Part shown: positions 1 through 64,000 of the stretch, piece by piece
How positions within the stretch are numbered: the stretch's first letter is position 1
How the letters are laid out: each line of letters begins with the position of its first letter
Assembly (NCBI GenBank): GCA_003044455.1
Contig: POWY01000003.1
Coordinates: 62,001-126,000, forward strand
Reading direction: 5' to 3'
DNA from: Neisseria bergeri
GTDB lineage: Bacteria > Pseudomonadota > Gammaproteobacteria > Burkholderiales > Neisseriaceae
DNA: 64,000 bases
The notes under the pieces: model-generated
What the model was told of the DNA's origin: nothing
Database searches by the model: none
What the model saw: only the letters and a program-made list of their open reading frames with translations
Position numbers and translations under genes: made by a program

Positions 1-41
1 GCCTCAGACGGCATCAAACCTGACACACACGAGGAAATACC

Positions 42-479
42 ATGCCCGCCTGTTTCTGTCCGCACTGCAAAACCCGCCTTTGGGTCAAAGAAACCCAGCT
101 CAATGTCGCCCAAGGCTTCGTCGTCTGCCAAAAATGCGAAGGGCTGTTTAAAGCCAAAGACCATCTGGCAAGCACGAAAGAACCCATATTCAACGATTTG
201 CCCGAAGCTGTTTCGGATGTCAAACTCGTCCACCGCATCGGCACGCACGCCATCGGCAAAAAACAGATTTCCCGCGACGAAATCGCCGGCATCCTCAACG
301 GCGGCACAACCCTGCACGATATTCCGCCCGCAACCGCCGCTGCCGCGCCTGCTGCCGCACCGCAGGTTACCGTACCGCCCGCCGTGCCCGCCCGTCAGGA
401 AGGGTTCAACTGGACGGTTGCAACCCTGTTTGCCCTTATCGTCCTCATTATGCAGCTTTCCTACCTCTTCATCCTATGA
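42..479 (+). CDS. MJ0042-type zinc-ribbon protein with C-terminal membrane anchor
   Basis: 145 aa. The N-terminus carries two CxxC pairs (CPHC at residues 6-9 and CQKC near 29-32) in the spacing of an MJ0042/zinc-ribbon domain, so it probably binds one zinc. The middle is Ala/Pro rich (about 90-125) and the last ~22 residues form one hydrophobic segment ending at the stop, so the domain likely sits in the cytoplasm on a tail anchor. The stop overlaps the argA start by 4 bp (ATGA), indicating translational coupling. The cellular role is unknown; related beta-proteobacterial zinc-ribbon proteins are often DUF3426 proteins, but no such domain is obvious here. Confidence 0.8.
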   Translation: MPACFCPHCKTRLWVKETQLNVAQGFVVCQKCEGLFKAKDHLASTKEPIFNDLPEAVSDVKLVHRIGTHAIGKKQISRDEIAGILNGGTTLHDIPPATAAAAPAAAPQVTVPPAVPARQEGFNWTVATLFALIVLIMQLSYLFIL

Positions 480-1786
480 ACGCGCCCGACAGCTTTGTCG
501 CCCACTTCCGCGAAGCCGCCCCCTACATCCGCCAAATGCGTGGCACGACACTGGTCGCCGGCATAGACGGCCGCCTGCTCGAAGGCGGCACTTTGCACAA
601 CCTCGCCGCCGACATCGGGCTGTTGTCGCAACTGGGCATCCGCCTCGTCCTCATCCACGGCGCGGACCACTTCCTCGACAGCCTCGCCGCCGCGCAAGGC
701 CGCACGCCGCATTATTGCCGGGGTTTGCGCGTTACTGGCGAAACCTCGCTCGGACAGGCGCAGCAGTTTGCCGGCACCGTCCGCAGCCGTTTTGAAGCCG
801 CATTGTGCGGCAGCGTTTCCGGATTCGCGCGCGCGCCTTCCGTCCCGCTCGTATCGGGCAACTTCCTGACCGCCCGTCCGATAGGCGTGATTGACGGAAC
901 CGATATGGAATACGCGGGCGTTATCCGCAAAACCGACACCGCCGCCCTCCGTTTCCAACTCGACGCGGGCAATATCGTTTGGCTGCCGCCGCTCGGGCAT
1001 TCCTACGGCGGCAAAACCTTCCATCTCGATATGCTTCAAACCGCCGCTTCCGTCGCCGTCTCGCTTCAGGCCGAAAAACTCGTTTACCTGACCCTTTCAG
1101 ACGGCATTGCCCGCCCCGACGGCACGCTCGCCGAAACCCTCTCGGCACAGGAAGCGCAATCGCTGGCGGAACACGCCGGCGGCGAAACGCGACGGCTGAT
1201 TTCGTCCGCCGTTGCCGCGCTCGAAGGCGGCGTGCACCGCGTCCAAATCCTCAACGGGGCCGCCGACGGCAGCCTGCTGCAAGAACTCTTTACCCGCAAC
1301 GGCATCGGCACATCCATTGCCAAAGAAGCCTTCGTCTCCATCCGTCAGGCGCACAGCGGCGACATCCCGCACATCGCCGCCCTCATCCGCCCGCTGGAAG
1401 AACAGGGCATCCTGCTGCACCGCAGCCGCGAATACCTCGAAAACCACATTTCCGAATTTTCCATCCTCGAACACGACGGCAACCTGTACGGTTGCGCCGC
1501 CCTGAAAACCTTTGCCGAAGCCGATTGCGGCGAAATCGCCTGCCTTGCCGTCTCGCCGCAGGCACAGGACGGCGGCTACGGCGAACGCCTGCTTGCCCAC
1601 ATCATCGATAAGGCGCGCAGTATGGACATAAGCAGGCTGTTCGCACTGTCCACAAATACCGGCGAATGGTTTGCCGAACGCGGCTTTCAGACGGCATCGG
1701 AAGACGAGTTGCCCGAAACGCGGCGCAAAGACTACCGCAGCAACGGACGGAACTCGCATATTCTGGTGCGTCGCCTGCACCGCTGA
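476..1786 (+). CDS. argA: Amino-acid N-acetyltransferase (N-acetylglutamate synthase)
   Basis: 436 aa, normal length for classical ArgA. It makes N-acetyl-L-glutamate from acetyl-CoA and glutamate, the first step of arginine synthesis. An amino-acid-kinase-like domain fills about residues 25-265 (GTTLVAGIDGRLLEGG near the start; LVLIHGADHF), and a GNAT acetyltransferase domain fills 285-430, with the acetyl-CoA loop around CLAVSPQAQDGGYGERLL. The N-terminal kinase-like domain is the usual site of arginine feedback inhibition. The start overlaps the preceding zinc-ribbon gene by 4 bp. Confidence 0.95.
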   Translation: MNAPDSFVAHFREAAPYIRQMRGTTLVAGIDGRLLEGGTLHNLAADIGLLSQLGIRLVLIHGADHFLDSLAAAQGRTPHYCRGLRVTGETSLGQAQQFAGTVRSRFEAALCGSVSGFARAPSVPLVSGNFLTARPIGVIDGTDMEYAGVIRKTDTAALRFQLDAGNIVWLPPLGHSYGGKTFHLDMLQTAASVAVSLQAEKLVYLTLSDGIARPDGTLAETLSAQEAQSLAEHAGGETRRLISSAVAALEGGVHRVQILNGAADGSLLQELFTRNGIGTSIAKEAFVSIRQAHSGDIPHIAALIRPLEEQGILLHRSREYLENHISEFSILEHDGNLYGCAALKTFAEADCGEIACLAVSPQAQDGGYGERLLAHIIDKARSMDISRLFALSTNTGEWFAERGFQTASEDELPETRRKDYRSNGRNSHILVRRLHR

Positions 1787-1809
1787 CCGCAACGGAAAGC
1801 CGCCGCAGA

Positions 1810-1842
1810 AATGCCGTCCGAACCCCGTTTCAGACGGCATTT
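1810..1842 (+). terminator. DUS-pair terminator after argA
   Basis: Inverted repeat of two uptake sequences (left arm imperfect, GCCGTCCGAA; right arm TTCAGACGGC) around a short loop, 23 bp after the argA stop. Confidence 0.6.
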
Positions 1843-1881
1843 CCCCGATGACAAAGACCTGCCCGACCCTCAAGGACTCCG

Positions 1882-3897
1882 ATGAAATCCTACCCCGACC
1901 CCTACCGCCATTTTGAAAACCTCGATTCCGCCGAAACGCAAAACTTCGCTGCTGAAGCGAATGCCGAAACGCGTGCGCGTTTTTTGGAAAACGACAAAGC
2001 ACGCGAATTGTCTGACGGCATTTTGGCGCAGATGCAGGACACACGGCAGATTCCGTTTTGTCAGGAACACCGCGCGCGGATGTACCATTTTCATCAGGAT
2101 GCGGAATATCCGAAGGGCGTGTACCGCGTATGTACCGCGGCGACTTACCGTTCCGGCTATCCTGAGTGGAAAATCCTGTTTTCAGTGGCGGATTTCGACG
2201 AGCTGCTCTGCGATGATGTGTATTTGGGCGGCGTGTCGCACTTGGTGGAAAAGCCCAACCGCGCGTTATTAACACTGAGCAAATCGGGCGGCGATACGGC
2301 GTACACGCTGGAAGTGGACTTGGAAGCAGGAAAGTTGGTAGAAGGCGGGTTTCACTTTCCGGCAGGCAAAAACCATGTGTCGTGGCGCGATGAAAACAGC
2401 GTGTGGGTGTGTCCGGCTTGGGACGAACGCCAGTTGACCGAATCGGGCTATCCGCGCGAAGTATGGCTGGTGGAGCGCGGCAAAAGTTTCGAGGAAAGCC
2501 TGCCGGTGTATCAAATTGCTGAAGACGGCATGATGGTGAACGCGTGGCGTTACCTCGATCCGCAGGGTTCGCCGATTGATTTGATTGAAGCGTCTGACGG
2601 TTTTTACACCAAAACCTATTTGCAGGTCTCAGCCGAAGGCGAAGCGAAACCGTTAAACCTGCCCAACGATTGCGACGTGGTCGGCTATCTGGCGGGGCAC
2701 CTGTTGCTGACCTTGCGTAAAGACTGGCACCGCGCGAACCAAAGCTATCCGAGCGGCGCGTTGGTGGCGGTGAAGCTGAATCGGGGCGAACTCGGGGCGG
2801 CGCAGCTTTTGTTTGCGCCCGATGAAACGCAGGCATTGGAAAGCGTGGAAACGACCAAGCGTTTTGTGGTGGCGAGCCTGCTGGAAAACGTACAAGGCTG
2901 TCTGAAAGCGTGGCGCTTTGCCGGCGGCAAATGGCAGGAAGTCGAACTGCCGCGCCTGCCTTCGGGCGCGTTGGAAATGACCGACCAACCGTGGGGCGGC
3001 GATGTGGTTTACCTTGCCGCCAGCGATTTTACCACGCCGCTGACGCTGTTTGCGCTGGATTTGAACGTGATGGAACTGACCGTCATGCGCCGCCAGCCGC
3101 AGCAGTTTGTTTCAGACGGCATCGAAGTGCGGCAGTTTTGGGCGACTTCGGCCGACGGCGAGCGCATCCCTTATTTCCACGTCGGCAAAAACGCCGCGCC
3201 CGACACGCCGACGCTGGTTTATGCCTACGGCGGTTTCGGCGTACCCGAGTTGCCGCATTATCTGGGCAACATCGGCAAATACTGGTTGGAAGAGGGCAAC
3301 GCCTTCGTGTTGGCGAACATACGCGGCGGCGGTGAGTTCGGCCCGCGCTGGCATCAGGCGGCGCAGGGAATCAGCAAACACAAAAGCGTCGATGATTTGC
3401 TTGCCGTCGTGCGCGATTTGTCCGAACGCGGCATGAGTTCGCCCAAACACATCGGTTTGCAGGGCGGCAGCAACGGCGGCCTGATTACCGCCGCCGCCTT
3501 CGTGCGCGAACCGCAAAGCATCGGCGCGCTGGTGTGCGAAGTGCCGCTGACCGACATGATCCGTTATCCGCTGCTGTCCGCCGGCGCAAGCTGGACGGAC
3601 GAATACGGCAATCCGCAGAAATACGAAGTCTGCAAACGCTGGCTGGGCGAATTGTCGCCGTATCACAATCTTTCAGACGGCATCGATTATCCGCCCGCAC
3701 TCATTACCACCAGCCTCAGCGACGACCGCGTCCATCCCGCCCACGCGCTCAAGTTCTACGCCAAACTGCGCGAAACCTCGGCGCAATCTTGGCTCTACTC
3801 GCCTGACGGCGGCGGCCATACCGGCAACGGCACGCAGCGCAAATCCGCCGACGAACTCGCCTGCGTACTGCTGTTTTTGAAAGAGTTTTTGGGGTAA
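1882..3897 (+). CDS. Prolyl oligopeptidase family serine peptidase (S9)
   Basis: 671 aa, matching the S9A family length. The N-terminal two thirds would form the beta-propeller and the C-terminal third the alpha/beta hydrolase. The nucleophile motif GGSNGG lies near residue 530, the catalytic Asp is in SLSDDRVHP (about 614) and the His in DGGGHTGNG (about 646), so the triad is complete. No signal peptide is visible, so it is probably a cytoplasmic peptidase cleaving short peptides after proline or a similar residue. It is monocistronic between two inverted-repeat terminators. Confidence 0.9.
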   Translation: MKSYPDPYRHFENLDSAETQNFAAEANAETRARFLENDKARELSDGILAQMQDTRQIPFCQEHRARMYHFHQDAEYPKGVYRVCTAATYRSGYPEWKILFSVADFDELLCDDVYLGGVSHLVEKPNRALLTLSKSGGDTAYTLEVDLEAGKLVEGGFHFPAGKNHVSWRDENSVWVCPAWDERQLTESGYPREVWLVERGKSFEESLPVYQIAEDGMMVNAWRYLDPQGSPIDLIEASDGFYTKTYLQVSAEGEAKPLNLPNDCDVVGYLAGHLLLTLRKDWHRANQSYPSGALVAVKLNRGELGAAQLLFAPDETQALESVETTKRFVVASLLENVQGCLKAWRFAGGKWQEVELPRLPSGALEMTDQPWGGDVVYLAASDFTTPLTLFALDLNVMELTVMRRQPQQFVSDGIEVRQFWATSADGERIPYFHVGKNAAPDTPTLVYAYGGFGVPELPHYLGNIGKYWLEEGNAFVLANIRGGGEFGPRWHQAAQGISKHKSVDDLLAVVRDLSERGMSSPKHIGLQGGSNGGLITAAAFVREPQSIGALVCEVPLTDMIRYPLLSAGASWTDEYGNPQKYEVCKRWLGELSPYHNLSDGIDYPPALITTSLSDDRVHPAHALKFYAKLRETSAQSWLYSPDGGGHTGNGTQRKSADELACVLLFLKEFLG

Positions 3898-3927
3898 GGG
3901 CGGGTAGCGACACTGCTGCCGCGAATG

Positions 3928-3972
3928 AAAAAAGGTCGTCTGAAACTGCTTTTTCAGACGACCTTTTTTAAT
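3928..3972 (+). terminator. Terminator built from a foreign DUS dialect
   Basis: Strong hairpin with poly-T tail. The left arm reads AGGTCGTCTGAA, which matches the AG-mucDUS dialect of N. mucosa-group species rather than the gonococcal ATGCCGTCTGAA. It lies at the left edge of the Dnd island. Confidence 0.75.
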
Positions 3973-4010
3973 GGTTGTTTCAAATCAAAATATCTATGCC
4001 GCCGGCCCCA

Positions 4011-4201
4011 TCAGCACTTCTTCACATCCGAAGGCAAAAATCCGTAATGCCGTCTGAACGCTTCATTGAACCGTCCCGCGTGGCGGTAGCCGCAAAAGTG
4101 CATGGCGGCTTGGACGGTGCTGCCCGATTCGATGAGGGCGAGCGCGTGTTCCAGCCGCAGGCGGCGCAGGCGTCCGGCGACGGTTTCGCCGGTTTGGCGA
4201 T
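4011..4201 (-). pseudogene. C-terminal fragment of an AraC-family regulator
   Basis: Translating the minus strand gives the second helix-turn-helix of an AraC/XylS regulator (LRRLRLEHALALIESGS, then CGYRHAGRFNEAFRRHYGF) ending DVKKC and a stop at 4011. Only about 63 codons remain. Upstream the reading frame is lost at the junction with the start of an IS1106-like transposase gene (about 4201). It is a remnant and has no ligand-binding domain. Confidence 0.8.
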
Positions 4202-4300
4202 CATGGCTTGCGCGGTTTGCCGGAAGAAGGTGCTCATGGGAAACCCCCTAAATGTCTTGGTGGGAATTTAGGGGATTTTGGGGAATTTTGCAAAGGTCTC
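4201..4300 (-). mobile_element. IS1106-like (IS5 family) left-end remnant
   Basis: The terminal repeat GAGACCTTTGCAAAATTCCC reads inward from 4300. It is followed by the transposase start at 4237, encoding MSTFFRQTAQAMIAK, which I recognise as the N-terminus of the neisserial IS1106-type transposase. After about 15 codons the sequence switches to the AraC fragment, so the rest of the element is deleted. Confidence 0.75.
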
Positions 4301-4310
4301 ATTTGGTCAT

Positions 4311-4371
4311 AAAAAACTGCACCTTGTGAGTTTTTTGGGGGGGAATCCAACTTTTGGGGTGCAGTTCAAAG
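4311..4371. mobile_element. IS3-like terminus remnant
   Basis: Contains CCAACTTTTGGGGTGCAGTT and an imperfect opposite copy AACTGCACCTTGTGAGTT. This resembles IS3-family terminal repeats (reverse strand ACTGCACCCCAAAAGTTGG). There is no transposase left. It includes a short G7 run. Confidence 0.4.
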
Positions 4372-4415
4372 TTCTCAGATGGTCTGTTAGACTATGCAAA
4401 GGATGGTTGAACAAA

Positions 4416-6002
4416 TTATACGTTATACCCGTGCAGAAACCGTGCCACTCCATTGTTCCATTTGACCAGGTGGTCGCCTTTGGTCGTCAGGTTTTCAGCA
4501 CCGCGCTCGCCCAAGATAATCTCGGAAGACTGGCGTTTGCCTGTTTTCAGTGCGATTTTGGTCGGCAGATTGTCGCGAAAGCGGCCGCTGAGTGTTTTCG
4601 CATCGGGGCGTTGCGTTGCCAACAGCAGATACATTCCTGCGGAGCGCGCTTTTTTTGCCAGCCGTACCAAATGCCCTTCCGCTTCACTGCTGACATCGAT
4701 AAGGTCGGCCAGTTCGTCAATCACGATAACAATATATTTCGGGCGGACGGGCTGCGGGACTTCCGCAATATCCTTCGCACCGTATTCGTCCATCAGACGG
4801 TATCGTTTATCCATCTCGTCAGTAAAAAACGACAATATTTCAGCAGCTTCTCCCACATCGCTGACTATGCGCCCCTGCCATAAATTCGGACGGTCTTTGA
4901 AGGCGGCGAAATCCGCAGAAACTTTGCAATAACACACGGCAATCTCCGTTTCATCCTGCGGGGCGAGTTCGAACAGGGAAGCCAGCATCGAGCGCGCCAG
5001 TACCGATTTTCCCGCCCCCGTTTCCCCACCCACCATCACATGCGGCGCGGTGGCGAAATCTTGAAATACGGGTTCGCCGCGTTCGTCCAAGCCGATACAC
5101 ACGGGCAGTTTGAACTGCCGTGCCGATGCGCGGTATTGCTGCAAGGCCGTCTGAAACTCATCTTGCCCATATTGCCGCCAGGTATCTTGCGGACGCAGGA
5201 TGTTGATGTGCCAGGTGTTGGCTTCGCCGCGTATGCGTCCGCAGCGCATTTCGTCATCGCCGATGCCTAATTCGGAGCAGATTTGGCTGTGATATTTTTC
5301 CAAATCCACATAGCGGTCGAACTGCACGCGCAGGCAGTCGTAGCGCACGCCGCCGTATTCCGGCTGTATCGTACCGCCTTTGCCGACTGTTTTGTCCAGT
5401 GCTGTTTTGAGTTTGGTGCAGGCTGCATCGAGTGTCCCGACATTTTCTGCGTGAAGGCCGTCTGAAAAAGAATTCCCCCCCGTGCTGTGCCGTCCGATGC
5501 TGTTTTTAACGGCCAATTCGGCCAATTCGTTCAAAAAGGTCTGCCGTTGTGCCAAATCGTCATCGGGTTTGAATTGTCTGCAACATTCCCAAAACGCATG
5601 CAAACCAAGCGCGCCGGTATGCCACAGGTCGGCAATCAGTTTGTACAGATCATCTTTTCCCGCCGGTTTTCCTTGCCTGATGTGGAACAGGGTCTCGCTC
5701 AGCAGAGCGAGCCACAGCCGCGAATGGTCTTGAAAGCAGGTTTGGAAAGAAGGGATGTCGATGCCTTTGGTATCGGGGGCGGCAGTCAAATTTTCCGGCC
5801 GGCGAGCCCATCCTTTGGCAAAGCAATAGCCGATACAGAGTGCCGCCCAGTCGTAGTTGTTGTCCAAATGCGGCAGCGCACCTGCGTGGGTGAGTTTTTC
5901 GCGTATGGTTTTGGCTTCACTGCTGGAAATAATGTGTTTGTCGCTAATCAGGGTATGGAAATAGTCGGAATCCCACCGGCGGTTGTCTGGCAGCAGATAC
6001 AT
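4416..6002 (-). CDS. FtsK/SpoIIIE-type ATPase of the Dnd operon, possible DndE-like N-terminus
   Basis: 528 aa. The C-terminal half is an FtsK-type motor: a LGIGDDEMRCGRI-like alpha/beta lead-in, Walker A GGETGAGKSV (about residues 333-342), Walker B YIVIVIDELADL, then the FtsK-typical LLLATQRPD and GDHLVKW motifs. No gamma (KOPS-reading) domain follows and there is no membrane segment, so this is not the cell-division FtsK. The N-terminal ~190 residues include a small helical stretch (residues 25-65) that could correspond to DndE, the nicked-DNA-binding Dnd subunit; that match is weak and is my inference. The gene starts 13 bp after dndD, so it is the last gene of the operon. It probably supplies DNA translocation or loading for phosphorothioate modification. 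Confidence 0.8.
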   Translation of the reverse strand: MYLLPDNRRWDSDYFHTLISDKHIISSSEAKTIREKLTHAGALPHLDNNYDWAALCIGYCFAKGWARRPENLTAAPDTKGIDIPSFQTCFQDHSRLWLALLSETLFHIRQGKPAGKDDLYKLIADLWHTGALGLHAFWECCRQFKPDDDLAQRQTFLNELAELAVKNSIGRHSTGGNSFSDGLHAENVGTLDAACTKLKTALDKTVGKGGTIQPEYGGVRYDCLRVQFDRYVDLEKYHSQICSELGIGDDEMRCGRIRGEANTWHINILRPQDTWRQYGQDEFQTALQQYRASARQFKLPVCIGLDERGEPVFQDFATAPHVMVGGETGAGKSVLARSMLASLFELAPQDETEIAVCYCKVSADFAAFKDRPNLWQGRIVSDVGEAAEILSFFTDEMDKRYRLMDEYGAKDIAEVPQPVRPKYIVIVIDELADLIDVSSEAEGHLVRLAKKARSAGMYLLLATQRPDAKTLSGRFRDNLPTKIALKTGKRQSSEIILGERGAENLTTKGDHLVKWNNGVARFLHGYNV

Positions 6003-6015
6003 ATTGTTCCTTTAA

Positions 6016-8061
6016 TTATTCAAAATAAACATCGGCGGTTACGCGTGAAGATGCGCCCGCGCTGTCCAACGATTCGGCCTCCACCAGATAGGTGCGGCCG
6101 ATGTGCGGGTCGAGGCGGCGGTACACTTCGGGAGTAATTTCGGTGTCCTGCGACAGCAAAATCACCTGCTGTTCCAGCCCGCTCCAATGCTTGAACAAAC
6201 CTTCGCGGTGGCCTTCGTCCAAGCGCGCCAGCGGGGTATCGATCATGAATGGGGCGGGATAACGGGTAACTTCCGCCAATGCCGACACCAGCGACATAAT
6301 CAGAATCTGCATTTGGCCGGCCGACAAATCGACCTGCGCTTCCCTGCCGTCACGACCATAAAGCCCCATCCTGCCGTCGGCTTCGATGCTGATTTTGTGG
6401 ATGCGGTCATCGTGTGCAATGGCGAGGTTGATGCGGGTAGCGGTTTCACCGATTTCACCCGCCTTCTGCCGCATTAGCGCCTCGGTCAATGCGGCAATGA
6501 CTTTTTCTACCTGTCCCGCACGGCGCGACTTTACCATCTGCGGGTTGCTGTCGCTGATTTTGTCTTGCAGTTTGCTGACTTCGTCCTTCTTGCGCCGGCA
6601 TTCTTTTTCTTTTTCCAACACGTTGCTTTTCAGGCTGCCCGAACGTTCTTTAAATATATCGGCCTGCTTGTTCGCCTGTTTGAGCTGTTCCACCAGTTCG
6701 TCCTTGTTACTGCCTTTGAGCAGTTCCAACTCTTCCAAAACGTGTTTTTGTTCGCGCCGCCGCTGTTCGATATCGGCCAGCAGGCTGCCTATCCTGCCTT
6801 GCAGCATACCCTGTAGGCGGCTGATTTCGTTTTGGATTTCGGCATGGGCGTTTTTCGAGAGATAGTTGTGCTCGATAGTTTCGGCGCAATCTTCAGGCAA
6901 CGGGTAAAATAATTCGTTCCAGCATTCGGCCACCGCTTCCTTCATCAGCGGATCTTCCAAAATGGCGCAAGCCGAACGCCCCAATACTTCTTTAACTTTG
7001 CCGCTGCCGACAAACGCGCTCCAAAAATCGTTTACCCGTCCCGCAATCTGCTCCCTGCCGGCTTCGTGGTGCAGGCGGTTGGCTTCGCGTTCGAGTTTGA
7101 TTTTTAGCGCGTTCAGGCCGTCTGAAGGCAGGAAGGCCAGCGGCATGGCTTTAACCGCCGCTTTGACCTTCGCATTGAAATCGTCCATTTCCTTCTCCAG
7201 CCGTTCCCGCTGCATCAGCAAATCCTGCGAAGTGCGGATGTCGCTGCCGCCGCCGATCTGCTGTTGCAGCCTGCTCCTTTCCGCATCCCAATGCGCCCAT
7301 TCCTGTTGTACTTTTTCCCATTCTTCACGGAATACATCATATTGCGCTTGGGCAGAAGTCAATGCGCTTTCGGCTTTGTCCAAGTCTTCCTGCATCTTTT
7401 TGCCCGCGTTTTCGGAAATGCAGCGTTTGCGGTAATCGCCAAGGCTGTCTGCAAGCCGTGTCAGCAGGGTTACGCCCAACAGGCCTTTCAGGGCGTTGTT
7501 GAGCCACATGCCCGTGCCGCTGCGTTCGGCAGCCTGCACGATTTTTTCGCCGTCAAAAAAGAAAAACGGCGCATAATCGAACGGCAGGGCGTAAGTGTTG
7601 AGATATTTGTCCAATTCGGCAAAATCGACGGGCAGGTAGCGGTCGTCAACCAGCACGTCTGCCCGTGTTTCGGTGCTTTCGCGTTCAAACTGCCTTTTCT
7701 CATTGAAATGCCATTTCCGACGGATTTTCAGGCCGCAAATCTTACCTTGCCGCCGTTGGCGGATTTCAATTTCCAGCTCGATACGGTATCGGCCGTATTG
7801 CGGCACGGCTTTGTGATGCAGGGCAGCCTGCAAGAAATTCGGGTAATTGACATCTTTGCTGTTCAAGCCTGCCCGCTGCAAATGGCTGACCGCGTCCGCG
7901 TCATACAGGCACAGGTAAACCGCTTCCAACAAAGTGGTTTTGCCATGCCCGTTCATCGCGCCGATTAAAACAATGTTCTGCCCGTTTTTCGGTTCGGGAA
8001 AGGAAAATGCCGCTTCTTGGTAGGATTTGAAATTAAGCAGCCTGATTGAATGTATCCACAT
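6016..8061 (-). CDS. dndD: DNA sulfur modification protein DndD (SMC-like ATPase)
   Basis: About 681 aa from the ATG at 8061; an in-frame alternative start lies 4 codons upstream. Walker A is IGAMNGHGKTTLLEA (near residue 35), the ABC signature is VDLSAGQMQ and Walker B is PFMIDTPLARLD near the C-terminus. The long middle (about 200-520) is charged and heptad-like, a coiled coil with a QQQ-rich start. This is the Rad50/SMC-like plan of DndD, which powers sulfur insertion together with DndC and DndE. The start lies 2 bp after the stop of the 72-aa gene, so the genes are coupled. It contains one uptake sequence of the AG dialect at 7115-7126. Confidence 0.9.
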   Translation of the reverse strand: MWIHSIRLLNFKSYQEAAFSFPEPKNGQNIVLIGAMNGHGKTTLLEAVYLCLYDADAVSHLQRAGLNSKDVNYPNFLQAALHHKAVPQYGRYRIELEIEIRQRRQGKICGLKIRRKWHFNEKRQFERESTETRADVLVDDRYLPVDFAELDKYLNTYALPFDYAPFFFFDGEKIVQAAERSGTGMWLNNALKGLLGVTLLTRLADSLGDYRKRCISENAGKKMQEDLDKAESALTSAQAQYDVFREEWEKVQQEWAHWDAERSRLQQQIGGGSDIRTSQDLLMQRERLEKEMDDFNAKVKAAVKAMPLAFLPSDGLNALKIKLEREANRLHHEAGREQIAGRVNDFWSAFVGSGKVKEVLGRSACAILEDPLMKEAVAECWNELFYPLPEDCAETIEHNYLSKNAHAEIQNEISRLQGMLQGRIGSLLADIEQRRREQKHVLEELELLKGSNKDELVEQLKQANKQADIFKERSGSLKSNVLEKEKECRRKKDEVSKLQDKISDSNPQMVKSRRAGQVEKVIAALTEALMRQKAGEIGETATRINLAIAHDDRIHKISIEADGRMGLYGRDGREAQVDLSAGQMQILIMSLVSALAEVTRYPAPFMIDTPLARLDEGHREGLFKHWSGLEQQVILLSQDTEITPEVYRRLDPHIGRTYLVEAESLDSAGASSRVTADVYFE

Positions 8062-8063
8062 AT

Positions 8064-8282
8064 TCAGCCCCAATATTTCCTGTTTTCAAAAACTTCATCG
8101 AATACATCGGTCATACCGCGTTTGCGGATCCGTTCCTGTTGTTCGCGCTCCCATGCCGCCAAATCGGCCAGCACATCGGGCGATACACCGTGCCCGGCAG
8201 CAATTTCCTCCATCAGGTTTCGGGCATTTTTATCACTCCACAGCAGCAAATCAGCCACCTGTTCCTGTGTTTCCGTCTTCAT
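8064..8282 (-). CDS. Small protein of the DNA-modification operon
   Basis: 72 aa, acidic, with an aromatic C-terminus (FENRKYWG). It overlaps the end of dndC by 32 bp and ends 2 bp before dndD, so it is co-translated with both. Small proteins of this size are recurrent in Dnd-type clusters, where they are named only by association; I do not recognise a function. The strict overlap argues that it is a real subunit or regulator rather than a chance ORF. Confidence 0.75.
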   Translation of the reverse strand: MKTETQEQVADLLLWSDKNARNLMEEIAAGHGVSPDVLADLAAWEREQQERIRKRGMTDVFDEVFENRKYWG

Positions 8283-9396
8283 TTTTATTCCTTGAGTAAG
8301 TGTTAATCAGGTCTTCCGTCCAAATCTGCTTGATTAGGTCGATTTCGTCCTGCGAAATCAGTTCTTCGCCGAAAGCAGCCTGCACTTCCAGCAGCTTCGC
8401 CAGCATTTCCTGCCGCGCCGCGATGGTGAATGGGCCGGGGATGTGTTTTCCACCTTTGAACGTGAGTTTTCCGTTGCGCCGTTCGGCCTGGCGGTATTCG
8501 GGTTTGTTGCGGATGTCTACCAGCCAGTCGCGGTATTCAATTAACGGTGCAAATTCGGTTTTCCCCGCATCCACAAATCCTTGCAGGCTTCTATCTTTAT
8601 TGACCACCGTACACGTCCAACAGCCGAAACGGCTGGAATTGGTGCCGCAACCGGGGGCTTCTTCCTGCGACAGTACAATCGGGCATTCGCCGCCGGCAGC
8701 TTCGCGGTAGAGCTTGATTAAGTCGTTGTGTGTGCCGCCCCAGGGAGGGTCGTTGGCAGCAAGGAATTCCCACACGTCGTCGGTACTCAAATCGGCAATT
8801 GGTCGGTACACCAACGCGTTTTTCAAATCGCCGTGCGGGGTCAGATTGCTGTTTTCCAAGTTTTGGTGGCTTTCAATACTGGCCTTGCGGGTGGCAGATT
8901 CGTCTTTGCGTACGCCCAGTACAATGATGGCTTTGCCGTTTTCGTTTACTTTTTGCAGGATGTAGCCGCTGGTGGGTTGGATTTTCAGGCGGTCGGTACA
9001 CCAGCGCATCGAGCGGTTGGGCGTGGGGTAGCCTTTGCCGATGAGTAGCGTCCAAAACGTGTCCTGCAATTTCGGCACGGTGATTTCACCGCTGACGGGC
9101 AGCCTGAAAATTTCGGCGGCGCGCAGAATTTCTGCCAATGCACTGCGCATGTGTTTCACCACCAGCGGGCTTTCCACCAGCGTATCGTTAGAAACGAAGA
9201 ACACCTGCCGCGTCCGCAGCATCGGCGGCAGCGAAAGCAGCATATCAAATACCAAATGGGCGACAAGGGTGCTGTCCTTGCCACCTGAAAAGGTAACAAT
9301 CCAAGGATAGTGTTGTGTTTCGCTCAAATATTCTTCAGCGATGTTTTGGCGTATAGCGTCGAACGGGTTGGCAGAATATATGGGTATTACGGTCAT
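8251..9396 (-). CDS. dndC: DNA phosphorothioation protein DndC (PAPS-reductase-like)
   Basis: About 381 aa from the ATG at 9396. The PP-loop SGGKDSTLVAH lies near residue 40 (ATP pyrophosphatase, as in PAPS reductase). A cysteine cluster (GCGTNSSRFGCWTC, about residues 225-240) fits the iron-sulfur cluster of DndC. DndC activates the DNA backbone and passes on sulfur delivered by a cysteine desulfurase. No dndA is nearby, so a housekeeping IscS probably serves, as in other dndA-less systems. It is the first gene of the leftward operon and divergent from an XRE regulator. Confidence 0.92.
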   Translation of the reverse strand: MTVIPIYSANPFDAIRQNIAEEYLSETQHYPWIVTFSGGKDSTLVAHLVFDMLLSLPPMLRTRQVFFVSNDTLVESPLVVKHMRSALAEILRAAEIFRLPVSGEITVPKLQDTFWTLLIGKGYPTPNRSMRWCTDRLKIQPTSGYILQKVNENGKAIIVLGVRKDESATRKASIESHQNLENSNLTPHGDLKNALVYRPIADLSTDDVWEFLAANDPPWGGTHNDLIKLYREAAGGECPIVLSQEEAPGCGTNSSRFGCWTCTVVNKDRSLQGFVDAGKTEFAPLIEYRDWLVDIRNKPEYRQAERRNGKLTFKGGKHIPGPFTIAARQEMLAKLLEVQAAFGEELISQDEIDLIKQIWTEDLINTYSRNKNEDGNTGTGG

Positions 9397-9462
9397 TTTA
9401 TGAATATTTCTTATTTGCACCTAAAACAGGTTCAGGCGTGATTGTACCTAGAATCGGAGCGC

Positions 9463-9714
9463 ATGGGAAATATTCGTTTGTCGGTACACTCTGTCGAACA
9501 CACCTATTTGCGACAACTCCTTATCCGCAGAAGATTGGATTTGGGGTTGTCGCAGCGCGCATTGGCGGAACGGATGAATGTGGTGCATTCGTTCGTGGGA
9601 AAGGTGGAAACTGGGGACAGGCGGCTGGATATATTTGAATTTATCGAATACTGTCGAGCTTTGGATTGGGATACGTCTGAGGTAGTTCGGGGTTTGCAGG
9701 AGGGCTCGGTATGA
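9463..9714 (+). CDS. XRE-family transcriptional regulator next to dndC
   Basis: About 83 aa from the ATG at 9463 (GGAG 4 bp upstream); a TTG at 9442 would add 7 codons. Helix-turn-helix of the Cro/CI type (LGLSQRALAERMNVVHSFVGKVETGDRR, residues ~28-55). It sits divergently, 66 bp from the dndC start, and its stop overlaps the next ORF (TATGA). It probably controls the dnd operon and the linked gene, much like the controller protein of a restriction-modification system. That role is inferred from position. Confidence 0.8.
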   Translation: MGNIRLSVHSVEHTYLRQLLIRRRLDLGLSQRALAERMNVVHSFVGKVETGDRRLDIFEFIEYCRALDWDTSEVVRGLQEGSV

Positions 9715-9935
9715 CGGATTTACCGGTCTTGTTGAAATATGCAGAACAATTTCGAGGGCTGCATACCAATTTTACTTATGCGCAAAAGCAGTCACCGCAC
9801 AAATTTATTTTGCTGTACAGCCTGTGTCTTCTATATGCTTCAGGTAGTTTGAGAACAGAGCAGATTAAATTTTCTGACGAATTGTTAATTGAATGGCAGA
9901 TGGAGACCTTTGCAAAATTCCCCAAAATCCCCTAA
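9711..9935 (+). pseudogene. N-terminal stub of a probable Dnd-linked restriction gene
   Basis: 74 codons starting at an ATG that overlaps the regulator stop. The sequence APHK-like 'SPHKFILLYSLCLLY' followed by 'GSLRTEQIKFSDELL' resembles the leader of HNH/PT-dependent endonucleases (pattern: apHK..lLL....l...G.i..n.i.....L). The last codons (FAKFPKIP) are read from the IS1106-like end at 9903, so the gene is truncated there and any nuclease domain is missing. The family match is an inference from a short region. Confidence 0.55.
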
Positions 9936-9984
9936 ATTCCCACCAAGACATTGAGGGGATTTTGGGGAATTTTGCAAAGGTCTC
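9903..9984. mobile_element. Internally deleted IS1106-like element (82 bp, both termini)
   Basis: About 31 bp of perfect terminal inverted repeat (GAGACCTTTGCAAAATTCCC outward on both sides) enclose only ~20 bp. The left part continues like the 5' end of the remnant at 4201-4300; the right part is the other terminus. It bounds the Dnd island on the right and truncates the gene before it. Confidence 0.75.
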
Positions 9985-10007
9985 AGCCTTTTATTTATAA
10001 AACGGAT

Positions 10008-10331
10008 TCAATACCGCATCATTTTGCTGTCCACCTGCATTGCCCACGCGTCGATGCCGCCCTGAAGGTTGTACAGGTTTTCAAAACCCGCGTCCGCCAG
10101 ATACATCGCCGTATGCAGGCTGCGGATGCCATGATGGCAATACACCACAAGCGGCACATCATCCGGCAGCTCGTTTTGCCGCAGCGGAATCAGATTCATC
10201 GGGATATGCAGCGCATTTGGCAGCGAACAAACCGCCGTTTCCTCATCTGTACGCACGTCCAACAGTCGGAACGCCCGTCCCTCATCCATCCAAATTTTCA
10301 GCGCCAACGGCGAGAGTTGTACAATATCCAT
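10008..10331 (-). CDS. Rhodanese-like domain protein
   Basis: 107 aa from the ATG at 10331 (AAGGAAG just upstream). Single rhodanese domain: LLDVRTDEE near the start and active-site loop VVYCHHGIRS, where Cys is the persulfide carrier. The size fits GlpE/YgaP-like stand-alone sulfurtransferases. The substrate is not evident from the sequence. Confidence 0.85.
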   Translation of the reverse strand: MDIVQLSPLALKIWMDEGRAFRLLDVRTDEETAVCSLPNALHIPMNLIPLRQNELPDDVPLVVYCHHGIRSLHTAMYLADAGFENLYNLQGGIDAWAMQVDSKMMRY

Positions 10332-10358
10332 CGGGCTTCCTTTCCCCAATCAAGCAAA

Positions 10359-10394
10359 ATGCCGTCTGAAACGCAATCTGCTTTCAGACGGCAT
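10359..10394 (-). terminator. DUS-pair terminator of the pcm-like gene
   Basis: ATGCCGTCTGAA and its inverse with a 12-bp loop, 13 bp after the stop of the methyltransferase gene. Confidence 0.65.
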
Positions 10395-10407
10395 CGCAAT
10401 CCGAACA

Positions 10408-11064
10408 TCAAAAATTAAAACTATCGAAAGGATGGGCATCCTTATCGTCCAAATGCGCCACCAAAGTATCGAACAGCGCCTTCTCTTCAAACGTATCGCC
10501 CCTGCGCGTAATCAAAAGCGCGCGCTGCACCGGCTTGTGTCCGACGATAACCGCCATACGCCCCCCGTCTTTCAACTGTTGTTTCAACACTTCAGGCACA
10601 AGGTTTACCGCGCCGCCGACATAAACCGCATCAAAAGGCGCGCCCGCAGAAGGTTCGGTCAACCCGTTGTTTTGCACATAATCGATATTGTCCAAACCCA
10701 AACCGTCCAACACTGCTTTGGCGCGGTTTTGCTGTTCCGCATCGAGGTCGTCCGACACCACCCTGCCCGCCAGCTTCGCCAACAGCGCGGCAGCATAGCC
10801 CGATCCCGTGCCGATTTCCAAAACCGTATCGTTTTTCGTCAGCTTCAAACCCTGCGCCAACCGCGCCACGACTTTCGGCTCGAGCATCTTATGCCCGTTG
10901 GCAAGCGGCAGCTCCGTATCCGCATACGCCAAACCCTGCAAGTCCTCATCGACAAAAAGCTCGCGCGGAATCTCCGCCAAAGCATCCAAAACATCAAAAT
11001 CCAATACATCCCAAGGACGAATTTGCTGTTCGACCATATTGAACCGCGCTTTTTCAAAATCCAT
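10408..11064 (-). CDS. Protein-L-isoaspartate O-methyltransferase family protein
   Basis: 218 aa. SAM-binding motif I is LEIGTGSGYAAALLA (about residues 82-96), preceded by the PCMT-typical substrate region (PRELFVDE, LANGHKMLEPKVVARL). Family members repair isoaspartyl residues in aged proteins. The motif after the first beta strand deviates somewhat from E. coli Pcm, so the precise substrate is less certain. Confidence 0.85.
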   Translation of the reverse strand: MDFEKARFNMVEQQIRPWDVLDFDVLDALAEIPRELFVDEDLQGLAYADTELPLANGHKMLEPKVVARLAQGLKLTKNDTVLEIGTGSGYAAALLAKLAGRVVSDDLDAEQQNRAKAVLDGLGLDNIDYVQNNGLTEPSAGAPFDAVYVGGAVNLVPEVLKQQLKDGGRMAVIVGHKPVQRALLITRRGDTFEEKALFDTLVAHLDDKDAHPFDSFNF

Positions 11065-11166
11065 TTAGTGCTCCGTCAAATAATTGTTTCAACAATGGCA
11101 GGCATTATAAAACCACACTCCCGCCGCGCCAACTTCGGTACGCGAAGCCCACCCGTTTTGCCAGTC

Positions 11167-11670
11167 TCAAGCCGCCTGACGCGAAGCCTCAAACCGCTTC
11201 TCCAAAATCTTCGCCAGTTTTCCCAAATACAACGCATCCTCCTCATCAAACTGCGCCAAATGTTCGCTGTCCGCGTCCAACACGCCGATACAGCGGCCGT
11301 CTGAAAACAGCGGAACCACAATTTCCGAACGCGACAAAGACGAACAGGCAATATGGTCGGGATGCGCGTTCACATCCTTAACAACCGCCGTTTCACCCTT
11401 CGCCCAAGCCTGACCGCACACCCCGCGACCGAACGGAATCCGCGTACACGCCAAAGGCCCCTGAAACGGTGCCAAAACCAATTCGTCCGTACGCGTATCG
11501 ACCAAATAAAAACCCACCCAAAACCAGCCGAACGCCTCCTTCAAAACCGCCGCCGTGTTCGCCAAATTCGCCACCCAATCCGCCTCGTCCGCCACCACAG
11601 ACTCAATCTGCGGCAACACCTCACGATAAAGCGCGGCCTTGTCCGAAGCCGAAAAATGAAGCGCGTGCAT
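11167..11670 (-). CDS. Free methionine-(R)-sulfoxide reductase (GAF domain)
   Basis: 167 aa from the ATG at 11670, chosen because AGGAG lies 6 bp upstream; 8 extra codons are possible. Single GAF domain ([20 protein letters not shown], then [15 protein letters not shown]). The redox cysteines of the fRMsr family appear as [16 protein letters not shown] and [13 protein letters not shown]. The enzyme reduces free Met-R-O with thioredoxin. A meningococcal homologue has been characterised structurally. Confidence 0.88.
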
Positions 11671-11854
11671 CACATCTCCTATATTTGTATACATATCAGG
11701 CGGCCATTATAAAACAACCTGCCCGAAACAACATTCCAAACCGCTCCCGCAGCCGCCCGCTCTCAAGTTGCGAACCCGCCGCATATCCACTAAACTTCAC
11801 ATTGCAACGCGCCACACGCGGCAGACAGAAAAAACACGACACGGAGCAAAAAAG

Positions 11855-12628
11855 ATGTATCACCAAATCGGAATGTGGGATCAAAAATGGGTCATCGGCA
11901 ACTGGAAAATGAACGGCCGGCTCCAAAACAACAACGCACTGATGCACCGCTTCCGCATCCTCCCCACCGCCGAACGCGTCCTCATCGGACTCGCCGCCCC
12001 GACCGTTTACCTGCTGCAACTGCACAACGCCATGCAAATCGTCTTAAACAACCGCATCCTCACCTGCGCCCAAGACGTGAGCCGCTTCCCCAACAACGGC
12101 GCATACACCGGCGAAGTGTCCGCCGAAATGCTCGCCGACATCGGCACAGACATCGTCCTCATCGGCCACTCCGAGCGCAGCCTTTATTTCGGCGAGAAAA
12201 ACGAAATCCAACGCCGCAAAATGGAAAACGTCCTCAACGTCGGACTCATCCCATTATTGTGCGTCGGCGAAAGCCTCGAAGAGCGCGAAGCCGGCAAAGA
12301 ACACGAAGTCATCGCCCACCAACTCTCCGTTTTGCAAGGACTCGATACCAAAAACATCGCCGTCGCCTACGAACCCGTTTGGGCAATCGGCACCGGCAAA
12401 GTCGCCACCGTCGAACAGATTGCCGATATGCACGCATTCATCTACAAAGAAATCTTGTCTTTGTGCGGAAGCGATGTTAAAATCCGCGTCCTTTACGGCG
12501 GAAGTGTGAAGGCGGACAACGCAGCCGACATCTTCGCAGTACCTTATGTGGACGGCGCACTCGTCGGCGGCGCGTCATTGTCGTACGACTCCTTTACCGC
12601 CATCATCAGTGCCGCACAAAATGCGTAG
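11855..12628 (+). CDS. tpiA: Triosephosphate isomerase
   Basis: 257 aa from the ATG at 11855, which has GGAG 8 bp upstream; the ATG at 11873 ([15 protein letters not shown]) is the alternative start used in some annotations. Catalytic lysine is in GNWKMNG, electrophilic His in IGHSERS (about 103) and base Glu in [10 protein letters not shown] (about 172). It interconverts dihydroxyacetone phosphate and glyceraldehyde-3-phosphate. It is followed 6 bp later by secG, so the two are probably co-transcribed. Confidence 0.95.
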
Positions 12629-12634
12629 AAAAAT

Positions 12635-12985
12635 ATGGAAGCCTTCAAAACCCTTATTTGGATTATTAATATCATTTCCGCCTTGGCCGTCATCGTGTTA
12701 GTATTGCTCCAACACGGCAAAGGTGCGGATGCTGGCGCGACCTTCGGATCGGGAAGCGGCAGCGCGCAAGGCGTATTCGGCTCGGCGGGCAACGCCAACT
12801 TCCTCAGCCGTTCGACCGCCGTTGCAGCAACATTTTTCTTTGCAACCTGCATGGCTATGGTGTATATTCACACCCACACGACAAAACACGGTTTGGACTT
12901 CAGCAACGTGCGTCAAACACAGCAAGCACCCAAACCCGTAAACAATACCGAACCTTCTGCCCCTGTTCCTCAGCAGCAGAAATAA
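12635..12985 (+). CDS. secG: Preprotein translocase subunit SecG
   Basis: 116 aa. Two hydrophobic segments (residues 3-22 and ~53-75) are separated by the SecG loop (VLLQHGKGADAGATFGSG, with the GSGSAQGVFGSAGNANFLSR conserved block). The Pro/Gln-rich tail is cytoplasmic. It is an auxiliary subunit of the SecYEG channel. It lies directly after tpiA and before a tRNA-Leu gene, an arrangement also found in other proteobacteria. Confidence 0.93.
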   Translation: MEAFKTLIWIINIISALAVIVLVLLQHGKGADAGATFGSGSGSAQGVFGSAGNANFLSRSTAVAATFFFATCMAMVYIHTHTTKHGLDFSNVRQTQQAPKPVNNTEPSAPVPQQQK

Positions 12986-12998
12986 CAGTTTTTCAAAT

Positions 12999-13084
12999 GC
13001 CGACATGGTGAAATTGGTAGACACGCTATCTTGAGGGGGTAGTGGCCGTAGGCTGTGCGAGTTCAAATCTCGCTGTCGGCACCA
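12999..13084 (+). tRNA. tRNA-Leu (anticodon GAG)
   Basis: 86 nt including encoded CCA. Acceptor GCCGACA pairs with TGTCGGC. The anticodon stem CTATC/GGTAG encloses TTGAGGG (GAG at 13033-13035). It has the long variable arm of a class II tRNA and TTCAAAT in the T loop. A hairpin terminator follows. Confidence 0.95.
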
Positions 13085-13090
13085 ACACAC

Positions 13091-13121
13091 AAAAACGCCT
13101 GAAATTTTCAGGCGTTTTTTT
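13091..13121 (+). terminator. Terminator after tRNA-Leu
   Basis: AAAAACGCCTGAA-TTTTCAGGCGTTTTTT hairpin with a T tract. Confidence 0.85.
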
Positions 13122-13849
13122 CGTTCAATGCCGTTTAACGCCGTAAACCAAAGCCAATCAATACAAGGATTTCAGGCTGATTGTTATCCTGCCGTCCCCC
13201 TTCCTGACGGTGCAATCCCGTCCAATCCGCCCTAATTGAACTAACCTGATTTTTTACGGTATCCGAAAAATACCGCAAAAATAAAGCTGAACGACCGCCA
13301 AATCAGAAATGCCAAGCGGAAAAGAGCTTGCGGGGAATACTGACGAACCGTAAGTAATAAGGGGGAAACCGTCCAAGATGCAGAGCGGTTTTTTTGGTTC
13401 TCGGGAAACCCCTATATAGAAATGCACTACCCTTACCCGTTACCGCCGTTACTGAAAGATATTATAAAAATAAGTATATGAAATAAAATAATAAAAAAAT
13501 CGGTAACGATTACGGTAACAAGTAGTAACGGATTGGTAATGGATTTTGCGTGTTTGCGGTTTTTTGCCGTCTTGGCGGTGGGAGCGCAGTGGGACAGAAA
13601 GCCGAAACGAACGGAAATACGCCAATTTTTGGTAGGAAAGGTGGTTAAACCGTTTGGGAATATTACGCGGCGAAACGCGCTAAAAACTGAAATTTGAGCC
13701 ATTGGCGGCGGTTGGTTAAAAAACAGGCAGATTAGCCGCCGGTGCTTCAGACGGCATAAATGGAGAAATTGCAAGGCATAAAAAAGGCGGCTTGCCGCCT
13801 TACCTGTCTTTGGTATAATCCCCAGTATCACTAAGTAAACGGTTGCACA
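13122..13849. other. Non-coding mobile-element remnant between tRNA-Leu and a toxin-antitoxin pair
   Basis: About 730 bp with no convincing gene. It holds a hairpin AAACCG...CGGTTTTTTT near 13366-13395, a stem CGGTATCCGAAAAATACCG near 13258-13277, and a cluster of GTTACC/GGTAAC words between 13436 and 13535 that looks like an operator or iteron set. The position downstream of a tRNA suggests leftover integrated DNA. Confidence 0.45.
13792..13819 (+). promoter_or_regulatory. Candidate promoter of the toxin-antitoxin pair
   Basis: TTGCCG at 13792, 16-bp spacer, TGGTATAAT with -10 TATAAT at 13814-13819. A GGCGGC-GCCGCC hairpin overlaps the -35. The toxin ATG is at 13850. Confidence 0.55.
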
Positions 13850-14212
13850 ATGCGGATATTCAAAAACCAATGGATAGTGAAATTTGCCAAGAAACATAAA
13901 ATCAGTGATTCCGAGCTGCTGGAAGCGGTAGAGCGGGCGGATAACGGACTGACAGATGCAGACCTTGGCGGCGGCGTGATTAAGCAGCGCATAGCACGGC
14001 AAGGGCAAGGCAGAAGCGGCGGTTATCGCAGCCTGATACTGTTCAAACAGGCAGATAGGGCATTTTTCGTTTATGCCTTTGCCAAGAACGATCGTGAAAA
14101 CATTTCAGATAAAGAACTGGCAGCACTGAAAGACTTGGCACGGTATGCCACCAAGTGCAACAAGCAGGAGCTTGAAGCCCTGATTATCAAAATGGATTTA
14201 CAGGAGATTTGA
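13850..14212 (+). CDS. RelE/ParE-family toxin
   Basis: 120 aa. It resembles the RelE-type toxins formerly called DUF1044: a basic middle (KQRIARQGQGRSGGYRSLILFK) and FFVYAFAKNDRENIS, then a helical tail. It would act as a ribosome-dependent mRNA interferase or similar growth inhibitor in the cytoplasm. The following gene is a helix-turn-helix antitoxin; toxin-first order is typical of HigBA-like pairs. It has a good upstream -10. Confidence 0.85.
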   Translation: MRIFKNQWIVKFAKKHKISDSELLEAVERADNGLTDADLGGGVIKQRIARQGQGRSGGYRSLILFKQADRAFFVYAFAKNDRENISDKELAALKDLARYATKCNKQELEALIIKMDLQEI

Positions 14213-14214
14213 AA

Positions 14215-14532
14215 ATGGAACGGAAATATAAAAGCGAGCTAAGCGGCGTAATCCACGAAATGGCAACCGCATTGCACGACATCGGCGCAATCGACAAAAA
14301 AACTATGCGCGGCTTTAACAAGTCCTGCCTGACTGAAATCAGACCCTTGAGTGGCGAAGACATCAAGGCAATCAGGGAGAAGGAGGCACTATCGCAAGCC
14401 GCTTTCGCCATCTATCTCAACGTGGGGAAAAACCACGTTTCGGCTTGGGAGAGGGGCGTTAAAAAGCCAAGCGGCGCGGCGTTGAAGCTGCTGACCATCG
14501 TCAAAAACAAGGGCATCGAAGCCATTGCGTAA
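14215..14532 (+). CDS. XRE-family antitoxin (HigA-like)
   Basis: 105 aa from the ATG at 14215, with CAGGAG 8 bp upstream, 2 bp after the toxin stop. The N-terminal half is a linker that would bind toxin. The C-terminal half is a Cro/CI helix-turn-helix (IREKEALSQAAFAIYLNVGKNHVSAWERG...PSGAALKLL). It should neutralise the toxin and repress the pair. Confidence 0.85.
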   Translation: MERKYKSELSGVIHEMATALHDIGAIDKKTMRGFNKSCLTEIRPLSGEDIKAIREKEALSQAAFAIYLNVGKNHVSAWERGVKKPSGAALKLLTIVKNKGIEAIA

Positions 14533-14632
14533 CCGGCTTGGCAAACGGCAAAATCAGCAAGTTCACAATAGACGCGCTGCTGAATATGCCTGCCAAGACA
14601 GGCAAGACCGCCGAACTGAATATCAGGGCATA
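14533..14632 (+). pseudogene. C-terminal fragment of a second XRE (HTH_37-like) antitoxin
   Basis: Directly after the antitoxin stop, a frame reads TGLANGKISKFTIDALLNM, the C-terminal signature of HTH_37/NadS-type antitoxins (LxxGKISKFSLDxLVNxAxALG), ending at TAG 14632. No start or helix-turn-helix remains. Confidence 0.5.
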
Positions 14633-14787
14633 GCCGCACAAATGCCCGACCGCATCAAACCAAGCCGAAACGGCGGCGGTGCAGACGGCATAGCCCGACA
14701 GCAAGGCACGGGGATTTTTTTGCGCCCGCATCGGGGGAATCGGGGGCGCGGGCTTGAAGGCAAAACGGGTGGGGCGCAGAACTGTTT

Positions 14788-14827
14788 AAATGCCGTCTGA
14801 ATCTCAAACGGATTTCAGACGGCATTT
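14788..14827 (-). terminator. DUS-pair terminator
   Basis: AAATGCCGTCTGAA...TTCAGACGGCATTT, 35 bp past the stop of the M48 peptidase gene; it can also stop transcription coming from the toxin-antitoxin side. Confidence 0.65.
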
Positions 14828-14861
14828 TGAAACAACGGCTCAAATTCTCGATTTCCTTCCC

Positions 14862-15709
14862 TTACCGCCGACGTTTTTTATTAACGCGCCCCCTATTTCT
14901 GACACTTTGCTCATAAACCGGCATAACGGTCGGCAACAACCGTTTTAGATTTTCTATACGGGCATTGTTTGTCGGATGAGTAGAGGTAATAGCATAAATA
15001 AAGCCGTTTTGGTCGTTTTCCTGATTCATTTTTTCCCAAACCCTGACAGCAGCCGCCGGATGATAGCCTGCCTGCGCCATCAACATCATTCCCCCCTCAT
15101 CGGCTTCTTCTTCCAAGCTGCGGCTATAAGGCAAGGTAAGACCGTACGTCCCCAAAATATCCATACCCAATCCGACCAATTCCGGATTAGTGTCCGGTTT
15201 TTTGTCTAATATAATCTGCGTGCCTATCTGCGCCGCCGTATTGGTCAAGATTTGCTGCCCGACCTTATTTTTACCGTGTTCATGCAGGGCGTGCGTCATT
15301 TCATGCCCCATAATGGCGGCAATTTCGTCATCGGTCAGCTTGAGTTTGTCGACTATCCCCGTATAAAACGCCATTTTCCCGCCGGGCATCGCCCACGCGT
15401 TCAGCTCATCGTTTTTGAAAACCGTCATTTTCCAGTCAAACTTATGGCCGGTATTATTTGCCGCATCGGCATAAGGCAGCATACGTCGAAATACTGCCTG
15501 CACCCTGCGGGCTGTTCTGGATGTGGTATCGACATTGCCGGCAGACTTGTTTAACTCAACCGTTTTCATATAATCTTTGGCAGCCGCAGCGTTCATTGTG
15601 GCGGAATCATGACCGTAAACATCAGCAACGACCGCACAACCTCCCAATATCGAAATGACTGCCGACAGGCAGACTATCCGTTTAAAGGAAGGAAGGAAGG
15701 AAATTTCAT
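14862..15709 (-). CDS. M48 metallopeptidase lipoprotein, phase-variable and out of frame here
   Basis: The body (14862-15647) encodes 261 residues with the zinc motif HEMTHALHEHG, a third ligand region EEEADEGGM and no large membrane domain: a LoiP/YcaL-like periplasmic M48 peptidase. The natural ATG appears to be at 15709. From it, ATGAAATTT is followed by four CCTT units (plus-strand GGAA repeat, about 15684-15700), and the frame then hits TAG at residue 12. Adding one 4-bp unit would give an in-frame lipoprotein signal peptide ending LGGCA (lipobox Cys). As it stands the gene is OFF, or is made without its signal from the TTG at 15647. This is the arrangement of a slipped-strand contingency gene. 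Confidence 0.8.
15684..15700. repeat. Tetranucleotide repeat (AAGG/CCTT)x4 in the M48 gene
   Basis: AAAGGAAGGAAGGAAGG on the plus strand, inside the predicted signal-peptide codons. The start codon at 15709 is offset by 62 bp (2 mod 3) from the peptidase frame; five repeats would restore it. Confidence 0.85.
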
Positions 15710-15741
15710 ATTAGGCTTATCCCTTAAAAAATTAAATTTAA

Positions 15742-15782
15742 AAAATGCCGTCTGAATCCAAAACGGATTTCGGACGGCATCT
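15742..15782 (-). terminator. DUS-pair terminator
   Basis: AAATGCCGTCTGAA and TTCGGACGGCAT (one mismatch in the second arm). Confidence 0.55.
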
Positions 15783-15810
15783 TAACATTATTTAATGTTT
15801 TAAAAAAGAT

Positions 15811-15993
15811 TTACACCGCAATGCCCGTCCTCCTTTCCGGTACTGCGATGATTTTCTTGGCATGCTTGCCTTCTATGAATTTCACTTCACCTTCGGAGGC
15901 GGACGGTTTGTCGAAATCAATCATAAATTGCCAATAATTCCCCGACTTTTTTACGGCTGCGCCCCTTTGCAGCGATATTGCGTTGTACTTCAT
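15811..15993 (-). pseudogene. Diverged leuS 3'-end fragment
   Basis: 60 codons. The second half (EGEVKFIEGKHAKKIIAVP) aligns with the C-terminus of LeuS in this same window ([19 protein letters not shown]) and ends at a stop in the same place. DNA identity looks moderate (roughly 70% by eye), so it is not a recent copy. The first 30 codons do not match LeuS. It probably marks the far edge of the DNA inserted beside leuS. Confidence 0.6.
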
Positions 15994-16070
15994 TTGTTTT
16001 CAGAATGGCAGAAGAATAAATATCCCTTTCAAATTCAGTATCATGATTTGAAATCAAAACGCCTTGGGAG

Positions 16071-16751
16071 TTAGGCGCAATTTATTGATTTTTTGTAAAG
16101 TCCGCGACCAATAAATTCGATCGTATTTTGGTCGCGCAAGATTTGCAACTGTTGGCGGATTTTGTCTTTGATATGGTTGTTTTGGGGAAATTGGATGGAT
16201 AGTTTGTTTTCAAATTCATACATTTGCGACAATGTGAATTCTTCGGGGAGTTGATCGATACATTTCATAACAGCCAAAAGCCAGCCTTTGTGCTCCGCAT
16301 TTTGGTTGCGTAAAAACAGGTTGGATTGCCATTTTTTCAGAACGGTTTCGGGTTCGATAATGCGGGAATCGTCTATTAAGAATATTTTTCCGCTTTCAGG
16401 CAAAGGGGCGAGATTGATGGAACACATAATGTGGTGCGGCCGGTTTTTAATGCCTTTATTTCTGGGAATAATCATATCCGGCGTGATGAAATGTTTGGGT
16501 ACAAGCACCAATTGCCGTATGGAGTAATCCGCTTTTTTATATGCAAGAAAGAAAAAATTGGGGTTGGTATCTGACCGGATGCGCTCCAACATGGTGTGAT
16601 ATGCACCGTCAGGCACACTGTTACCTATAGTTTTTTGATTTTTACTCTTTAATTCATATTGCTCGTGGCAGTTTGGACAAAAGAGGTCTGCAACAGGTTT
16701 GTTATATGAGTTATCCACAGGGTGTTTTCTATTATCAGTTAATCTGTTCAT
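16071..16751 (-). pseudogene. DpnI-like (dam-replacing) restriction endonuclease, C-terminal portion
   Basis: 226 codons that align with most of DpnI: NKPVADLFCPNC, ELKSKN and DGAYHTMLERI in the PD-(D/E)xK core, then the C-terminal winged helix ending HIKDKIRQQLQILRDQ...IEFIGRGLYKK. DpnI-family enzymes cut Gm6ATC; the neisserial 'dam-replacing' proteins belong here. The N-terminal ~45 residues, including the first zinc CxxC pair, are absent; they lie at 17941-18076, on the other side of an inserted cassette. A stop codon immediately precedes the ATG at 16751. It may still be translated, but an intact enzyme is unlikely. Confidence 0.75.
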
Positions 16752-16779
16752 TCAAACCTAGTATGTAGGATAAAAGAAA

Positions 16780-16802
16780 GGAAACTATTTTGTGTAGTTT
16801 CC
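16780..16802 (-). terminator. Hairpin terminator of the inserted AT-rich cassette
   Basis: GGAAACTA/TAGTTTCC perfect 8-bp stem with a 7-nt loop, followed on the minus strand by a T-rich run, 40 bp after the GIY-YIG-like gene. Confidence 0.5.
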
Positions 16803-16842
16803 CTTACAGTATGTTTATTTATAAAATCTTTAATCCTATAAT

Positions 16843-17484
16843 TTATTTTACAAAAGTGGATAATTTATCAAATTCAGTGTTAGTTAAACTTTCTTTATAT
16901 AGTTCATTAACTTGCCACAGACCACTAGCTCTAATTTTATCTTTTGGTGATTTATTACCTAACCAATTTTCTGAAGGTTTAATTTCACCTGATTGAGCTG
17001 CATTGGAAAGAGTTGAAATTATTTTACTTTCCCAAAATAGGCGCTCTTCTTTTGTATCAACTTCAAAGACACAGAATGAAAGATTATTTTGTATATATTG
17101 ACTAATACGATTCTCTAGTATTTTTTCAAGCTCATTATTAATTTTTTTTAGTTTATCTTCTCTTCCTTTTTTGGGTGTTATATCAAGTTCCCATGAATCT
17201 AAATAACTTTTATTTTCAATATTCAAAATACAACGACCTATATTTTTTCTAAAAATACTTCTATTCTTATTTTCTCTTACAAAATGCTGTATTAGACGAG
17301 AACGTAATTGATTTTCACCGGTATGAGTCCCCACTCTAACTATTCTGTTCATGTTTTCGAAATATTCGCCTTTCTCAAAAATGATATAAATTCCATTTTT
17401 GGGCAATTTAGACTTATCAAAGGGAAAAGTAAATTTTTCTTTTTGATTAAATAAGGAATGTAATTCAGATACTAACGATTTCAT
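16843..17484 (-). CDS. GIY-YIG-like nuclease of an AT-rich two-gene cassette
   Basis: 213 aa. NGIYIIFEKGE followed by RIVRVGTHTG and LRSRLIQHF fits the GIY-(x)n-YIG core and the catalytic Arg region; the second motif reads RVG rather than YIG. A later WESKII could supply the metal-binding Glu. Base composition is far more AT-rich than the core genome and the codon use is A/T-ending, which indicates recent transfer. The start overlaps the stop of the preceding DUF6884-like gene by 4 bp. Role unknown; a defence or mobile-DNA function is plausible from the fold and location. Confidence 0.7.
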   Translation of the reverse strand: MKSLVSELHSLFNQKEKFTFPFDKSKLPKNGIYIIFEKGEYFENMNRIVRVGTHTGENQLRSRLIQHFVRENKNRSIFRKNIGRCILNIENKSYLDSWELDITPKKGREDKLKKINNELEKILENRISQYIQNNLSFCVFEVDTKEERLFWESKIISTLSNAAQSGEIKPSENWLGNKSPKDKIRASGLWQVNELYKESLTNTEFDKLSTFVK

Positions 17485-17909
17485 TTTTGTACTCCATAAC
17501 CTAGTTCTTTGTTAAGATATTTTAATCTTTCACCTAACCTCATTTTATAAAATGGTTGTTCTATATTAATCAATTTATCTTTAATAGGCATAATATACTT
17601 ATTACCAGCTAACATAATAAATGTATCTTTTTCCAAATTGGATTTATCTTTCAATTGATCTATAACTTTTTTACCCCAATTTAGTCTATCATTTTTTTTC
17701 ATCTTATTCAGGGTTACATTATAAGGTTCTATAATTCTATCTAACTCAATTAAATGATATTTTGCAGATAGAATATATATTGCATCAGGTTTAAGTTTAT
17801 AAGCATATGCTAGGCTCTTTTTGAATAGAGGACTGATGTATAAATCTTTTGCTTTTGACCTTTCATTTATTTTTTGTGATACACAAGATAATAAGACAAT
17901 TTTTTTCAT
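17481..17909 (-). CDS. DUF6884-like protein paired with the GIY-YIG gene
   Basis: 142 aa. Pattern: VLLSCVSQK at the N-terminus, AKDLYISPLFKKSLAYA, then IYILSAKYHLIELDRIIEPY, which is the signature of the DUF6884/YaaA-like family (C..k....a.dLY.s..f..a......iLSAkyGLv.p...i.pY). No catalytic role has been established for that family that I know of. AT-rich like its partner, with which it shares a 4-bp overlap. The start codon lies where the interrupted DpnI-like reading frame ends. Confidence 0.7.
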   Translation of the reverse strand: MKKIVLLSCVSQKINERSKAKDLYISPLFKKSLAYAYKLKPDAIYILSAKYHLIELDRIIEPYNVTLNKMKKNDRLNWGKKVIDQLKDKSNLEKDTFIMLAGNKYIMPIKDKLINIEQPFYKMRLGERLKYLNKELGYGVQK

Positions 17910-17940
17910 TATTTAATATCCTTGTATAAAAGTAATTGGT

Positions 17941-18076
17941 AAATCTCTGCATCGGCTTGCTTCCGCAACAGGGACAGTAGCCGTTTTTTTTCCAGCCAAG
18001 CTTCACTCATTACACGGATTTTGTGGGTTGCTTTATTTTGTTGCTTTCCCAATTCGGTATCGAAAAATAAATTCAT
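17941..18076 (-). pseudogene. DpnI-like endonuclease, N-terminal fragment with frameshift
   Basis: From the ATG at 18076: MNLFFDTELG...KIRVMSEAWLEK, matching the DpnI N-terminus. At the A8 run (T8 on the plus strand, near 17984-17991) the frame is lost. Reading one base fewer gives NGYCPCCGSKPMQRF, the first zinc CxxC pair of DpnI. The match stops near 17941, where the AT-rich cassette begins. The open frame itself continues to 17909 as unrelated residues. Confidence 0.75.
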
Positions 18077-18137
18077 GTTTTGGATTTTGAGATTTAAGTT
18101 ATTTGAGGTCTGTAATGTAGACAACTCAATCTATCTT

Positions 18138-18188
18138 AAAAAGGTCGTCTGAAAACCCTGTTTCCAAGTTTTCAGGCGACCTTTTTTA
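18138..18188 (-). terminator. leuS terminator with AG-mucDUS arm
   Basis: AAAAAGGTCGTCTGAA ... TTTTCAGGCGACCTTTTTT, 28 bp after the leuS stop. The left arm is the AGGTCGTCTGAA dialect. Confidence 0.75.
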
Positions 18189-18215
18189 ATTACAGCAATC
18201 AATGCCGAATCAGGT

Positions 18216-20873
<2,658 letters not shown>

Positions 20874-21110
20874 TTAGGAATTTAAAAGAGGAATTATAAC
20901 AGGTTGCCGATGTCGGCGAATCGGCAAATTGCCGGCAGGATGCGTAAATTCGCACGCGTATCATTCCGTATGCTGTACAAATACACTGCGTTTACTGATA
21001 CGCACGTTTTTTATGCTAATATTACAAACCAAAATCAAACGTTTAAACTCCCTGTAACAAGTCTGCCAAATCAGACGGCAAACAGGTATCAGACAAAAAG
21101 GACTTTGCAC

Positions 21111-21626
21111 ATGAAAACAAAACAAATCGTTAAACTTGGCTTAGCAGTATTGGCAGCCGGCGTTCTGTCTGCCTGCGCAACCAAAAGCAACGTCAAAGCC
21201 GACGGCACGACCGACAATCCGGTTTTCCCGAAACCCTATTCCGTAACGCTCGACAACAAGCGCGGCACATTCCCGACTTATGACGAACTGGATCAGATGC
21301 GCCCCGGCCTGACCAAAGACGACATCTACAAAATCCTGGGTCGCCCGCATTACGATGAAGGCATGTACGGCGTACGCGAATGGGATTACCTGTTCCACTT
21401 CCATACCCCGGGCGTAGGTATCGACCCTGAAAACACTTCCGGCGTAGAAGGTATTACTACCTGTCAATACAAAATTATTTTCGATAAAGACAAATTTGCC
21501 CGCAGCTTCTACTGGAATCCCGTATTCCCGAAAGATGCCGTCTGTCCGCCGCCCGCACCCAAAGCCGAGCCGCAAGTCATCATCCGCGAAATCGTGCCGG
21601 CAAAACCGAAACGTATCCGCCAATAA
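21111..21626 (+). CDS. SmpA/OmlA (BamE-like) domain lipoprotein
   Basis: 171 aa from the ATG at 21111 (AAAAAGGA upstream). Lipoprotein signal with lipobox VLSAC (Cys22). The body has the SmpA/OmlA fold signature FPTYDELDQMRPGLTKDDIYKILGRP and then REWDYLFHF. The C-terminal tail is Pro/Lys rich. It is probably anchored at the outer membrane. BamE of the BAM complex shares this fold, but this is longer, and the assignment to BamE itself is not certain. Confidence 0.82.
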   Translation: MKTKQIVKLGLAVLAAGVLSACATKSNVKADGTTDNPVFPKPYSVTLDNKRGTFPTYDELDQMRPGLTKDDIYKILGRPHYDEGMYGVREWDYLFHFHTPGVGIDPENTSGVEGITTCQYKIIFDKDKFARSFYWNPVFPKDAVCPPPAPKAEPQVIIREIVPAKPKRIRQ

Positions 21627-21632
21627 TCCAAT

Positions 21633-22076
21633 ATGCCGTTCCGCCTGTTTTTAGGGATATTATGCTGCCTGCCAATAGTTGCTCCCGTATATGCACAGGG
21701 GCAACCGGATGCGGTCAGTGCCTATATTCAAAAGAAAAAAGTCATCGTCGATACATCCAAAGCGGAACTCTGTTTTGCCGATGACCATCAGTGCCATCCT
21801 GTCCTTATCGGCGTTTCCACACCCAAAGGAAAGTTTGATTTGACACTGAACAGCACCGACAAACCCGGATACGGTGGCGAAGTTATCGGCTTCAAACAGG
21901 AAGGCGACTTCCTGTTTGCCCTGCACCGCGTTTGGAATCAGATACCGTCGGAAAGGAGGAACGAACGTATCGCATCTTCGGTTGTGTCCGACAGGATTAT
22001 GACCAACGGCTGCATCAACGTCAGCGATGCGGTGTATGAAAAACTGCGTCATTATTTTGTGTTGGAAGTGATTTGA
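21633..22076 (+). CDS. L,D-transpeptidase (YkuD)-like secreted protein
   Basis: 147 aa with a signal peptide (LFLGILCCLPIVAPVYAQG). The C-terminal motif SDRIMTNGCINVSD (about residues 118-131) matches the YkuD S/T-x-GC-[IV]-x catalytic block, with Cys as nucleophile, and an upstream His lies in ALHRVW. It starts 6 bp after the preceding lipoprotein gene, so both are likely co-transcribed envelope genes. The TN before GC replaces the usual HG/SH, so activity should be regarded as probable, not certain. Confidence 0.75.
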   Translation: MPFRLFLGILCCLPIVAPVYAQGQPDAVSAYIQKKKVIVDTSKAELCFADDHQCHPVLIGVSTPKGKFDLTLNSTDKPGYGGEVIGFKQEGDFLFALHRVWNQIPSERRNERIASSVVSDRIMTNGCINVSDAVYEKLRHYFVLEVI

Positions 22077-22244
22077 AACAGACGGATACCGCACGCGCCG
22101 GTATCCGTTTTCACATTGCCCCGATGCCTGAAACAGACTGTCCGCCACGTCATGCCGTCTGAAACCGGCGCAGGTGCCACCAAGCCTTCAGACGGCATTG
22201 TCCGCCTGCTCCGACCGAACAACAACCATCTTTGGGAGAACCTT

Positions 22245-24302
22245 ATGCCCGAACAAAACCGCATCCTCTGCCGCGAACTGAGCCTGCTGGCATTCAACCG
22301 CCGCGTGTTGGCGCAGGCGGAAGACAGAAACGTCCCCCTTTTGGAACGCCTGCGCTTCCTGTGCATCGTGTCGTCCAATCTTGACGAGTTTTTCGAAGTC
22401 CGCATGGCGTGGCTCAAGCGTGAAAACAAGCTGCACCCCTGGCGCAGGCTGGACAACGGCAAAATGCCGTCTGAAACCATCACCGACGTTACCGAAGCGG
22501 CGCGCTCCCTGATACAGCACCAGTACGGCCTGTTCAACAACGTCCTTCAGCCCGAGCTGGCACAAGAAGGCATCCATTTTTACCGCCGCCGCAATTGGAC
22601 GGGCGCGCAGAAAAAATGGATTGAAGACTATTTTGACCGTGAGTTGTTGCCGATTCTGACCCCCATCGGCCTTGACCCCTCCCACCCGTTCCCACGCCCG
22701 CTGAACAAATCGCTGAACTTTGCCGTAGAACTCGACGGCACAGACGCATTCGGCAGACCCTCGGGTATGGCGATTGTCCAGGCACCGCGCATCCTGCCGC
22801 GCGTCGTCCCCCTGCCTGCCGAATTATGCGAAGGCGGCAGCGGCTTTGTCTTCCTCTCCTCCATCCTGCACGCCCACGTCGGCAAACTCTTTCCCGGCAT
22901 GACGGTCAAAGGCTGCCACCAATTCCGCCTCACCCGCGACAGCGACCTGACTGTCGATGAAGAAGACCTCAAAAACCTCCGGGCCGCCATCCAAAACGAA
23001 CTGCACGATCGGGAATACGGAGACGGCGTACGCCTTGAAGTCGCCGACACCTGCCCCGCCTACATCCACGACTTCCTGCTGTCGCAATTCAGACTGACCG
23101 CTGCCGAACTTTACCAAGTCAAAGGTCCGGTCAACCTCGTACGCCTCAACTCCGTTCCCGATTTGGTTGACCGTCCTGATTTAAAATTTCCGCCCCATAC
23201 ACAAGGCAGGTTGAAAGCCTTGGGTAAAAACGGCTCGATATTCAAACTGATACGCCGCGCACCCATCCTTCTGCACCATCCGTACCAGTCCTTCGACCCC
23301 GTGGTCGATATGATACGCGAAGCCGCCGCAGACCCCGCTGTCCTTGCCGTCAAAATGACCATCTACCGCACCGGCACGCGCTCCGAACTCGTCCGCGCCC
23401 TGATGAAGGCGGCACTGGCAGGCAAACAGGTTACCGTCGTGGTCGAACTGATGGCGCGTTTTGATGAGGCCAACAACGTCAACTGGGCGAAGCAGCTCGA
23501 AGAGGCGGGCGCGCACGTCGTGTACGGCGTGTTCGGCTACAAAGTCCACGCCAAAATGGCACTCATCATCCGCCGCGAAGACGGCGTGCTCAAGCGTTAC
23601 GCCCACCTCGGCACGGGCAACTACCACCAAGGCACATCGCGCATCTACACCGACTTCGGCCTCATCACCGCCGACGAACAAATCACCGCCGATGTGAACA
23701 CATTGTTCATGGAAATCACAGGCTTGGGCAAACCCGGACGGCTGAACAAACTCTACCAAAGTCCGTTTACCCTGCACAAAATGGTCATCGACCGCATCAA
23801 GCAGGAAACCGAACACGCCAAAGCCGGCAAACCGGCGCGGATTACCGCCAAGATGAATTCGCTCATCGAACCGACCGTCATCGAAGCCCTGTATCGGGCA
23901 AGCGCGGCAGGTGTGCAAATCGATTTGATTGTGCGCGGTATGTGCACCTTGCGCCCGGGTGTAAAAGGCTTGTCCGAAAACATCCGCGTCCGCTCCATCG
24001 TCGGCAGACAGCTCGAACACTCACGGATTTACTGCTTCCACAACAACGGCGCGGACGATACCTTTATTTCCAGCGCGGATTGGATGGGGCGCAACTTCTT
24101 CCGCCGCATTGAAGTAGCAACGCCCGTTACCACGCCAACCCTCAAAAAGCGCGTTATACATGAAGGACTGACCATGGCACTAGACGACAACACCCATGCA
24201 TGGCTGATGCAGCCGGACGGCAGCTATATCAGAGCCACACCTGTCGAAGGCGAAAGCGAAGCCGACCTGCAAAACAATTTGTGGGATTTGCTCGGAGGCT
24301 GA
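22245..24302 (+). CDS. ppk: Polyphosphate kinase 1
   Basis: 685 aa from the ATG at 22245 (GGGAG 6 bp upstream). N-terminal helical domain with RELSLLAFNRRVL and SSNLDEFFEVRM. Two PLD-like catalytic halves contain YKVHAKMALI (autophosphorylated His, about 435) and HSRIYCFHNNG (about 590). It makes polyphosphate from ATP reversibly. The 5' flank contains uptake sequences at 22153 and 22187. Confidence 0.96.
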   Translation: MPEQNRILCRELSLLAFNRRVLAQAEDRNVPLLERLRFLCIVSSNLDEFFEVRMAWLKRENKLHPWRRLDNGKMPSETITDVTEAARSLIQHQYGLFNNVLQPELAQEGIHFYRRRNWTGAQKKWIEDYFDRELLPILTPIGLDPSHPFPRPLNKSLNFAVELDGTDAFGRPSGMAIVQAPRILPRVVPLPAELCEGGSGFVFLSSILHAHVGKLFPGMTVKGCHQFRLTRDSDLTVDEEDLKNLRAAIQNELHDREYGDGVRLEVADTCPAYIHDFLLSQFRLTAAELYQVKGPVNLVRLNSVPDLVDRPDLKFPPHTQGRLKALGKNGSIFKLIRRAPILLHHPYQSFDPVVDMIREAAADPAVLAVKMTIYRTGTRSELVRALMKAALAGKQVTVVVELMARFDEANNVNWAKQLEEAGAHVVYGVFGYKVHAKMALIIRREDGVLKRYAHLGTGNYHQGTSRIYTDFGLITADEQITADVNTLFMEITGLGKPGRLNKLYQSPFTLHKMVIDRIKQETEHAKAGKPARITAKMNSLIEPTVIEALYRASAAGVQIDLIVRGMCTLRPGVKGLSENIRVRSIVGRQLEHSRIYCFHNNGADDTFISSADWMGRNFFRRIEVATPVTTPTLKKRVIHEGLTMALDDNTHAWLMQPDGSYIRATPVEGESEADLQNNLWDLLGG

Positions 24303-24323
24303 CCCGTACCGCACCAATCAAAA

Positions 24324-24364
24324 ACCATGCCGTCTGAAACCTTTCCGTTTCAGACGGCATGGTT
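24324..24364. terminator. Bidirectional DUS-pair terminator between ppk and dnaN
   Basis: ATGCCGTCTGAAAC...GTTTCAGACGGCAT with a 6-nt loop between convergent genes. Confidence 0.7.
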
Positions 24365-24563
24365 TTGCAGCAATCCAAACAGGGCGGACTGGAGTCAAAA
24401 ACACACCTTCGCCATTCCGCACAAGCACTTCCCCTATACGCTCCCAACCCCGATCCGCCGCATTCCAGACGGCATTGCCTTTCCGACAGCCAAACAAAAC
24501 CCCGAATCCGTCTGCACGGTTCGGGGCATATCTCCAATACGGGCATCGTGCTCCGAAAAACCG

Positions 24564-25667
24564 TCAAATCCGCATCGGCATCACGATATATTTGAAATTC
24601 GAATTGTTCGGTACGGTAAACAAGGTCGAACGGTTGGCGTCGCCGAAAGCAAGTTGCACATCGTCGGAATGGATGTTGCGCAACACGTCCATCAGATAGC
24701 CGATATTGAAACCGACTTCGAGTTCGCCGCCCTGATAGGCGATTTCGATTTCTTCACGCGCTTCTTCCTGCTCGTTGTTGCTGCACACGACGCTCAACAG
24801 GCCGGATTGCAGGAACAGGCGCGCGCCACGGAATTTTTCGTTGGCAAGAATGGACACACGTTCCAGCGCGCCCAAAAGTTCGGCACGGGACAAAACGAAA
24901 ATCTTGTCGTTGTCCAAAGGAATCACGCGGTTGAAATCGGGGAATTTGCCGTCGATGACCTTGCTGACGATGGTCGTGCCGTTGCATTGGAAACGCACCT
25001 GCTTGTCCAGCAGCTCGATTTGAATCGGATCGTCGGGGTTGTTCAACAGTTTGAACAGTTCCAGCACCGTTTTGCGCGGCAAAATCACTTCGGCGCGCGG
25101 CAAATCCGCATCAATCGCGCAGGCGGCATAGGCAAGGCGGTGTCCGTCGGTCGCCACAAGGCGCAACTGGCTGCCCTCAACCTGCATCAGCAGACCGTTG
25201 AGATAATAGCGGATGTCCTGCACCGCCATGCTGTATTGGACCTGCGAAAGCATGGACTTGAAGGCTTCCTGTTCCAACTCGAAAACGGCACTGACATCCT
25301 CGCCGATATTCATTTGCGGAAAATCTTCGGCAGGCAGGGTTTGCAGGGCAAAACGGGACTTGCCCGCCTTCAACGTCAGACGGTTGTCGTCCCAATCCAA
25401 CAAAACCAATGCACCTGCCGGCAGTGCCCGTAAAATATCCTGAAATTTCTTGGCATTGGTGGTGATGCGGAAGTTGCCCGCACCGCCCTCGGGACCCGCG
25501 GTATCGATTTGGATTTCCAAATCGGTTGCCAAGAGTTTGGTCTGACCGTCCCTGCACTCAATCAGCACATTGGACAGGATAGGCAGGGTGTGGCGGCGTT
25601 CGACAATGCCGGTAACGGCTTGCAACGGCTTGAGCAGGCTGTCGCGCTCGACTTGTAAAATCAACAT
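24564..25667 (-). CDS. dnaN: DNA polymerase III beta subunit (sliding clamp)
   Basis: 367 aa, the normal length of the three-domain beta clamp. Starts MLILQVERDSLLKPLQAV; RRHTLPILSNVLIE and ends NNSNFKYIVMPMRI, the conserved C-terminal MPMR. It tethers Pol III to DNA. It lies downstream of dnaA in the same direction, separated by 80 bp containing an inverted DUS pair. Confidence 0.97.
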   Translation of the reverse strand: MLILQVERDSLLKPLQAVTGIVERRHTLPILSNVLIECRDGQTKLLATDLEIQIDTAGPEGGAGNFRITTNAKKFQDILRALPAGALVLLDWDDNRLTLKAGKSRFALQTLPAEDFPQMNIGEDVSAVFELEQEAFKSMLSQVQYSMAVQDIRYYLNGLLMQVEGSQLRLVATDGHRLAYAACAIDADLPRAEVILPRKTVLELFKLLNNPDDPIQIELLDKQVRFQCNGTTIVSKVIDGKFPDFNRVIPLDNDKIFVLSRAELLGALERVSILANEKFRGARLFLQSGLLSVVCSNNEQEEAREEIEIAYQGGELEVGFNIGYLMDVLRNIHSDDVQLAFGDANRSTLFTVPNNSNFKYIVMPMRI

Positions 25668-25699
25668 TTTCGCTCCTTAAATCGGTTGGATTTCTTACC

Positions 25700-25736
25700 C
25701 TTCAGACGGCATGGGCAATATCATGCCGTCTGAAAA
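25700..25736 (-). terminator. Inverted DUS pair between dnaA and dnaN
   Basis: TTCAGACGGCAT...ATGCCGTCTGAA, just past the dnaA stop. It may attenuate read-through into dnaN. Confidence 0.5.
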
Positions 25737-25745
25737 CGTTTTCCA

Positions 25746-27293
25746 TCAGTTTTGAATCAGAATCAGCAGTTTCTCGTAATCCTGCGCCAACTCGGGATCT
25801 TCCTCGCGCAGTTTCGCCACCGCCCTGATACCGTGCATGACGGTCGTATGGTCGCGTCCGCCGAACGAATCGCCGATAGACGGCAGGCTCAAAGTGGTCA
25901 GTTCTTTGGTCAGGCTCATGGCAACCTGACGCGGACGGGCAATGTTGCGCGTGCGTTTTTTGCCGAGTACGTCGCTGATTTTGATGTGGTAATATTTCGC
26001 CACCGCATCGATGATGATGTCGGCGGTGATGACTTTGTGCTTCTCGGCAATAATGTCCTGCAAAGCGGTACGCGCCAAATCGATGTCGATGACGGGACGG
26101 TTCATAAAGCGGCTGCTCGCTCCGACACGGTTGAACGCACCTTCCAATTCGCGCACGTTGGAACGGATCAGGTTGGCAATAAACAATGCCGCCTCGTCTT
26201 CGATGCTGATACCCGCCGCCTCTGCCTTTTTCTGCAAAATGGCGATACGCATTTCCAATTCGGGCGGCTCGAGTTCCAAAGTCAGCCCCCATGAAAAACG
26301 GGATTTGAGGCGGTCGTCCATACCTTCGATTTTGGCGGGTAAAACATCGCAAGTGAGGATGAGCTGTTTTTTCTCGTTGTGGAAATGGTTGTACAGATAG
26401 AAAAACTCTTCCATCGTACGGTCTTTGCCTTTGATGAACTGGATGTCGTCGATAATCAGCAGGTCGTATTGCTTGTATTGCTGTTTGAACACGTCGTAAG
26501 TGTTGTTGCGCACGGCTTTCATGAAGCTGCGGATATAATCGTCCGAATGCATATAGCGTACTTTCGCGTCGGGACGGTTTTTCAAAAGCTCGTTGCCGAT
26601 GGCTTGCACCAGGTGGGTTTTGCCCAAACCCGTGCTGCCGTACAGGAAAAACGGGTTGTAACTCTGTCCCGGACTTTCCGCAATCGCCTGCGCCGCCGCC
26701 GCTGCAAGGCGGTTGCCCTTGCCTTCGACCAATGTGCCGAACGTGTAATCGCGCGACAGGTTGGTCTGCTCGTAACGCGCCTCTTCCGCACCGGCCTGCG
26801 CGTCCGTCCGTGCTTTGGCAACTGCCGCCGATTCCGGACGGGAAGCAGGTTCGGCAGTATGGCGCGGCTCATGCGGGAGGTTTTTCATACGTTCCGCCAA
26901 AATATCCGCCGCCGTTTTCGACGCAGCGGGTTTGACAGGCTCTTCAGACGGCACTTCATCCGACAACTCCGCCTGCACCGGCAATTCATCCCGCACCTCG
27001 TGCACGGGCGGTTTTTCTACAACCCCGACATCCGCCATCTCATAACGCACGCCTTCTCCCGGTTTGAATACGAAGGCGGAACGGCCGGCAGCCAACTCTT
27101 CCCTCACTGCTTCTATTTTTCCGGCAAACTGGCTCTTGAGCATATTGCAGGCAAACTGGTTCTTGCCGTACACCACCCATAGCCCCCCCTCCTCACCGAC
27201 GGTAAGGGGCGCAATCCATTGCGCAAACTGCCCGTGAGGCAACATATCGTGAAGACGGCGGAGGCACAGCGGCCAAAACTCTGCTAATGTCAT
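25746..27293 (-). CDS. dnaA: Chromosomal replication initiator DnaA
   Basis: 515 aa. Domain I (residues 1-85), a variable Ala/Glu/Pro-rich domain II (to ~175), AAA+ domain III with Walker A GSTGLGKTHL (about 218) and Walker B LLIIDDIQF (about 274), and domain IV with the DnaA signature GGRDHTTVMHG (about 474) that contacts DnaA boxes. It opens oriC. Upstream lies an AT-rich region with DnaA boxes before rpmH. Confidence 0.97.
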   Translation of the reverse strand: MTLAEFWPLCLRRLHDMLPHGQFAQWIAPLTVGEEGGLWVVYGKNQFACNMLKSQFAGKIEAVREELAAGRSAFVFKPGEGVRYEMADVGVVEKPPVHEVRDELPVQAELSDEVPSEEPVKPAASKTAADILAERMKNLPHEPRHTAEPASRPESAAVAKARTDAQAGAEEARYEQTNLSRDYTFGTLVEGKGNRLAAAAAQAIAESPGQSYNPFFLYGSTGLGKTHLVQAIGNELLKNRPDAKVRYMHSDDYIRSFMKAVRNNTYDVFKQQYKQYDLLIIDDIQFIKGKDRTMEEFFYLYNHFHNEKKQLILTCDVLPAKIEGMDDRLKSRFSWGLTLELEPPELEMRIAILQKKAEAAGISIEDEAALFIANLIRSNVRELEGAFNRVGASSRFMNRPVIDIDLARTALQDIIAEKHKVITADIIIDAVAKYYHIKISDVLGKKRTRNIARPRQVAMSLTKELTTLSLPSIGDSFGGRDHTTVMHGIRAVAKLREEDPELAQDYEKLLILIQN

Positions 27294-27311
27294 GGATAGG
27301 CTCGAATCGGT

Positions 27312-27450
27312 AAAAATGTTTCAACACACAGGGCGACACATAAAGCGTCGCCCTGTGTGTTGCCCTGATTTGGAAGGGGTTACGCCCCTCTCAAATAAAT
27401 TCTGATTCTACCGCCCTAAAAGGCGGGGTTTCAACCGAAAAGGAAATACG
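27312..27450 (+). repeat. Intergenic repeat, copy 1 (REP2/CREN-like)
   Basis: Starts AAAATGTTTCAACACACAGG, contains the inverted GGGCGACA...GCGTCGCCC and ends GGGGTTTCAACCGAAAAGGA followed by an ATG. A second copy with about 85% identity by eye lies at 44019-44150. The layout (inverted repeat, then a ribosome-binding-like GGAAAT and ATG) recalls the REP2/CREN family of neisserial promoter repeats; that name is not certain. Confidence 0.6.
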
Positions 27451-27600
27451 ATGAAATCGAAAATAAAGAAAATATAATATTTTCAAAAAGAAAATAAATC
27501 TTCTGAACGCGCATCGGTTCAAAATGCAGCGAACCGATTATACCGACTCGCCGACATTCTATCCACAACCCGTGCAAAAATTTATCCACAGAAAGGCGGC
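27445..27600. other. Candidate replication origin features between dnaA and rpmH
   Basis: An AT-rich stretch (27450-27512) is followed by a perfect DnaA box TTATCCACA at 27582-27590 and a near box CTATCCACA at 27559-27567. The dnaA-rpmH interval is the classical bacterial oriC location, but only two boxes are visible. Confidence 0.45.
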
Positions 27601-27649
27601 AGAAATCCGCAGGCAATCGGGCAATCCTCCTGCAAAGTTTCTATATTGA

Positions 27650-27678
27650 TTGACAAAAGCGGCAAATTGGAGTGTAAT
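27650..27678 (+). promoter_or_regulatory. rpmH promoter
   Basis: Consensus TTGACA at 27650-27655, 17-bp spacer, TGTAAT at 27673-27678; the rpmH ATG follows at 27720. Confidence 0.8.
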
Positions 27679-27719
27679 TCACGGTTTAATTATCTACCCA
27701 TTCTATTTTAGGAAACATC

Positions 27720-27854
27720 ATGAAACGCACTTATCAACCTTCCGTTACCAAACGCAAACGCACCCACGGCTTCCTCGTGCGCTCCAAAACACGCGGCGGA
27801 CGCGCAGTACTGGCAGCACGCCGTGCCAAAGGCCGCAAACGCCTGGCGGTGTAA
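27720..27854 (+). CDS. rpmH: 50S ribosomal protein L34
   Basis: 44 aa ([18 protein letters not shown] ... KGRKRLAV), the full conserved length of L34, highly basic. AGGA precedes the ATG. It is followed at once by rnpA, the usual bacterial order rpmH-rnpA-yidD-yidC. Confidence 0.98.
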
Positions 27855-27856
27855 TT

Positions 27857-28222
27857 TTGGACTACCGCTTCGGAAGGCAGTACCGCTTGTTGAAAACGGA
27901 TGATTTTTCATCCGTTTTTGCATTCAGAAACCGCCGCAGCCGCGACCTGCTGCAAGTTTCGCATTCAAACGGCAACGGGCTGGGCCATCCCCGCATCGGT
28001 CTGGTGGTCGGCAAAAAAACCGCCAAACGCGCCAACGAGCGGAACTATATGAAACGCGTCATCCGCGACTGGTTCAGGTTGAACAAAAACAATCTTCCGC
28101 CGCAGGATTTCGTCGTGCGCGTCCACCGTAAATTCGACAGGGCTACCGCAAAACAGGCAAGGGCGGAACTGGCACAACTCATGTTCGTCAACCCCGCAAC
28201 CGAATGCGGGAAACGGGTATGA
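27857..28222 (+). CDS. rnpA: Ribonuclease P protein component
   Basis: 121 aa from the TTG at 27857, 2 bp after the rpmH stop; there is no ATG or GTG in a suitable place, and the protein then begins (M)[16 protein letters not shown]. The RNR motif region [21 protein letters not shown] is the RNA-binding signature of RnpA. With the M1 RNA it trims tRNA 5' leaders. The C-terminus overlaps no other gene; yidD starts 64 bp later. Confidence 0.93.
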
Positions 28223-28286
28223 TTAAAACGGCACTCTACAGGCAAGGTTCAGACGGCAACGGGTTTCCCATACAAGGAGCATCCCG

Positions 28287-28508
28287 ATGAATTTCCTATT
28301 GTCCAAACTCCTGCTGGGACTGATACGGTTTTACCAATACTGCATCAGCCCGCTGATTCCGCCCCGCTGCCGCTATACGCCGACCTGTTCGCAATACGCG
28401 GTCGAAGCGGTCAAAAAATACGGCGCATTCAAAGGCGGCCGGCTCGCCATCAAGCGCATTGCACGCTGCCACCCTTTCGGCGGACACGGACACGACCCCG
28501 TTCCCTGA
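28287..28508 (+). CDS. yidD: Membrane protein insertion efficiency factor YidD
   Basis: 73 aa. Matches Yid[40 protein letters not shown] then [14 protein letters not shown]. The cysteines and the N-terminal amphipathic helix are conserved. AAGGAG lies upstream. It assists YidC-dependent insertion and is encoded between rnpA and yidC as expected. Confidence 0.95.
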
Positions 28509-28679
28509 CCCGACGCAATTTCAAATTGCACGCTTTCCTTTTATTTCCCATCGGTTTCTATATAATGCCGTCTGAACCTTCGGGCTGGCGGCACGACCGT
28601 CGGGTATGAAGCCCGCCCTTATTCCCCGTCTATCGGAACACGCAACCTGCGGCATTTCCGACCATTCAGGAAACTCTAT

Positions 28680-30326
28680 ATGGATTTTAAAAGACTCACG
28701 GCGTTTTTCGCCATCGCACTGGCGATTATGATCGGCTGGGAAAAAATGTTCCCCGCCCCCCAAACCGCGCCCGCGCCCGGACAAGCCGCGCAGCAACAGC
28801 GGCAAACCGCCGCAACCGCTTCCGCCGAAGCCGCGCTCGCCCCCGCAACGCCGATTACCGTAACGACCGACACGGTGCAAGCCGTCATTGATGAAAAAAG
28901 CGGCGACCTGCGCCGGCTGACCCTGCTCAAATACAAAGCAACCGGCGACGAAAACAAACCGTTCGTCCTGTTTGGCGACGGCAAAGAATACACCTACGTC
29001 GCCCAATCCGAGCTTTTGGACGCACAAGGCAACAACATCCTGAAAGGTGTCAACTTTACCGCCGCCCAAAAACAATACAGCCTCAACGGCGACACAGTCG
29101 AAGTCCGCCTGAGCGCGCCTGAAACCAACGGTCTGAAAATCGACAAAGTCTATACCTTCACCAAAGGCAGCTACTTGGTCAACGTCCGTTTCGACATCGC
29201 CAACGGCAGCGGTCAAACCGCCAACCTGAGCGCGGACTACCGCATCGTCCGCGACCACAGCCAACCGGAAGGCCAAGGCTACTTCACACGTTCCTACCTC
29301 GGCCCCGTCGTGTACACTCCTGAAGACAAATTCCAAAAAGTCAGCTTCTCCGACTTGGACGACGATGCCAAATCAGGCAAAAACGAAGCCGAATACGCCC
29401 GCAAAACTCAAACCGGCTGGCTCGGCATGATTGAACACCACTTCATGTCCACCTGGATCCTCCAACCCAAAGGCGGACAAAGCGTTTGTGCCGCTGGCGA
29501 CTGCCGTATCGACATCAAACGCCGCAACGACAACCTGTACAGCACCAGCGTCAGCGTGCCTTTAGCCGCTATCCAAAACGGCGCGAAATCCGAAGCCTCC
29601 CTCAACCTCTACGCCGGCCCGCAGACCACATCCGTCATCGCAAACATCGCCGACAACCTGCAACTGGCAAAAGACTACGGCAAAGTACACTGGTTCGCCT
29701 CCCCCCTCTTCTGGCTTTTGAACCAACTGCACAACATCATCGGCAACTGGGGCTGGGCGATTATCGTTTTAACCATCATCGTCAAAGCCGTCCTCTATCC
29801 GCTGACCAACGCGTCCTACCGCTCGATGGCAAAAATGCGCGCCGCCGCGCCCAAGTTGCAGGCAATCAAAGAAAAATACGGCGACGACCGCATGGCGCAG
29901 CAACAGGCGATGATGCAGCTTTACAAAGACGAAAAAATCAATCCGCTGGGCGGCTGTCTGCCTATGCTGTTGCAAATCCCCGTCTTCATCGGCTTGTACT
30001 GGGCATTGTTCGCCTCCGTAGAATTGCGTCAGGCACCTTGGCTGGGTTGGATTACCGACCTCAGCCGCGCCGACCCCTACTACATCCTGCCCATCATTAT
30101 GGCGGCAACAATGTTCGCCCAAACCTATCTGAACCCGCCGCCGACCGACCCGATGCAGGCGAAAATGATGAAAATCATGCCTTTGATTTTCTCCGTGATG
30201 TTCTTCTTCTTCCCTGCCGGTTTGGTGCTCTACTGGGTGGTCAACAACCTCCTGACCATCGCCCAGCAGTGGCACATCAACCGCAGCATCGAAAAACAAC
30301 GCGCCCAAGGCGAAGTCGTTTCCTAA
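28680..30326 (+). CDS. yidC: Membrane protein insertase YidC
   Basis: 548 aa. First TM segment at residues 7-22, a Gln/Ala-rich linker, a large periplasmic P1 domain (about 55-330) and the conserved insertase core from ~345 with five TM segments (WLLNQLHNIIGNWGWAIIVL; PVFIGLYWALF; FFFFPAGLVLYWVVNN). It inserts and folds inner-membrane proteins with or without SecYEG. A TATAAT lies at 28561-28566 upstream, but with no good -35. Confidence 0.97.
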   Translation: MDFKRLTAFFAIALAIMIGWEKMFPAPQTAPAPGQAAQQQRQTAATASAEAALAPATPITVTTDTVQAVIDEKSGDLRRLTLLKYKATGDENKPFVLFGDGKEYTYVAQSELLDAQGNNILKGVNFTAAQKQYSLNGDTVEVRLSAPETNGLKIDKVYTFTKGSYLVNVRFDIANGSGQTANLSADYRIVRDHSQPEGQGYFTRSYLGPVVYTPEDKFQKVSFSDLDDDAKSGKNEAEYARKTQTGWLGMIEHHFMSTWILQPKGGQSVCAAGDCRIDIKRRNDNLYSTSVSVPLAAIQNGAKSEASLNLYAGPQTTSVIANIADNLQLAKDYGKVHWFASPLFWLLNQLHNIIGNWGWAIIVLTIIVKAVLYPLTNASYRSMAKMRAAAPKLQAIKEKYGDDRMAQQQAMMQLYKDEKINPLGGCLPMLLQIPVFIGLYWALFASVELRQAPWLGWITDLSRADPYYILPIIMAATMFAQTYLNPPPTDPMQAKMMKIMPLIFSVMFFFFPAGLVLYWVVNNLLTIAQQWHINRSIEKQRAQGEVVS

Positions 30327-30339
30327 ATGCCGCAGCATG

Positions 30340-30376
30340 AAAAATGCCGTCTGAAACCTGTTCAGACGGCATTTTT
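30340..30376 (+). terminator. DUS-pair terminator after yidC
   Basis: AAAATGCCGTCTGAA / TTCAGACGGCATTTTT with a short loop and T tract. Confidence 0.75.
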
Positions 30377-30406
30377 ATTGTTCACCCCCTATCGGGGTGG
30401 AAATCT

Positions 30407-31117
30407 TCAACCCGCATACATCACAAAAATCGTCGGGCGTTTTTTCAGATTGGGCATTTCTTTTCTTTTTCGCCACTGCGCGATTGTCCGGCTGATGATT
30501 TCCTGTGTCGGCAAGGTCAAATCCGTAGCCACGCACAAGCGCGTTTCAGGATGCAGATTTTCCACCGCATCAGCAAGCAGCACATCATTACGGTAGGGCG
30601 TTTCAATAAAAATCTGCGTCTCGCCGCACTGCCGCGAACGCTGTTCCAAAGCCCGCAAAGCCTGAATCCGCTCGTTTTTTTCAGACGGCAGATAACCCTT
30701 AAATGCAAAGTTCTGCCCGTTCGCGCCCGAAGCCATCAAGGCCAGCAGCAGGCTGGAAGGCCCGACCAGCGGACGCACTTCAAAACCGTGTTTATGCGCC
30801 AACGCCACCAGATTCGCACCCGGATCGGCAACGGCAGGGCAACCCGCCTCGCTGACAATGCCCATACTGCGCCCTTCTTGCAAAGGTTTCAGCAATTCCG
30901 GCAAAGTCTTCAAATCCGTATGTTCATTCAGCGTTTGCAGATTCAGTTCGCGGATAGGCGCAGTTACGCCCAAATGTTTCAAATGCGCGCGCGCCGTTTT
31001 TTCCGCTTCCACGACAAAATCCGTCAGCCCGACAACCGCCCGTTGTTCATGCGGCAGCAGGCACGGCGTGTCAGGCGTACCCAAAGGCGTAGGAATCAAA
31101 TACAAAACAGCAGCCAT
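30407..31117 (-). CDS. SAM-dependent methyltransferase, RsmI-like (tetrapyrrole methylase fold)
   Basis: 236 aa from the ATG at 31117. VLYLIPTPLG at the start and GIVSEAGCPAVADPGANLV are the SAM-pocket motifs of the RsmI/YraL family, followed by GPSSLLLALMASG and FIETPYRN. It is shorter than RsmI (16S rRNA C1402 2'-O-methyltransferase) and lacks the usual C-terminal extension, so it may be the RsmI paralogue that occurs beside true RsmI in some genomes. Confidence 0.82.
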   Translation of the reverse strand: MAAVLYLIPTPLGTPDTPCLLPHEQRAVVGLTDFVVEAEKTARAHLKHLGVTAPIRELNLQTLNEHTDLKTLPELLKPLQEGRSMGIVSEAGCPAVADPGANLVALAHKHGFEVRPLVGPSSLLLALMASGANGQNFAFKGYLPSEKNERIQALRALEQRSRQCGETQIFIETPYRNDVLLADAVENLHPETRLCVATDLTLPTQEIISRTIAQWRKRKEMPNLKKRPTIFVMYAG

Positions 31118-31137
31118 CATTCCCTCACTCATCGGTT

Positions 31138-31170
31138 AAAAATGCCGTCCGAACCTTTCAGACGGCATAA
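31138..31170 (-). terminator. DUS-pair terminator of maf
   Basis: ATGCCGTCCGAA (one mismatch) paired with TTCAGACGGCAT, directly after the maf stop on the minus strand. Confidence 0.6.
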
Positions 31171-31178
31171 ACGGGCAG

Positions 31179-31769
31179 TTACAGAACCTCCACGCCCTCA
31201 TTTTTCAAAAAATCAATCAGACGGAAAACCGGCAAACCGATTAAAGCATTCGGATCGGTGCTTTCAATCCGTTCGATCAGCAGCGCGCCCAAACCCTCGC
31301 TTTTCGCCGCACACGAACAATAAACCGCATCAGGCTCGCGCTCCAAATAGCGGAGTATATGCAGCTCGTCCAACTGCCTCATCACGACCACAGTCTTATC
31401 GATATGCCGCTGCATCCTGCCCGTAACCGTATTCAACAGCACGACCGCGCTGTAAAACTCAATCTCCCTGCCGCTCAAATGCATCAGCATCTTTTGCGCG
31501 TTGGCAAGGTTCATTGGCTTGCCCCACTGCCTGCCGTCGCACCACGCCACCTGGTCCGCACCGACAATCAACGCCTCGGGGAAACGCCCTGCCAACGACC
31601 GCGCCTTACCCTCGGCAAGGCGCAATGCCGTCTGAGGGGCAGACTCCCCCAACATCGGCGTTTCGTCAAAATCGGGGGATGCCGCCTGAAAGGCAATGCC
31701 GAGCCTTTCCATCTGTTCGCGGCGGAAAACCGAACTCGTACCCAAAATCAAAGGCAGTTCCAAACCCAT
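31179..31769 (-). CDS. Maf family nucleotide pyrophosphatase
   Basis: 196 aa. LILGTSSVFRREQMERLG at the N-terminus is the Maf nucleotide-binding start (S/T-S-x-x-R), followed by PDFDETP, IVGADQVAW and KPMNLANAQKML. It fits the YceF subgroup (m7GTP-type pyrophosphatase) by general pattern. It is divergent from the yceD-rpmF-plsX genes, the same neighbourhood as in E. coli. Confidence 0.88.
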   Translation of the reverse strand: MGLELPLILGTSSVFRREQMERLGIAFQAASPDFDETPMLGESAPQTALRLAEGKARSLAGRFPEALIVGADQVAWCDGRQWGKPMNLANAQKMLMHLSGREIEFYSAVVLLNTVTGRMQRHIDKTVVVMRQLDELHILRYLEREPDAVYCSCAAKSEGLGALLIERIESTDPNALIGLPVFRLIDFLKNEGVEVL

Positions 31770-31916
31770 CCCATCCTCCTTACCGTTGAAAACACACTCA
31801 AACGGGCGTTAAAATCCAGCCATGCGCCGAAACACGGATACCCGCCTTCGGCGTACCGCAACATTTTTCTTAAAAATATTGACGTTAGAACATCTAAATT
31901 ATATCATACCCCGTTT

Positions 31917-32417
31917 ATGTCAGACCCTAATTTGATTGACCCGGAAATTTTTGCCGCCGAAGGGCAGAACCTGCAAAGCAGTTTTCTGCTGGAAGAATTG
32001 GACGAGCGAGTCAGTTTGCACGATTATCCCGCCGACAGGCAGACCAAAATATCGTTTACACTGACCGGCGGCCGCGACCGGCTGCAACGCCTGTTCCTCG
32101 ACCTGAACGTCAAAGCCGATATGCCCCTGATTTGCCAGAGATGTATCAAACCCATGCCGTTCATGCTCGATGAAAGCAGCCGTATCGTCCTGTTTTCCGA
32201 CGAAGAGTCCTTGGACGAATCCATGCTTGCCGACGAAGAACTCGAAGGCATACTGATTGAAAAAGAACTCGACGTGCGCGCATTGGTAGAAGACCAAATC
32301 CTGATGTCCCTGCCCTTTTCGCCGCGACACGGACACTGCGGCAATACCCTTCCGGAATCCGCCAACCAAGACAAACCCAACCCCTTTGCTGTTTTGGCAG
32401 GTTTGAAAAGCAGTTAA
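31917..32417 (+). CDS. yceD: YceD family (DUF177) protein
   Basis: 166 aa from the ATG at 31917. The family motif LICQRCIKPM lies near residue 74; the rest is acidic (DEESLDESMLADEELEG). YceD homologues sit immediately before rpmF in most bacteria and act in rRNA/ribosome assembly in some species. It is followed 33 bp later by rpmF. Confidence 0.88.
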   Translation: MSDPNLIDPEIFAAEGQNLQSSFLLEELDERVSLHDYPADRQTKISFTLTGGRDRLQRLFLDLNVKADMPLICQRCIKPMPFMLDESSRIVLFSDEESLDESMLADEELEGILIEKELDVRALVEDQILMSLPFSPRHGHCGNTLPESANQDKPNPFAVLAGLKSS

Positions 32418-32450
32418 TTAGGACACAGTTTATTTATCTAGGAGCTTGAA

Positions 32451-32630
32451 ATGGCCGTTCAACAAAACAAAAAATCCCCTTCCAAACGCGGTATGCACCG
32501 TTCGCACGACGCGCTGACTGCGCCCGCACTGTCTGTCGACAGCACAACCGGCGAAGTGCACCGCCCGCACCACATCTCCCCCAACGGTATGTACCGCGGC
32601 CGCAAAGTGGTCAAAGCCAAAGGCGAATAA
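32451..32630 (+). CDS. rpmF: 50S ribosomal protein L32
   Basis: 59 aa: [20 protein letters not shown], then [23 protein letters not shown] 6 bp upstream of the ATG at 32451. Standard L32 length; this form lacks the four-Cys zinc motif, as usual in beta-proteobacteria. Confidence 0.97.
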
Positions 32631-32648
32631 TCCCTATTCGACTGACTG

Positions 32649-32688
32649 AAAAAGCCAGAACATTGCCATGCAAGTACTGGCTTTTTTT
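32649..32688 (+). terminator. rpmF terminator
   Basis: AAAAGCCAG ... CTGGCTTTTTTT hairpin with T tract, 18 bp after the stop. Confidence 0.8.
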
Positions 32689-32804
32689 GCATTGGACGCA
32701 CCATCCGTCCAAACTTTCGCCATACGTCAACACACAGGGGCAAAGCGTTCCGTATAATACCCCGTGAAAATATTCCAAAAGCCCCAACCACCAAGGAAAT
32801 TCCG

Positions 32805-33332
32805 ATGAAACAGAAAATCTGGTACACCTACGATGACATCCACCGCGTCATCAAAGCATTGGCAGAAAAAATCCGGAACTCCGGCGTCAAATACGATGCC
32901 ATGATCGCTATCGGCGGGGGCGGCTTTATTCCGGCACGTATGCTGCGCTGTTTTCTGGAAATTCCGATTTATGCCGTAACCACCGCTTATTACGACAGCG
33001 ACAACGAAGGACAGGTTACAGAAGAGGTCAAAAAAGTCCAATGGCTAGACCCCGTTCCCGAAGCCCTGCGGGGCAAAAACGTGCTCGTCGTCGATGAAGT
33101 GGACGACAGCCGCGTAACCATGGAGTTCTGCCTGAACGAACTGCTCAAAGAAGACTTCGGCACTGTCGGCGTCGCCGTCCTGCACGAAAAAATCAAAGCC
33201 AAAGCAGGCAAAATCCCCGAAGGCATTCCCTATTTCAGCGGCATCACCGTAGAAGACTGGTGGATCAACTATCCGTGGGACGCACTCGACATCGACGAAC
33301 ACAACCGCCTTGCCGAGGCCGGCCGAGGCTGA
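32805..33332 (+). CDS. Phosphoribosyltransferase family protein
   Basis: 175 aa. PRPP-binding loop VLVVDEVDDSRVTM (about residues 91-104) and an N-terminal AIGGGGFIPARML. It resembles the xanthine/hypoxanthine phosphoribosyltransferase group, with a C-terminal WWINYPWD. The nucleobase is not evident. It is not normally part of the rpmF-plsX unit. A TATAAT (32753-32758) lies 46 bp upstream of the ATG. Confidence 0.85.
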   Translation: MKQKIWYTYDDIHRVIKALAEKIRNSGVKYDAMIAIGGGGFIPARMLRCFLEIPIYAVTTAYYDSDNEGQVTEEVKKVQWLDPVPEALRGKNVLVVDEVDDSRVTMEFCLNELLKEDFGTVGVAVLHEKIKAKAGKIPEGIPYFSGITVEDWWINYPWDALDIDEHNRLAEAGRG

Positions 33333-33336
33333 CCCT

Positions 33337-33373
33337 TTCAGACGGCATACTTTCCGAACCGATGCCGTCTGAA
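33337..33373 (+). terminator. DUS-pair terminator before plsX
   Basis: TTCAGACGGCAT...ATGCCGTCTGAA with 12-nt loop. Confidence 0.5.
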
Positions 33374-33420
33374 GCCCGCACGACCCCGGCCGCAGACCGA
33401 AAACCTACCGGAGAAACCCT

Positions 33421-34476
33421 ATGATTACATTGGCCGTAGATGCCATGGGCGGCGACCAAGGACTTGCCGTTACCGTACCCGGCGCAACCGCATTCCTCCA
33501 AGCACACCCCGATGTCCGCCTGATTATGACCGGCGATGAAGCGCAGCTCCGCCAAGCCCTGACCGCGGCAGGCGCGCCGATGGAACTTATTGACATCTGC
33601 CATACCACCCAAGTCGTCGGCATGGACGAAGCCCCCCAATCCGCCCTAAAGAATAAAAAAGACTCCTCCATGCGCGTTGCCATCAACCAGGTTAAAGAAG
33701 GCAAAGCCCAAGCCGCCGTATCCGCAGGCAACACGGGCGCGCTCATGGCAACCGCACGTTTCGTCCTCAAAACCATACCCGGCATCGAACGCCCCGCCAT
33801 CGCCAAATTCCTCCCGTCCGACACCGACCATGTTACCCTTGCACTCGACCTTGGCGCGAACGTCGACTGCACTCCCGAACAGCTCGCCCAATTTGCCGTT
33901 ATCGGCAGCGAACTCGTCCACGCACTCCATCCTCAAAAAGGACAGCCGCGCATCGGACTGGTCAACGTCGGCACAGAAGACATTAAAGGTACGGATACCG
34001 TCAAACAAACCTACAAACTGCTGCAAAACAGCAAACTCAACTTTATCGGCAACATCGAAAGCAACAGCATCCTCTACGGCGAAGCAGATGTCGTCGTCGC
34101 CGACGGCTTTGTCGGCAACGTCATGCTCAAAACCATCGAAGGCGCAGTCAAATTCATGAGCGGTGCCATCCGCCGCGAATTCCAAAGCAACCTGTTCAAC
34201 AAACTTGCCGCCGTTGCCGCCCTACCCGCCCTCAAAGGGTTGAAAAACAAACTCGACCCGCGCAAATTCAACGGTGCCATCCTGCTCGGGCTACGCGGCA
34301 TCGTGATTAAAAGCCACGGAGGCACAGACGAAACCGGTTTCCGCTATGCCCTCGAAGAAGCCTACCATGAAGCCAAGTCTGCCAGCCTTTCCAAAATCGA
34401 ACAAGGCGTAGCCGAACAGCTCGCCGCACTCGAAGCTGCCAAAGCCGTCCAAAACGAAACCGCCGGCGGTCTGTAA
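33421..34476 (+). CDS. plsX: Phosphate acyltransferase PlsX
   Basis: 351 aa. Begins MITLAVDAMGGDQG, the PlsX signature, and contains AAVSAGNTGALMATA and GNIESN / VADGFVGNVMLK. It makes acyl-phosphate from acyl-ACP for phosphatidic acid synthesis. fabH and fabD lie 2 kb downstream, but are separated by toxin-immunity debris that interrupts the usual plsX-fabH-fabD series. Confidence 0.95.
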   Translation: MITLAVDAMGGDQGLAVTVPGATAFLQAHPDVRLIMTGDEAQLRQALTAAGAPMELIDICHTTQVVGMDEAPQSALKNKKDSSMRVAINQVKEGKAQAAVSAGNTGALMATARFVLKTIPGIERPAIAKFLPSDTDHVTLALDLGANVDCTPEQLAQFAVIGSELVHALHPQKGQPRIGLVNVGTEDIKGTDTVKQTYKLLQNSKLNFIGNIESNSILYGEADVVVADGFVGNVMLKTIEGAVKFMSGAIRREFQSNLFNKLAAVAALPALKGLKNKLDPRKFNGAILLGLRGIVIKSHGGTDETGFRYALEEAYHEAKSASLSKIEQGVAEQLAALEAAKAVQNETAGGL

Positions 34477-34483
34477 CACGCAC

Positions 34484-34522
34484 GATGCCGTCTGAACGCC
34501 CCCGCCCCTTTCAGACGGCATC
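34484..34522 (+). terminator. DUS-pair terminator after plsX
   Basis: ATGCCGTCTGAA ... TTCAGACGGCAT with 14-nt loop. Confidence 0.65.
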
Positions 34523-34611
34523 CGCCCGCACCAAACCTGCGGGTGTAGACGGCGATGCGCCTGTCCGGCACTTCCCAGATACTTCCCTGTAAAATAAGGA
34601 GTATTTGAAAA

Positions 34612-34734
34612 ATGAAGACATTAGAAAAACGGATGAAAGCTCTAGACAAACGGATGATGAAGTTAGGAAAATCCCTTGAAGGCAGGCTTGATGCCAGTCT
34701 GATTGAATCCGCATTGGATTATATTCATTTGTAG
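34612..34734 (+). CDS. Short basic ORF at the start of the TpsA/immunity debris
   Basis: 40 aa (MKTLEKRMKALDKRMM...), with AAGGAG 11 bp upstream. The repeated K-R-M-K pattern suggests an amphipathic helix. No family recognised. It may be the 5' remnant of a longer gene. Confidence 0.35.
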   Translation: MKTLEKRMKALDKRMMKLGKSLEGRLDASLIESALDYIHL

Positions 34735-34972
34735 AGGGTTTTGCTGGAACACACGATTTTATGGGCGGTCAAATGTGGGGCTTTTATCGTGGAAAAGACG
34801 CAGGCTATGAACAGGGTAATACCACTCTTGACCGAAGAACTACTAACAAAAAAGACGCAATAGGTTCATCAGTAACAGCCGCCGTCGCCATTCCTGTCGC
34901 CGCACCGTTTGCTATTGCTGATATAGTCGATCAGGATTTTATCCAAGCGATTATGAAAATTACTGGTCATTG
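34735..34972 (+). pseudogene. Fragment of a TpsA/CdiA-type toxin C-terminal region
   Basis: An open frame without its own start reads FAGTHDFMGGQMWGFYRGKD, the block that precedes polymorphic toxin tips in neisserial haemagglutinin-like (TpsA) proteins, then a hydrophobic AVAIPVAAPFAIADIV stretch, ending ITGH and a stop at 34972. An ATG at 34761 lies inside. It is a cassette remnant lacking secretion signals. Confidence 0.55.
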
Positions 34973-34996
34973 ATTATCTATATATTGGTGGTTGTT

Positions 34997-35377
34997 ATGA
35001 AATGCTATATTAAAGTTGTCATTATTGTTTTTATAATGGTAATGACAACTTCTTGTAATCCTTGCTTTTTTGCAACTTCGTCTTGTCATTATCCTTTTGA
35101 TGATATGACGACAAGAGCAAACAACGATATTGAATATTTTGTTAAAAATAATACGACTAACGAACAACGAATTGATGATTTCAGAAGTTGCCTTTCCGTT
35201 GCTTGTCCTGAAATATATAAATTATATCAATTACCTGATGAAAAGGGTAATTATCAATATATTATAAAAAAATATTATGATAATAAATACAATGATAATG
35301 CAGTCAAATCGATAAATTGTATTGGGGATAATGCAAGATGTATGCTTAATAATAAAGGATATTCAACAAAATGGTAA
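34997..35377 (+). CDS. Small lipoprotein, possible immunity protein of the adjacent toxin fragment
   Basis: 126 aa from the ATG at 34997. N-terminal hydrophobic segment ending VMTTSCNPC gives a lipobox-like Cys. The rest is Cys-, Tyr- and Asn-rich (several spaced cysteines). Very AT-rich compared with neighbours. Its place directly after a toxin C-terminal fragment is where immunity genes sit, but no immunity family is recognised. Confidence 0.5.
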   Translation: MKCYIKVVIIVFIMVMTTSCNPCFFATSSCHYPFDDMTTRANNDIEYFVKNNTTNEQRIDDFRSCLSVACPEIYKLYQLPDEKGNYQYIIKKYYDNKYNDNAVKSINCIGDNARCMLNNKGYSTKW

Positions 35378-35382
35378 TAATG

Positions 35383-35820
35383 GGTTACGGCGTTTCAGGC
35401 AGTGCGAGTTATAGCAAGTCCAAAGTGAATGCGGATTATGCGTCTGTGAATGAGCAAAGCGGCATATTTGCGGGTGAAGACGGTTATCAAATCAACATCA
35501 AAGGACACACCGACCTCAAAGGCGGACTCATCACCTCCACCCAAAGCGCGGAAGATAACGGCAGAAACCAATTCGCCACCGGCACACTCAGCTTCAGAGA
35601 CATCCAAAACCACAGCCATTACGAAGGCGAAAGTTTCGGTATTGGCACCGATGGCAATGTCAAAGGTGGCTGGATGGGTAACGCCAAAGACGGTCTATCT
35701 GCCAGCATAGGTTACGGCAAGGACAACGACAGCCAAAACAGCATCACCCGCAGCGGCATCAACACCCAAAATATCCAAATCAGTGACGAAGCCGCATTCG
35801 GAACGTTTTTTGGCTTTTGA
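35383..35820 (+). pseudogene. Internal fragment of a TpsA/FhaB-like filamentous haemagglutinin
   Basis: About 145 codons: SGSASYSKSKVNADYASVNEQ, then IFAGEDGYQINIKGHTDLKG and FRDIQNHSHYEGES. This is the repetitive beta-helix region of a two-partner-secreted haemagglutinin just before its toxin domain. No signal or secretion domain is present. GC content returns to core values here, in contrast to the preceding gene. Confidence 0.7.
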
Positions 35821-35929
35821 AATCCTGTGTACTTATATCGAAGATTTCGATGTCCGGCTGACGGAACAAGAATCCCGGGAAATTTCTTTTATCAACAAGG
35901 AATTTGAGATAGAAAGCACGTCCGATTAG
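35790..35929 (+). pseudogene. C-terminal fragment of an immunity-like protein
   Basis: Overlapping frame reading ERFLAFEILCTYIEDFD, then LTEQESREISFINKEFEIES and a stop near 35929. Acidic and soluble, as immunity proteins often are. There is no start; it is fused out of frame to the haemagglutinin fragment. Confidence 0.4.
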
Positions 35930-35955
35930 CGAATAAAATCAACGGGATGATAAAT

Positions 35956-36372
35956 ATGAAAACATCAACGGTTGTTTTTGGCGGATTTTTTATGGCAGAT
36001 AATGGAGAACGAATCCAAATCCCCGTTTTGGAACATCCTGACATTAAAGAAATCAATCGCTTTTTTTCCGTATCAAATTTTGAGAAAAAAGCCGGAGTCC
36101 TTGTTTTCAGAATTATTCCTGAGCCCAAATTTGGCAATACCGAATTAACTGTCTATTTTGAAAAAGGATATTATTTGCCAATGATTCAAACAATTTTAGA
36201 AGACGGGGATATTGAAGTAAAAAACCTTAAAACAGAAAATTACAGCGGGAAGGCAAGGGAAATCTTGGGAGATTCCTACCCTATTGAGCATATCTCTAAA
36301 AATATTTCTACAATTCAAAATATCATTTCTGAATTTATTATACAAAAACAAACATCGGCACCAATAATTTAA
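35956..36372 (+). CDS. Hypothetical protein, probable orphan immunity protein
   Basis: 138 aa from the ATG at 35956 (3 more codons possible upstream). Soluble, mixed alpha/beta, no signal peptide: STVVFGGFFMADNGERIQIP, then VYFEKGYYLPMIQTILEDG. I do not recognise the family. Its place at the end of a TpsA toxin/immunity tract and its low GC support a role as an orphan immunity gene, but this rests on context only. Confidence 0.5.
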   Translation: MKTSTVVFGGFFMADNGERIQIPVLEHPDIKEINRFFSVSNFEKKAGVLVFRIIPEPKFGNTELTVYFEKGYYLPMIQTILEDGDIEVKNLKTENYSGKAREILGDSYPIEHISKNISTIQNIISEFIIQKQTSAPII

Positions 36373-36388
36373 TGGAAACCCAACAATC

Positions 36389-36429
36389 AAAATGCCGTCT
36401 GAAACAACTTGGGCTTTCAGACGGCATTT
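36389..36429 (+). terminator. DUS-pair terminator
   Basis: AAAATGCCGTCTGAAA ... TTTCAGACGGCATTT. Confidence 0.7.
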
Positions 36430-36620
36430 CCTTCGCTTAAAACAGCATATCGGCAACCCCGACCCGCCCGTCTGCGGCAATCTGCATCTGAAAACCATCT
36501 GTATGCCAAACCACACCCCCATCCCGATTTCCGTCATTTGCACCCTGCCCGTATTGGGCAATCATCGGTTTTCGCTTACAATAGCCGAATCTGAACCAAC
36601 TCTCCAAAAAGGCCGTTCCC

Positions 36621-37583
36621 ATGCAGTATGCCAAAATTTCCGGCACGGGCAGCTATCTTCCCGCCAACCGCGTCAGCAATGACGACCTTGCCCAAAAGGT
36701 AGATACCTCTGACGAGTGGATTACCGCGCGCACGGGCATCAAGTTCCGCCATATTGCAGCCGAAAACGAGAAAACCAGCGACCTTGCAGCCGAAGCGGCG
36801 CGGCGCGCGCTGGATGCAGCCGGATTAGACAGCGGCGAAATCGATTTAATTATTGTGGCGACGGCAACGCCGGATATGCAGTTTCCTTCTACCGCCACCA
36901 TCGTGCAGCAAAAATTGGGCATAACCAACGGCTGCCCCGCCTTCGACGTTCAGGCAGTGTGTGCGGGCTTTATGTACGCGCTGACTACGGCAAACGCCTA
37001 CATTAAAAGCGGTATGGCGAAAAACGCACTGGTCATCGGCGCGGAAACCTTCAGCCGCATTGTAGACTGGAACGACCGCACAACCTGCGTATTGTTCGGC
37101 GACGGTGCGGGCGCGGTGGTTTTAAGCGCGTCGGACGAACCGGGCATCATCCACGCCAAACTCAAAGCCGACGGCAATTATCTGAAACTCTTAAACGTCC
37201 CCGGGCAAATCGCCTGCGGCAAAGTTTCCGGTTCGCCGTACATTTCGATGGACGGCCCCGGCGTGTTCAAGTTTGCCGTCAAAATGCTGTCCAAAATCGC
37301 CGATGACGTTATCGAAGAAGCCGGTTACACCGCCGCTCAAATCGACTGGATCGTGCCGCATCAGGCAAACCGCCGCATTATTGAATCGACCGCGAAACAT
37401 TTGGGGCTAAGTATGGACAAAGTCATCCTGACCGTCCAAGACCACGGCAATACTTCCGCCGCCTCGATTCCGCTGGCTTTGGACGCGGGCATCAGCAACG
37501 GACAAATCAAACGCGGTCAAAACCTGCTGCTCGAAGGCATCGGCGGCGGTTTCGCGTGGGGCGCGGTATTGATGGAATATTAA
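36621..37583 (+). CDS. fabH: 3-oxoacyl-ACP synthase III (KAS III)
   Basis: 320 aa. Catalytic Cys in [14 protein letters not shown] (about 115), His in [13 protein letters not shown] (about 250) and Asn in [13 protein letters not shown] (about 280). It starts each fatty-acid chain by condensing acetyl-CoA with malonyl-ACP. Followed by a DUF1294 gene and fabD. Confidence 0.97.
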
Positions 37584-37587
37584 CCTG

Positions 37588-37620
37588 ATGCCGTCTGAAA
37601 CAAGTTTTCAGACGGCATTT
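37588..37620 (+). terminator. DUS-pair terminator after fabH
   Basis: GATGCCGTCTGAAAC ... TTTTCAGACGGCATTT. Confidence 0.7.
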
Positions 37621-37628
37621 CCCATCCT

Positions 37629-38036
37629 ATGAAGCAACTGTCTTTCCTCAAGCTGACAATATGCACAGCCTTTTTATCCGCTGTTTTCATATTATGTCCC
37701 CTATTGGGATCGTGTTACGCCATACTGTCTTTTTACACATTTGCACTTTACGGCATAGACAAACGGCGTGCCGTACAGGGAAAGTACCGCATTCCCGAAT
37801 ACTGCCTGCTCCTGCCTGCATTGCTCGGCGGTTGGACGGGCGCGTATTTCGGCAGCATGACATTCAGACATAAGACAGCGAAAAAGCGTTTTGTTGTGCT
37901 GTTCCGTCTGACTGTTTCGGGTAATGTCCTGGCGACCCTCATCCTGATTTATAGTGGATTAAATTTAAACCAGTACGGCGTTGCCTCGCCTTGCCGTACT
38001 ATTTGTACTGTCTGCGGCTTCGTCGCCTTGTCCTGA
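37629..38036 (+). CDS. DUF1294 small membrane protein with Correia-encoded C-terminus
   Basis: 135 aa. TM segments at residues ~7-40 and a conserved ALYGIDKRRAV ... RIPEYCLLLPALLGGWTGAYFGSMTFRHKT core (DUF1294), then a last TM. From about residue 108 the reading frame runs into a Correia element (37950-38055) and the final ~28 residues (NQYGVASPCRTICTVCGFVALS) come from the repeat. Insertion of the element therefore replaced the natural C-terminus. Confidence 0.85.
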   Translation: MKQLSFLKLTICTAFLSAVFILCPLLGSCYAILSFYTFALYGIDKRRAVQGKYRIPEYCLLLPALLGGWTGAYFGSMTFRHKTAKKRFVVLFRLTVSGNVLATLILIYSGLNLNQYGVASPCRTICTVCGFVALS

Positions 38037-38055
38037 TTTTTGTTAATCCACTATA
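37950..38055. repeat. Correia repeat enclosed element (CREE), 106 bp
   Basis: Begins TATAGTGGATTAAATTTAAA and ends TTAATCCACTATA, the Correia inverted termini. Internal core GGACAAGGCGACGAAGCCGC in reverse orientation. It overlaps the end of the DUF1294 gene. Confidence 0.92.
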
Positions 38056-38129
38056 TTATTTTGTCCCGCCTGAATTTTTCGTAAAACTCGGGCAGAATAC
38101 CTGATTATCCAACCAAACAAAGGAATACC

Positions 38130-39056
38130 ATGTCTTTCGCATTCTTCTTCCCCGGACAAGGTTCTCAAAGCCTCGGCATGATGAACGGCTTTACAGGGCA
38201 TGCCGTCGTCAAAAACACATTTGACGAAGCATCCGCCATATTGGGTCAAGACTTGTGGGCGATGATAAACGGCAGCGATGCCGAAATCATCGGACAAACC
38301 GTCAATACCCAACCCATCATGCTCGCCGCCGGCGTTGCCGTTTACCGCGCCTATTTGGAAGCGGGCGGCAAAACGCCTGCTGCCGTTGCCGGACACAGCC
38401 TCGGCGAATATACCGCGCTTGTCGCCGCCGGCGCATTGGATTTTGCAGACGCCATCAAACTCGTGCGCCTACGCGCCGAACTGATGCAATCCGCCGTACC
38501 GCAAGGCGTAGGCGCAATGGCGGCAATTTTGGGTTTGGAAGATGAACAGGTAAGGCAGATTTGCGCCGAATCCGCACAGGATGAAGTGGTCGAAGCCGTC
38601 AACTTCAACTCGCCCGGACAAGTCGTGATTGCAGGCAATGCCGCCGCCGTCGAGCACGCCATGACCGCCGCCAAAGAAGCCGGTGCCAAACGCGCCCTGC
38701 CGCTGCCTGTATCCGTACCTTCCCATTGCAGCCTGATGAAACCCGCCGCCGACAAACTCGCTGAGGCCCTGAAATCGGTTGTAATCAAGCAGCCGCAAAT
38801 CCGCGTCATCCACAATGCCGACGTTGCCGCCTACGATGATGTCGACAAAATCAAAGACGCGCTCGTCCGCCAGCTTTACAGCCCCGTACGCTGGACGGAA
38901 ACCGTCAACGCCCTTGTTTCAGACGGCATCACCGAATCCGCCGAATGCGGCCCGGGCAAAGTTTTGGCAGGTCTGGCAAAACGCATCAACAAGGCCGCCG
39001 CGTGCAGCGCGCTGACTGATGCCGGACAGATTGCCGCCTTTATAGAAGCACACTGA
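38130..39056 (+). CDS. fabD: Malonyl-CoA:ACP transacylase
   Basis: 308 aa. Begins FAFFFPGQGSQSLGM, nucleophile motif GHSLGEYTAL (Ser about 93), acyl-binding QSAVPQGVGAMAAILG and catalytic His in VSVPSHCSLM. It loads malonyl onto ACP. AAAGGA lies just upstream. Confidence 0.97.
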   Translation: MSFAFFFPGQGSQSLGMMNGFTGHAVVKNTFDEASAILGQDLWAMINGSDAEIIGQTVNTQPIMLAAGVAVYRAYLEAGGKTPAAVAGHSLGEYTALVAAGALDFADAIKLVRLRAELMQSAVPQGVGAMAAILGLEDEQVRQICAESAQDEVVEAVNFNSPGQVVIAGNAAAVEHAMTAAKEAGAKRALPLPVSVPSHCSLMKPAADKLAEALKSVVIKQPQIRVIHNADVAAYDDVDKIKDALVRQLYSPVRWTETVNALVSDGITESAECGPGKVLAGLAKRINKAAACSALTDAGQIAAFIEAH

Positions 39057-39066
39057 CTTCGTTCCG

Positions 39067-39099
39067 CAAAAAGCAGCCTGCATGCCTCAGGCTGCTTTT
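39067..39099 (+). terminator. fabD terminator
   Basis: AAAAAGCAGCCTG ... CAGGCTGCTTTT hairpin, 10 bp after the stop. Confidence 0.75.
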
Positions 39100-39194
39100 C
39101 ACGTCCGAACGGCAAACAGCCGCATATTTGCGCTATAATCCATCCCTACCAAACCACCGACAGCGGCTGCCATTGCAGTTCCCGCCCCACCGAC

Positions 39195-41063
39195 ATGATA
39201 GAAAAACTGACTTTCGGACTGTTCAAACAAGAAGACGCGCGCAGCTTTATGCGCCTGATGGCGTACGTCCGCCCCTACAAAATCCGCATCGTTGCCGCAC
39301 TGATTGCCATTTTCGGCGTTGCCGCCACCGAAAGCTACCTTGCCGCCTTCATCGCCCCTCTGATTAACCACGGCTTTTCCGCACCCGCCGCGCCGCCCGA
39401 GCTGTCTGCCGCCGCCGGCATCATTTCCATCCTGCAAAACTGGCGCGAACAGTTTACCTATATGGTTTGGGGGACGGAAAACAAAATCTGGACCGTCCCG
39501 CTCTTTCTCATCATCCTCGTCGTCATCCGTGGCATCTGCCGCTTTACCAGCACCTATCTGATGACTTGGGTCTCCGTGATGACCATCAGCAAAATCCGCA
39601 AAGATATGTTTGCCAAAATGCTGACCCTTTCCTCCCGCTACCATCAGGAAACGCCGTCCGGCACCGTACTGATGAATATGCTCAACCTGACCGAACAGTC
39701 GGTCAGTAACGCCAGCGACATCTTTACCGTCCTCACGCGCGACACGATGATTGTTACCGGCCTGACCATCGTCCTGCTTTACCTCAACTGGCAGCTCAGC
39801 CTCATCGTCGTCCTGATGTTCCCCCTGCTCTCCCTGCTCTCGCGCTATTACCGCGACCGTCTGAAACACGTCATTTCCGACTCGCAAAAAAGCATAGGCA
39901 CGATGAACAACGTGATTGCCGAAACCCATCAGGGACACCGCGTCGTCAAGCTGTTCAACGGGCAGGCGCAGGCGGCAAACCGGTTCGACGCGGTCAACCG
40001 CACCATCGTCCGCCTCAGCAAAAAAATCACGCAGGCAACGGCGGCACATTCCCCGTTCAGCGAACTGATTGCCTCGATCGCCCTCGCCGTCGTCATCTTC
40101 ATCGCCCTGTGGCAAAGCCAAAACGGCTACACCACCATCGGCGAATTTATGGCATTCATCGTCGCGATGCTGCAAATGTACGCACCCATCAAAAGCCTTG
40201 CCAACATCAGCATCCCGATGCAGACGATGTTCCTCGCCGCCGACGGCGTATGTGCATTTCTCGACACCCCGCCCGAACAGGACAAAGGCACGCTCGCGCC
40301 GCAGCGTGTCGAAGGGCGCATCAGCTTCCGCAACGTCGATGTCGAATACCGTTCAGACGGCATCAAAGCCCTCGACGGCTTCAACCTCGACATCAGACAA
40401 GGCGAACGCGTCGCCCTGGTCGGACGTTCCGGCAGCGGCAAATCCACCGTCGTCAACCTGCTGCCCCGCTTTGTCGAACCGTCTGCCGGCAACATCTGCA
40501 TAGACGGTATCGACATCGCCGACATCAAACTCGACTGCCTGCGCGCCCAATTCGCCCTCGTCTCCCAAGACGTATTCCTGTTTGACGACACCCTGTTTGA
40601 AAACGTCCGATACAGCCGTCCCGACGCGGGCGAAGCCGAAGTCCTATCCGCCCTCCAAGCCGCCAACCTGCAAAGCCTGATCGACGCATCACCGCTCGGG
40701 CTGCACCAGCCCATCGGATCGAACGGCAGCAACTTATCCGGCGGACAGCGGCAACGCGTCGCCATCGCCCGCGCCATTTTGAAAGACGCGCCGATATTAT
40801 TATTGGATGAAGCCACCAGCGCATTGGACAACGAATCCGAACGCCTCGTCCAACAAGCGCTCGAACGCCTGATGGAAAACCGCACCGGCATCATCGTCGC
40901 CCACCGCCTGACCACCATCGAAAACGCCGACCGCATCATCGTAATGGACGACGGCAAAATCATCGAACAAGGCACACACGAACAACTGATGTCCCAAAAC
41001 GGCTACTACACGATGCTGCGCAACATTTCCAAAAAAGACGCAGCCGCCGTTCAGACGGCATAA
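39195..41063 (+). CDS. msbA: Lipid A export ATP-binding/permease MsbA
   Basis: 622 aa, a half-transporter: six TM helices in residues ~25-330, then an ABC ATPase with Walker A GRSGSGKSTVVNLL (about 410), signature LSGGQRQRVAIARA and Walker B ILLLDEATSALD. It flips lipid A-core LOS across the inner membrane. A TATAAT at 39134-39139 upstream has no strong -35. Confidence 0.93.
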   Translation: MIEKLTFGLFKQEDARSFMRLMAYVRPYKIRIVAALIAIFGVAATESYLAAFIAPLINHGFSAPAAPPELSAAAGIISILQNWREQFTYMVWGTENKIWTVPLFLIILVVIRGICRFTSTYLMTWVSVMTISKIRKDMFAKMLTLSSRYHQETPSGTVLMNMLNLTEQSVSNASDIFTVLTRDTMIVTGLTIVLLYLNWQLSLIVVLMFPLLSLLSRYYRDRLKHVISDSQKSIGTMNNVIAETHQGHRVVKLFNGQAQAANRFDAVNRTIVRLSKKITQATAAHSPFSELIASIALAVVIFIALWQSQNGYTTIGEFMAFIVAMLQMYAPIKSLANISIPMQTMFLAADGVCAFLDTPPEQDKGTLAPQRVEGRISFRNVDVEYRSDGIKALDGFNLDIRQGERVALVGRSGSGKSTVVNLLPRFVEPSAGNICIDGIDIADIKLDCLRAQFALVSQDVFLFDDTLFENVRYSRPDAGEAEVLSALQAANLQSLIDASPLGLHQPIGSNGSNLSGGQRQRVAIARAILKDAPILLLDEATSALDNESERLVQQALERLMENRTGIIVAHRLTTIENADRIIVMDDGKIIEQGTHEQLMSQNGYYTMLRNISKKDAAAVQTA

Positions 41064-41120
41064 ACGCCCCCAATCTCCGCGAGGTTGGCTAAAATTGAAA
41101 CCACCGAAAAAGGAACAATA

Positions 41121-41537
41121 ATGAAACATACCCTATTGGCTGTTACAGGTGCGATTTTCCTGCTTGGCGCCTGCTCAAGCCGCACCTACATCAAAACCGG
41201 CAAGCCTGAAGACATTGCCCAAATCAAACATATCTGCATCATTCCAAACAGCAAAAGCACCCCACCCGCCTATCATCAAGAATTGGCAGCGTCCCTTAGT
41301 GCAAGAGGCATCAGCAGCGAAACCGTTACCTTGGGCGATCGCCGCCTATACTCGCCCGAATGCAAATACAATCTGCGCTACCACTCAACCGGCAACACCA
41401 AGCAGATAAAGAAAATCTCCGTACTGATACGCACGCCCCAATACGAAGTCAAACGTGTCAAATACACCGCCAAAAATTCCGACGACACCATCGGCCAACA
41501 GACCGATGCCGTCGTCAGCCTCCTCTTAGCCCACTGA
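41121..41537 (+). CDS. Small lipoprotein
   Basis: 138 aa from the ATG at 41121 (AAGGAACAAT upstream). Lipobox LLGACSS (Cys about 18). Remaining sequence includes KHICIIPNSKSTPPAYHQEL and VLIRTPQYEVKRVKYTAKN. It has no recognised domain. It follows msbA by 58 bp and precedes guaA, but no functional link is evident. Confidence 0.75.
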   Translation: MKHTLLAVTGAIFLLGACSSRTYIKTGKPEDIAQIKHICIIPNSKSTPPAYHQELAASLSARGISSETVTLGDRRLYSPECKYNLRYHSTGNTKQIKKISVLIRTPQYEVKRVKYTAKNSDDTIGQQTDAVVSLLLAH

Positions 41538-41582
41538 TTTTGTTCAGACGGCTTTTTTCAAACACCACCCGTTGAAAACACA

Positions 41583-43151
41583 ATGATGACCCAAGACAAA
41601 ATCCTCATCCTCGACTTCGGTTCGCAAGTTACCCAGCTCATCGCCCGCCGCGTGCGCGAAGCCCACGTTTACTGCGAGCTGCATTCCTTCGATATGCCTT
41701 TGGACGAAATCAAAGCCTTCAACCCCAAAGGCATCATCCTTTCCGGCGGCCCCAATTCCGTTTACGAATCCGACTATCAAGCCGATACCGGCATTTTTGA
41801 TTTGGGCATTCCGATTTTGGGCATCTGCTACGGAATGCAGTTTATGGCGCACCACTTGGGCGGCGAAGTGCAGCCCGGCAACCAGCGCGAATTCGGTTAC
41901 GCGCAAGTCAAAACCATCGACAGTGAGCTGACACGCGGCATTCAAGACGACACGCCCAACACGCTCGACGTATGGATGAGCCACGGCGACAAAGTGTCCA
42001 AACTGCCCGACGGTTTCGCCGTCATCGGCGACACCCCGTCCTGCCCGATTGCGATGATGGAAAACGCCGAAAAACGATTCTACGGCATCCAATTCCACCC
42101 CGAAGTAACCCACACCAAACAAGGCCGCGCCCTGTTGAACCGCTTTGTCTTGGACATCTGCGGCGCACAACCGGGCTGGACGATGCCCAACTACATCGAA
42201 GAAGCCGTTGCCAAAATCCGCGAACAGGTCGGCAGCGACGAAGTGATTTTAGGTCTGTCCGGCGGCGTGGACTCTTCCGTAGCCGCCGCACTGATTCACC
42301 GTGCCATCGGCGACCAACTGACCTGCGTGTTCGTCGATCACGGCCTGTTGCGCCTGAACGAAGGCAAAATGGTGATGGATATGTTCGCCCGCAACTTGGG
42401 CGTGAAAGTGATTCACGTCGATGCCGAAGGGCAGTTTATGGCGAAACTCGCCGGCGTGACCGACCCCGAGAAAAAACGCAAAATCATCGGCGCGGAATTT
42501 ATCGAAGTATTTGATGCCGAAGAGAAAAAACTCACCAACGCCAAATGGCTGGCGCAAGGTACGATTTACCCTGACGTAATCGAATCCGCAGGCGCGAAAA
42601 CCAAAAAAGCCCACGCCATCAAATCGCACCACAACGTCGGCGGCCTGCCTGAAAACATGAAGCTCAAGCTGCTTGAGCCGTTGCGCGATTTGTTCAAAGA
42701 CGAAGTGCGCGAACTGGGCGTTGCTTTGGGCTTGCCGCGCGAAATGGTGTACCGCCATCCGTTCCCGGGCCCAGGTTTGGGCGTGCGCATCTTGGGCGAA
42801 GTGAAAAAAGAATACGCCGACTTGCTCCGTCAAGCAGACGACATTTTCATTCAAGAATTACGCAACACCACCGACGAAAACGGCACGCCTTGGTATGACC
42901 TGACCAGCCAAGCCTTCGCCGTCTTCCTGCCCGTCAAATCCGTCGGCGTAATGGGCGACGGACGCACTTACGACTACGTCGTCGCGCTGCGTGCCGTCAT
43001 CACCAGCGACTTTATGACCGCACACTGGGCAGAACTGCCATACTCACTGCTCGGCCGCGTGTCCAACCGCATCATCAACGAAGTCAAAGGCATCAACCGC
43101 GTGGTTTACGATGTGAGCGGCAAACCGCCTGCCACCATCGAGTGGGAATAA
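41583..43151 (+). CDS. guaA: GMP synthase (glutamine-hydrolysing)
   Basis: 522 aa from the first of two tandem ATGs. GATase class I domain with [15 protein letters not shown] (catalytic Cys about 83) and His/Glu FHPEVTH. ATP-pyrophosphatase domain with PP-loop [12 protein letters not shown] (about 224), and the C-terminal dimerisation domain ending PPATIEWE. It converts XMP to GMP. Confidence 0.97.
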
Positions 43152-43212
43152 ACAGCAAACAGGGCTGCACCGTCCGGCGCAGTCCTTCGATTATCGGAAA
43201 AAAGGAAAAAAT

Positions 43213-43959
43213 ATGAGCACACAAGATTTAAGCGGCAAAATCGCTTTGGTAACAGGCGCATCGCGCGGTATCGGCGCGGCGATTGCCGACACGCTGGCGG
43301 CAGCCGGTGCCAAAGTCATCGGTACGGCGACCAGTGAGAGCGGTGCGGCGGCGATTAGCGGGCGGTTGGCGCAATGGGGCGGCGAAGGTCGTGCATTGGA
43401 TTCCGCCGAACCTGAAACCATCGAAAGCCTGATTGCCGACATCGAAAAAACGTTCGGCAAACTCGACATTCTGGTCAACAACGCCGGCATTACCCGCGAC
43501 AACCTCCTGATGCGTATGAAAGAAGAAGAGTGGGACGACATCATGCAGGTCAACCTAAAATCCGTGTTCCGCGCTTCTAAAGCCGTCTTGCGGGGTATGA
43601 TGAAACAACGTTCCGGCCGCATCATCAACATCACCTCCGTCGTCGGCGTGATGGGCAATGCCGGTCAAACCAACTATGCCGCCGCAAAAGCGGGCTTGAT
43701 CGGTTTTGCCAAATCTATGGCGCGCGAAGTCGGCAGCCGGGGCATTACCGTCAACTGCGTCGCCCCCGGCTTTATCGATACCGACATGACCCGCGCCCTG
43801 CCGGAAGAAACCCGCCAAACCTTTACCGCCCAAACCGCCTTGGGCAGATTCGGCGACGCGCAAGACATTGCCGATGCGGTTTTGTTCCTCGCTTCCGATC
43901 AGGCGAAATACATTACCGGTCAGACGCTGCACGTCAACGGCGGTATGCTGATGCCCTGA
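43213..43959 (+). CDS. fabG: 3-oxoacyl-ACP reductase
   Basis: 248 aa SDR enzyme: TGASRGIGAAIA nucleotide-binding turn, NNAGIT, catalytic Ser in ITSVVGVMG and YAAAK (Tyr-x-x-x-Lys), ending YITGQTLHVNGGMLM. NADPH-dependent reduction in fatty-acid elongation. AAGGAAAAAAT precedes the ATG. Confidence 0.95.
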   Translation: MSTQDLSGKIALVTGASRGIGAAIADTLAAAGAKVIGTATSESGAAAISGRLAQWGGEGRALDSAEPETIESLIADIEKTFGKLDILVNNAGITRDNLLMRMKEEEWDDIMQVNLKSVFRASKAVLRGMMKQRSGRIINITSVVGVMGNAGQTNYAAAKAGLIGFAKSMAREVGSRGITVNCVAPGFIDTDMTRALPEETRQTFTAQTALGRFGDAQDIADAVLFLASDQAKYITGQTLHVNGGMLMP

Positions 43960-43976
43960 CGGGCTGCCGTGCCGGC

Positions 43977-44006
43977 AATGCCGTCTGAAGCCTTCAGACG
44001 GCATTT
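43977..44006 (+). terminator. DUS-pair terminator after fabG
   Basis: ATGCCGTCTGAAG/CTTCAGACGGCAT, nearly loopless. Confidence 0.65.
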
Positions 44007-44018
44007 GCATTCCCAAAC

Positions 44019-44150
44019 AAAATGTTTCAACACACAGGGCGACACATAAAGCGTCGCCCTACGTGTTGCCCTGAATTGGAAGAGGTTACATCTCTTCCAA
44101 TTTGATTATCCTCCCTAAAGGGAGGGGTTTCAACCGGTGAGGAAATTTTG
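44019..44150 (+). repeat. Intergenic repeat, copy 2 (REP2/CREN-like), leading into the SEC-C gene
   Basis: Same element as at 27312-27450: AAAATGTTTCAACACACAGG, GGGCGACACATAAAGCGTCG inverted core, ending GGGGTTTCAACCGGTGAGGA with the start codon of the next gene 8 bp later. The repeat thus supplies the ribosome-binding site (GGTGAGGA) of that gene. Confidence 0.65.
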
Positions 44151-44636
44151 ATGAACACACACCACACCCCGCCCTGCCCCTGCGGTTCAGGCACAAGCTA
44201 TGCCGGCTGCTGCCGACTGCTTCATCTGCGCCATATCCTGCCGGCGACAGCCGAAATGCTGATGCGCGCCCGATACAGCGCATACGTCCTGCATCTGATA
44301 GATTACATTGTCGCCACCACCGTTCCGGCGCAACAAACATTCCTCGATGCCGCCGAACTGATGCAGTGGAGCAGAGAAACCGAATGGCTGGGCTTGAATG
44401 TCATCGCACACCGCAACTTCGGCAAACAGCACGCCCAAGTCGAATTTGAAGCCTACTTCCGAGACGGACAACACCGATCCGCGCATCACGAACTGTCCGG
44501 CTTCGTCAACATCGGCGGACAATGGTATTTTATCGATCCCACCGTTCCGCATCCTGCGATGAAACAACCCTGCATTTGCGGATCGGGCAAAAAATTCAAA
44601 GCCTGCTGCGGCAAATATCTGCAACCTGTCGCATAA
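44151..44636 (+). CDS. YchJ family (SEC-C) protein
   Basis: 161 aa. Two SEC-C zinc motifs, CPCGSGTSYAGCC at the N-terminus and CICGSGKKFKACCG at the C-terminus, around an NTF2-like middle (ARYSAYVLHLIDYIVATT; WLGLNVIAHRNF). This is the UPF0225/YchJ plan; role unknown. Translation starts inside the neighbouring repeat's ribosome-binding sequence. Confidence 0.88.
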   Translation: MNTHHTPPCPCGSGTSYAGCCRLLHLRHILPATAEMLMRARYSAYVLHLIDYIVATTVPAQQTFLDAAELMQWSRETEWLGLNVIAHRNFGKQHAQVEFEAYFRDGQHRSAHHELSGFVNIGGQWYFIDPTVPHPAMKQPCICGSGKKFKACCGKYLQPVA

Positions 44637-44668
44637 AAATGCCGTCTGAACGTTCAGACGGCATTTTC
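44637..44668 (+). terminator. DUS-pair terminator
   Basis: AAAATGCCGTCTGAACGTTCAGACGGCATTTT, tight hairpin directly at the stop. Confidence 0.75.
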
Positions 44669-44852
44669 AACGTGCAAAAAAAACCATTCATACCAAGGGT
44701 AAGTATGAATGGTCAATACATTGCGGGAAAACGTCTTACTTGCTGCACTGCCGAAAAGGGAGAAACGGCAGCGGTAATCAGCGGAAAGGATTGTACCCGA
44801 ATTAATGTTAAGGAACGTTAATCGTGAAAATATATTAACAAACCTGTTGAAC

Positions 44853-45647
44853 CTATTGGTTTTCCCGTATCCACCCGACCCAGCGTTCAAACAGCTTCGG
44901 TTCGAGCGCGGCAACAACCGAGCGTTTGAACACGTGTTCACCACTCCAAAACCTGTCGCCTTCCAAAGTCGTCAGCCTGCCGCCCGCCTCCTCGAAAATC
45001 AACGCACCCGCAGCATAGTCCCACAGCTTCTGCCCGCCGTGGACATAAACATCATAGCGTCCGCAGGCCAGATAACACCAGTCCAGCGTACTGCTGCCCA
45101 TACTCCGCACCGTCCCGAAAGGCGCGAGCGTACTCATACGGCTGGAAAGTTTGCCGGAACGCAGATATTTGATTTCCACGCCCGCGATTGCCTCATTGAG
45201 TTTTTTATCCACGAGGCGCAGGGGCAGGCGCGTCCCGTTTAAAAACGCCCCCTGCCCGCGTTCGGCATAAAAACATTCGCCGCTGACCGGGTTGTAGATT
45301 ACGCCCAACTCGGCGCGCCCGTTGCGGACAAACGCCACCGACACGGCAAAATGCGGCAGCCCGTTGACAAAATTGTTCGTCCCGTCTATCGGATCGACAA
45401 TCCACAGCCCCTTTTCCCCCGAATATTGTTCCCACAAAGCCGACTGTTCCTGCCGCGACATTTCCTCGCCCAACATCGGGCAATCGATCAGAAGCGGCAA
45501 CGCGGCGGCAAAAGCCGTCTGCGCGGCAATGTCCGCCTCGCTCAACATCGAACCGTCTTCCTTGCGGCAAGACGGCGTATTCAAAAAACGCGGCATAATT
45601 TCGGTTTGCGCGATATGGCGCACGACTTTCTGCAAACGGTGTAACAC
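44853..45647 (-). CDS. suhB: Inositol monophosphatase family protein (SuhB-like)
   Basis: 264 aa. WIVDPIDGTNNFVNGLPHF is the metal-binding DPIDGT motif, with an earlier GEE region read as GEEMSRQE and a later LDWCYLACGRYD (WDxAA-type). It hydrolyses inositol-1-phosphate; SuhB also joins rRNA antitermination complexes in E. coli. The 5' end lies beside a Correia element. Confidence 0.9.
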   Translation of the reverse strand: MLHRLQKVVRHIAQTEIMPRFLNTPSCRKEDGSMLSEADIAAQTAFAAALPLLIDCPMLGEEMSRQEQSALWEQYSGEKGLWIVDPIDGTNNFVNGLPHFAVSVAFVRNGRAELGVIYNPVSGECFYAERGQGAFLNGTRLPLRLVDKKLNEAIAGVEIKYLRSGKLSSRMSTLAPFGTVRSMGSSTLDWCYLACGRYDVYVHGGQKLWDYAAGALIFEEAGGRLTTLEGDRFWSGEHVFKRSVVAALEPKLFERWVGWIRENQ

Positions 45648-45690
45648 TTCCTACTGTCCTCATATTTTGAACTTGCGGCGCGCGAACGTA

Positions 45691-45797
45691 TATAGTGGAT
45701 TAAATTTAAATCAGGACAAGGCGACGAAGCCACAGACAGTACAAATAGTACGGCAAGGCGAGGCAACGCTGTACTGGTTTAAATTTAATCCACTATA
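45691..45797. repeat. Correia repeat enclosed element (CREE), 107 bp
   Basis: TATAGTGGATTAAATTTAAA at the left and TTTAAATTTAATCCACTATA at the right, with GGACAAGGCGACGAAGCC in the core. It lies between the divergent suhB and rsmE genes. The right end plus the following base pair forms TATAAT (45794-45799), a -10 candidate for rsmE. Confidence 0.93.
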
Positions 45798-45799
45798 AT
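45794..45799 (+). promoter_or_regulatory. -10 box formed at the Correia element boundary
   Basis: TATAAT spanning the element end and flank, 56 bp upstream of the rsmE ATG. Correia termini are known to create promoters; no clear -35 is visible 17 bp upstream. Confidence 0.45.
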
Positions 45800-45855
45800 G
45801 TCCGTTTCCATCACGCCGCTGCGACAGATTATAACCGTCCGAACCGCCAAAAACT

Positions 45856-46581
45856 ATGCCCCGATTCTACCTGCCCGAAAACCTTTCCGTCGGACAAACC
45901 GTCGCCCTGCCCGACAACATCGTCCGCCACCTCAACGTCCTGCGCGTCCGCCCCAACGAAAACATCACCCTCTTCGACGGCAAAGGCAAGGCACACGCCG
46001 CACGGCTGACCGTTTTGGAAAAACGCCGCGCCGAAGCCGAAATCCTGCACGAAGAAACCGCCGATACGGAATCCCCGCTGAACATCACGCTCATCCAATC
46101 CATATCTTCCGGCGAACGTATGGACTTTACCCTGCAAAAAAGCGTCGAACTCGGCGTAACCGCCATACAGCCCGTCATCAGCGAACGCTGCATCGTCCGC
46201 CTCGACGGAGAACGCGCCGCCAAACGCCTCGCACGCTGGCAGGAAATCGTCATCTCCGCGTGCGAACAAAGCAGCAGGAACACCGTTCCCCCCGTACTGC
46301 CTATCATCGGCTACCGTAAAGCACTCGACAAAATGCCGTCTGAAAGCACCAAGCTGATTATGAGCATCAACCGCGCCCGCAAACTTGCCGACATCCGCCA
46401 CCCGTCCGGCGCAATCGTCTTTATGGTCGGACCCGAAGGCGGCTGGACAGAACAGGAAGAACAACAGGCATTTGAAGCCGGCTTTCAGGCGGTTACACTC
46501 GGCAAACGGATTTTACGCACAGAAACCGCCCCACTCGCCGCCATCGCCGCGATGCAGACGCTTTGGGGCGATTTCGCATAA
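45856..46581 (+). CDS. rsmE: 16S rRNA (uracil1498-N3)-methyltransferase
   Basis: 241 aa. PUA-like N-terminus (RFYLPENLSVGQTVALP, HHL-like RHLNVLRVR) and SPOUT methyltransferase core with VGPEGGWTEQEE and LGKRILRTETAPLAAIAAMQ, the trefoil-knot SAM site. It methylates U1498 of 16S rRNA in the 30S subunit. Confidence 0.95.
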   Translation: MPRFYLPENLSVGQTVALPDNIVRHLNVLRVRPNENITLFDGKGKAHAARLTVLEKRRAEAEILHEETADTESPLNITLIQSISSGERMDFTLQKSVELGVTAIQPVISERCIVRLDGERAAKRLARWQEIVISACEQSSRNTVPPVLPIIGYRKALDKMPSESTKLIMSINRARKLADIRHPSGAIVFMVGPEGGWTEQEEQQAFEAGFQAVTLGKRILRTETAPLAAIAAMQTLWGDFA

Positions 46582-46584
46582 ACA

Positions 46585-46620
46585 GAAATGCCGTCTGAAA
46601 CCCGTTCAGACGGCATTTTG
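46585..46620 (+). terminator. DUS-pair terminator after rsmE
   Basis: AAATGCCGTCTGAAAC/GTTCAGACGGCATTTT. Confidence 0.75.
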
Positions 46621-46659
46621 CAGCCGATTAAGATATAGTAGGTTCAAATAAGATTTCCC

Positions 46660-47128
46660 GTGTCGTCATTCCCGCGCAGGCGGGAATCTGGAAATTTAAC
46701 GTTGCGGTGATTTATCGGAAATGACTGAAACTCAACGAACCGGATTCCCACTTTCGTGGGAATGACGAAGTGGAAGTTGCCCGAAACTTAAAACAAACGA
46801 AACCGAACGGACTGGATTCCCGCCTGCGCGGGAATGACGAAATTTTAGATTTCTGTTTTCAGGTTTCTGTTTCTGGTTTTCTGTTTTCGCGGGAATAACG
46901 GAATTTTAAGTTTTAGGAATTTGTCAGAAAAACAGAAATCCCTCCGCCGTCATTCCCGCGAAAGCGGGAATCTAGAAACGGAAAAACGCAGAAATTTATC
47001 TGGAAAAACAACAATTCTTCCGCCGTCATTCCCGCAAAAGCGGGAATCTAGAATTTTAATGCGGCAAGAATTTATCGGAAAAAACCGAAGTTTAAAGACC
47101 TAGATTCCCGCCTGCGCGGGAATGACGA
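46660..47128. repeat. Neisserial intergenic mosaic element (dRS3 repeat array)
   Basis: At least six dRS3 units (ATTCCC-N8-GGGAAT) at about 46669, 46744, 46816, 46951, 47023 and 47103, separated by RS-type spacers such as GACGAAGTGGAAGT(T)(G/A)CCCG. It fills the gap between rsmE and the 3' end of the lgt locus. No gene is present. Confidence 0.9.
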
Positions 47129-47233
47129 AGTGGAAGTTACCCGAAACTTAAAACAAGCGAAACCGAACAAACCGGATTCCCCGACATAAATTTAGGGACA
47201 GCGCACACCCGCCAAATAAGGAAAGGTCAAAAC

Positions 47234-48040
47234 CTATTCAAACGGGACGACGTGCCGCCCAAGTTGTTTTTCCAATTTTTTCTGACGTTTCCGTTCCCTC
47301 GCCCTTTCGATTTCCCTGCCGATTTTTCCCAAAGCGCGTTTCAACAAAACCTTCGGGGAGCGGCGGTTGCGGTACGATTCCTGCCTGCCGTTTTTCAGTT
47401 GGCTGGGCAGGGTTTCGCTTTGGATGCACAAGGCGGGGGTCAGTTGGCAAACCGTCATCCCCCCTTTGTCGAGAAAACTGCTGAACAGCATCCAATCCAC
47501 CGCCTTCAGGCGTTCGGACGGCAAAACGGCAAACCTGTCCAAAAAGAAACGCATCGCCTTTCGGGAAATGATATAGCCCGCCATACCAAAATGTTCGCTT
47601 TCCAACAGCGGAAAGGCGCGCCCGCAGTAGTCCGCCACGCCGGAGGGCGAGGTCAGGACGTGCATAAACATCGTTTCCAAGCGGACGATAAAGGCGGAAT
47701 CCTTGTCAAAACGCTCTTCCAACCAAGTATCTTCGGCAAGGAATTTCTCCGCGCCTTCGCCGAGTAAAACGTCGTCCTCAAATACGGCGATATACGGCAG
47801 ACCTTCGTCCAATGCCTGCTTCCACAATACGGCGTGGCTCATAAAGCAGGCTTTTTCCACTCCGCTCAAATAGGGGTGCGCCGACAAACCGGGGACGAGT
47901 TCCGCCATTGCCTGCTCCAGCCTTTCAGACGGCATCAGTGCATCAAAAAACTGAAACGGAATGTCGTGCCTGCCGAAGGTATCGGCAATGTGCGCCCTGC
48001 GTTCTGCGGCGGAGCTTAGGCTGATAACGTGGTTTTGCAT
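47234..48040 (-). CDS. lgtE: LOS beta-1,4-galactosyltransferase LgtE
   Basis: 268 aa, GT25 family: QNHVISLSSAAERRAHI start, FEDDVLLGEGAEKFLAE (EDD metal site) and YIISRKAMRFFLDRF. It adds the first Gal to Glc of the LOS alpha chain. The N-terminal two thirds is almost identical to LgtB; the C-terminal third is different (LFSSFLDKGG versus MFGNPDDREG). Last gene of the lgt locus, not phase-variable itself. Confidence 0.88.
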   Translation of the reverse strand: MQNHVISLSSAAERRAHIADTFGRHDIPFQFFDALMPSERLEQAMAELVPGLSAHPYLSGVEKACFMSHAVLWKQALDEGLPYIAVFEDDVLLGEGAEKFLAEDTWLEERFDKDSAFIVRLETMFMHVLTSPSGVADYCGRAFPLLESEHFGMAGYIISRKAMRFFLDRFAVLPSERLKAVDWMLFSSFLDKGGMTVCQLTPALCIQSETLPSQLKNGRQESYRNRRSPKVLLKRALGKIGREIERARERKRQKKLEKQLGRHVVPFE

Positions 48041-48058
48041 GATTTTCCCTGTTCGGTT

Positions 48059-49070
48059 TCAATAGCCTCGGTATTTCCAAGGGCGTAACATTTTTTTCAG
48101 GATTTTCCTATATTGCGGTGCGGCAAACAGCTTCCTCATCACGCGGTCTGTCAAAAAATCCAGTAAATCGGTCAAAGAATACTTTTCCAACGACAAGAAA
48201 TATTCGTACAGGAACAGGCGGAGGTATCCGATATCCTGTCCGGACAAGGCTTTTTCGTGCAACGCATATGCCGTTGATTTCAAAAGCCCGTAATTCAGGC
48301 AGTCCGCCCCGACGGCTATGCCTGCCGCCTTCCAATACCCCGCCCTGATTTCTTCTTTGATTTTCCACGCCGTCCTGCGCTGTTGCAGGTTGTGTTTGGA
48401 AGAGGTCTGGTCTTGATGGAAGCGGTATTTGACCAAGGCTTCGGGATAATTCGCCAGCCTGCCCAGTTTGCCGGCTTCGTACCAAAACTTATAGTCTTCG
48501 GCGTGGATATAGGCGGGGTCGAACCGCAAACCGCCGTCAATGACGCTGCGCCGCATAATCATCGTGTTGTTGTGTATGGGGTTGCGGAAGGGAAAGGCAG
48601 ACACGATTTCCTGATGGCTCAGGGGGTTTTTCCAAATTTCGCCGTTTCGGGCAATGGCGGCAAGCACGCTTTTATTGTTTTCTTCCGACAAAACTTCCAG
48701 CCACGCGCCCATTGCGATGATGCTGCGGTCTTTTTCCATCTCGCCCACGATTTTCTCAATCCAATCGGAGGCGGCAATATCGTCGGCATCGGTGCGCGCA
48801 ATATATTCCCCCCCCCGACTTTGCCAATTCGTCCAGCCCGATGTTTAAAGAGGCGATAAAGCCCAAATTGCGGGGATTGGAAATTATCCTGATCCTGCCG
48901 TCCTGTTCTTGGAAACGCCGGGCAATGGCAAGTGTGCCGTCCGTCGAGCCGTCATCGACGATTAAAATATCCAAGTTGCGCCAAGTCTGCCCCACTACGG
49001 CGGACAGCGATTGGGCGAAATATTTTTCTGTGTTGTAGGCGCAAATCAATACGCTGACTAAAGGTTGCAA
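48059..49070 (-). pseudogene. lgtD: LOS N-acetylgalactosaminyltransferase LgtD, phase OFF
   Basis: GT2 family, homologous to LgtA. The N-terminal part (LQPLVSVLICAYNTEKYF, VDDGSTDGT) and the C-terminal part (EMEKDRSIIAMGAW to the stop at 48059) are in different frames, joined at a C9 run on the plus strand (48808-48816; G9 in the gene). The in-frame count would be 8, 11 or 14, so the gene is OFF by slippage. A TTG at 49070 is the apparent start. LgtD adds terminal GalNAc to lacto-N-neotetraose. Confidence 0.88.
48808..48816. repeat. lgtD poly-G tract (G9)
   Basis: C9 on the plus strand after TATATT. Out of frame: Ser-(Gly)n-Glu requires G11 or G11 plus or minus 3. Confidence 0.9.
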
Positions 49071-49095
49071 TCCGTTCCCCTTTCCGATACGTCCG

Positions 49096-49123
49096 ATGCC
49101 GTCTGAAGGCTTCAGACGGCGTG
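49096..49123 (-). terminator. Inverted DUS pair between lgtC and lgtD
   Basis: GCCGTCTGAAGGCTTCAGACGGC, loopless palindrome after the lgtC stop. Confidence 0.5.
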
Positions 49124-49128
49124 CCCCG

Positions 49129-50050
49129 TCAATAAATCTTGCGTAAGAATCTGGCAGACAGCTTTCTGCGCCATCTTTGAAACATACGCTTCGCGGGCGG
49201 GACGGCAAGTTTGCCGCGCCATTCTTCGGGAACGGTTGTCAGGCTGCCCGCCAACTCTGTGAAACGTTCCGCACCCCAAGCGGTACAGTCCCTGTGCCAC
49301 GGCTTTGCCGGGCCGCAATAATGGCTGACGGCGACGGGCATCGCCGTATTGTTCCGGTCGCGGTAAAGCGGGTCGGTATGGCGGGACGCAAACCTGTTCG
49401 CCATAAAGGCATAATTGGTCGGCATAAAGTTGAAACGGCTGTTCGCATAACACACCCCGCCTTTAAACAGCCCGTTCAAAATATCCTGATCCTGATATTG
49501 CATCACGTCCTTGTATTGTTCCACCCATTCTCAGGACATTTTGAAAATATCGTGCTGCCGCCACTTTTTCAGGTTGATCAGCAATACGCCGGCATTGAAA
49601 TAATATTCGCCGTCCGCCATACCGATTTTTTGTTTGTAGCCTTCCTGCCTTTCGACAAACAAATCGATGCACGCGCCGACCCAGTTATTGCCCAAATCGG
49701 TATCCCATAAGGGCTTCAGGCTGTCCCTGACCAATACGTCTATATCCAAATACAGGACTTTATCGCAATCGGCAATGTATTCGCCCAATTTCAAGCGGGC
49801 ATAAGTCGTGATGGAAATGTGCCTGATGTTTAAGGGGAAGCCGGCGAAATCTTCGGGGTTTACGTCTATAAAGCGGATATTACCCCCCCCCCCGCAAATT
49901 GGCGGCAACCGCCGCCCGGTTTGCCTCACTGATGCCGGCATCGAGGACGTAAAACCTGATTTCCGTATCGGGATGGGCCGCTTCCACGCTTTTTGCCGCA
50001 ACGCAAAGGTAGGCGGCATAGTTGTCGTCTGCCGCAAATACGATGTCCAT
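49129..50050 (-). pseudogene. lgtC: LOS alpha-1,4-galactosyltransferase LgtC, doubly inactivated
   Basis: GT8 family. Starts at 50050 with MDIVFAADDNYAAYLCVAAK. At the G11 tract (49883-49893) the frame runs into TAA; 10 or 13 G would read on into NIRFIDVNPEDF. In the downstream frame the DxD site LYLDIDVLV is intact, but a TGA at 49531-49533 (MS*EWVEQ, where a Cys codon TGC is expected) stops it before the C-terminal 131 codons. Slippage alone therefore cannot restore a full-length LgtC (Pk epitope). Confidence 0.9.
49883..49893. repeat. lgtC poly-G tract (G11)
   Basis: C11 on the plus strand; G10 or G13 would be in frame. Confidence 0.9.
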
Positions 50051-50061
50051 CTTTTCTCCTT

Positions 50062-50901
50062 TTATTGGAAAGGCACAATGATTTTGCCGATTAACTGTTC
50101 GCGCCTTTGCCGGCGTTTTTCCCTTTCCCTGCTGATTTTGGTCAAGGCGCGGATCAGGCGGTGTTTGAATGTGTTGGCGGGGGAATCGCGCCTTTGCTGT
50201 TTGCGGTTCAGGAGGCGGTCGTGTTCGATCAGGCTGCCCAATGCGCTGTTTTGGTCGTGAAACTTGGCATAATGCAGCTCTTGGGCGCACAAGGCGGGAT
50301 TGAGCTGGCAAACCGGCATTCCTTCCCTGTCGTCAGGGTTGCCGAACATCATCCAATCGACGGGGTGCAGCCCTTCAGACGGCAGGGCGGCAAACCTGTC
50401 CAGGAAAAACCGCATCGCTTTTCGGGAAATGATATAGCCCGCCGTCCCCCAGTGTTCGCTTTCCAAAAGCGGGAAGGCACGCCCGCAGTAGTCCGCCACG
50501 CCGGAGGGCGAGGTCAGGACGTGCATAAACATCGTTTCCAAACGGACGACAAAGGCGGAATCCGGGTCAAACCGCTCTTTTAGCCAGCCGTCTTCGGCAA
50601 GGAATTTCTCCGCGCCTTCGCCGAGTAAAACGTCGTCCTCAAATACGGCAATATACGGTAAGCTTTCGTCCAGCGCCTGCTTCCACAATACGGTGTGGCT
50701 CATAAAGCAGGCTTTTTCCACTCCGCTCAAATAGGGGTGCGCCGACAAACCGGGGACGAGTTCCGCCATTGCCTGCTCCAGCCTTTCAGACGGCATCAGT
50801 GCGTCGAAAAACTGAAACGGGATGCCGTGCCTGCCGAAGGTATCGGCAATGTGCGCCCTGCGTTCTGCGGCGGAAGCCAGGCTGATAACGTGGTTTTGCA
50901 T
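50062..50901 (-). CDS. lgtB: LOS beta-1,4-galactosyltransferase LgtB
   Basis: 279 aa, GT25 family: QNHVISLASAAERRAHI, FEDDVLLGEGAEKFLAE and a C-terminus with MMFGNPDDREGMPVCQLNPAL and a basic tail ending GKIIVPFQ. It adds the terminal Gal to GlcNAc, completing lacto-N-neotetraose. Intact. The 5' part is nearly identical in DNA to lgtE, making a direct repeat. Confidence 0.92.
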   Translation of the reverse strand: MQNHVISLASAAERRAHIADTFGRHGIPFQFFDALMPSERLEQAMAELVPGLSAHPYLSGVEKACFMSHTVLWKQALDESLPYIAVFEDDVLLGEGAEKFLAEDGWLKERFDPDSAFVVRLETMFMHVLTSPSGVADYCGRAFPLLESEHWGTAGYIISRKAMRFFLDRFAALPSEGLHPVDWMMFGNPDDREGMPVCQLNPALCAQELHYAKFHDQNSALGSLIEHDRLLNRKQQRRDSPANTFKHRLIRALTKISREREKRRQRREQLIGKIIVPFQ

Positions 50902-50942
50902 AATTTATCCTGTTTTTTGTCTGTTGGATAAAGCGGCGTTTT

Positions 50943-51989
50943 TCAACGGTTTTTCAGCAATCGGCGCAAAATGCCGAAGTATTGCCTCAAGGTAAACAGC
51001 CGCCGCATCCTGCCGTCTGCCGCAAAATCCAGCCACGCGCCGGCGGGCGGCGTGTCCGTCCGTTTGAAACATTGATACAAAAACCGGCGGGCGCGTTCAA
51101 AATCTTCTTCCGGCAAATGTTTCTCCAGCAATTCATACGCTACTGCTTTTATTTGGCGGTATTCAAGGCTGTCGAACCGGGTTTTAAAACCCATAGACTG
51201 CAAAAAATCGTTTCTGGCGGTTTTTTGGATGCCTTGCGCGATTTCGTGTTGGCGGACGCTGTATTTGGATGAAACCTGATTGGCGTGAAGGCGGTATTTG
51301 ACCAAGGCTTCGGGATAATAAGCCAGCCTGCCCAATTTGCTGACATCGTACCAAAATTGGTAATCTTCCGCCCAATCCCGCTCGGTGTTGTAACGCAAAC
51401 CGCCGTCAATGACGCTGCGCCTCATAATCATCGTGTTGTTGTGTATGGGGTTGCTAAAAGGGAAAAAGGCGGCGATGTCTTCGTGCCGGGTCGGCTTTTT
51501 CCAAATTTTGCCGTGTTCGTGGTGCCGCGCCAGCCGGTTGCCGTCCTTTTCTTCCGACAAAACTTCCAGCCACGCGCCCATTGCGATGATGCTGCGGTCT
51601 TTTTCCATCTCACCCACGATTTTCTCAATCCAGTCGGGGGCGGCAATATCGTCTGCATCGGTGCGCGCAATATATTCCCCCCCCCCCGACTTTGCCAATT
51701 CGTCCAGCCCGATGTTTAAAGAGGGAATCAGACCGGAATTGCGCGGCTGCGCGAGGATGCGGATGCGACCGTCCTGTTCTTGGAAACGCTGGGCAATGGC
51801 AAGCGTACCGTCCGTCGAGCCGTCATCGACAATCAAAATATCCAAGTTGCGCCAAGTTTGATTCACGACGGCGGCTAATGATTGGGCGAAATATTTTTCT
51901 ACGTTATAAGCGCAAATCAATACGCTGACTAAAGGCTGCAATTTATTCTCCCGATAGGCACGATGCCGTCTGAAGGCTTCAGACGGCAT
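50943..51989 (-). CDS. lgtA: LOS beta-1,3-N-acetylglucosaminyltransferase LgtA, phase ON
   Basis: 348 aa, GT2 family: LQPLVSVLICAYNVEKYF, LIVDDGSTDGT, the poly-Gly tract within ELAKSGGGEYIARTDADD (DxD site). The poly-G tract is G11 (plus-strand C11 at 51677-51687), which keeps the frame. It adds GlcNAc to lactose on the LOS alpha chain and is the main switch for lacto-N-neotetraose. The start codon ATG at 51989 lies inside an uptake sequence within the glyS terminator hairpin. Confidence 0.93.
   Translation of the reverse strand: MPSEAFRRHRAYRENKLQPLVSVLICAYNVEKYFAQSLAAVVNQTWRNLDILIVDDGSTDGTLAIAQRFQEQDGRIRILAQPRNSGLIPSLNIGLDELAKSGGGEYIARTDADDIAAPDWIEKIVGEMEKDRSIIAMGAWLEVLSEEKDGNRLARHHEHGKIWKKPTRHEDIAAFFPFSNPIHNNTMIMRRSVIDGGLRYNTERDWAEDYQFWYDVSKLGRLAYYPEALVKYRLHANQVSSKYSVRQHEIAQGIQKTARNDFLQSMGFKTRFDSLEYRQIKAVAYELLEKHLPEEDFERARRFLYQCFKRTDTPPAGAWLDFAADGRMRRLFTLRQYFGILRRLLKNR
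51677..51687. repeat. lgtA poly-G tract (G11, in frame)
   Basis: C11 on the plus strand; TCG-GGG-GGG-GGG-GAA is read as Ser-Gly-Gly-Gly-Glu. Confidence 0.93.
51963..51989 (-). terminator. DUS palindrome after glyS overlapping the lgtA start
   Basis: ATGCCGTCTGAAGGCTTCAGACGGCAT, 17 bp after the glyS stop. The ATG of its minus-strand arm is the lgtA start. Confidence 0.6.
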
Positions 51990-52005
51990 TTGGACTGTAC
52001 AACGG

Positions 52006-54069
52006 TTACTCGCCCAAAAGCGCGATGTCGGCTACCGCGTTCATTTGCTCTGCCAAGCGGTTCAGCAGGTTCAGGCGGTTTTGTTTTACGGCGGCATCTT
52101 CCGCCATTACCATCACGCCGTCAAAGAAGGCATCGACTTGCGGCTTGACGGAAGCCAGTTCGGACAAGGCGGTTTGGAAATTGCCTTCGGCGACGGCGGC
52201 GGCAATTTTTGGCTGTAAGCCTTGTGCGGCGGCGTACAGGGCTTTTTCTTCATCTTGTTGCAGCAGGCTTTCATCGACTTCGCCCAACGCGGCATCGGCT
52301 TTTTTCAGCAGGTTTTGCACGCGTTTGTTGGCGGCGGCGAGCGCGGCGGCTTCGGGCAGTTGTTTGAACGCGGCGACAGCCTGCAGTTTGGCGGTCAAAT
52401 CGTCCAAACGGCGCGGCTGTTTGGCGAGTACGGCGGCAACGATGTCTTGCGGATAATCGTTTTGCAGCAACACGGCAAGGCGCGCCTGCATAAAGTCGGC
52501 GGTTTCAGACGGCGTTTTTTCGTTGAGCAAACCTTTGGGAAAGCTGTCGAATGCCGTCTGAATCAGTTCGTTCACGTCCAAACCGTACTGCATCAGCATC
52601 CGCAAAATACCCAAGGCGGCGCGGCGCAGGGCGTAGGGGTCTTTGTCGCCGGTCGGAATCAGGCCGATGCCCCAAATTCCGACCAGGGTTTCCAGCTTGT
52701 CCGCCAGTGCCACGGCGGCGGCAATTTTGCTTTCGGGCAGCTTGTCGCCGGCAAAACGCGGTTGGTAGTGTTGCTCGACAGCTTCGGCGATTTCTTCGGT
52801 TTCGCCGTCCAAGCGGGCATAGTATTTGCCCATCGTACCTTGCAGTTCGGGGAACTCGCCGACCATTTCGGTTACCAAGTCGGCTTTGGCAAGACGCGCG
52901 GCGCGTTCGGCTGCGGCGGCATCCGCGCCCAAAGCCTTGGCGATGTGGGCGGCAATGCTTTGTAGGCGTTCGATGCGTTCGGCTTGCGAGCCGATTTTGT
53001 TGTGATAAACCACGTTCGCCAGCTTGGGCAGGCGGCTTTCCAAAGTCGCTTTCTGGTCTTGCTTGTAGAAGAACTCGGCATCAGACAGGCGAGCGCGCAA
53101 GACGCGTTCGTTGCCTTGGATGATGTGCGACGGATCTTCGGTTTGCAGGTTGGAGACCAACAGGAAGCGGTTCATCAGCTTGCCGTTTTGGTCGAGCAGC
53201 GGAAAGTATTTTTGGTTTTGCTGCATCGTCAGAATCAGGCATTCTTGCGGCACGGCGAGGAAGTGTTCCTCAAAACCGGCTTCCAATACCACAGGCCATT
53301 CAACCAACGCGGTTACTTCGTCCAACAAGGCTTCATCGGCGGCGACGGTCGCGTTCAGACGGCGTGCCTGCCCTTCCAGTGCCGTCTGAATCGCGGCTTT
53401 GCGCTCGGCAAACGAAGCTTCCACTTTGCCTTGCTCGCGCATTTGTGCGGCGTAACTGTCGGCGTTTTCAATGGTGATTTCGCCGTTGGACAAGAAGCGG
53501 TGTCCCAAGGTTTGATTGCTGCTTTGCAGACCCAAAACGCTGACGTTTACGATGTCGCCGCCGTGCAGCACAATCAGCCCGTGGACGGGGCGCACGAAGG
53601 TAAATGTGCTGCTGCCCCAACGCATCACTTTCGGAATCGGCAGTTTCTTAACCGCTTGATTGATGATGTCTTCCAAGAGTTCGCCCAACGGCTTGCCGGT
53701 TTGGACATATTCGTAGGCGTACACGTCCTGCTTGCCGTCGTTGATGATGGTCAAGTCTTCGATTTTCGCCCCCGCACCGCGTGCGAAACCTTCCAAAGCC
53801 TTGGTCGGCACACCGTCTTTTACGGCATTCGCTACGGCAGGGCCTTTTTTCACGATTTTTTGATCTGCCTGAACGGCTTTGACGTTTTTGACTTGAATCG
53901 CCAAACGGCGCGGCGAGGCATAAGCCGTAAATTCGGCCGTGCCGTCAACCAGTTGCGCTTTTTCCAAGCCTTCGGCAACAGAGGCGGCAAAGTGGTTGCC
54001 TAAATTATTCAGGGCTTTTGGCGGAAGTTCTTCGGTAAGGAGTTCGATTAAAAGGGTTTGGGTCATCAT
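52006..54069 (-). CDS. glyS: Glycyl-tRNA synthetase beta subunit
   Basis: 687 aa. QTLLIELLTEELPPKALNNLG at the start, and GKYYARLDGE, LADKLETLVGIWGIG with PTGDKDPYALRRAALGILR of the HD-type core; C-terminal anticodon-binding helical region. Pairs with GlyQ as alpha2beta2. Separated from glyQ by the yggL-like gene, all in one direction. Confidence 0.97.
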   Translation of the reverse strand: MMTQTLLIELLTEELPPKALNNLGNHFAASVAEGLEKAQLVDGTAEFTAYASPRRLAIQVKNVKAVQADQKIVKKGPAVANAVKDGVPTKALEGFARGAGAKIEDLTIINDGKQDVYAYEYVQTGKPLGELLEDIINQAVKKLPIPKVMRWGSSTFTFVRPVHGLIVLHGGDIVNVSVLGLQSSNQTLGHRFLSNGEITIENADSYAAQMREQGKVEASFAERKAAIQTALEGQARRLNATVAADEALLDEVTALVEWPVVLEAGFEEHFLAVPQECLILTMQQNQKYFPLLDQNGKLMNRFLLVSNLQTEDPSHIIQGNERVLRARLSDAEFFYKQDQKATLESRLPKLANVVYHNKIGSQAERIERLQSIAAHIAKALGADAAAAERAARLAKADLVTEMVGEFPELQGTMGKYYARLDGETEEIAEAVEQHYQPRFAGDKLPESKIAAAVALADKLETLVGIWGIGLIPTGDKDPYALRRAALGILRMLMQYGLDVNELIQTAFDSFPKGLLNEKTPSETADFMQARLAVLLQNDYPQDIVAAVLAKQPRRLDDLTAKLQAVAAFKQLPEAAALAAANKRVQNLLKKADAALGEVDESLLQQDEEKALYAAAQGLQPKIAAAVAEGNFQTALSELASVKPQVDAFFDGVMVMAEDAAVKQNRLNLLNRLAEQMNAVADIALLGE

Positions 54070-54089
54070 TCGGCTTTCTTTGAATTTGG

Positions 54090-54455
54090 TTAATCTGCCT
54101 GTTTATAGGTTTCGCTGTAATTTTCCCAGCCGTCATCCCCATAAAAACCATCAACCAGCGGGGTAGCGTACAAAGTAGCGACATCTTCTCGGCCTGCCAG
54201 CCAAGAGATAATGGCTTTTTTCTCGGTTTCTCCCAAGCCTCGGGAGCCGGATTTTTGAAACAGGCACGAAAAATCGCCGCAATCGCCCCCGCCCGCCATT
54301 TCCAAGCCGTTTACCACAAGATACGCAATCAGCTCGTCCATAAAGCGGCCAAACGCTTCGGCATCGTCCGCAGCTTGATGCAAACTGCCTTGAACGCCGA
54401 AAATCAATGTTTGAAACTCACCCAAATGCAGCTTTTTATGCTGGCGGCGGTTCAT
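54090..54455 (-). CDS. yggL: YggL family 50S ribosome-binding protein
   Basis: 121 aa from the ATG at 54455 (MNRRQHKKLHLGEFQTL); 15 extra codons are possible upstream. The basic start and GEFQTLIFGV match YggL/DUF469, as do the LVVNGLEMAGGG and KKAIISWLAGREDVATL blocks. YggL binds 50S subunits in E. coli. Inserted between glyQ and glyS. Confidence 0.8.
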   Translation of the reverse strand: MNRRQHKKLHLGEFQTLIFGVQGSLHQAADDAEAFGRFMDELIAYLVVNGLEMAGGGDCGDFSCLFQKSGSRGLGETEKKAIISWLAGREDVATLYATPLVDGFYGDDGWENYSETYKQAD

Positions 54456-54576
54456 TTTGTGCAGGCGTTTCCTGCTTGGGGTGCGGAAATAGACAGGCAT
54501 GATTTTCCTAAAATATATAATGGTTTACGGACGGATACCATATCGGGCCGCCCGAACGTGAAAAATCGTCGCCCCC

Positions 54577-55482
54577 TTAGGCGGCATTTGCCTTCATTAA
54601 GGGAAAGCCCAGTTTTTCGCGGCTTTCGACATATTTTTGCGCCACGGCGCGGCTCAACGCGCGGATGCGGCCGATGTAGGTGGCGCGCTCGGTTACGGAA
54701 ATCGCGCCGCGCGCGTCTAATAGGTTGAACGTATGCCCCGCTTTGAGGACCAGCTCGTAGGCAGGCAAGGCAAGGCCGGCGTTTTCTTCGGCGAGCAGGC
54801 GTTTGGCTTGCGCTTCGTAGTCGTTGAACTGGCGCAGCAGCCAATCGGCATCGCTGTATTCGAAGTTGTAGGTGGATTGCTCGACTTCGTTTTGGTGGTA
54901 CACGTCGCCGTAGCTTACGGTATTGCCGTCCGGCGTTTTTGCCCAAACGAGGTCATAGACGTTTTCCACGCCTTGCAGGTACATCGCCAAGCGTTCGATG
55001 CCGTAGGTGATTTCGCCGAGTACGGGGGTGCAGTCGATGCCGCCGACTTGTTGGAAATAGGTAAACTGTGTTACTTCCATGCCGTTGAGCCAAACTTCCC
55101 AGCCCAAGCCCCATGCGCCGAGGGTGGGGTTTTCCCAATCGTCTTCGACAAAGCGGATGTCGTGCACTTTGGGGTCGATGCCCAATTCGCGCAGGGAGTC
55201 GAGATAGAGGTCTTGGATATTGGCGGGAGCGGGCTTGAGGGCGACTTGGAATTGGTAATAGTGTTGCAGGCGGTTGGGGTTGTCGCCGTAGCGACCGTCT
55301 TTGGGGCGGCGGCTGGGTTGGACGTAGGCGGCAAACCAAGGCTCGGGGCCGAGTGCGCGCAGACAGGTGGCGGGATGGGAAGTACCTGCGCCGACTTCCA
55401 TGTCGAAAGGTTGGATGACGGTGCAGCCTTTGTCTGCCCAGAAGGTTTGCAGCTTGAAGATGATTTGTTGGAAGGTAAGCAT
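54577..55482 (-). CDS. glyQ: Glycyl-tRNA synthetase alpha subunit
   Basis: 301 aa. Class II catalytic subunit: [56 protein letters not shown] and [18 protein letters not shown]. Activates glycine. Complete. Confidence 0.97.
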
Positions 55483-55608
55483 GGCTTATGATTCGATAAA
55501 ATAAAGGGTTTATTTTACTGTTTCCATAGCCGCTTGAATAGATTTATCTCGAAGACAGCCTGATTTGAAACCAGGGGATGGATAATTTTTTAATTTAAAT
55601 CCGGAAAA

Positions 55609-55638
55609 TAAAAAGCACGGCCAAACGGCCGTGCTTTC
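55609..55638 (-). terminator. Terminator of the atp operon
   Basis: AAAGCACGGCC-AAAC-GGCCGTGCTTT perfect hairpin 17 bp after atpC; the minus-strand side ends in a T-rich run. Confidence 0.85.
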
Positions 55639-55654
55639 CCAAACCACACAAGTT

Positions 55655-56077
55655 TTATTTTTTGTGCGAACGGATATAGTCCAAAGTCTTGAGCTGTGCA
55701 ATTGCGGCAGCCAATGCCTTGTGCGCCTCCGCCAAATCCTTGTTGTCTTTGGCTTGAGAGATGCCGGCTTCGGCAGCTTTTTTCGCTTCTTCGGCACGCG
55801 CCCGATCCATTTCTGCACTGCGGACGGCAACATCCGCCAAGACAGTTACTTTATCAGGCTGTACTTCCAAAACACCACCGGAAACAGCAACCAAAACCTC
55901 TTTACCCTCGCCGGGGACGGTCAAACGCAAAGCTCCCGGCCGCACCAAACTCATAATCGGCTCGTGTCGCGGGTAAATACCAAGCTCACCTTGAACGGTC
56001 GGAACCACTACAAAGCTGGCTTCGCCCGAATAGATGTTTTGCTCGCTACTGACCACTTCAACTTGCATGACGCTCAT
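55655..56077 (-). CDS. atpC: ATP synthase epsilon subunit
   Basis: 140 aa. SVMQVEVVSSEQNIYSGEA start, ELGIYPRHEPIMSLVRPG, then a C-terminal helical hairpin. Central-stalk subunit of F1. Last gene of the operon, 10 bp after atpD. Confidence 0.96.
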   Translation of the reverse strand: MSVMQVEVVSSEQNIYSGEASFVVVPTVQGELGIYPRHEPIMSLVRPGALRLTVPGEGKEVLVAVSGGVLEVQPDKVTVLADVAVRSAEMDRARAEEAKKAAEAGISQAKDNKDLAEAHKALAAAIAQLKTLDYIRSHKK

Positions 56078-56087
56078 GCCGACCTCC

Positions 56088-57494
<1,407 letters not shown>

Positions 57495-57523
57495 CTAATT
57501 TCCTGTTCAGGCTTCAGACGGCA

Positions 57524-58399
57524 TTAAACTGCCGCTGCACCTGCTACAATTTCTGACAATTCTGTGGTAATCGCGGCTTGACGCGATTTGTTGTACACCA
57601 AGCGTAATTCTTTAATGGCATTGCCTGCATTGTCGGTTGCGGCTTTCATCGCTACCATACGCGCGGCTTGTTCAGATGCCATGTTGTCGCTCAATGCCTG
57701 ATAAACCACAGACTCTAAATAGCGGCGAACCAAATATTCCAATACGGCGATAGGACTCGGCTCGTAGCGGTATTCCCAAGCAAATGAAGAATGACCTGCT
57801 TCGTCGTCAATAACGTTTTCACCGATAGGCAGCAAAACTTCCATACGCGGCTCTTGGCGCATTGTATTGACAAAACGTGAGTAAACCATATGGATACGGT
57901 CTAATTCATGCTTCTCATAACGTTGGAAGATTTCGGTCAGAGGGCCGAGCAGCAATTCCATTTTTGGGATATCGCCCAAATTGATTGCGCTGGCAATAAC
58001 ATTCAAACCGATACTTTGGCATGCAGCCAAACCTTTACTACCCAGGCACACGACTTCGACTTCGATGCCTTGTTCCTGATACTCTTGAACTTGCGCCAAA
58101 AACTTTTTCAGTACGTTTGCGTTCAAGCCACCGCACAAACCTTTATCCGAGGTAATCAAAATGAAACCGGCACGACGCACTTCGTGGCGCGGCTCCAACA
58201 ATTTGATACCATGATCGGCATTAGTCTGTGCAAGATGGCTCATCACTGTACGCACTTTTTCGGCGTACGGACGCGCTAAGCGCATCCGGTCTTGAGTCTT
58301 CCGCATTTTAGAGGTCGACACCATTTGCATCGCTTTAGTGATCTTTTGAGTATTTTGAACACTACGGATTTTGGTGAGAATCTCTTTTCCGACTGCCAT
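57524..58399 (-). CDS. atpG: ATP synthase gamma subunit
   Basis: 291 aa. EILTKIRSVQNTQKITKAMQMVS start and C-terminal ATDNAGNAIKELRLVYNKSRQA; the antiparallel coiled coil of the rotor. 24 bp after atpA. Confidence 0.97.
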   Translation of the reverse strand: MAVGKEILTKIRSVQNTQKITKAMQMVSTSKMRKTQDRMRLARPYAEKVRTVMSHLAQTNADHGIKLLEPRHEVRRAGFILITSDKGLCGGLNANVLKKFLAQVQEYQEQGIEVEVVCLGSKGLAACQSIGLNVIASAINLGDIPKMELLLGPLTEIFQRYEKHELDRIHMVYSRFVNTMRQEPRMEVLLPIGENVIDDEAGHSSFAWEYRYEPSPIAVLEYLVRRYLESVVYQALSDNMASEQAARMVAMKAATDNAGNAIKELRLVYNKSRQAAITTELSEIVAGAAAV

Positions 58400-58423
58400 T
58401 TCAGACTCCTTTCATCTCAATAC

Positions 58424-59971
58424 TTATGCTTGGTAAGCGTAAGAAGATTTGAAAGATTTCATGGCTTCGGTCAATGCTTTTTCGCTTTCGTCAGACATTG
58501 CGCCTGATGCATTAATCGCTTCCAGAACCTCAGGATGTTGCGTACGTACGAAACTCAGAAATTCTGCTTCGAAAGCCAAGGCTTTGGATACCGGAACATC
58601 TGCGTAAGAACCGTTGTTGATCGCCCACAAAGTCAATGCCATTTCGGCAGTGTTCAATGTGCTGAATTGTTTTTGTTTCATCAATTCAGTAACCACTTCA
58701 CCGTGTTGCAGCTGTTTGCGTGTTGCTTCGTCCAAATCGGAAGCAAATTGCGAGAACGCTGCCAATTCACGGTACTGTGCCAACGCCAAACGGATACCGC
58801 CACCCAGTTTTTTGATGACTTTGGTTTGTGCTGCACCACCTACGCGTGATACGGAAATACCGGCATTGATTGCAGGACGGATACCGGCGTTGAAGAGGTC
58901 GGTTTCCAAGAAGATCTGACCGTCGGTAATCGAAATGACGTTAGTTGGAACGAAAGCAGATACGTCGCCTGCTTGGGTTTCGATAATCGGCAAAGCAGTC
59001 AGAGAACCGGTTTTGCCTTTTACTTCGCCATTGGTCAGTTTTTCAACTTCATTTTCGCTGACGCGGGCCGCACGTTCCAACAGACGGGAGTGCAGGTAGA
59101 ACACATCGCCGGGATAGGCTTCGCGACCGGGCGGACGGCGCAAAAGCAGGGAAATTTGACGGTAAGCCACAGCCTGTTTGGACAAATCGTCATAAACAAT
59201 CAAGGCATCTTCGCCTCGGTCACGGAAAAATTCACCCATGGTACAACCGGAGTAAGGAGCGATGTATTGCAGTGCAGCGGCTTCAGAAGCAGTTGCAGCA
59301 ACCACGATAGTGTGTTCCATCGCACCATGCTCTTCCAATTTGCGCACTACGTTGGCAATAGAAGATGCTTTTTGACCGATAGCCACATAAATACAGATAA
59401 CGCCTGTACCTTTTTGGTTAACGATGGCATCCAGTGCTACGGCTGTTTTACCGGTTTGACGGTCACCAATGATCAGCTCACGTTGGCCACGACCAACCGG
59501 AACCATAGAGTCAATAGCTTTCAGGCCGGTTTGCATGGGTTGGTCAACCGATTTACGTGCAATCACACCCGGTGCGATTTTTTCGATTGGAGCAGTCAAA
59601 GTTGTATTGATTGGACCTTTACCGTCGATAGGACGACCCAATGCATCAACTACGCGGCCAACCAATTTGCGACCGACCGGCACTTCCAAAATACGGCCGG
59701 TACAGGTAACTGTATCGCCTTCTTTAATATGTTCGTACTCGCCCAACACTACGGCACCGACGGAGTCGCGCTCCAGGTTCATCGCCAAGCCGAACGTGTT
59801 GCCCGGGAATTCGAGCATCTCACCTTGCATTGCATCTGACAAACCATGGATGCGAACGATACCGTCAGTTACCGAAATCACCGTACCACGGGTACGCACT
59901 TCGGCATTTACAGACAGATTTTCGATCTTGGCTTTAATCAGATCGCTAATTTCAGCAGGATTAAGCTGCAT
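58424..59971 (-). CDS. atpA: ATP synthase alpha subunit
   Basis: 515 aa. [16 protein letters not shown]-loop (about 169), [26 protein letters not shown] and the C-terminal helical domain. Non-catalytic nucleotide-binding F1 subunit. Confidence 0.98.
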
Positions 59972-59981
59972 GAAAACTCTC

Positions 59982-60515
59982 CTAATTCGTCATAGTCGTG
60001 TACAAGGCACTCAGTTTGCCTTGTACAGACAAATCCAAAACCTGATCTCCCACTTCAACTTTTATGCCGCCAATCAGCTCCGGTTCGATTTCGACAGAGA
60101 TTTTCAGCTCGCTGTCGAAACGCTTATTCAGCATTTGCGCCAACTCGCCGACCTGTTTGTCGGTCAACGGATAGGCACTGTAAATGACGGCAGATTTGAT
60201 ATGGTTGAATGATAAGGTCAAGTCTTGATATTGAGCATATACTTCCGGCAATACCGACAAACGTTTCTGCCCGGCCAAGACGATAACAAAGTTTTTCAAC
60301 TCCTTGTCTTTCAAACCGACCAAATCGATGAGGATATCTGCTTTTTCTGAAGCATCCGTTTCAGGACGGTCAATCAATGAAGCCACCTTCCCTTCCTGAA
60401 CAACCGCCGCAAGTTTTTCCAGTCCGCCCAACCAAGACTCAATTTGGTTTTTTTCCTGAGCCAAACCGAACAATGCCTTTGCATAAGGTCTGGCAATCGT
60501 TGCGAACTCTGCCAT
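59982..60515 (-). CDS. atpH: ATP synthase delta subunit
   Basis: 177 aa. [19 protein letters not shown] start and the conserved C-terminal [21 protein letters not shown]. Peripheral-stalk connector (OSCP). Confidence 0.97.
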
Positions 60516-60519
60516 AAGA

Positions 60520-60990
60520 TTACAGCTCCTGTTTCAGGGTATCGAGCAGTTTTGCGTGTTTGGAAGCATCGACTTCGCTGCGCAAAATAGATTCGGCACC
60601 TTTGACAGCCAACACGGCAACCTGCTCGCGCAGGGATTCGCGTGCGCGGAACAATTCCTGCTCCACATCGGCCTTTGCCTGAGCTGCAATGCGCGCCGCC
60701 TCTGAAGAAGCCTGTTCTTTGGCTTCTTCGACAATTTTGGCGGCACGTTTTTCGGCGTTGGCAACCATTTCGGTTACCTGATGACGCCCTTCTGCCAAGA
60801 GTTCTGCAACTTTTTTCTCTGCCTGCTCAAAGTCGCTCTTACCGCGCTCGGCAGCTGCCAAGCCTTCGGCGACTTTTGCGGCACGCTCATCCAAAGCTTT
60901 TGCAATCGGCGGCCACACAAATTTCATGGTAAACCATACCAAACCGAAAAAGACGATGATTTGAGCGAATAATGTTGCATTGATATTCAC
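60520..60990 (-). CDS. atpF: ATP synthase subunit b
   Basis: 156 aa. One N-terminal TM ([22 protein letters not shown]) and a long charged Ala/Glu/Lys coiled coil. Peripheral stalk. Confidence 0.97.
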
Positions 60991-61063
60991 GTTACTTAAC
61001 CTTCGTATCCGGGTTAATCAAATAGACGGTAAGCCTGTATCTGAACGGATTTCTCCGCCTTGA

Positions 61064-61336
<273 letters not shown>

Positions 61337-61362
61337 CTACAAAAACAAACTACTTGGGAAAA

Positions 61363-62572
<1,210 letters not shown>

Positions 62573-62609
62573 AAAGGGAATGTTTCCGCCTCGGATTTGA
62601 GGCGCGGCT

Positions 62610-62638
62610 AATATAATTTAGAAGCCTTATTACGTCAA
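62610..62638 (-). promoter_or_regulatory. atp operon promoter
   Basis: Minus-strand TTGACG (62638-62633), exactly 17-bp spacer, TATATT (62615-62610), 37 bp upstream of the atpI ATG. Strong match to sigma-70. Confidence 0.82.
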
Positions 62639-62804
62639 GCGACAGTTAATCTTTGTGAAACAACGTATCCCAATCCGCCGCGCCCGCCGCCTGAATAACG
62701 GCAGCAGGTGTTATTCTAACACACATTACATATAATTACAGATTATTGGAAAGTTTGTCCGAATTTCTTTACGTTTTATGTTTCAGACGGCATATCCCGC
62801 AAAA

Positions 62805-63665
62805 TTAAGGCCGGTAATCTATGCCCAACTGCTTCAAAATGTGGTCGAAGGTTTCGGGCGTGTCGAAATGCAGGACAATTTTGCCTTTTTTGTGGTTGGC
62901 GGTTTTGATTTCGGCGTTGACACCCAGTTTTTCAGTCAGCAAATCATTCAGGCGGCCGAGGTCGGCGGCGGCAGTTTTTTTGGGCTCGGGACGTTTGTTT
63001 TGAAGGGCGGCTTGGCTGCGGCGTTCGACTTCGCGCACCGACCAGCCGTTTTTAACGGCCTTTTGCGCCAACTCGAGCTGTTCTACGACGGGGAGGGTCA
63101 GCAACGCACGGGCATGCCCCATTTCCAGGCGGCGTTGGTAAAGCATTTCCTGCACGGGTTCGGGCAGGCTTAAAAGGCGCAGGCTGTTGGAAATCGCGCT
63201 TCGGCTTTTGCCGACGGCTTTGGCTATGGTTTCGTGGGTCAGCCCGAACTCGTCGGCAAGGCGTTTCAAGCCTTGTGCTTCTTCGATGGGGTTGAGGTTT
63301 TCGCGCTGGAGGTTTTCAATCAAACCCATTGCCAGCGCGGTTTCGTCGCTGATGGTTTTGATAACGGCGGGGATTTCGGACAGGCCGGCAATCTGTGCGG
63401 CGCGCCAACGGCGTTCGCCTGCAATCAGTTCGTATCGGGACAGTCCGTGTTCGCGCACGATGACGGGTTGTATCACGCCTTGCGCCTTAATCGAATCCGC
63501 CAGCTCCTGCAAGGCTTCGTCATCGATTTGAACACGCGCCTGATAGCGGCCGGGCCGGATATCTTTAACCGCAACCGCAGTCAGCCGGTCGCCGCTGCTG
63601 TTGTCCGCGCCGTTGGCGAGCAGCGAATCCAATCCGCGCCCCAATCCGCCTTTTACTTTTGCCAT
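62805..63665 (-). CDS. parB: Chromosome partitioning protein ParB
   Basis: 286 aa. VKDIRPGRYQARVQIDDEALQEL, GERRWRAAQIAG (box II CTP-binding region), helix-turn-helix LTHETIAKAVGKSRSAISN and a C-terminal dimerisation domain. Binds parS near the origin. It precedes the atp operon in the same direction; no parA is adjacent in the window, since the next gene upstream is the divergent ubiX. Confidence 0.95.
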   Translation of the reverse strand: MAKVKGGLGRGLDSLLANGADNSSGDRLTAVAVKDIRPGRYQARVQIDDEALQELADSIKAQGVIQPVIVREHGLSRYELIAGERRWRAAQIAGLSEIPAVIKTISDETALAMGLIENLQRENLNPIEEAQGLKRLADEFGLTHETIAKAVGKSRSAISNSLRLLSLPEPVQEMLYQRRLEMGHARALLTLPVVEQLELAQKAVKNGWSVREVERRSQAALQNKRPEPKKTAAADLGRLNDLLTEKLGVNAEIKTANHKKGKIVLHFDTPETFDHILKQLGIDYRP

Positions 63666-63750
63666 ACCGCCCTCCCGTGCCTATTCAGATAGGATGTTAA
63701 ATCGGGTATTTTATCGGATATTGGGTGTTGCCGACAATTTGTATCCGTGT

Positions 63751-63779
63751 TTATCGGATTTCTGTTTTTTCACTATAAT
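63751..63779 (+). promoter_or_regulatory. Possible ubiX promoter
   Basis: TATAAT at 63774-63779 with a weak -35 (TTATCG at 63751); the ubiX ATG is 43 bp downstream. Confidence 0.4.
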
Positions 63780-63821
63780 AGCCGGTTTGCCGTTGCAGGC
63801 GGTTTTATGGGGGAGGCGGAG

Positions 63822-64000
63822 ATGGTACGGCGTTTGATTGTCGGCATCAGCGGGGCGAGCGGTTTCCAATACGGCGTAAAGGCTTTGGAACTTTTGCGCG
63901 CGCAGGGAGTCGAAACGCACCTTGTGGTGTCAAAAGGGGCGGAGATGGCGCGCGCTTCGGAAACGGCTTATGCGAAAGACGAAGTGTATGCCTTGGCGGA
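63822..64000 (+). CDS. ubiX: Flavin prenyltransferase UbiX, 5' part
   Basis: The first 59 codons, cut off by the window end: [20 protein letters not shown] is the FMN-binding GxSGxSG motif of UbiX/Pad1, followed by [12 protein letters not shown]-like sequence. It makes prenylated FMN for UbiD decarboxylases in ubiquinone synthesis. GGGGAGGCGGAG precedes the ATG. Confidence 0.9.

Follow-up and report, generated by a model that had tools for sequence, protein, structure and literature searches.

The DNA analysed here (64,000 nucleotides of a Neisseria bergeri contig, hereafter the window) carries a Dnd-type operon whose last gene encodes a 528-aa protein with an FtsK core, which raises the question of whether a DNA motor has been placed on the modification side of a phosphorothioate (PT) system and what it might do there. 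With a probability of about 0.7, the locus is read as an operon for PT modification of DNA that belongs to an already published subset of Dnd systems, the DndE–FtsK subset, in which, according to the sections of PMC10853773 (Rakesh, Aravind and Krishnan 2024) consulted, a HerA/FtsK domain is fused to DndE next to a DndD-related ATPase, the same architecture as here. The PT chemistry itself is predicted from gene content.

Gene content of the operon

The four reading frames called in the first-pass annotation (DndC, a 72-aa protein, DndD and the 528-aa protein) were recovered at their positions, all on the minus strand. DndC (8251..9396) is a sulfurtransferase of the PP-loop type (SGGKDS) that retains the conserved Cys set but lacks the C-terminal domain (TIGR03183, 367.9 bits against a cut-off of 290.4); its start is placed at the ATG at 9396, the longest open frame beginning at the GTG at 9420. 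The 72-aa protein (8064..8282) belongs to Sp-DndD (PF20306, 52.9 bits against 27.2) and is the probable detached C-terminal domain of DndC, a relationship for which no earlier report was found in the open-access literature. DndD (6016..8073) is an ABC/SMC-type ATPase of 681-685 aa, with a likely ATG start at 8061, and passes its model only marginally (TIGR03185, 247.2 bits against 245.85). Its best PADLOC models are those of PbeC, above the DndD models, which recalls the CxC-type ATPase of PbeABCD; this label was rejected, since the zinc-hook cysteines (CxxC or CxC) are absent from the window's DndD and from all 14 DndD sequences (0/14). The 528-aa gene (4416..6002), identified from reading frame, Pfam and fold, follows after the 13 bp first reported.

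In line with the first-pass annotation, no separate dndA or dndB gene turned up at the locus. The DndB model (TIGR03233) has no match in the own genome, and among 83 genomes of the family it gives a single match, below cut-off; DndB occurs in 52% of the taxa having a Dnd system, as given in the part of PMC10853773 consulted, and is thus not required. IscS, which can substitute for DndA (PMC11662687), has a single match in the whole genome (TIGR02006, 777.8 bits), on a different contig from the operon. A search for DndFGH with the single model TIGR03238 gave one match below cut-off (19.5 bits against 50). The operon resembles the canonical DndABCDE and IscS-DndBCDE systems in DndC, DndD, the DndE fold and the availability of IscS, while differing from them in the absence of DndB, the fusion of DndE to a motor and the splitting of DndC.

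DndE half and motor half of the 528-aa protein

The protein divides into a DndE domain (residues 1-165; 5508..6002), a linker (residues 166-212; 5367..5507; pLDDT below 50 at 167-189) and an FtsK alpha and ATPase motor part (residues 213-528; 4416..5366), all read from the minus strand. As a fold search with the whole protein is filled by motor matches, the N-terminus was folded alone. The AlphaFold2 model of residues 1-171 (pLDDT 90.2, pTM 0.87) is a tandem ribbon-helix-helix fold, with the strand-helix-helix element twice, a long core helix (116-144) and a C-terminal helix (149-168); two strand-helix-helix elements with a C-terminal helix form the order described for DndE in the text consulted of PMC10853773. 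Structure comparison gave Z 11.1 against 7x4e (rmsd 2.5 A, 113 aligned residues) and Z 10.2 against each of the DndE entries 5wtu and 4lrv; only DndE entries lie above Z 2.5, the value of the best unrelated entry.

The sequence signal of DndE is weak (best Foldseek E 0.045), and the two sequence-model checks of the N-terminus diverged: Pfam DndE (PF08870) has no match in the 528-aa protein at E 0.5 and none in the own genome, and a PDB sequence search returned nothing, whereas a profile of the Neisseria DndE half compared with five stand-alone DndE proteins scored 29.0, a value reached by none of 200 column-shuffled decoys (best 18.1). Among fused relatives outside the Neisseriaceae, nine match PF08870 at E 0.001 and eight of these exceed the cut-off; one protein of about 500 aa (L051) passes the DndE (31.9 bits, cut-off 25), FtsK_alpha and FtsK_SpoIIIE cut-offs together. 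A PF08870 match at L049/L059 falls in an unrelated 179-aa frame and was dropped as chance. The direct profile match between the Neisseria half and the other fused family was likewise rejected, 65 of 200 decoys scoring as high, and the kinship of the two is drawn from the motor and gene order that they share and from the DndE signal that each of them gives. A phage origin found no backing in 50,697 phage records, where the N-domain has no match at E 0.01.

Given the DndE fold and the profile match, 'fused to' DndE holds and 'in place of' does not: no separate dndE gene was identified in the operon, but the N-terminal domain of the last protein is DndE, and the 528-aa protein is, on these computed comparisons, a DndE fused to an FtsK motor. 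The architecture had been called unusual; the fusion is there, yet it is already published for a Dnd subset, although in the parts of PMC10853773 consulted no Neisseria, split DndC, motor exchange in DndE fusions, solitary sulfur-binding domain or AriA/AriB was found.

The motor half gives 97.5 bits with PF01580 (FtsK_SpoIIIE; cut-off 24), in keeping with the FtsK core first reported, and contains Walker A and B, the sensor Gln, the Arg finger and the alpha domain; K332/S333 of Walker A, E430, R453 and Q464 are invariant in 12 of 12 proteins. The protein stops at the motor, and its Pfam matches contain no gamma-domain model. The motor may assemble into a hexameric ring and translocate DNA.

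To our knowledge, translocases in PT systems (DndFGH) belong to the restriction side, and a motor on the modification subunit would be unusual, if true. It is conceivable, though unlikely, that the motor serves restriction: like the FtsK/HerA domain of DndH or SspH it would engage invading DNA, with DndE anchoring it at unmodified sites and the operon acting as a self-contained system for exclusion. SspH is indeed the best PADLOC model for the motor (3.8e-42), related proteobacterial operons end with a PARIS-like AriA/AriB effector pair (9 of 10 loci), and pumping alone might block entry. Set against this, residues 182-528 adopt an FtsK motor fold that is far closer to cellular FtsK (Z 31.4) than to DndH-C (7es4, Z 17.7); moreover, DndFGH and SspFGH, while sharing an FtsK/HerA motor in a PT-linked system, carry it in a large subunit that also bears a nuclease domain, whereas here the 528-aa protein has no recognised nuclease, none was found in the Neisseria operon, and the motor sits on a modification subunit.

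Co-inheritance and exchange of parts

A survey of genomes for the gene order found the operon in 18 of 83 Neisseriaceae genomes, with the fusion gene open in 15 and the order DndC–Sp–DndD–fusion constant across the operons compared. Pairwise identities were correlated after exclusion of L105 (DndD in two frames) and of the broken operons of G007, G016 and G020; the set contains L023, in which DndC and Sp are missing and DndD is partial and which was omitted from the DndD tree as well, and L029, whose DndC is partial, while L066, L067, L068, L070, L071 and L069, being by their equal lengths the same contigs as L024, L027, L031, L029, L023 and L104, were counted once. DndE correlates with DndD at r 0.97 (n=15 operons) and with Sp at r 0.93 (n=14); the correlation between DndE and its own motor is low at r 0.35 (n=15), but nonzero (permutation p 0.003). 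Furthermore, the motor data reject a DndD-supported clade (p-AU 5.7e-7), and the DndE data reject the motor clade (p-AU 3.8e-9) and not the DndD clade (0.22).

Individual pairs display the exchange directly. L021 and L022 hold the operon at the same site and differ mainly in a block of about 2.9 kb ending in the DndE/motor linker, its right-hand breakpoint lying in the stretch that matches the linker. In G013 and G037, which share a chromosomal site, DndC and motor are 98-99% identical at the protein level and Sp–DndD–DndE only 36-46%; in the pairs L022/L103 and L024/L025, the block is common and the motor different. Sp, DndD and the DndE half are a co-inherited unit, and the motor swaps independently of this recognition half. 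No earlier report of independent motor exchange within DndE fusions was found in the open-access literature; the portion of PMC10853773 consulted describes co-evolution of DndE and DndD and repeated capture of different HerA/FtsK motors by DndH, which provides a precedent.

Neisseria are naturally competent, and the mosaic could be only a trace of frequent transformation, in which case the blocks would lack functional unity and a breakpoint in the linker would be incidental; this explanation is considered doubtful. With the motor at the 3' end of the operon, any tract reaching in from the flank would exchange it, and DNA uptake sequence (DUS) words occur in the linker, including a 10-bp word at 5457 in the window. 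However, the block exchanged between L021 and L022 is internal, with near-identical DNA on either side, and across the full set the correlations among Sp, DndD and DndE are 0.92-0.97, against 0.35 for two halves of one protein. The idea that DUS words produced the breakpoint in the linker was rejected, as just 3 of the 12 scanned operons (those of the window, L026 and L029) have them there.

In a PT-modification operon of this kind, the housekeeping IscS would supply sulfur to DndC and Sp, acting as a split DndC, while DndD and the DndE domain, with Sp one co-inherited unit, would recognise the target. The FtsK motor behind DndE might then form its ring on double-stranded DNA, moving the DNA or moving along it, and this motion could let the DndD/DndE/DndC complex scan for and modify sites. 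The motor can be exchanged: motor halves recombine at the linker, and do so separately from the recognition unit. Tentatively, and at rather less than even odds, these elements may be combined into a plug-in machine: Sp, DndD and the DndE half would form a cartridge setting the PT motif, the HTH regulator described below and DndC would stay constant, and the motor, exchangeable at the linker, would be the component pressed to vary, perhaps by inhibitors from phages or plasmids, with Sp, as a C-terminal domain of DndC that has come loose and travels with the cartridge, coupling a given DndD and DndE to the shared DndC. Variation in DndE is proposed to underlie Dnd site choice (PMC10853773, in the part consulted). 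If the Sp–DndD–DndE block sets specificity, the PT motifs of G013 and G037 should differ, and the pairs L022/L103 and L024/L025 allow the motor's job to be compared with the block held constant. The open-access literature searched yielded no measurement of PT in these strains.

Sulfur-binding-domain neighbours, flanks and probable regulation

In some relatives, an intact, solitary 158-aa protein adjoins the operon. It is a sulfur-binding-domain homologue, matching SBDHga1 (8h0l) over residues 6-148 (E 5.7e-12; E 1.5e-16 for the homologue in L117), and may bind PT-DNA and so read the mark in these relatives. Like the ScoMcrA-type domains, it has a His-Lys pair and, close to the position of the cavity, a Pro (as judged by eye); unlike them, it is solitary, with no second domain recognised in its frame. 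A Pfam scan at E 0.1 found no family, and the idea of a fused nuclease was rejected, as the matching frames span only 84-230 aa. Such genes occur in 9 of 18 operon carriers and 1 of 65 non-carriers, a count that takes no account of shared ancestry and in which some copies are truncated or look damaged (window, G015) and one carrier has a broken operon (G020). Neither this neighbour nor the AriA/AriB pair was found reported in this context in the open-access literature. That DndC performs another modification and the mark is not phosphorothioate is very improbable, for although PMC10853773, in the sections consulted, argues for other modifications in some DndD–DndE systems lacking DndC, DndC is present here, over its curated cut-off and with PP-loop and Cys positions invariant relative to canonical DndC, and a sulfur-binding-domain protein adjoins the operon in relatives.

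In the window, only about the first 64 residues of the sulfur-binding-domain protein remain (9711..9935, plus strand), the gene being cut at a dispersed palindromic repeat (9903..9990) of which a left copy lies at 4241..4295 on the minus strand. The inserted segment spans 3893..10006, its flanks lying about 60 bp apart in G039 and G022. Divergent from the operon, a HTH regulator resembling restriction-modification control proteins (9442..9714, plus strand; PDLC03666, E 1.5e-6) is read as 90 aa from a TTG, the ATG at 9463 being the more likely start. A candidate operator between the divergent starts (9416..9462), partly judged by eye, comprises a palindrome of the TGCACC-N7-GGTGCA type, imperfect here, at 9416-9434 and a second imperfect copy at about 9443-9462, through which transcription in both directions is probably under the control of the HTH protein.

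The operon and its fused protein

The four genes lie on the minus strand, where the first-pass annotation had placed them, as DndC (8251-9396), the 72-residue small protein Sp (8064-8282), DndD (6016-8073) and a 528-residue DndE–FtsK fusion (4416-6002), and family models back the names DndC, DndD and FtsK-like. The suspicion that the N-terminus of the 528-aa protein holds a DndE-like fold was borne out by structure comparison and by profile scoring. For the first 171 residues by themselves, an alignment of 17 rows, with the other fused group (below) excluded, gave a model with a pLDDT of 90.2; among the 560 chains aligned to it, 17 had a Z of at least 5 and the entries above Z 2.5 were DndE only, and the top five Foldseek rows were likewise all DndE (best E 0.045). 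Against five stand-alone DndE sequences, the profile of the DndE half scored 29.0 (best of 200 shuffles, 18.1; reversed profile, 18.0). For the full-length protein, the AlphaFold2 model had a mean pLDDT of 75.4, and an FtsK motor on DNA (6t8b) aligned to its residues 182-528 (Z 31.4, 335 aligned, rmsd 3.5), with the alpha domain within the aligned motor; fold comparison found the gamma domain absent from this motor.

A DndE–FtsK fusion adjoining DndD is already described in PMC10853773. Its fusion to a modification subunit suggests that the motor acts in modification. The rival reading gives it a DndH-like role in exclusion; DndH itself is described in the same paper as having captured different FtsK/HerA motors repeatedly.

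The family's DndC ends at a point beyond which canonical DndC runs for about 85 residues or more. Against the corresponding C-terminal stretch of DndC in the other fused group, the Sp profile scored 28.4, a score equalled by 0 of 200 shuffles (best 23.9), with an E of 6.7e-5 over 43 columns, so Sp is probably the detached C-terminal domain of DndC.

Divergent to the operon, and beyond the 4416-9396 covered by the first-pass annotation, lies an HTH gene (9442-9714) whose product is similar to R-M control proteins (PDLC03666, E 1.5e-6); this gene is found in 11 of the 15 family genomes with an open fused gene, and a 74-aa frame starts behind the window's copy. A possible palindromic operator (9416-9462) between the HTH and DndC starts was recognised by sequence comparison, partly by eye. 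A TGCACC-N7-GGTGCA-type palindrome, perfect or imperfect, occurs in 11/11 such intergenic stretches (the window and 10 relatives), and a second, weaker copy in 10/11, being missing from locus L024; the imperfect copies (the window's among them) and all second copies were judged by eye.

Exchange of modules within the operon

Over 15 operons (14 for DndC and Sp), five parts were correlated in their pairwise identities: DndC, Sp, DndD and the two halves of the fused protein, DndE and motor. Pearson r over 105 pairs was 0.97 for DndD–DndE and 0.35 for both DndE–motor and DndD–motor; over 91 pairs, the divergence of Sp tracked DndE (0.93) and DndD (0.92) more than DndC (0.58), with 0.58 for DndC–DndE and 0.54 for DndC–motor. 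Without loci L021, L023, L026 and L072, r was 0.98 for DndD–DndE and 0.25 for DndE–motor. All ten correlations were above chance in permutations (p <=0.003), and the motor is thus loosened, not free.

Single pairs of operons give examples. The window and L022 share 95% identity in DndC and 94% in the motor, with 44% in Sp, 38% in DndD and 35% in DndE; L022 and L103 share 95, 90, 90 and 98% in DndC, Sp, DndD and DndE and 44% in the motor, and L024 and L025 share 85, 75, 86 and 84% and, in the motor, 48%. L021 and L022 carry the operon at a common chromosomal site, and their DNA is 98-100% identical over the HTH gene, most of DndC and the motor (exceptions: one DndC window, 89%, and the first motor window, 92%), whereas the approximately 2.9 kb between DndC and the motor are just 48-70% alike. 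This divergent block runs from the last DndC codons into the linker of the fused gene, where it stops at about codon 200.

The trees are concordant with the identity correlations on module exchange, the tested clades having been picked from one partition's tree and applied to another, not preset. Motor data reject {L024, L025, L026} (p-AU 5.7e-7) and {L022, L103} (6e-66), both clades from DndD, and DndD data reject {window, L021, L022} (5.4e-10) and {L024, L029, L031, L103} (2e-67). With DndE data, {window, L021, L022, L023} is rejected (3.8e-9), {L024, L025, L026} is not (0.22), and {L022, L103} is grouped without support (58/0). PMC10853773 proposes that the target is recognised by DndD and DndE, which evolve together as partners, and the swap data support this from another angle.

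Within the motor, DUS words recur at codon 285 of the fused gene for the window, L021 and L022, and at 286 for L029; in three operons, others lie near codons 175-187, in the linker.

Occurrence, insertion site and sulfur-binding genes

Of 46 genomes of the genus Neisseria, 12 match the fused protein over its full length and three (G007, G016, G020) have a broken match; across the family, the DndE half was matched in 18/83 genomes, 15 of them with an open frame of at least 527 aa. The gene order first noticed in the window recurs, with all four genes, in 13 of these 15 (window counted), one of which (G033) has a DndC match without the first 100 residues, where the PP-loop would be. In G031 the contig holds just DndD and the fusion, with DndC (named by eye) on another contig beside a sulfur-binding-domain (SBD) gene; in G356 DndD is split over two frames, and position alone identifies the small gene. 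The same four genes occur on one Bacteroidota MAG contig (L072), and the Moraxella osloensis plasmid pSKB0120-5 (L125 9234-13043) carries a remnant comprising the end of DndD and a truncated fused gene, which breaks off before two transposase-like frames (named by eye). A weak DndB-like match was seen at L123 (G018:C1:1354575-1355096; 37.9 bits, cut-off 328), in a genome that gave no match to the DndE half.

In two operon-less relatives (G039, G022) some 60 bp separate the flanking genes, so 3893-10006 is an insertion; in other genomes the operon's neighbours differ. Two copies of a dispersed palindromic repeat (4241-4295 and 9903-9990), which has 23 matches in its own genome, many being both strands of a single copy, lie near the insertion ends, bracketing the operon and terminating the window's putative reader gene.

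That reader, a frame at 9711, covers the N-terminal ~64 residues of a protein that is open, at 158 aa, in L021, L022, G031 and L103. The intact protein has a match to the sulfur-binding domain SBDHga1 (8h0l, E 5.7e-12) and retains, by eye, a His-Lys pair and a Pro corresponding to ScoMcrA cavity residues, as described in PMC6224610. SBD-like genes occur in 9/18 carriers (three with a broken fused gene included) and 1/65 non-carriers (Fisher p 1.3e-6, in a test that ignores shared descent), five of the nine carriers having theirs at the operon and four at another place; among these copies, the window's is truncated and that of G015 looks damaged. Such genes lend independent, if indirect, support to phosphorothioate as the mark. 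Solitary SBD genes of 156-197 aa lie at separate chromosomal sites in L117, L118, L119 and L120, with no recognised nuclease found in the same frame; the L117 protein matches 8h0l.

Elsewhere in the window, two overlapping small frames (13850-14532), the second HTH-looking, resemble by eye a type II toxin-antitoxin pair.

A second fused group with AriA/AriB-like genes

Outside the family, a search of 398 genomes from the phylum showed a second fused group in 10. DndD precedes the fusion in 10/10 loci, and an AriA-like ATPase with an AriB-like DUF4435 protein (a PARIS-type pair) follows it in nine, all from other proteobacteria (L051 11527-13596; also L052, L054-L058, L060 and L106), as assigned by family models on L051 and by tblastn on the remaining loci; the tenth, L053, has no AriA/AriB match in the 1.7 kb of contig remaining past the fusion. 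DndC is whole in five of the ten loci, in two pieces in one, damaged in two and beyond the contig end in two. Neither these companions of DndE::FtsK operons nor a split DndC, motor exchange at the linker of DndE fusions or a solitary reader was found in the open-access literature searched. A DndE-model search of 299 genomes gave 15 matches, namely nine second-group fusions (eight over the cut-off), five stand-alone DndE and one chance match.
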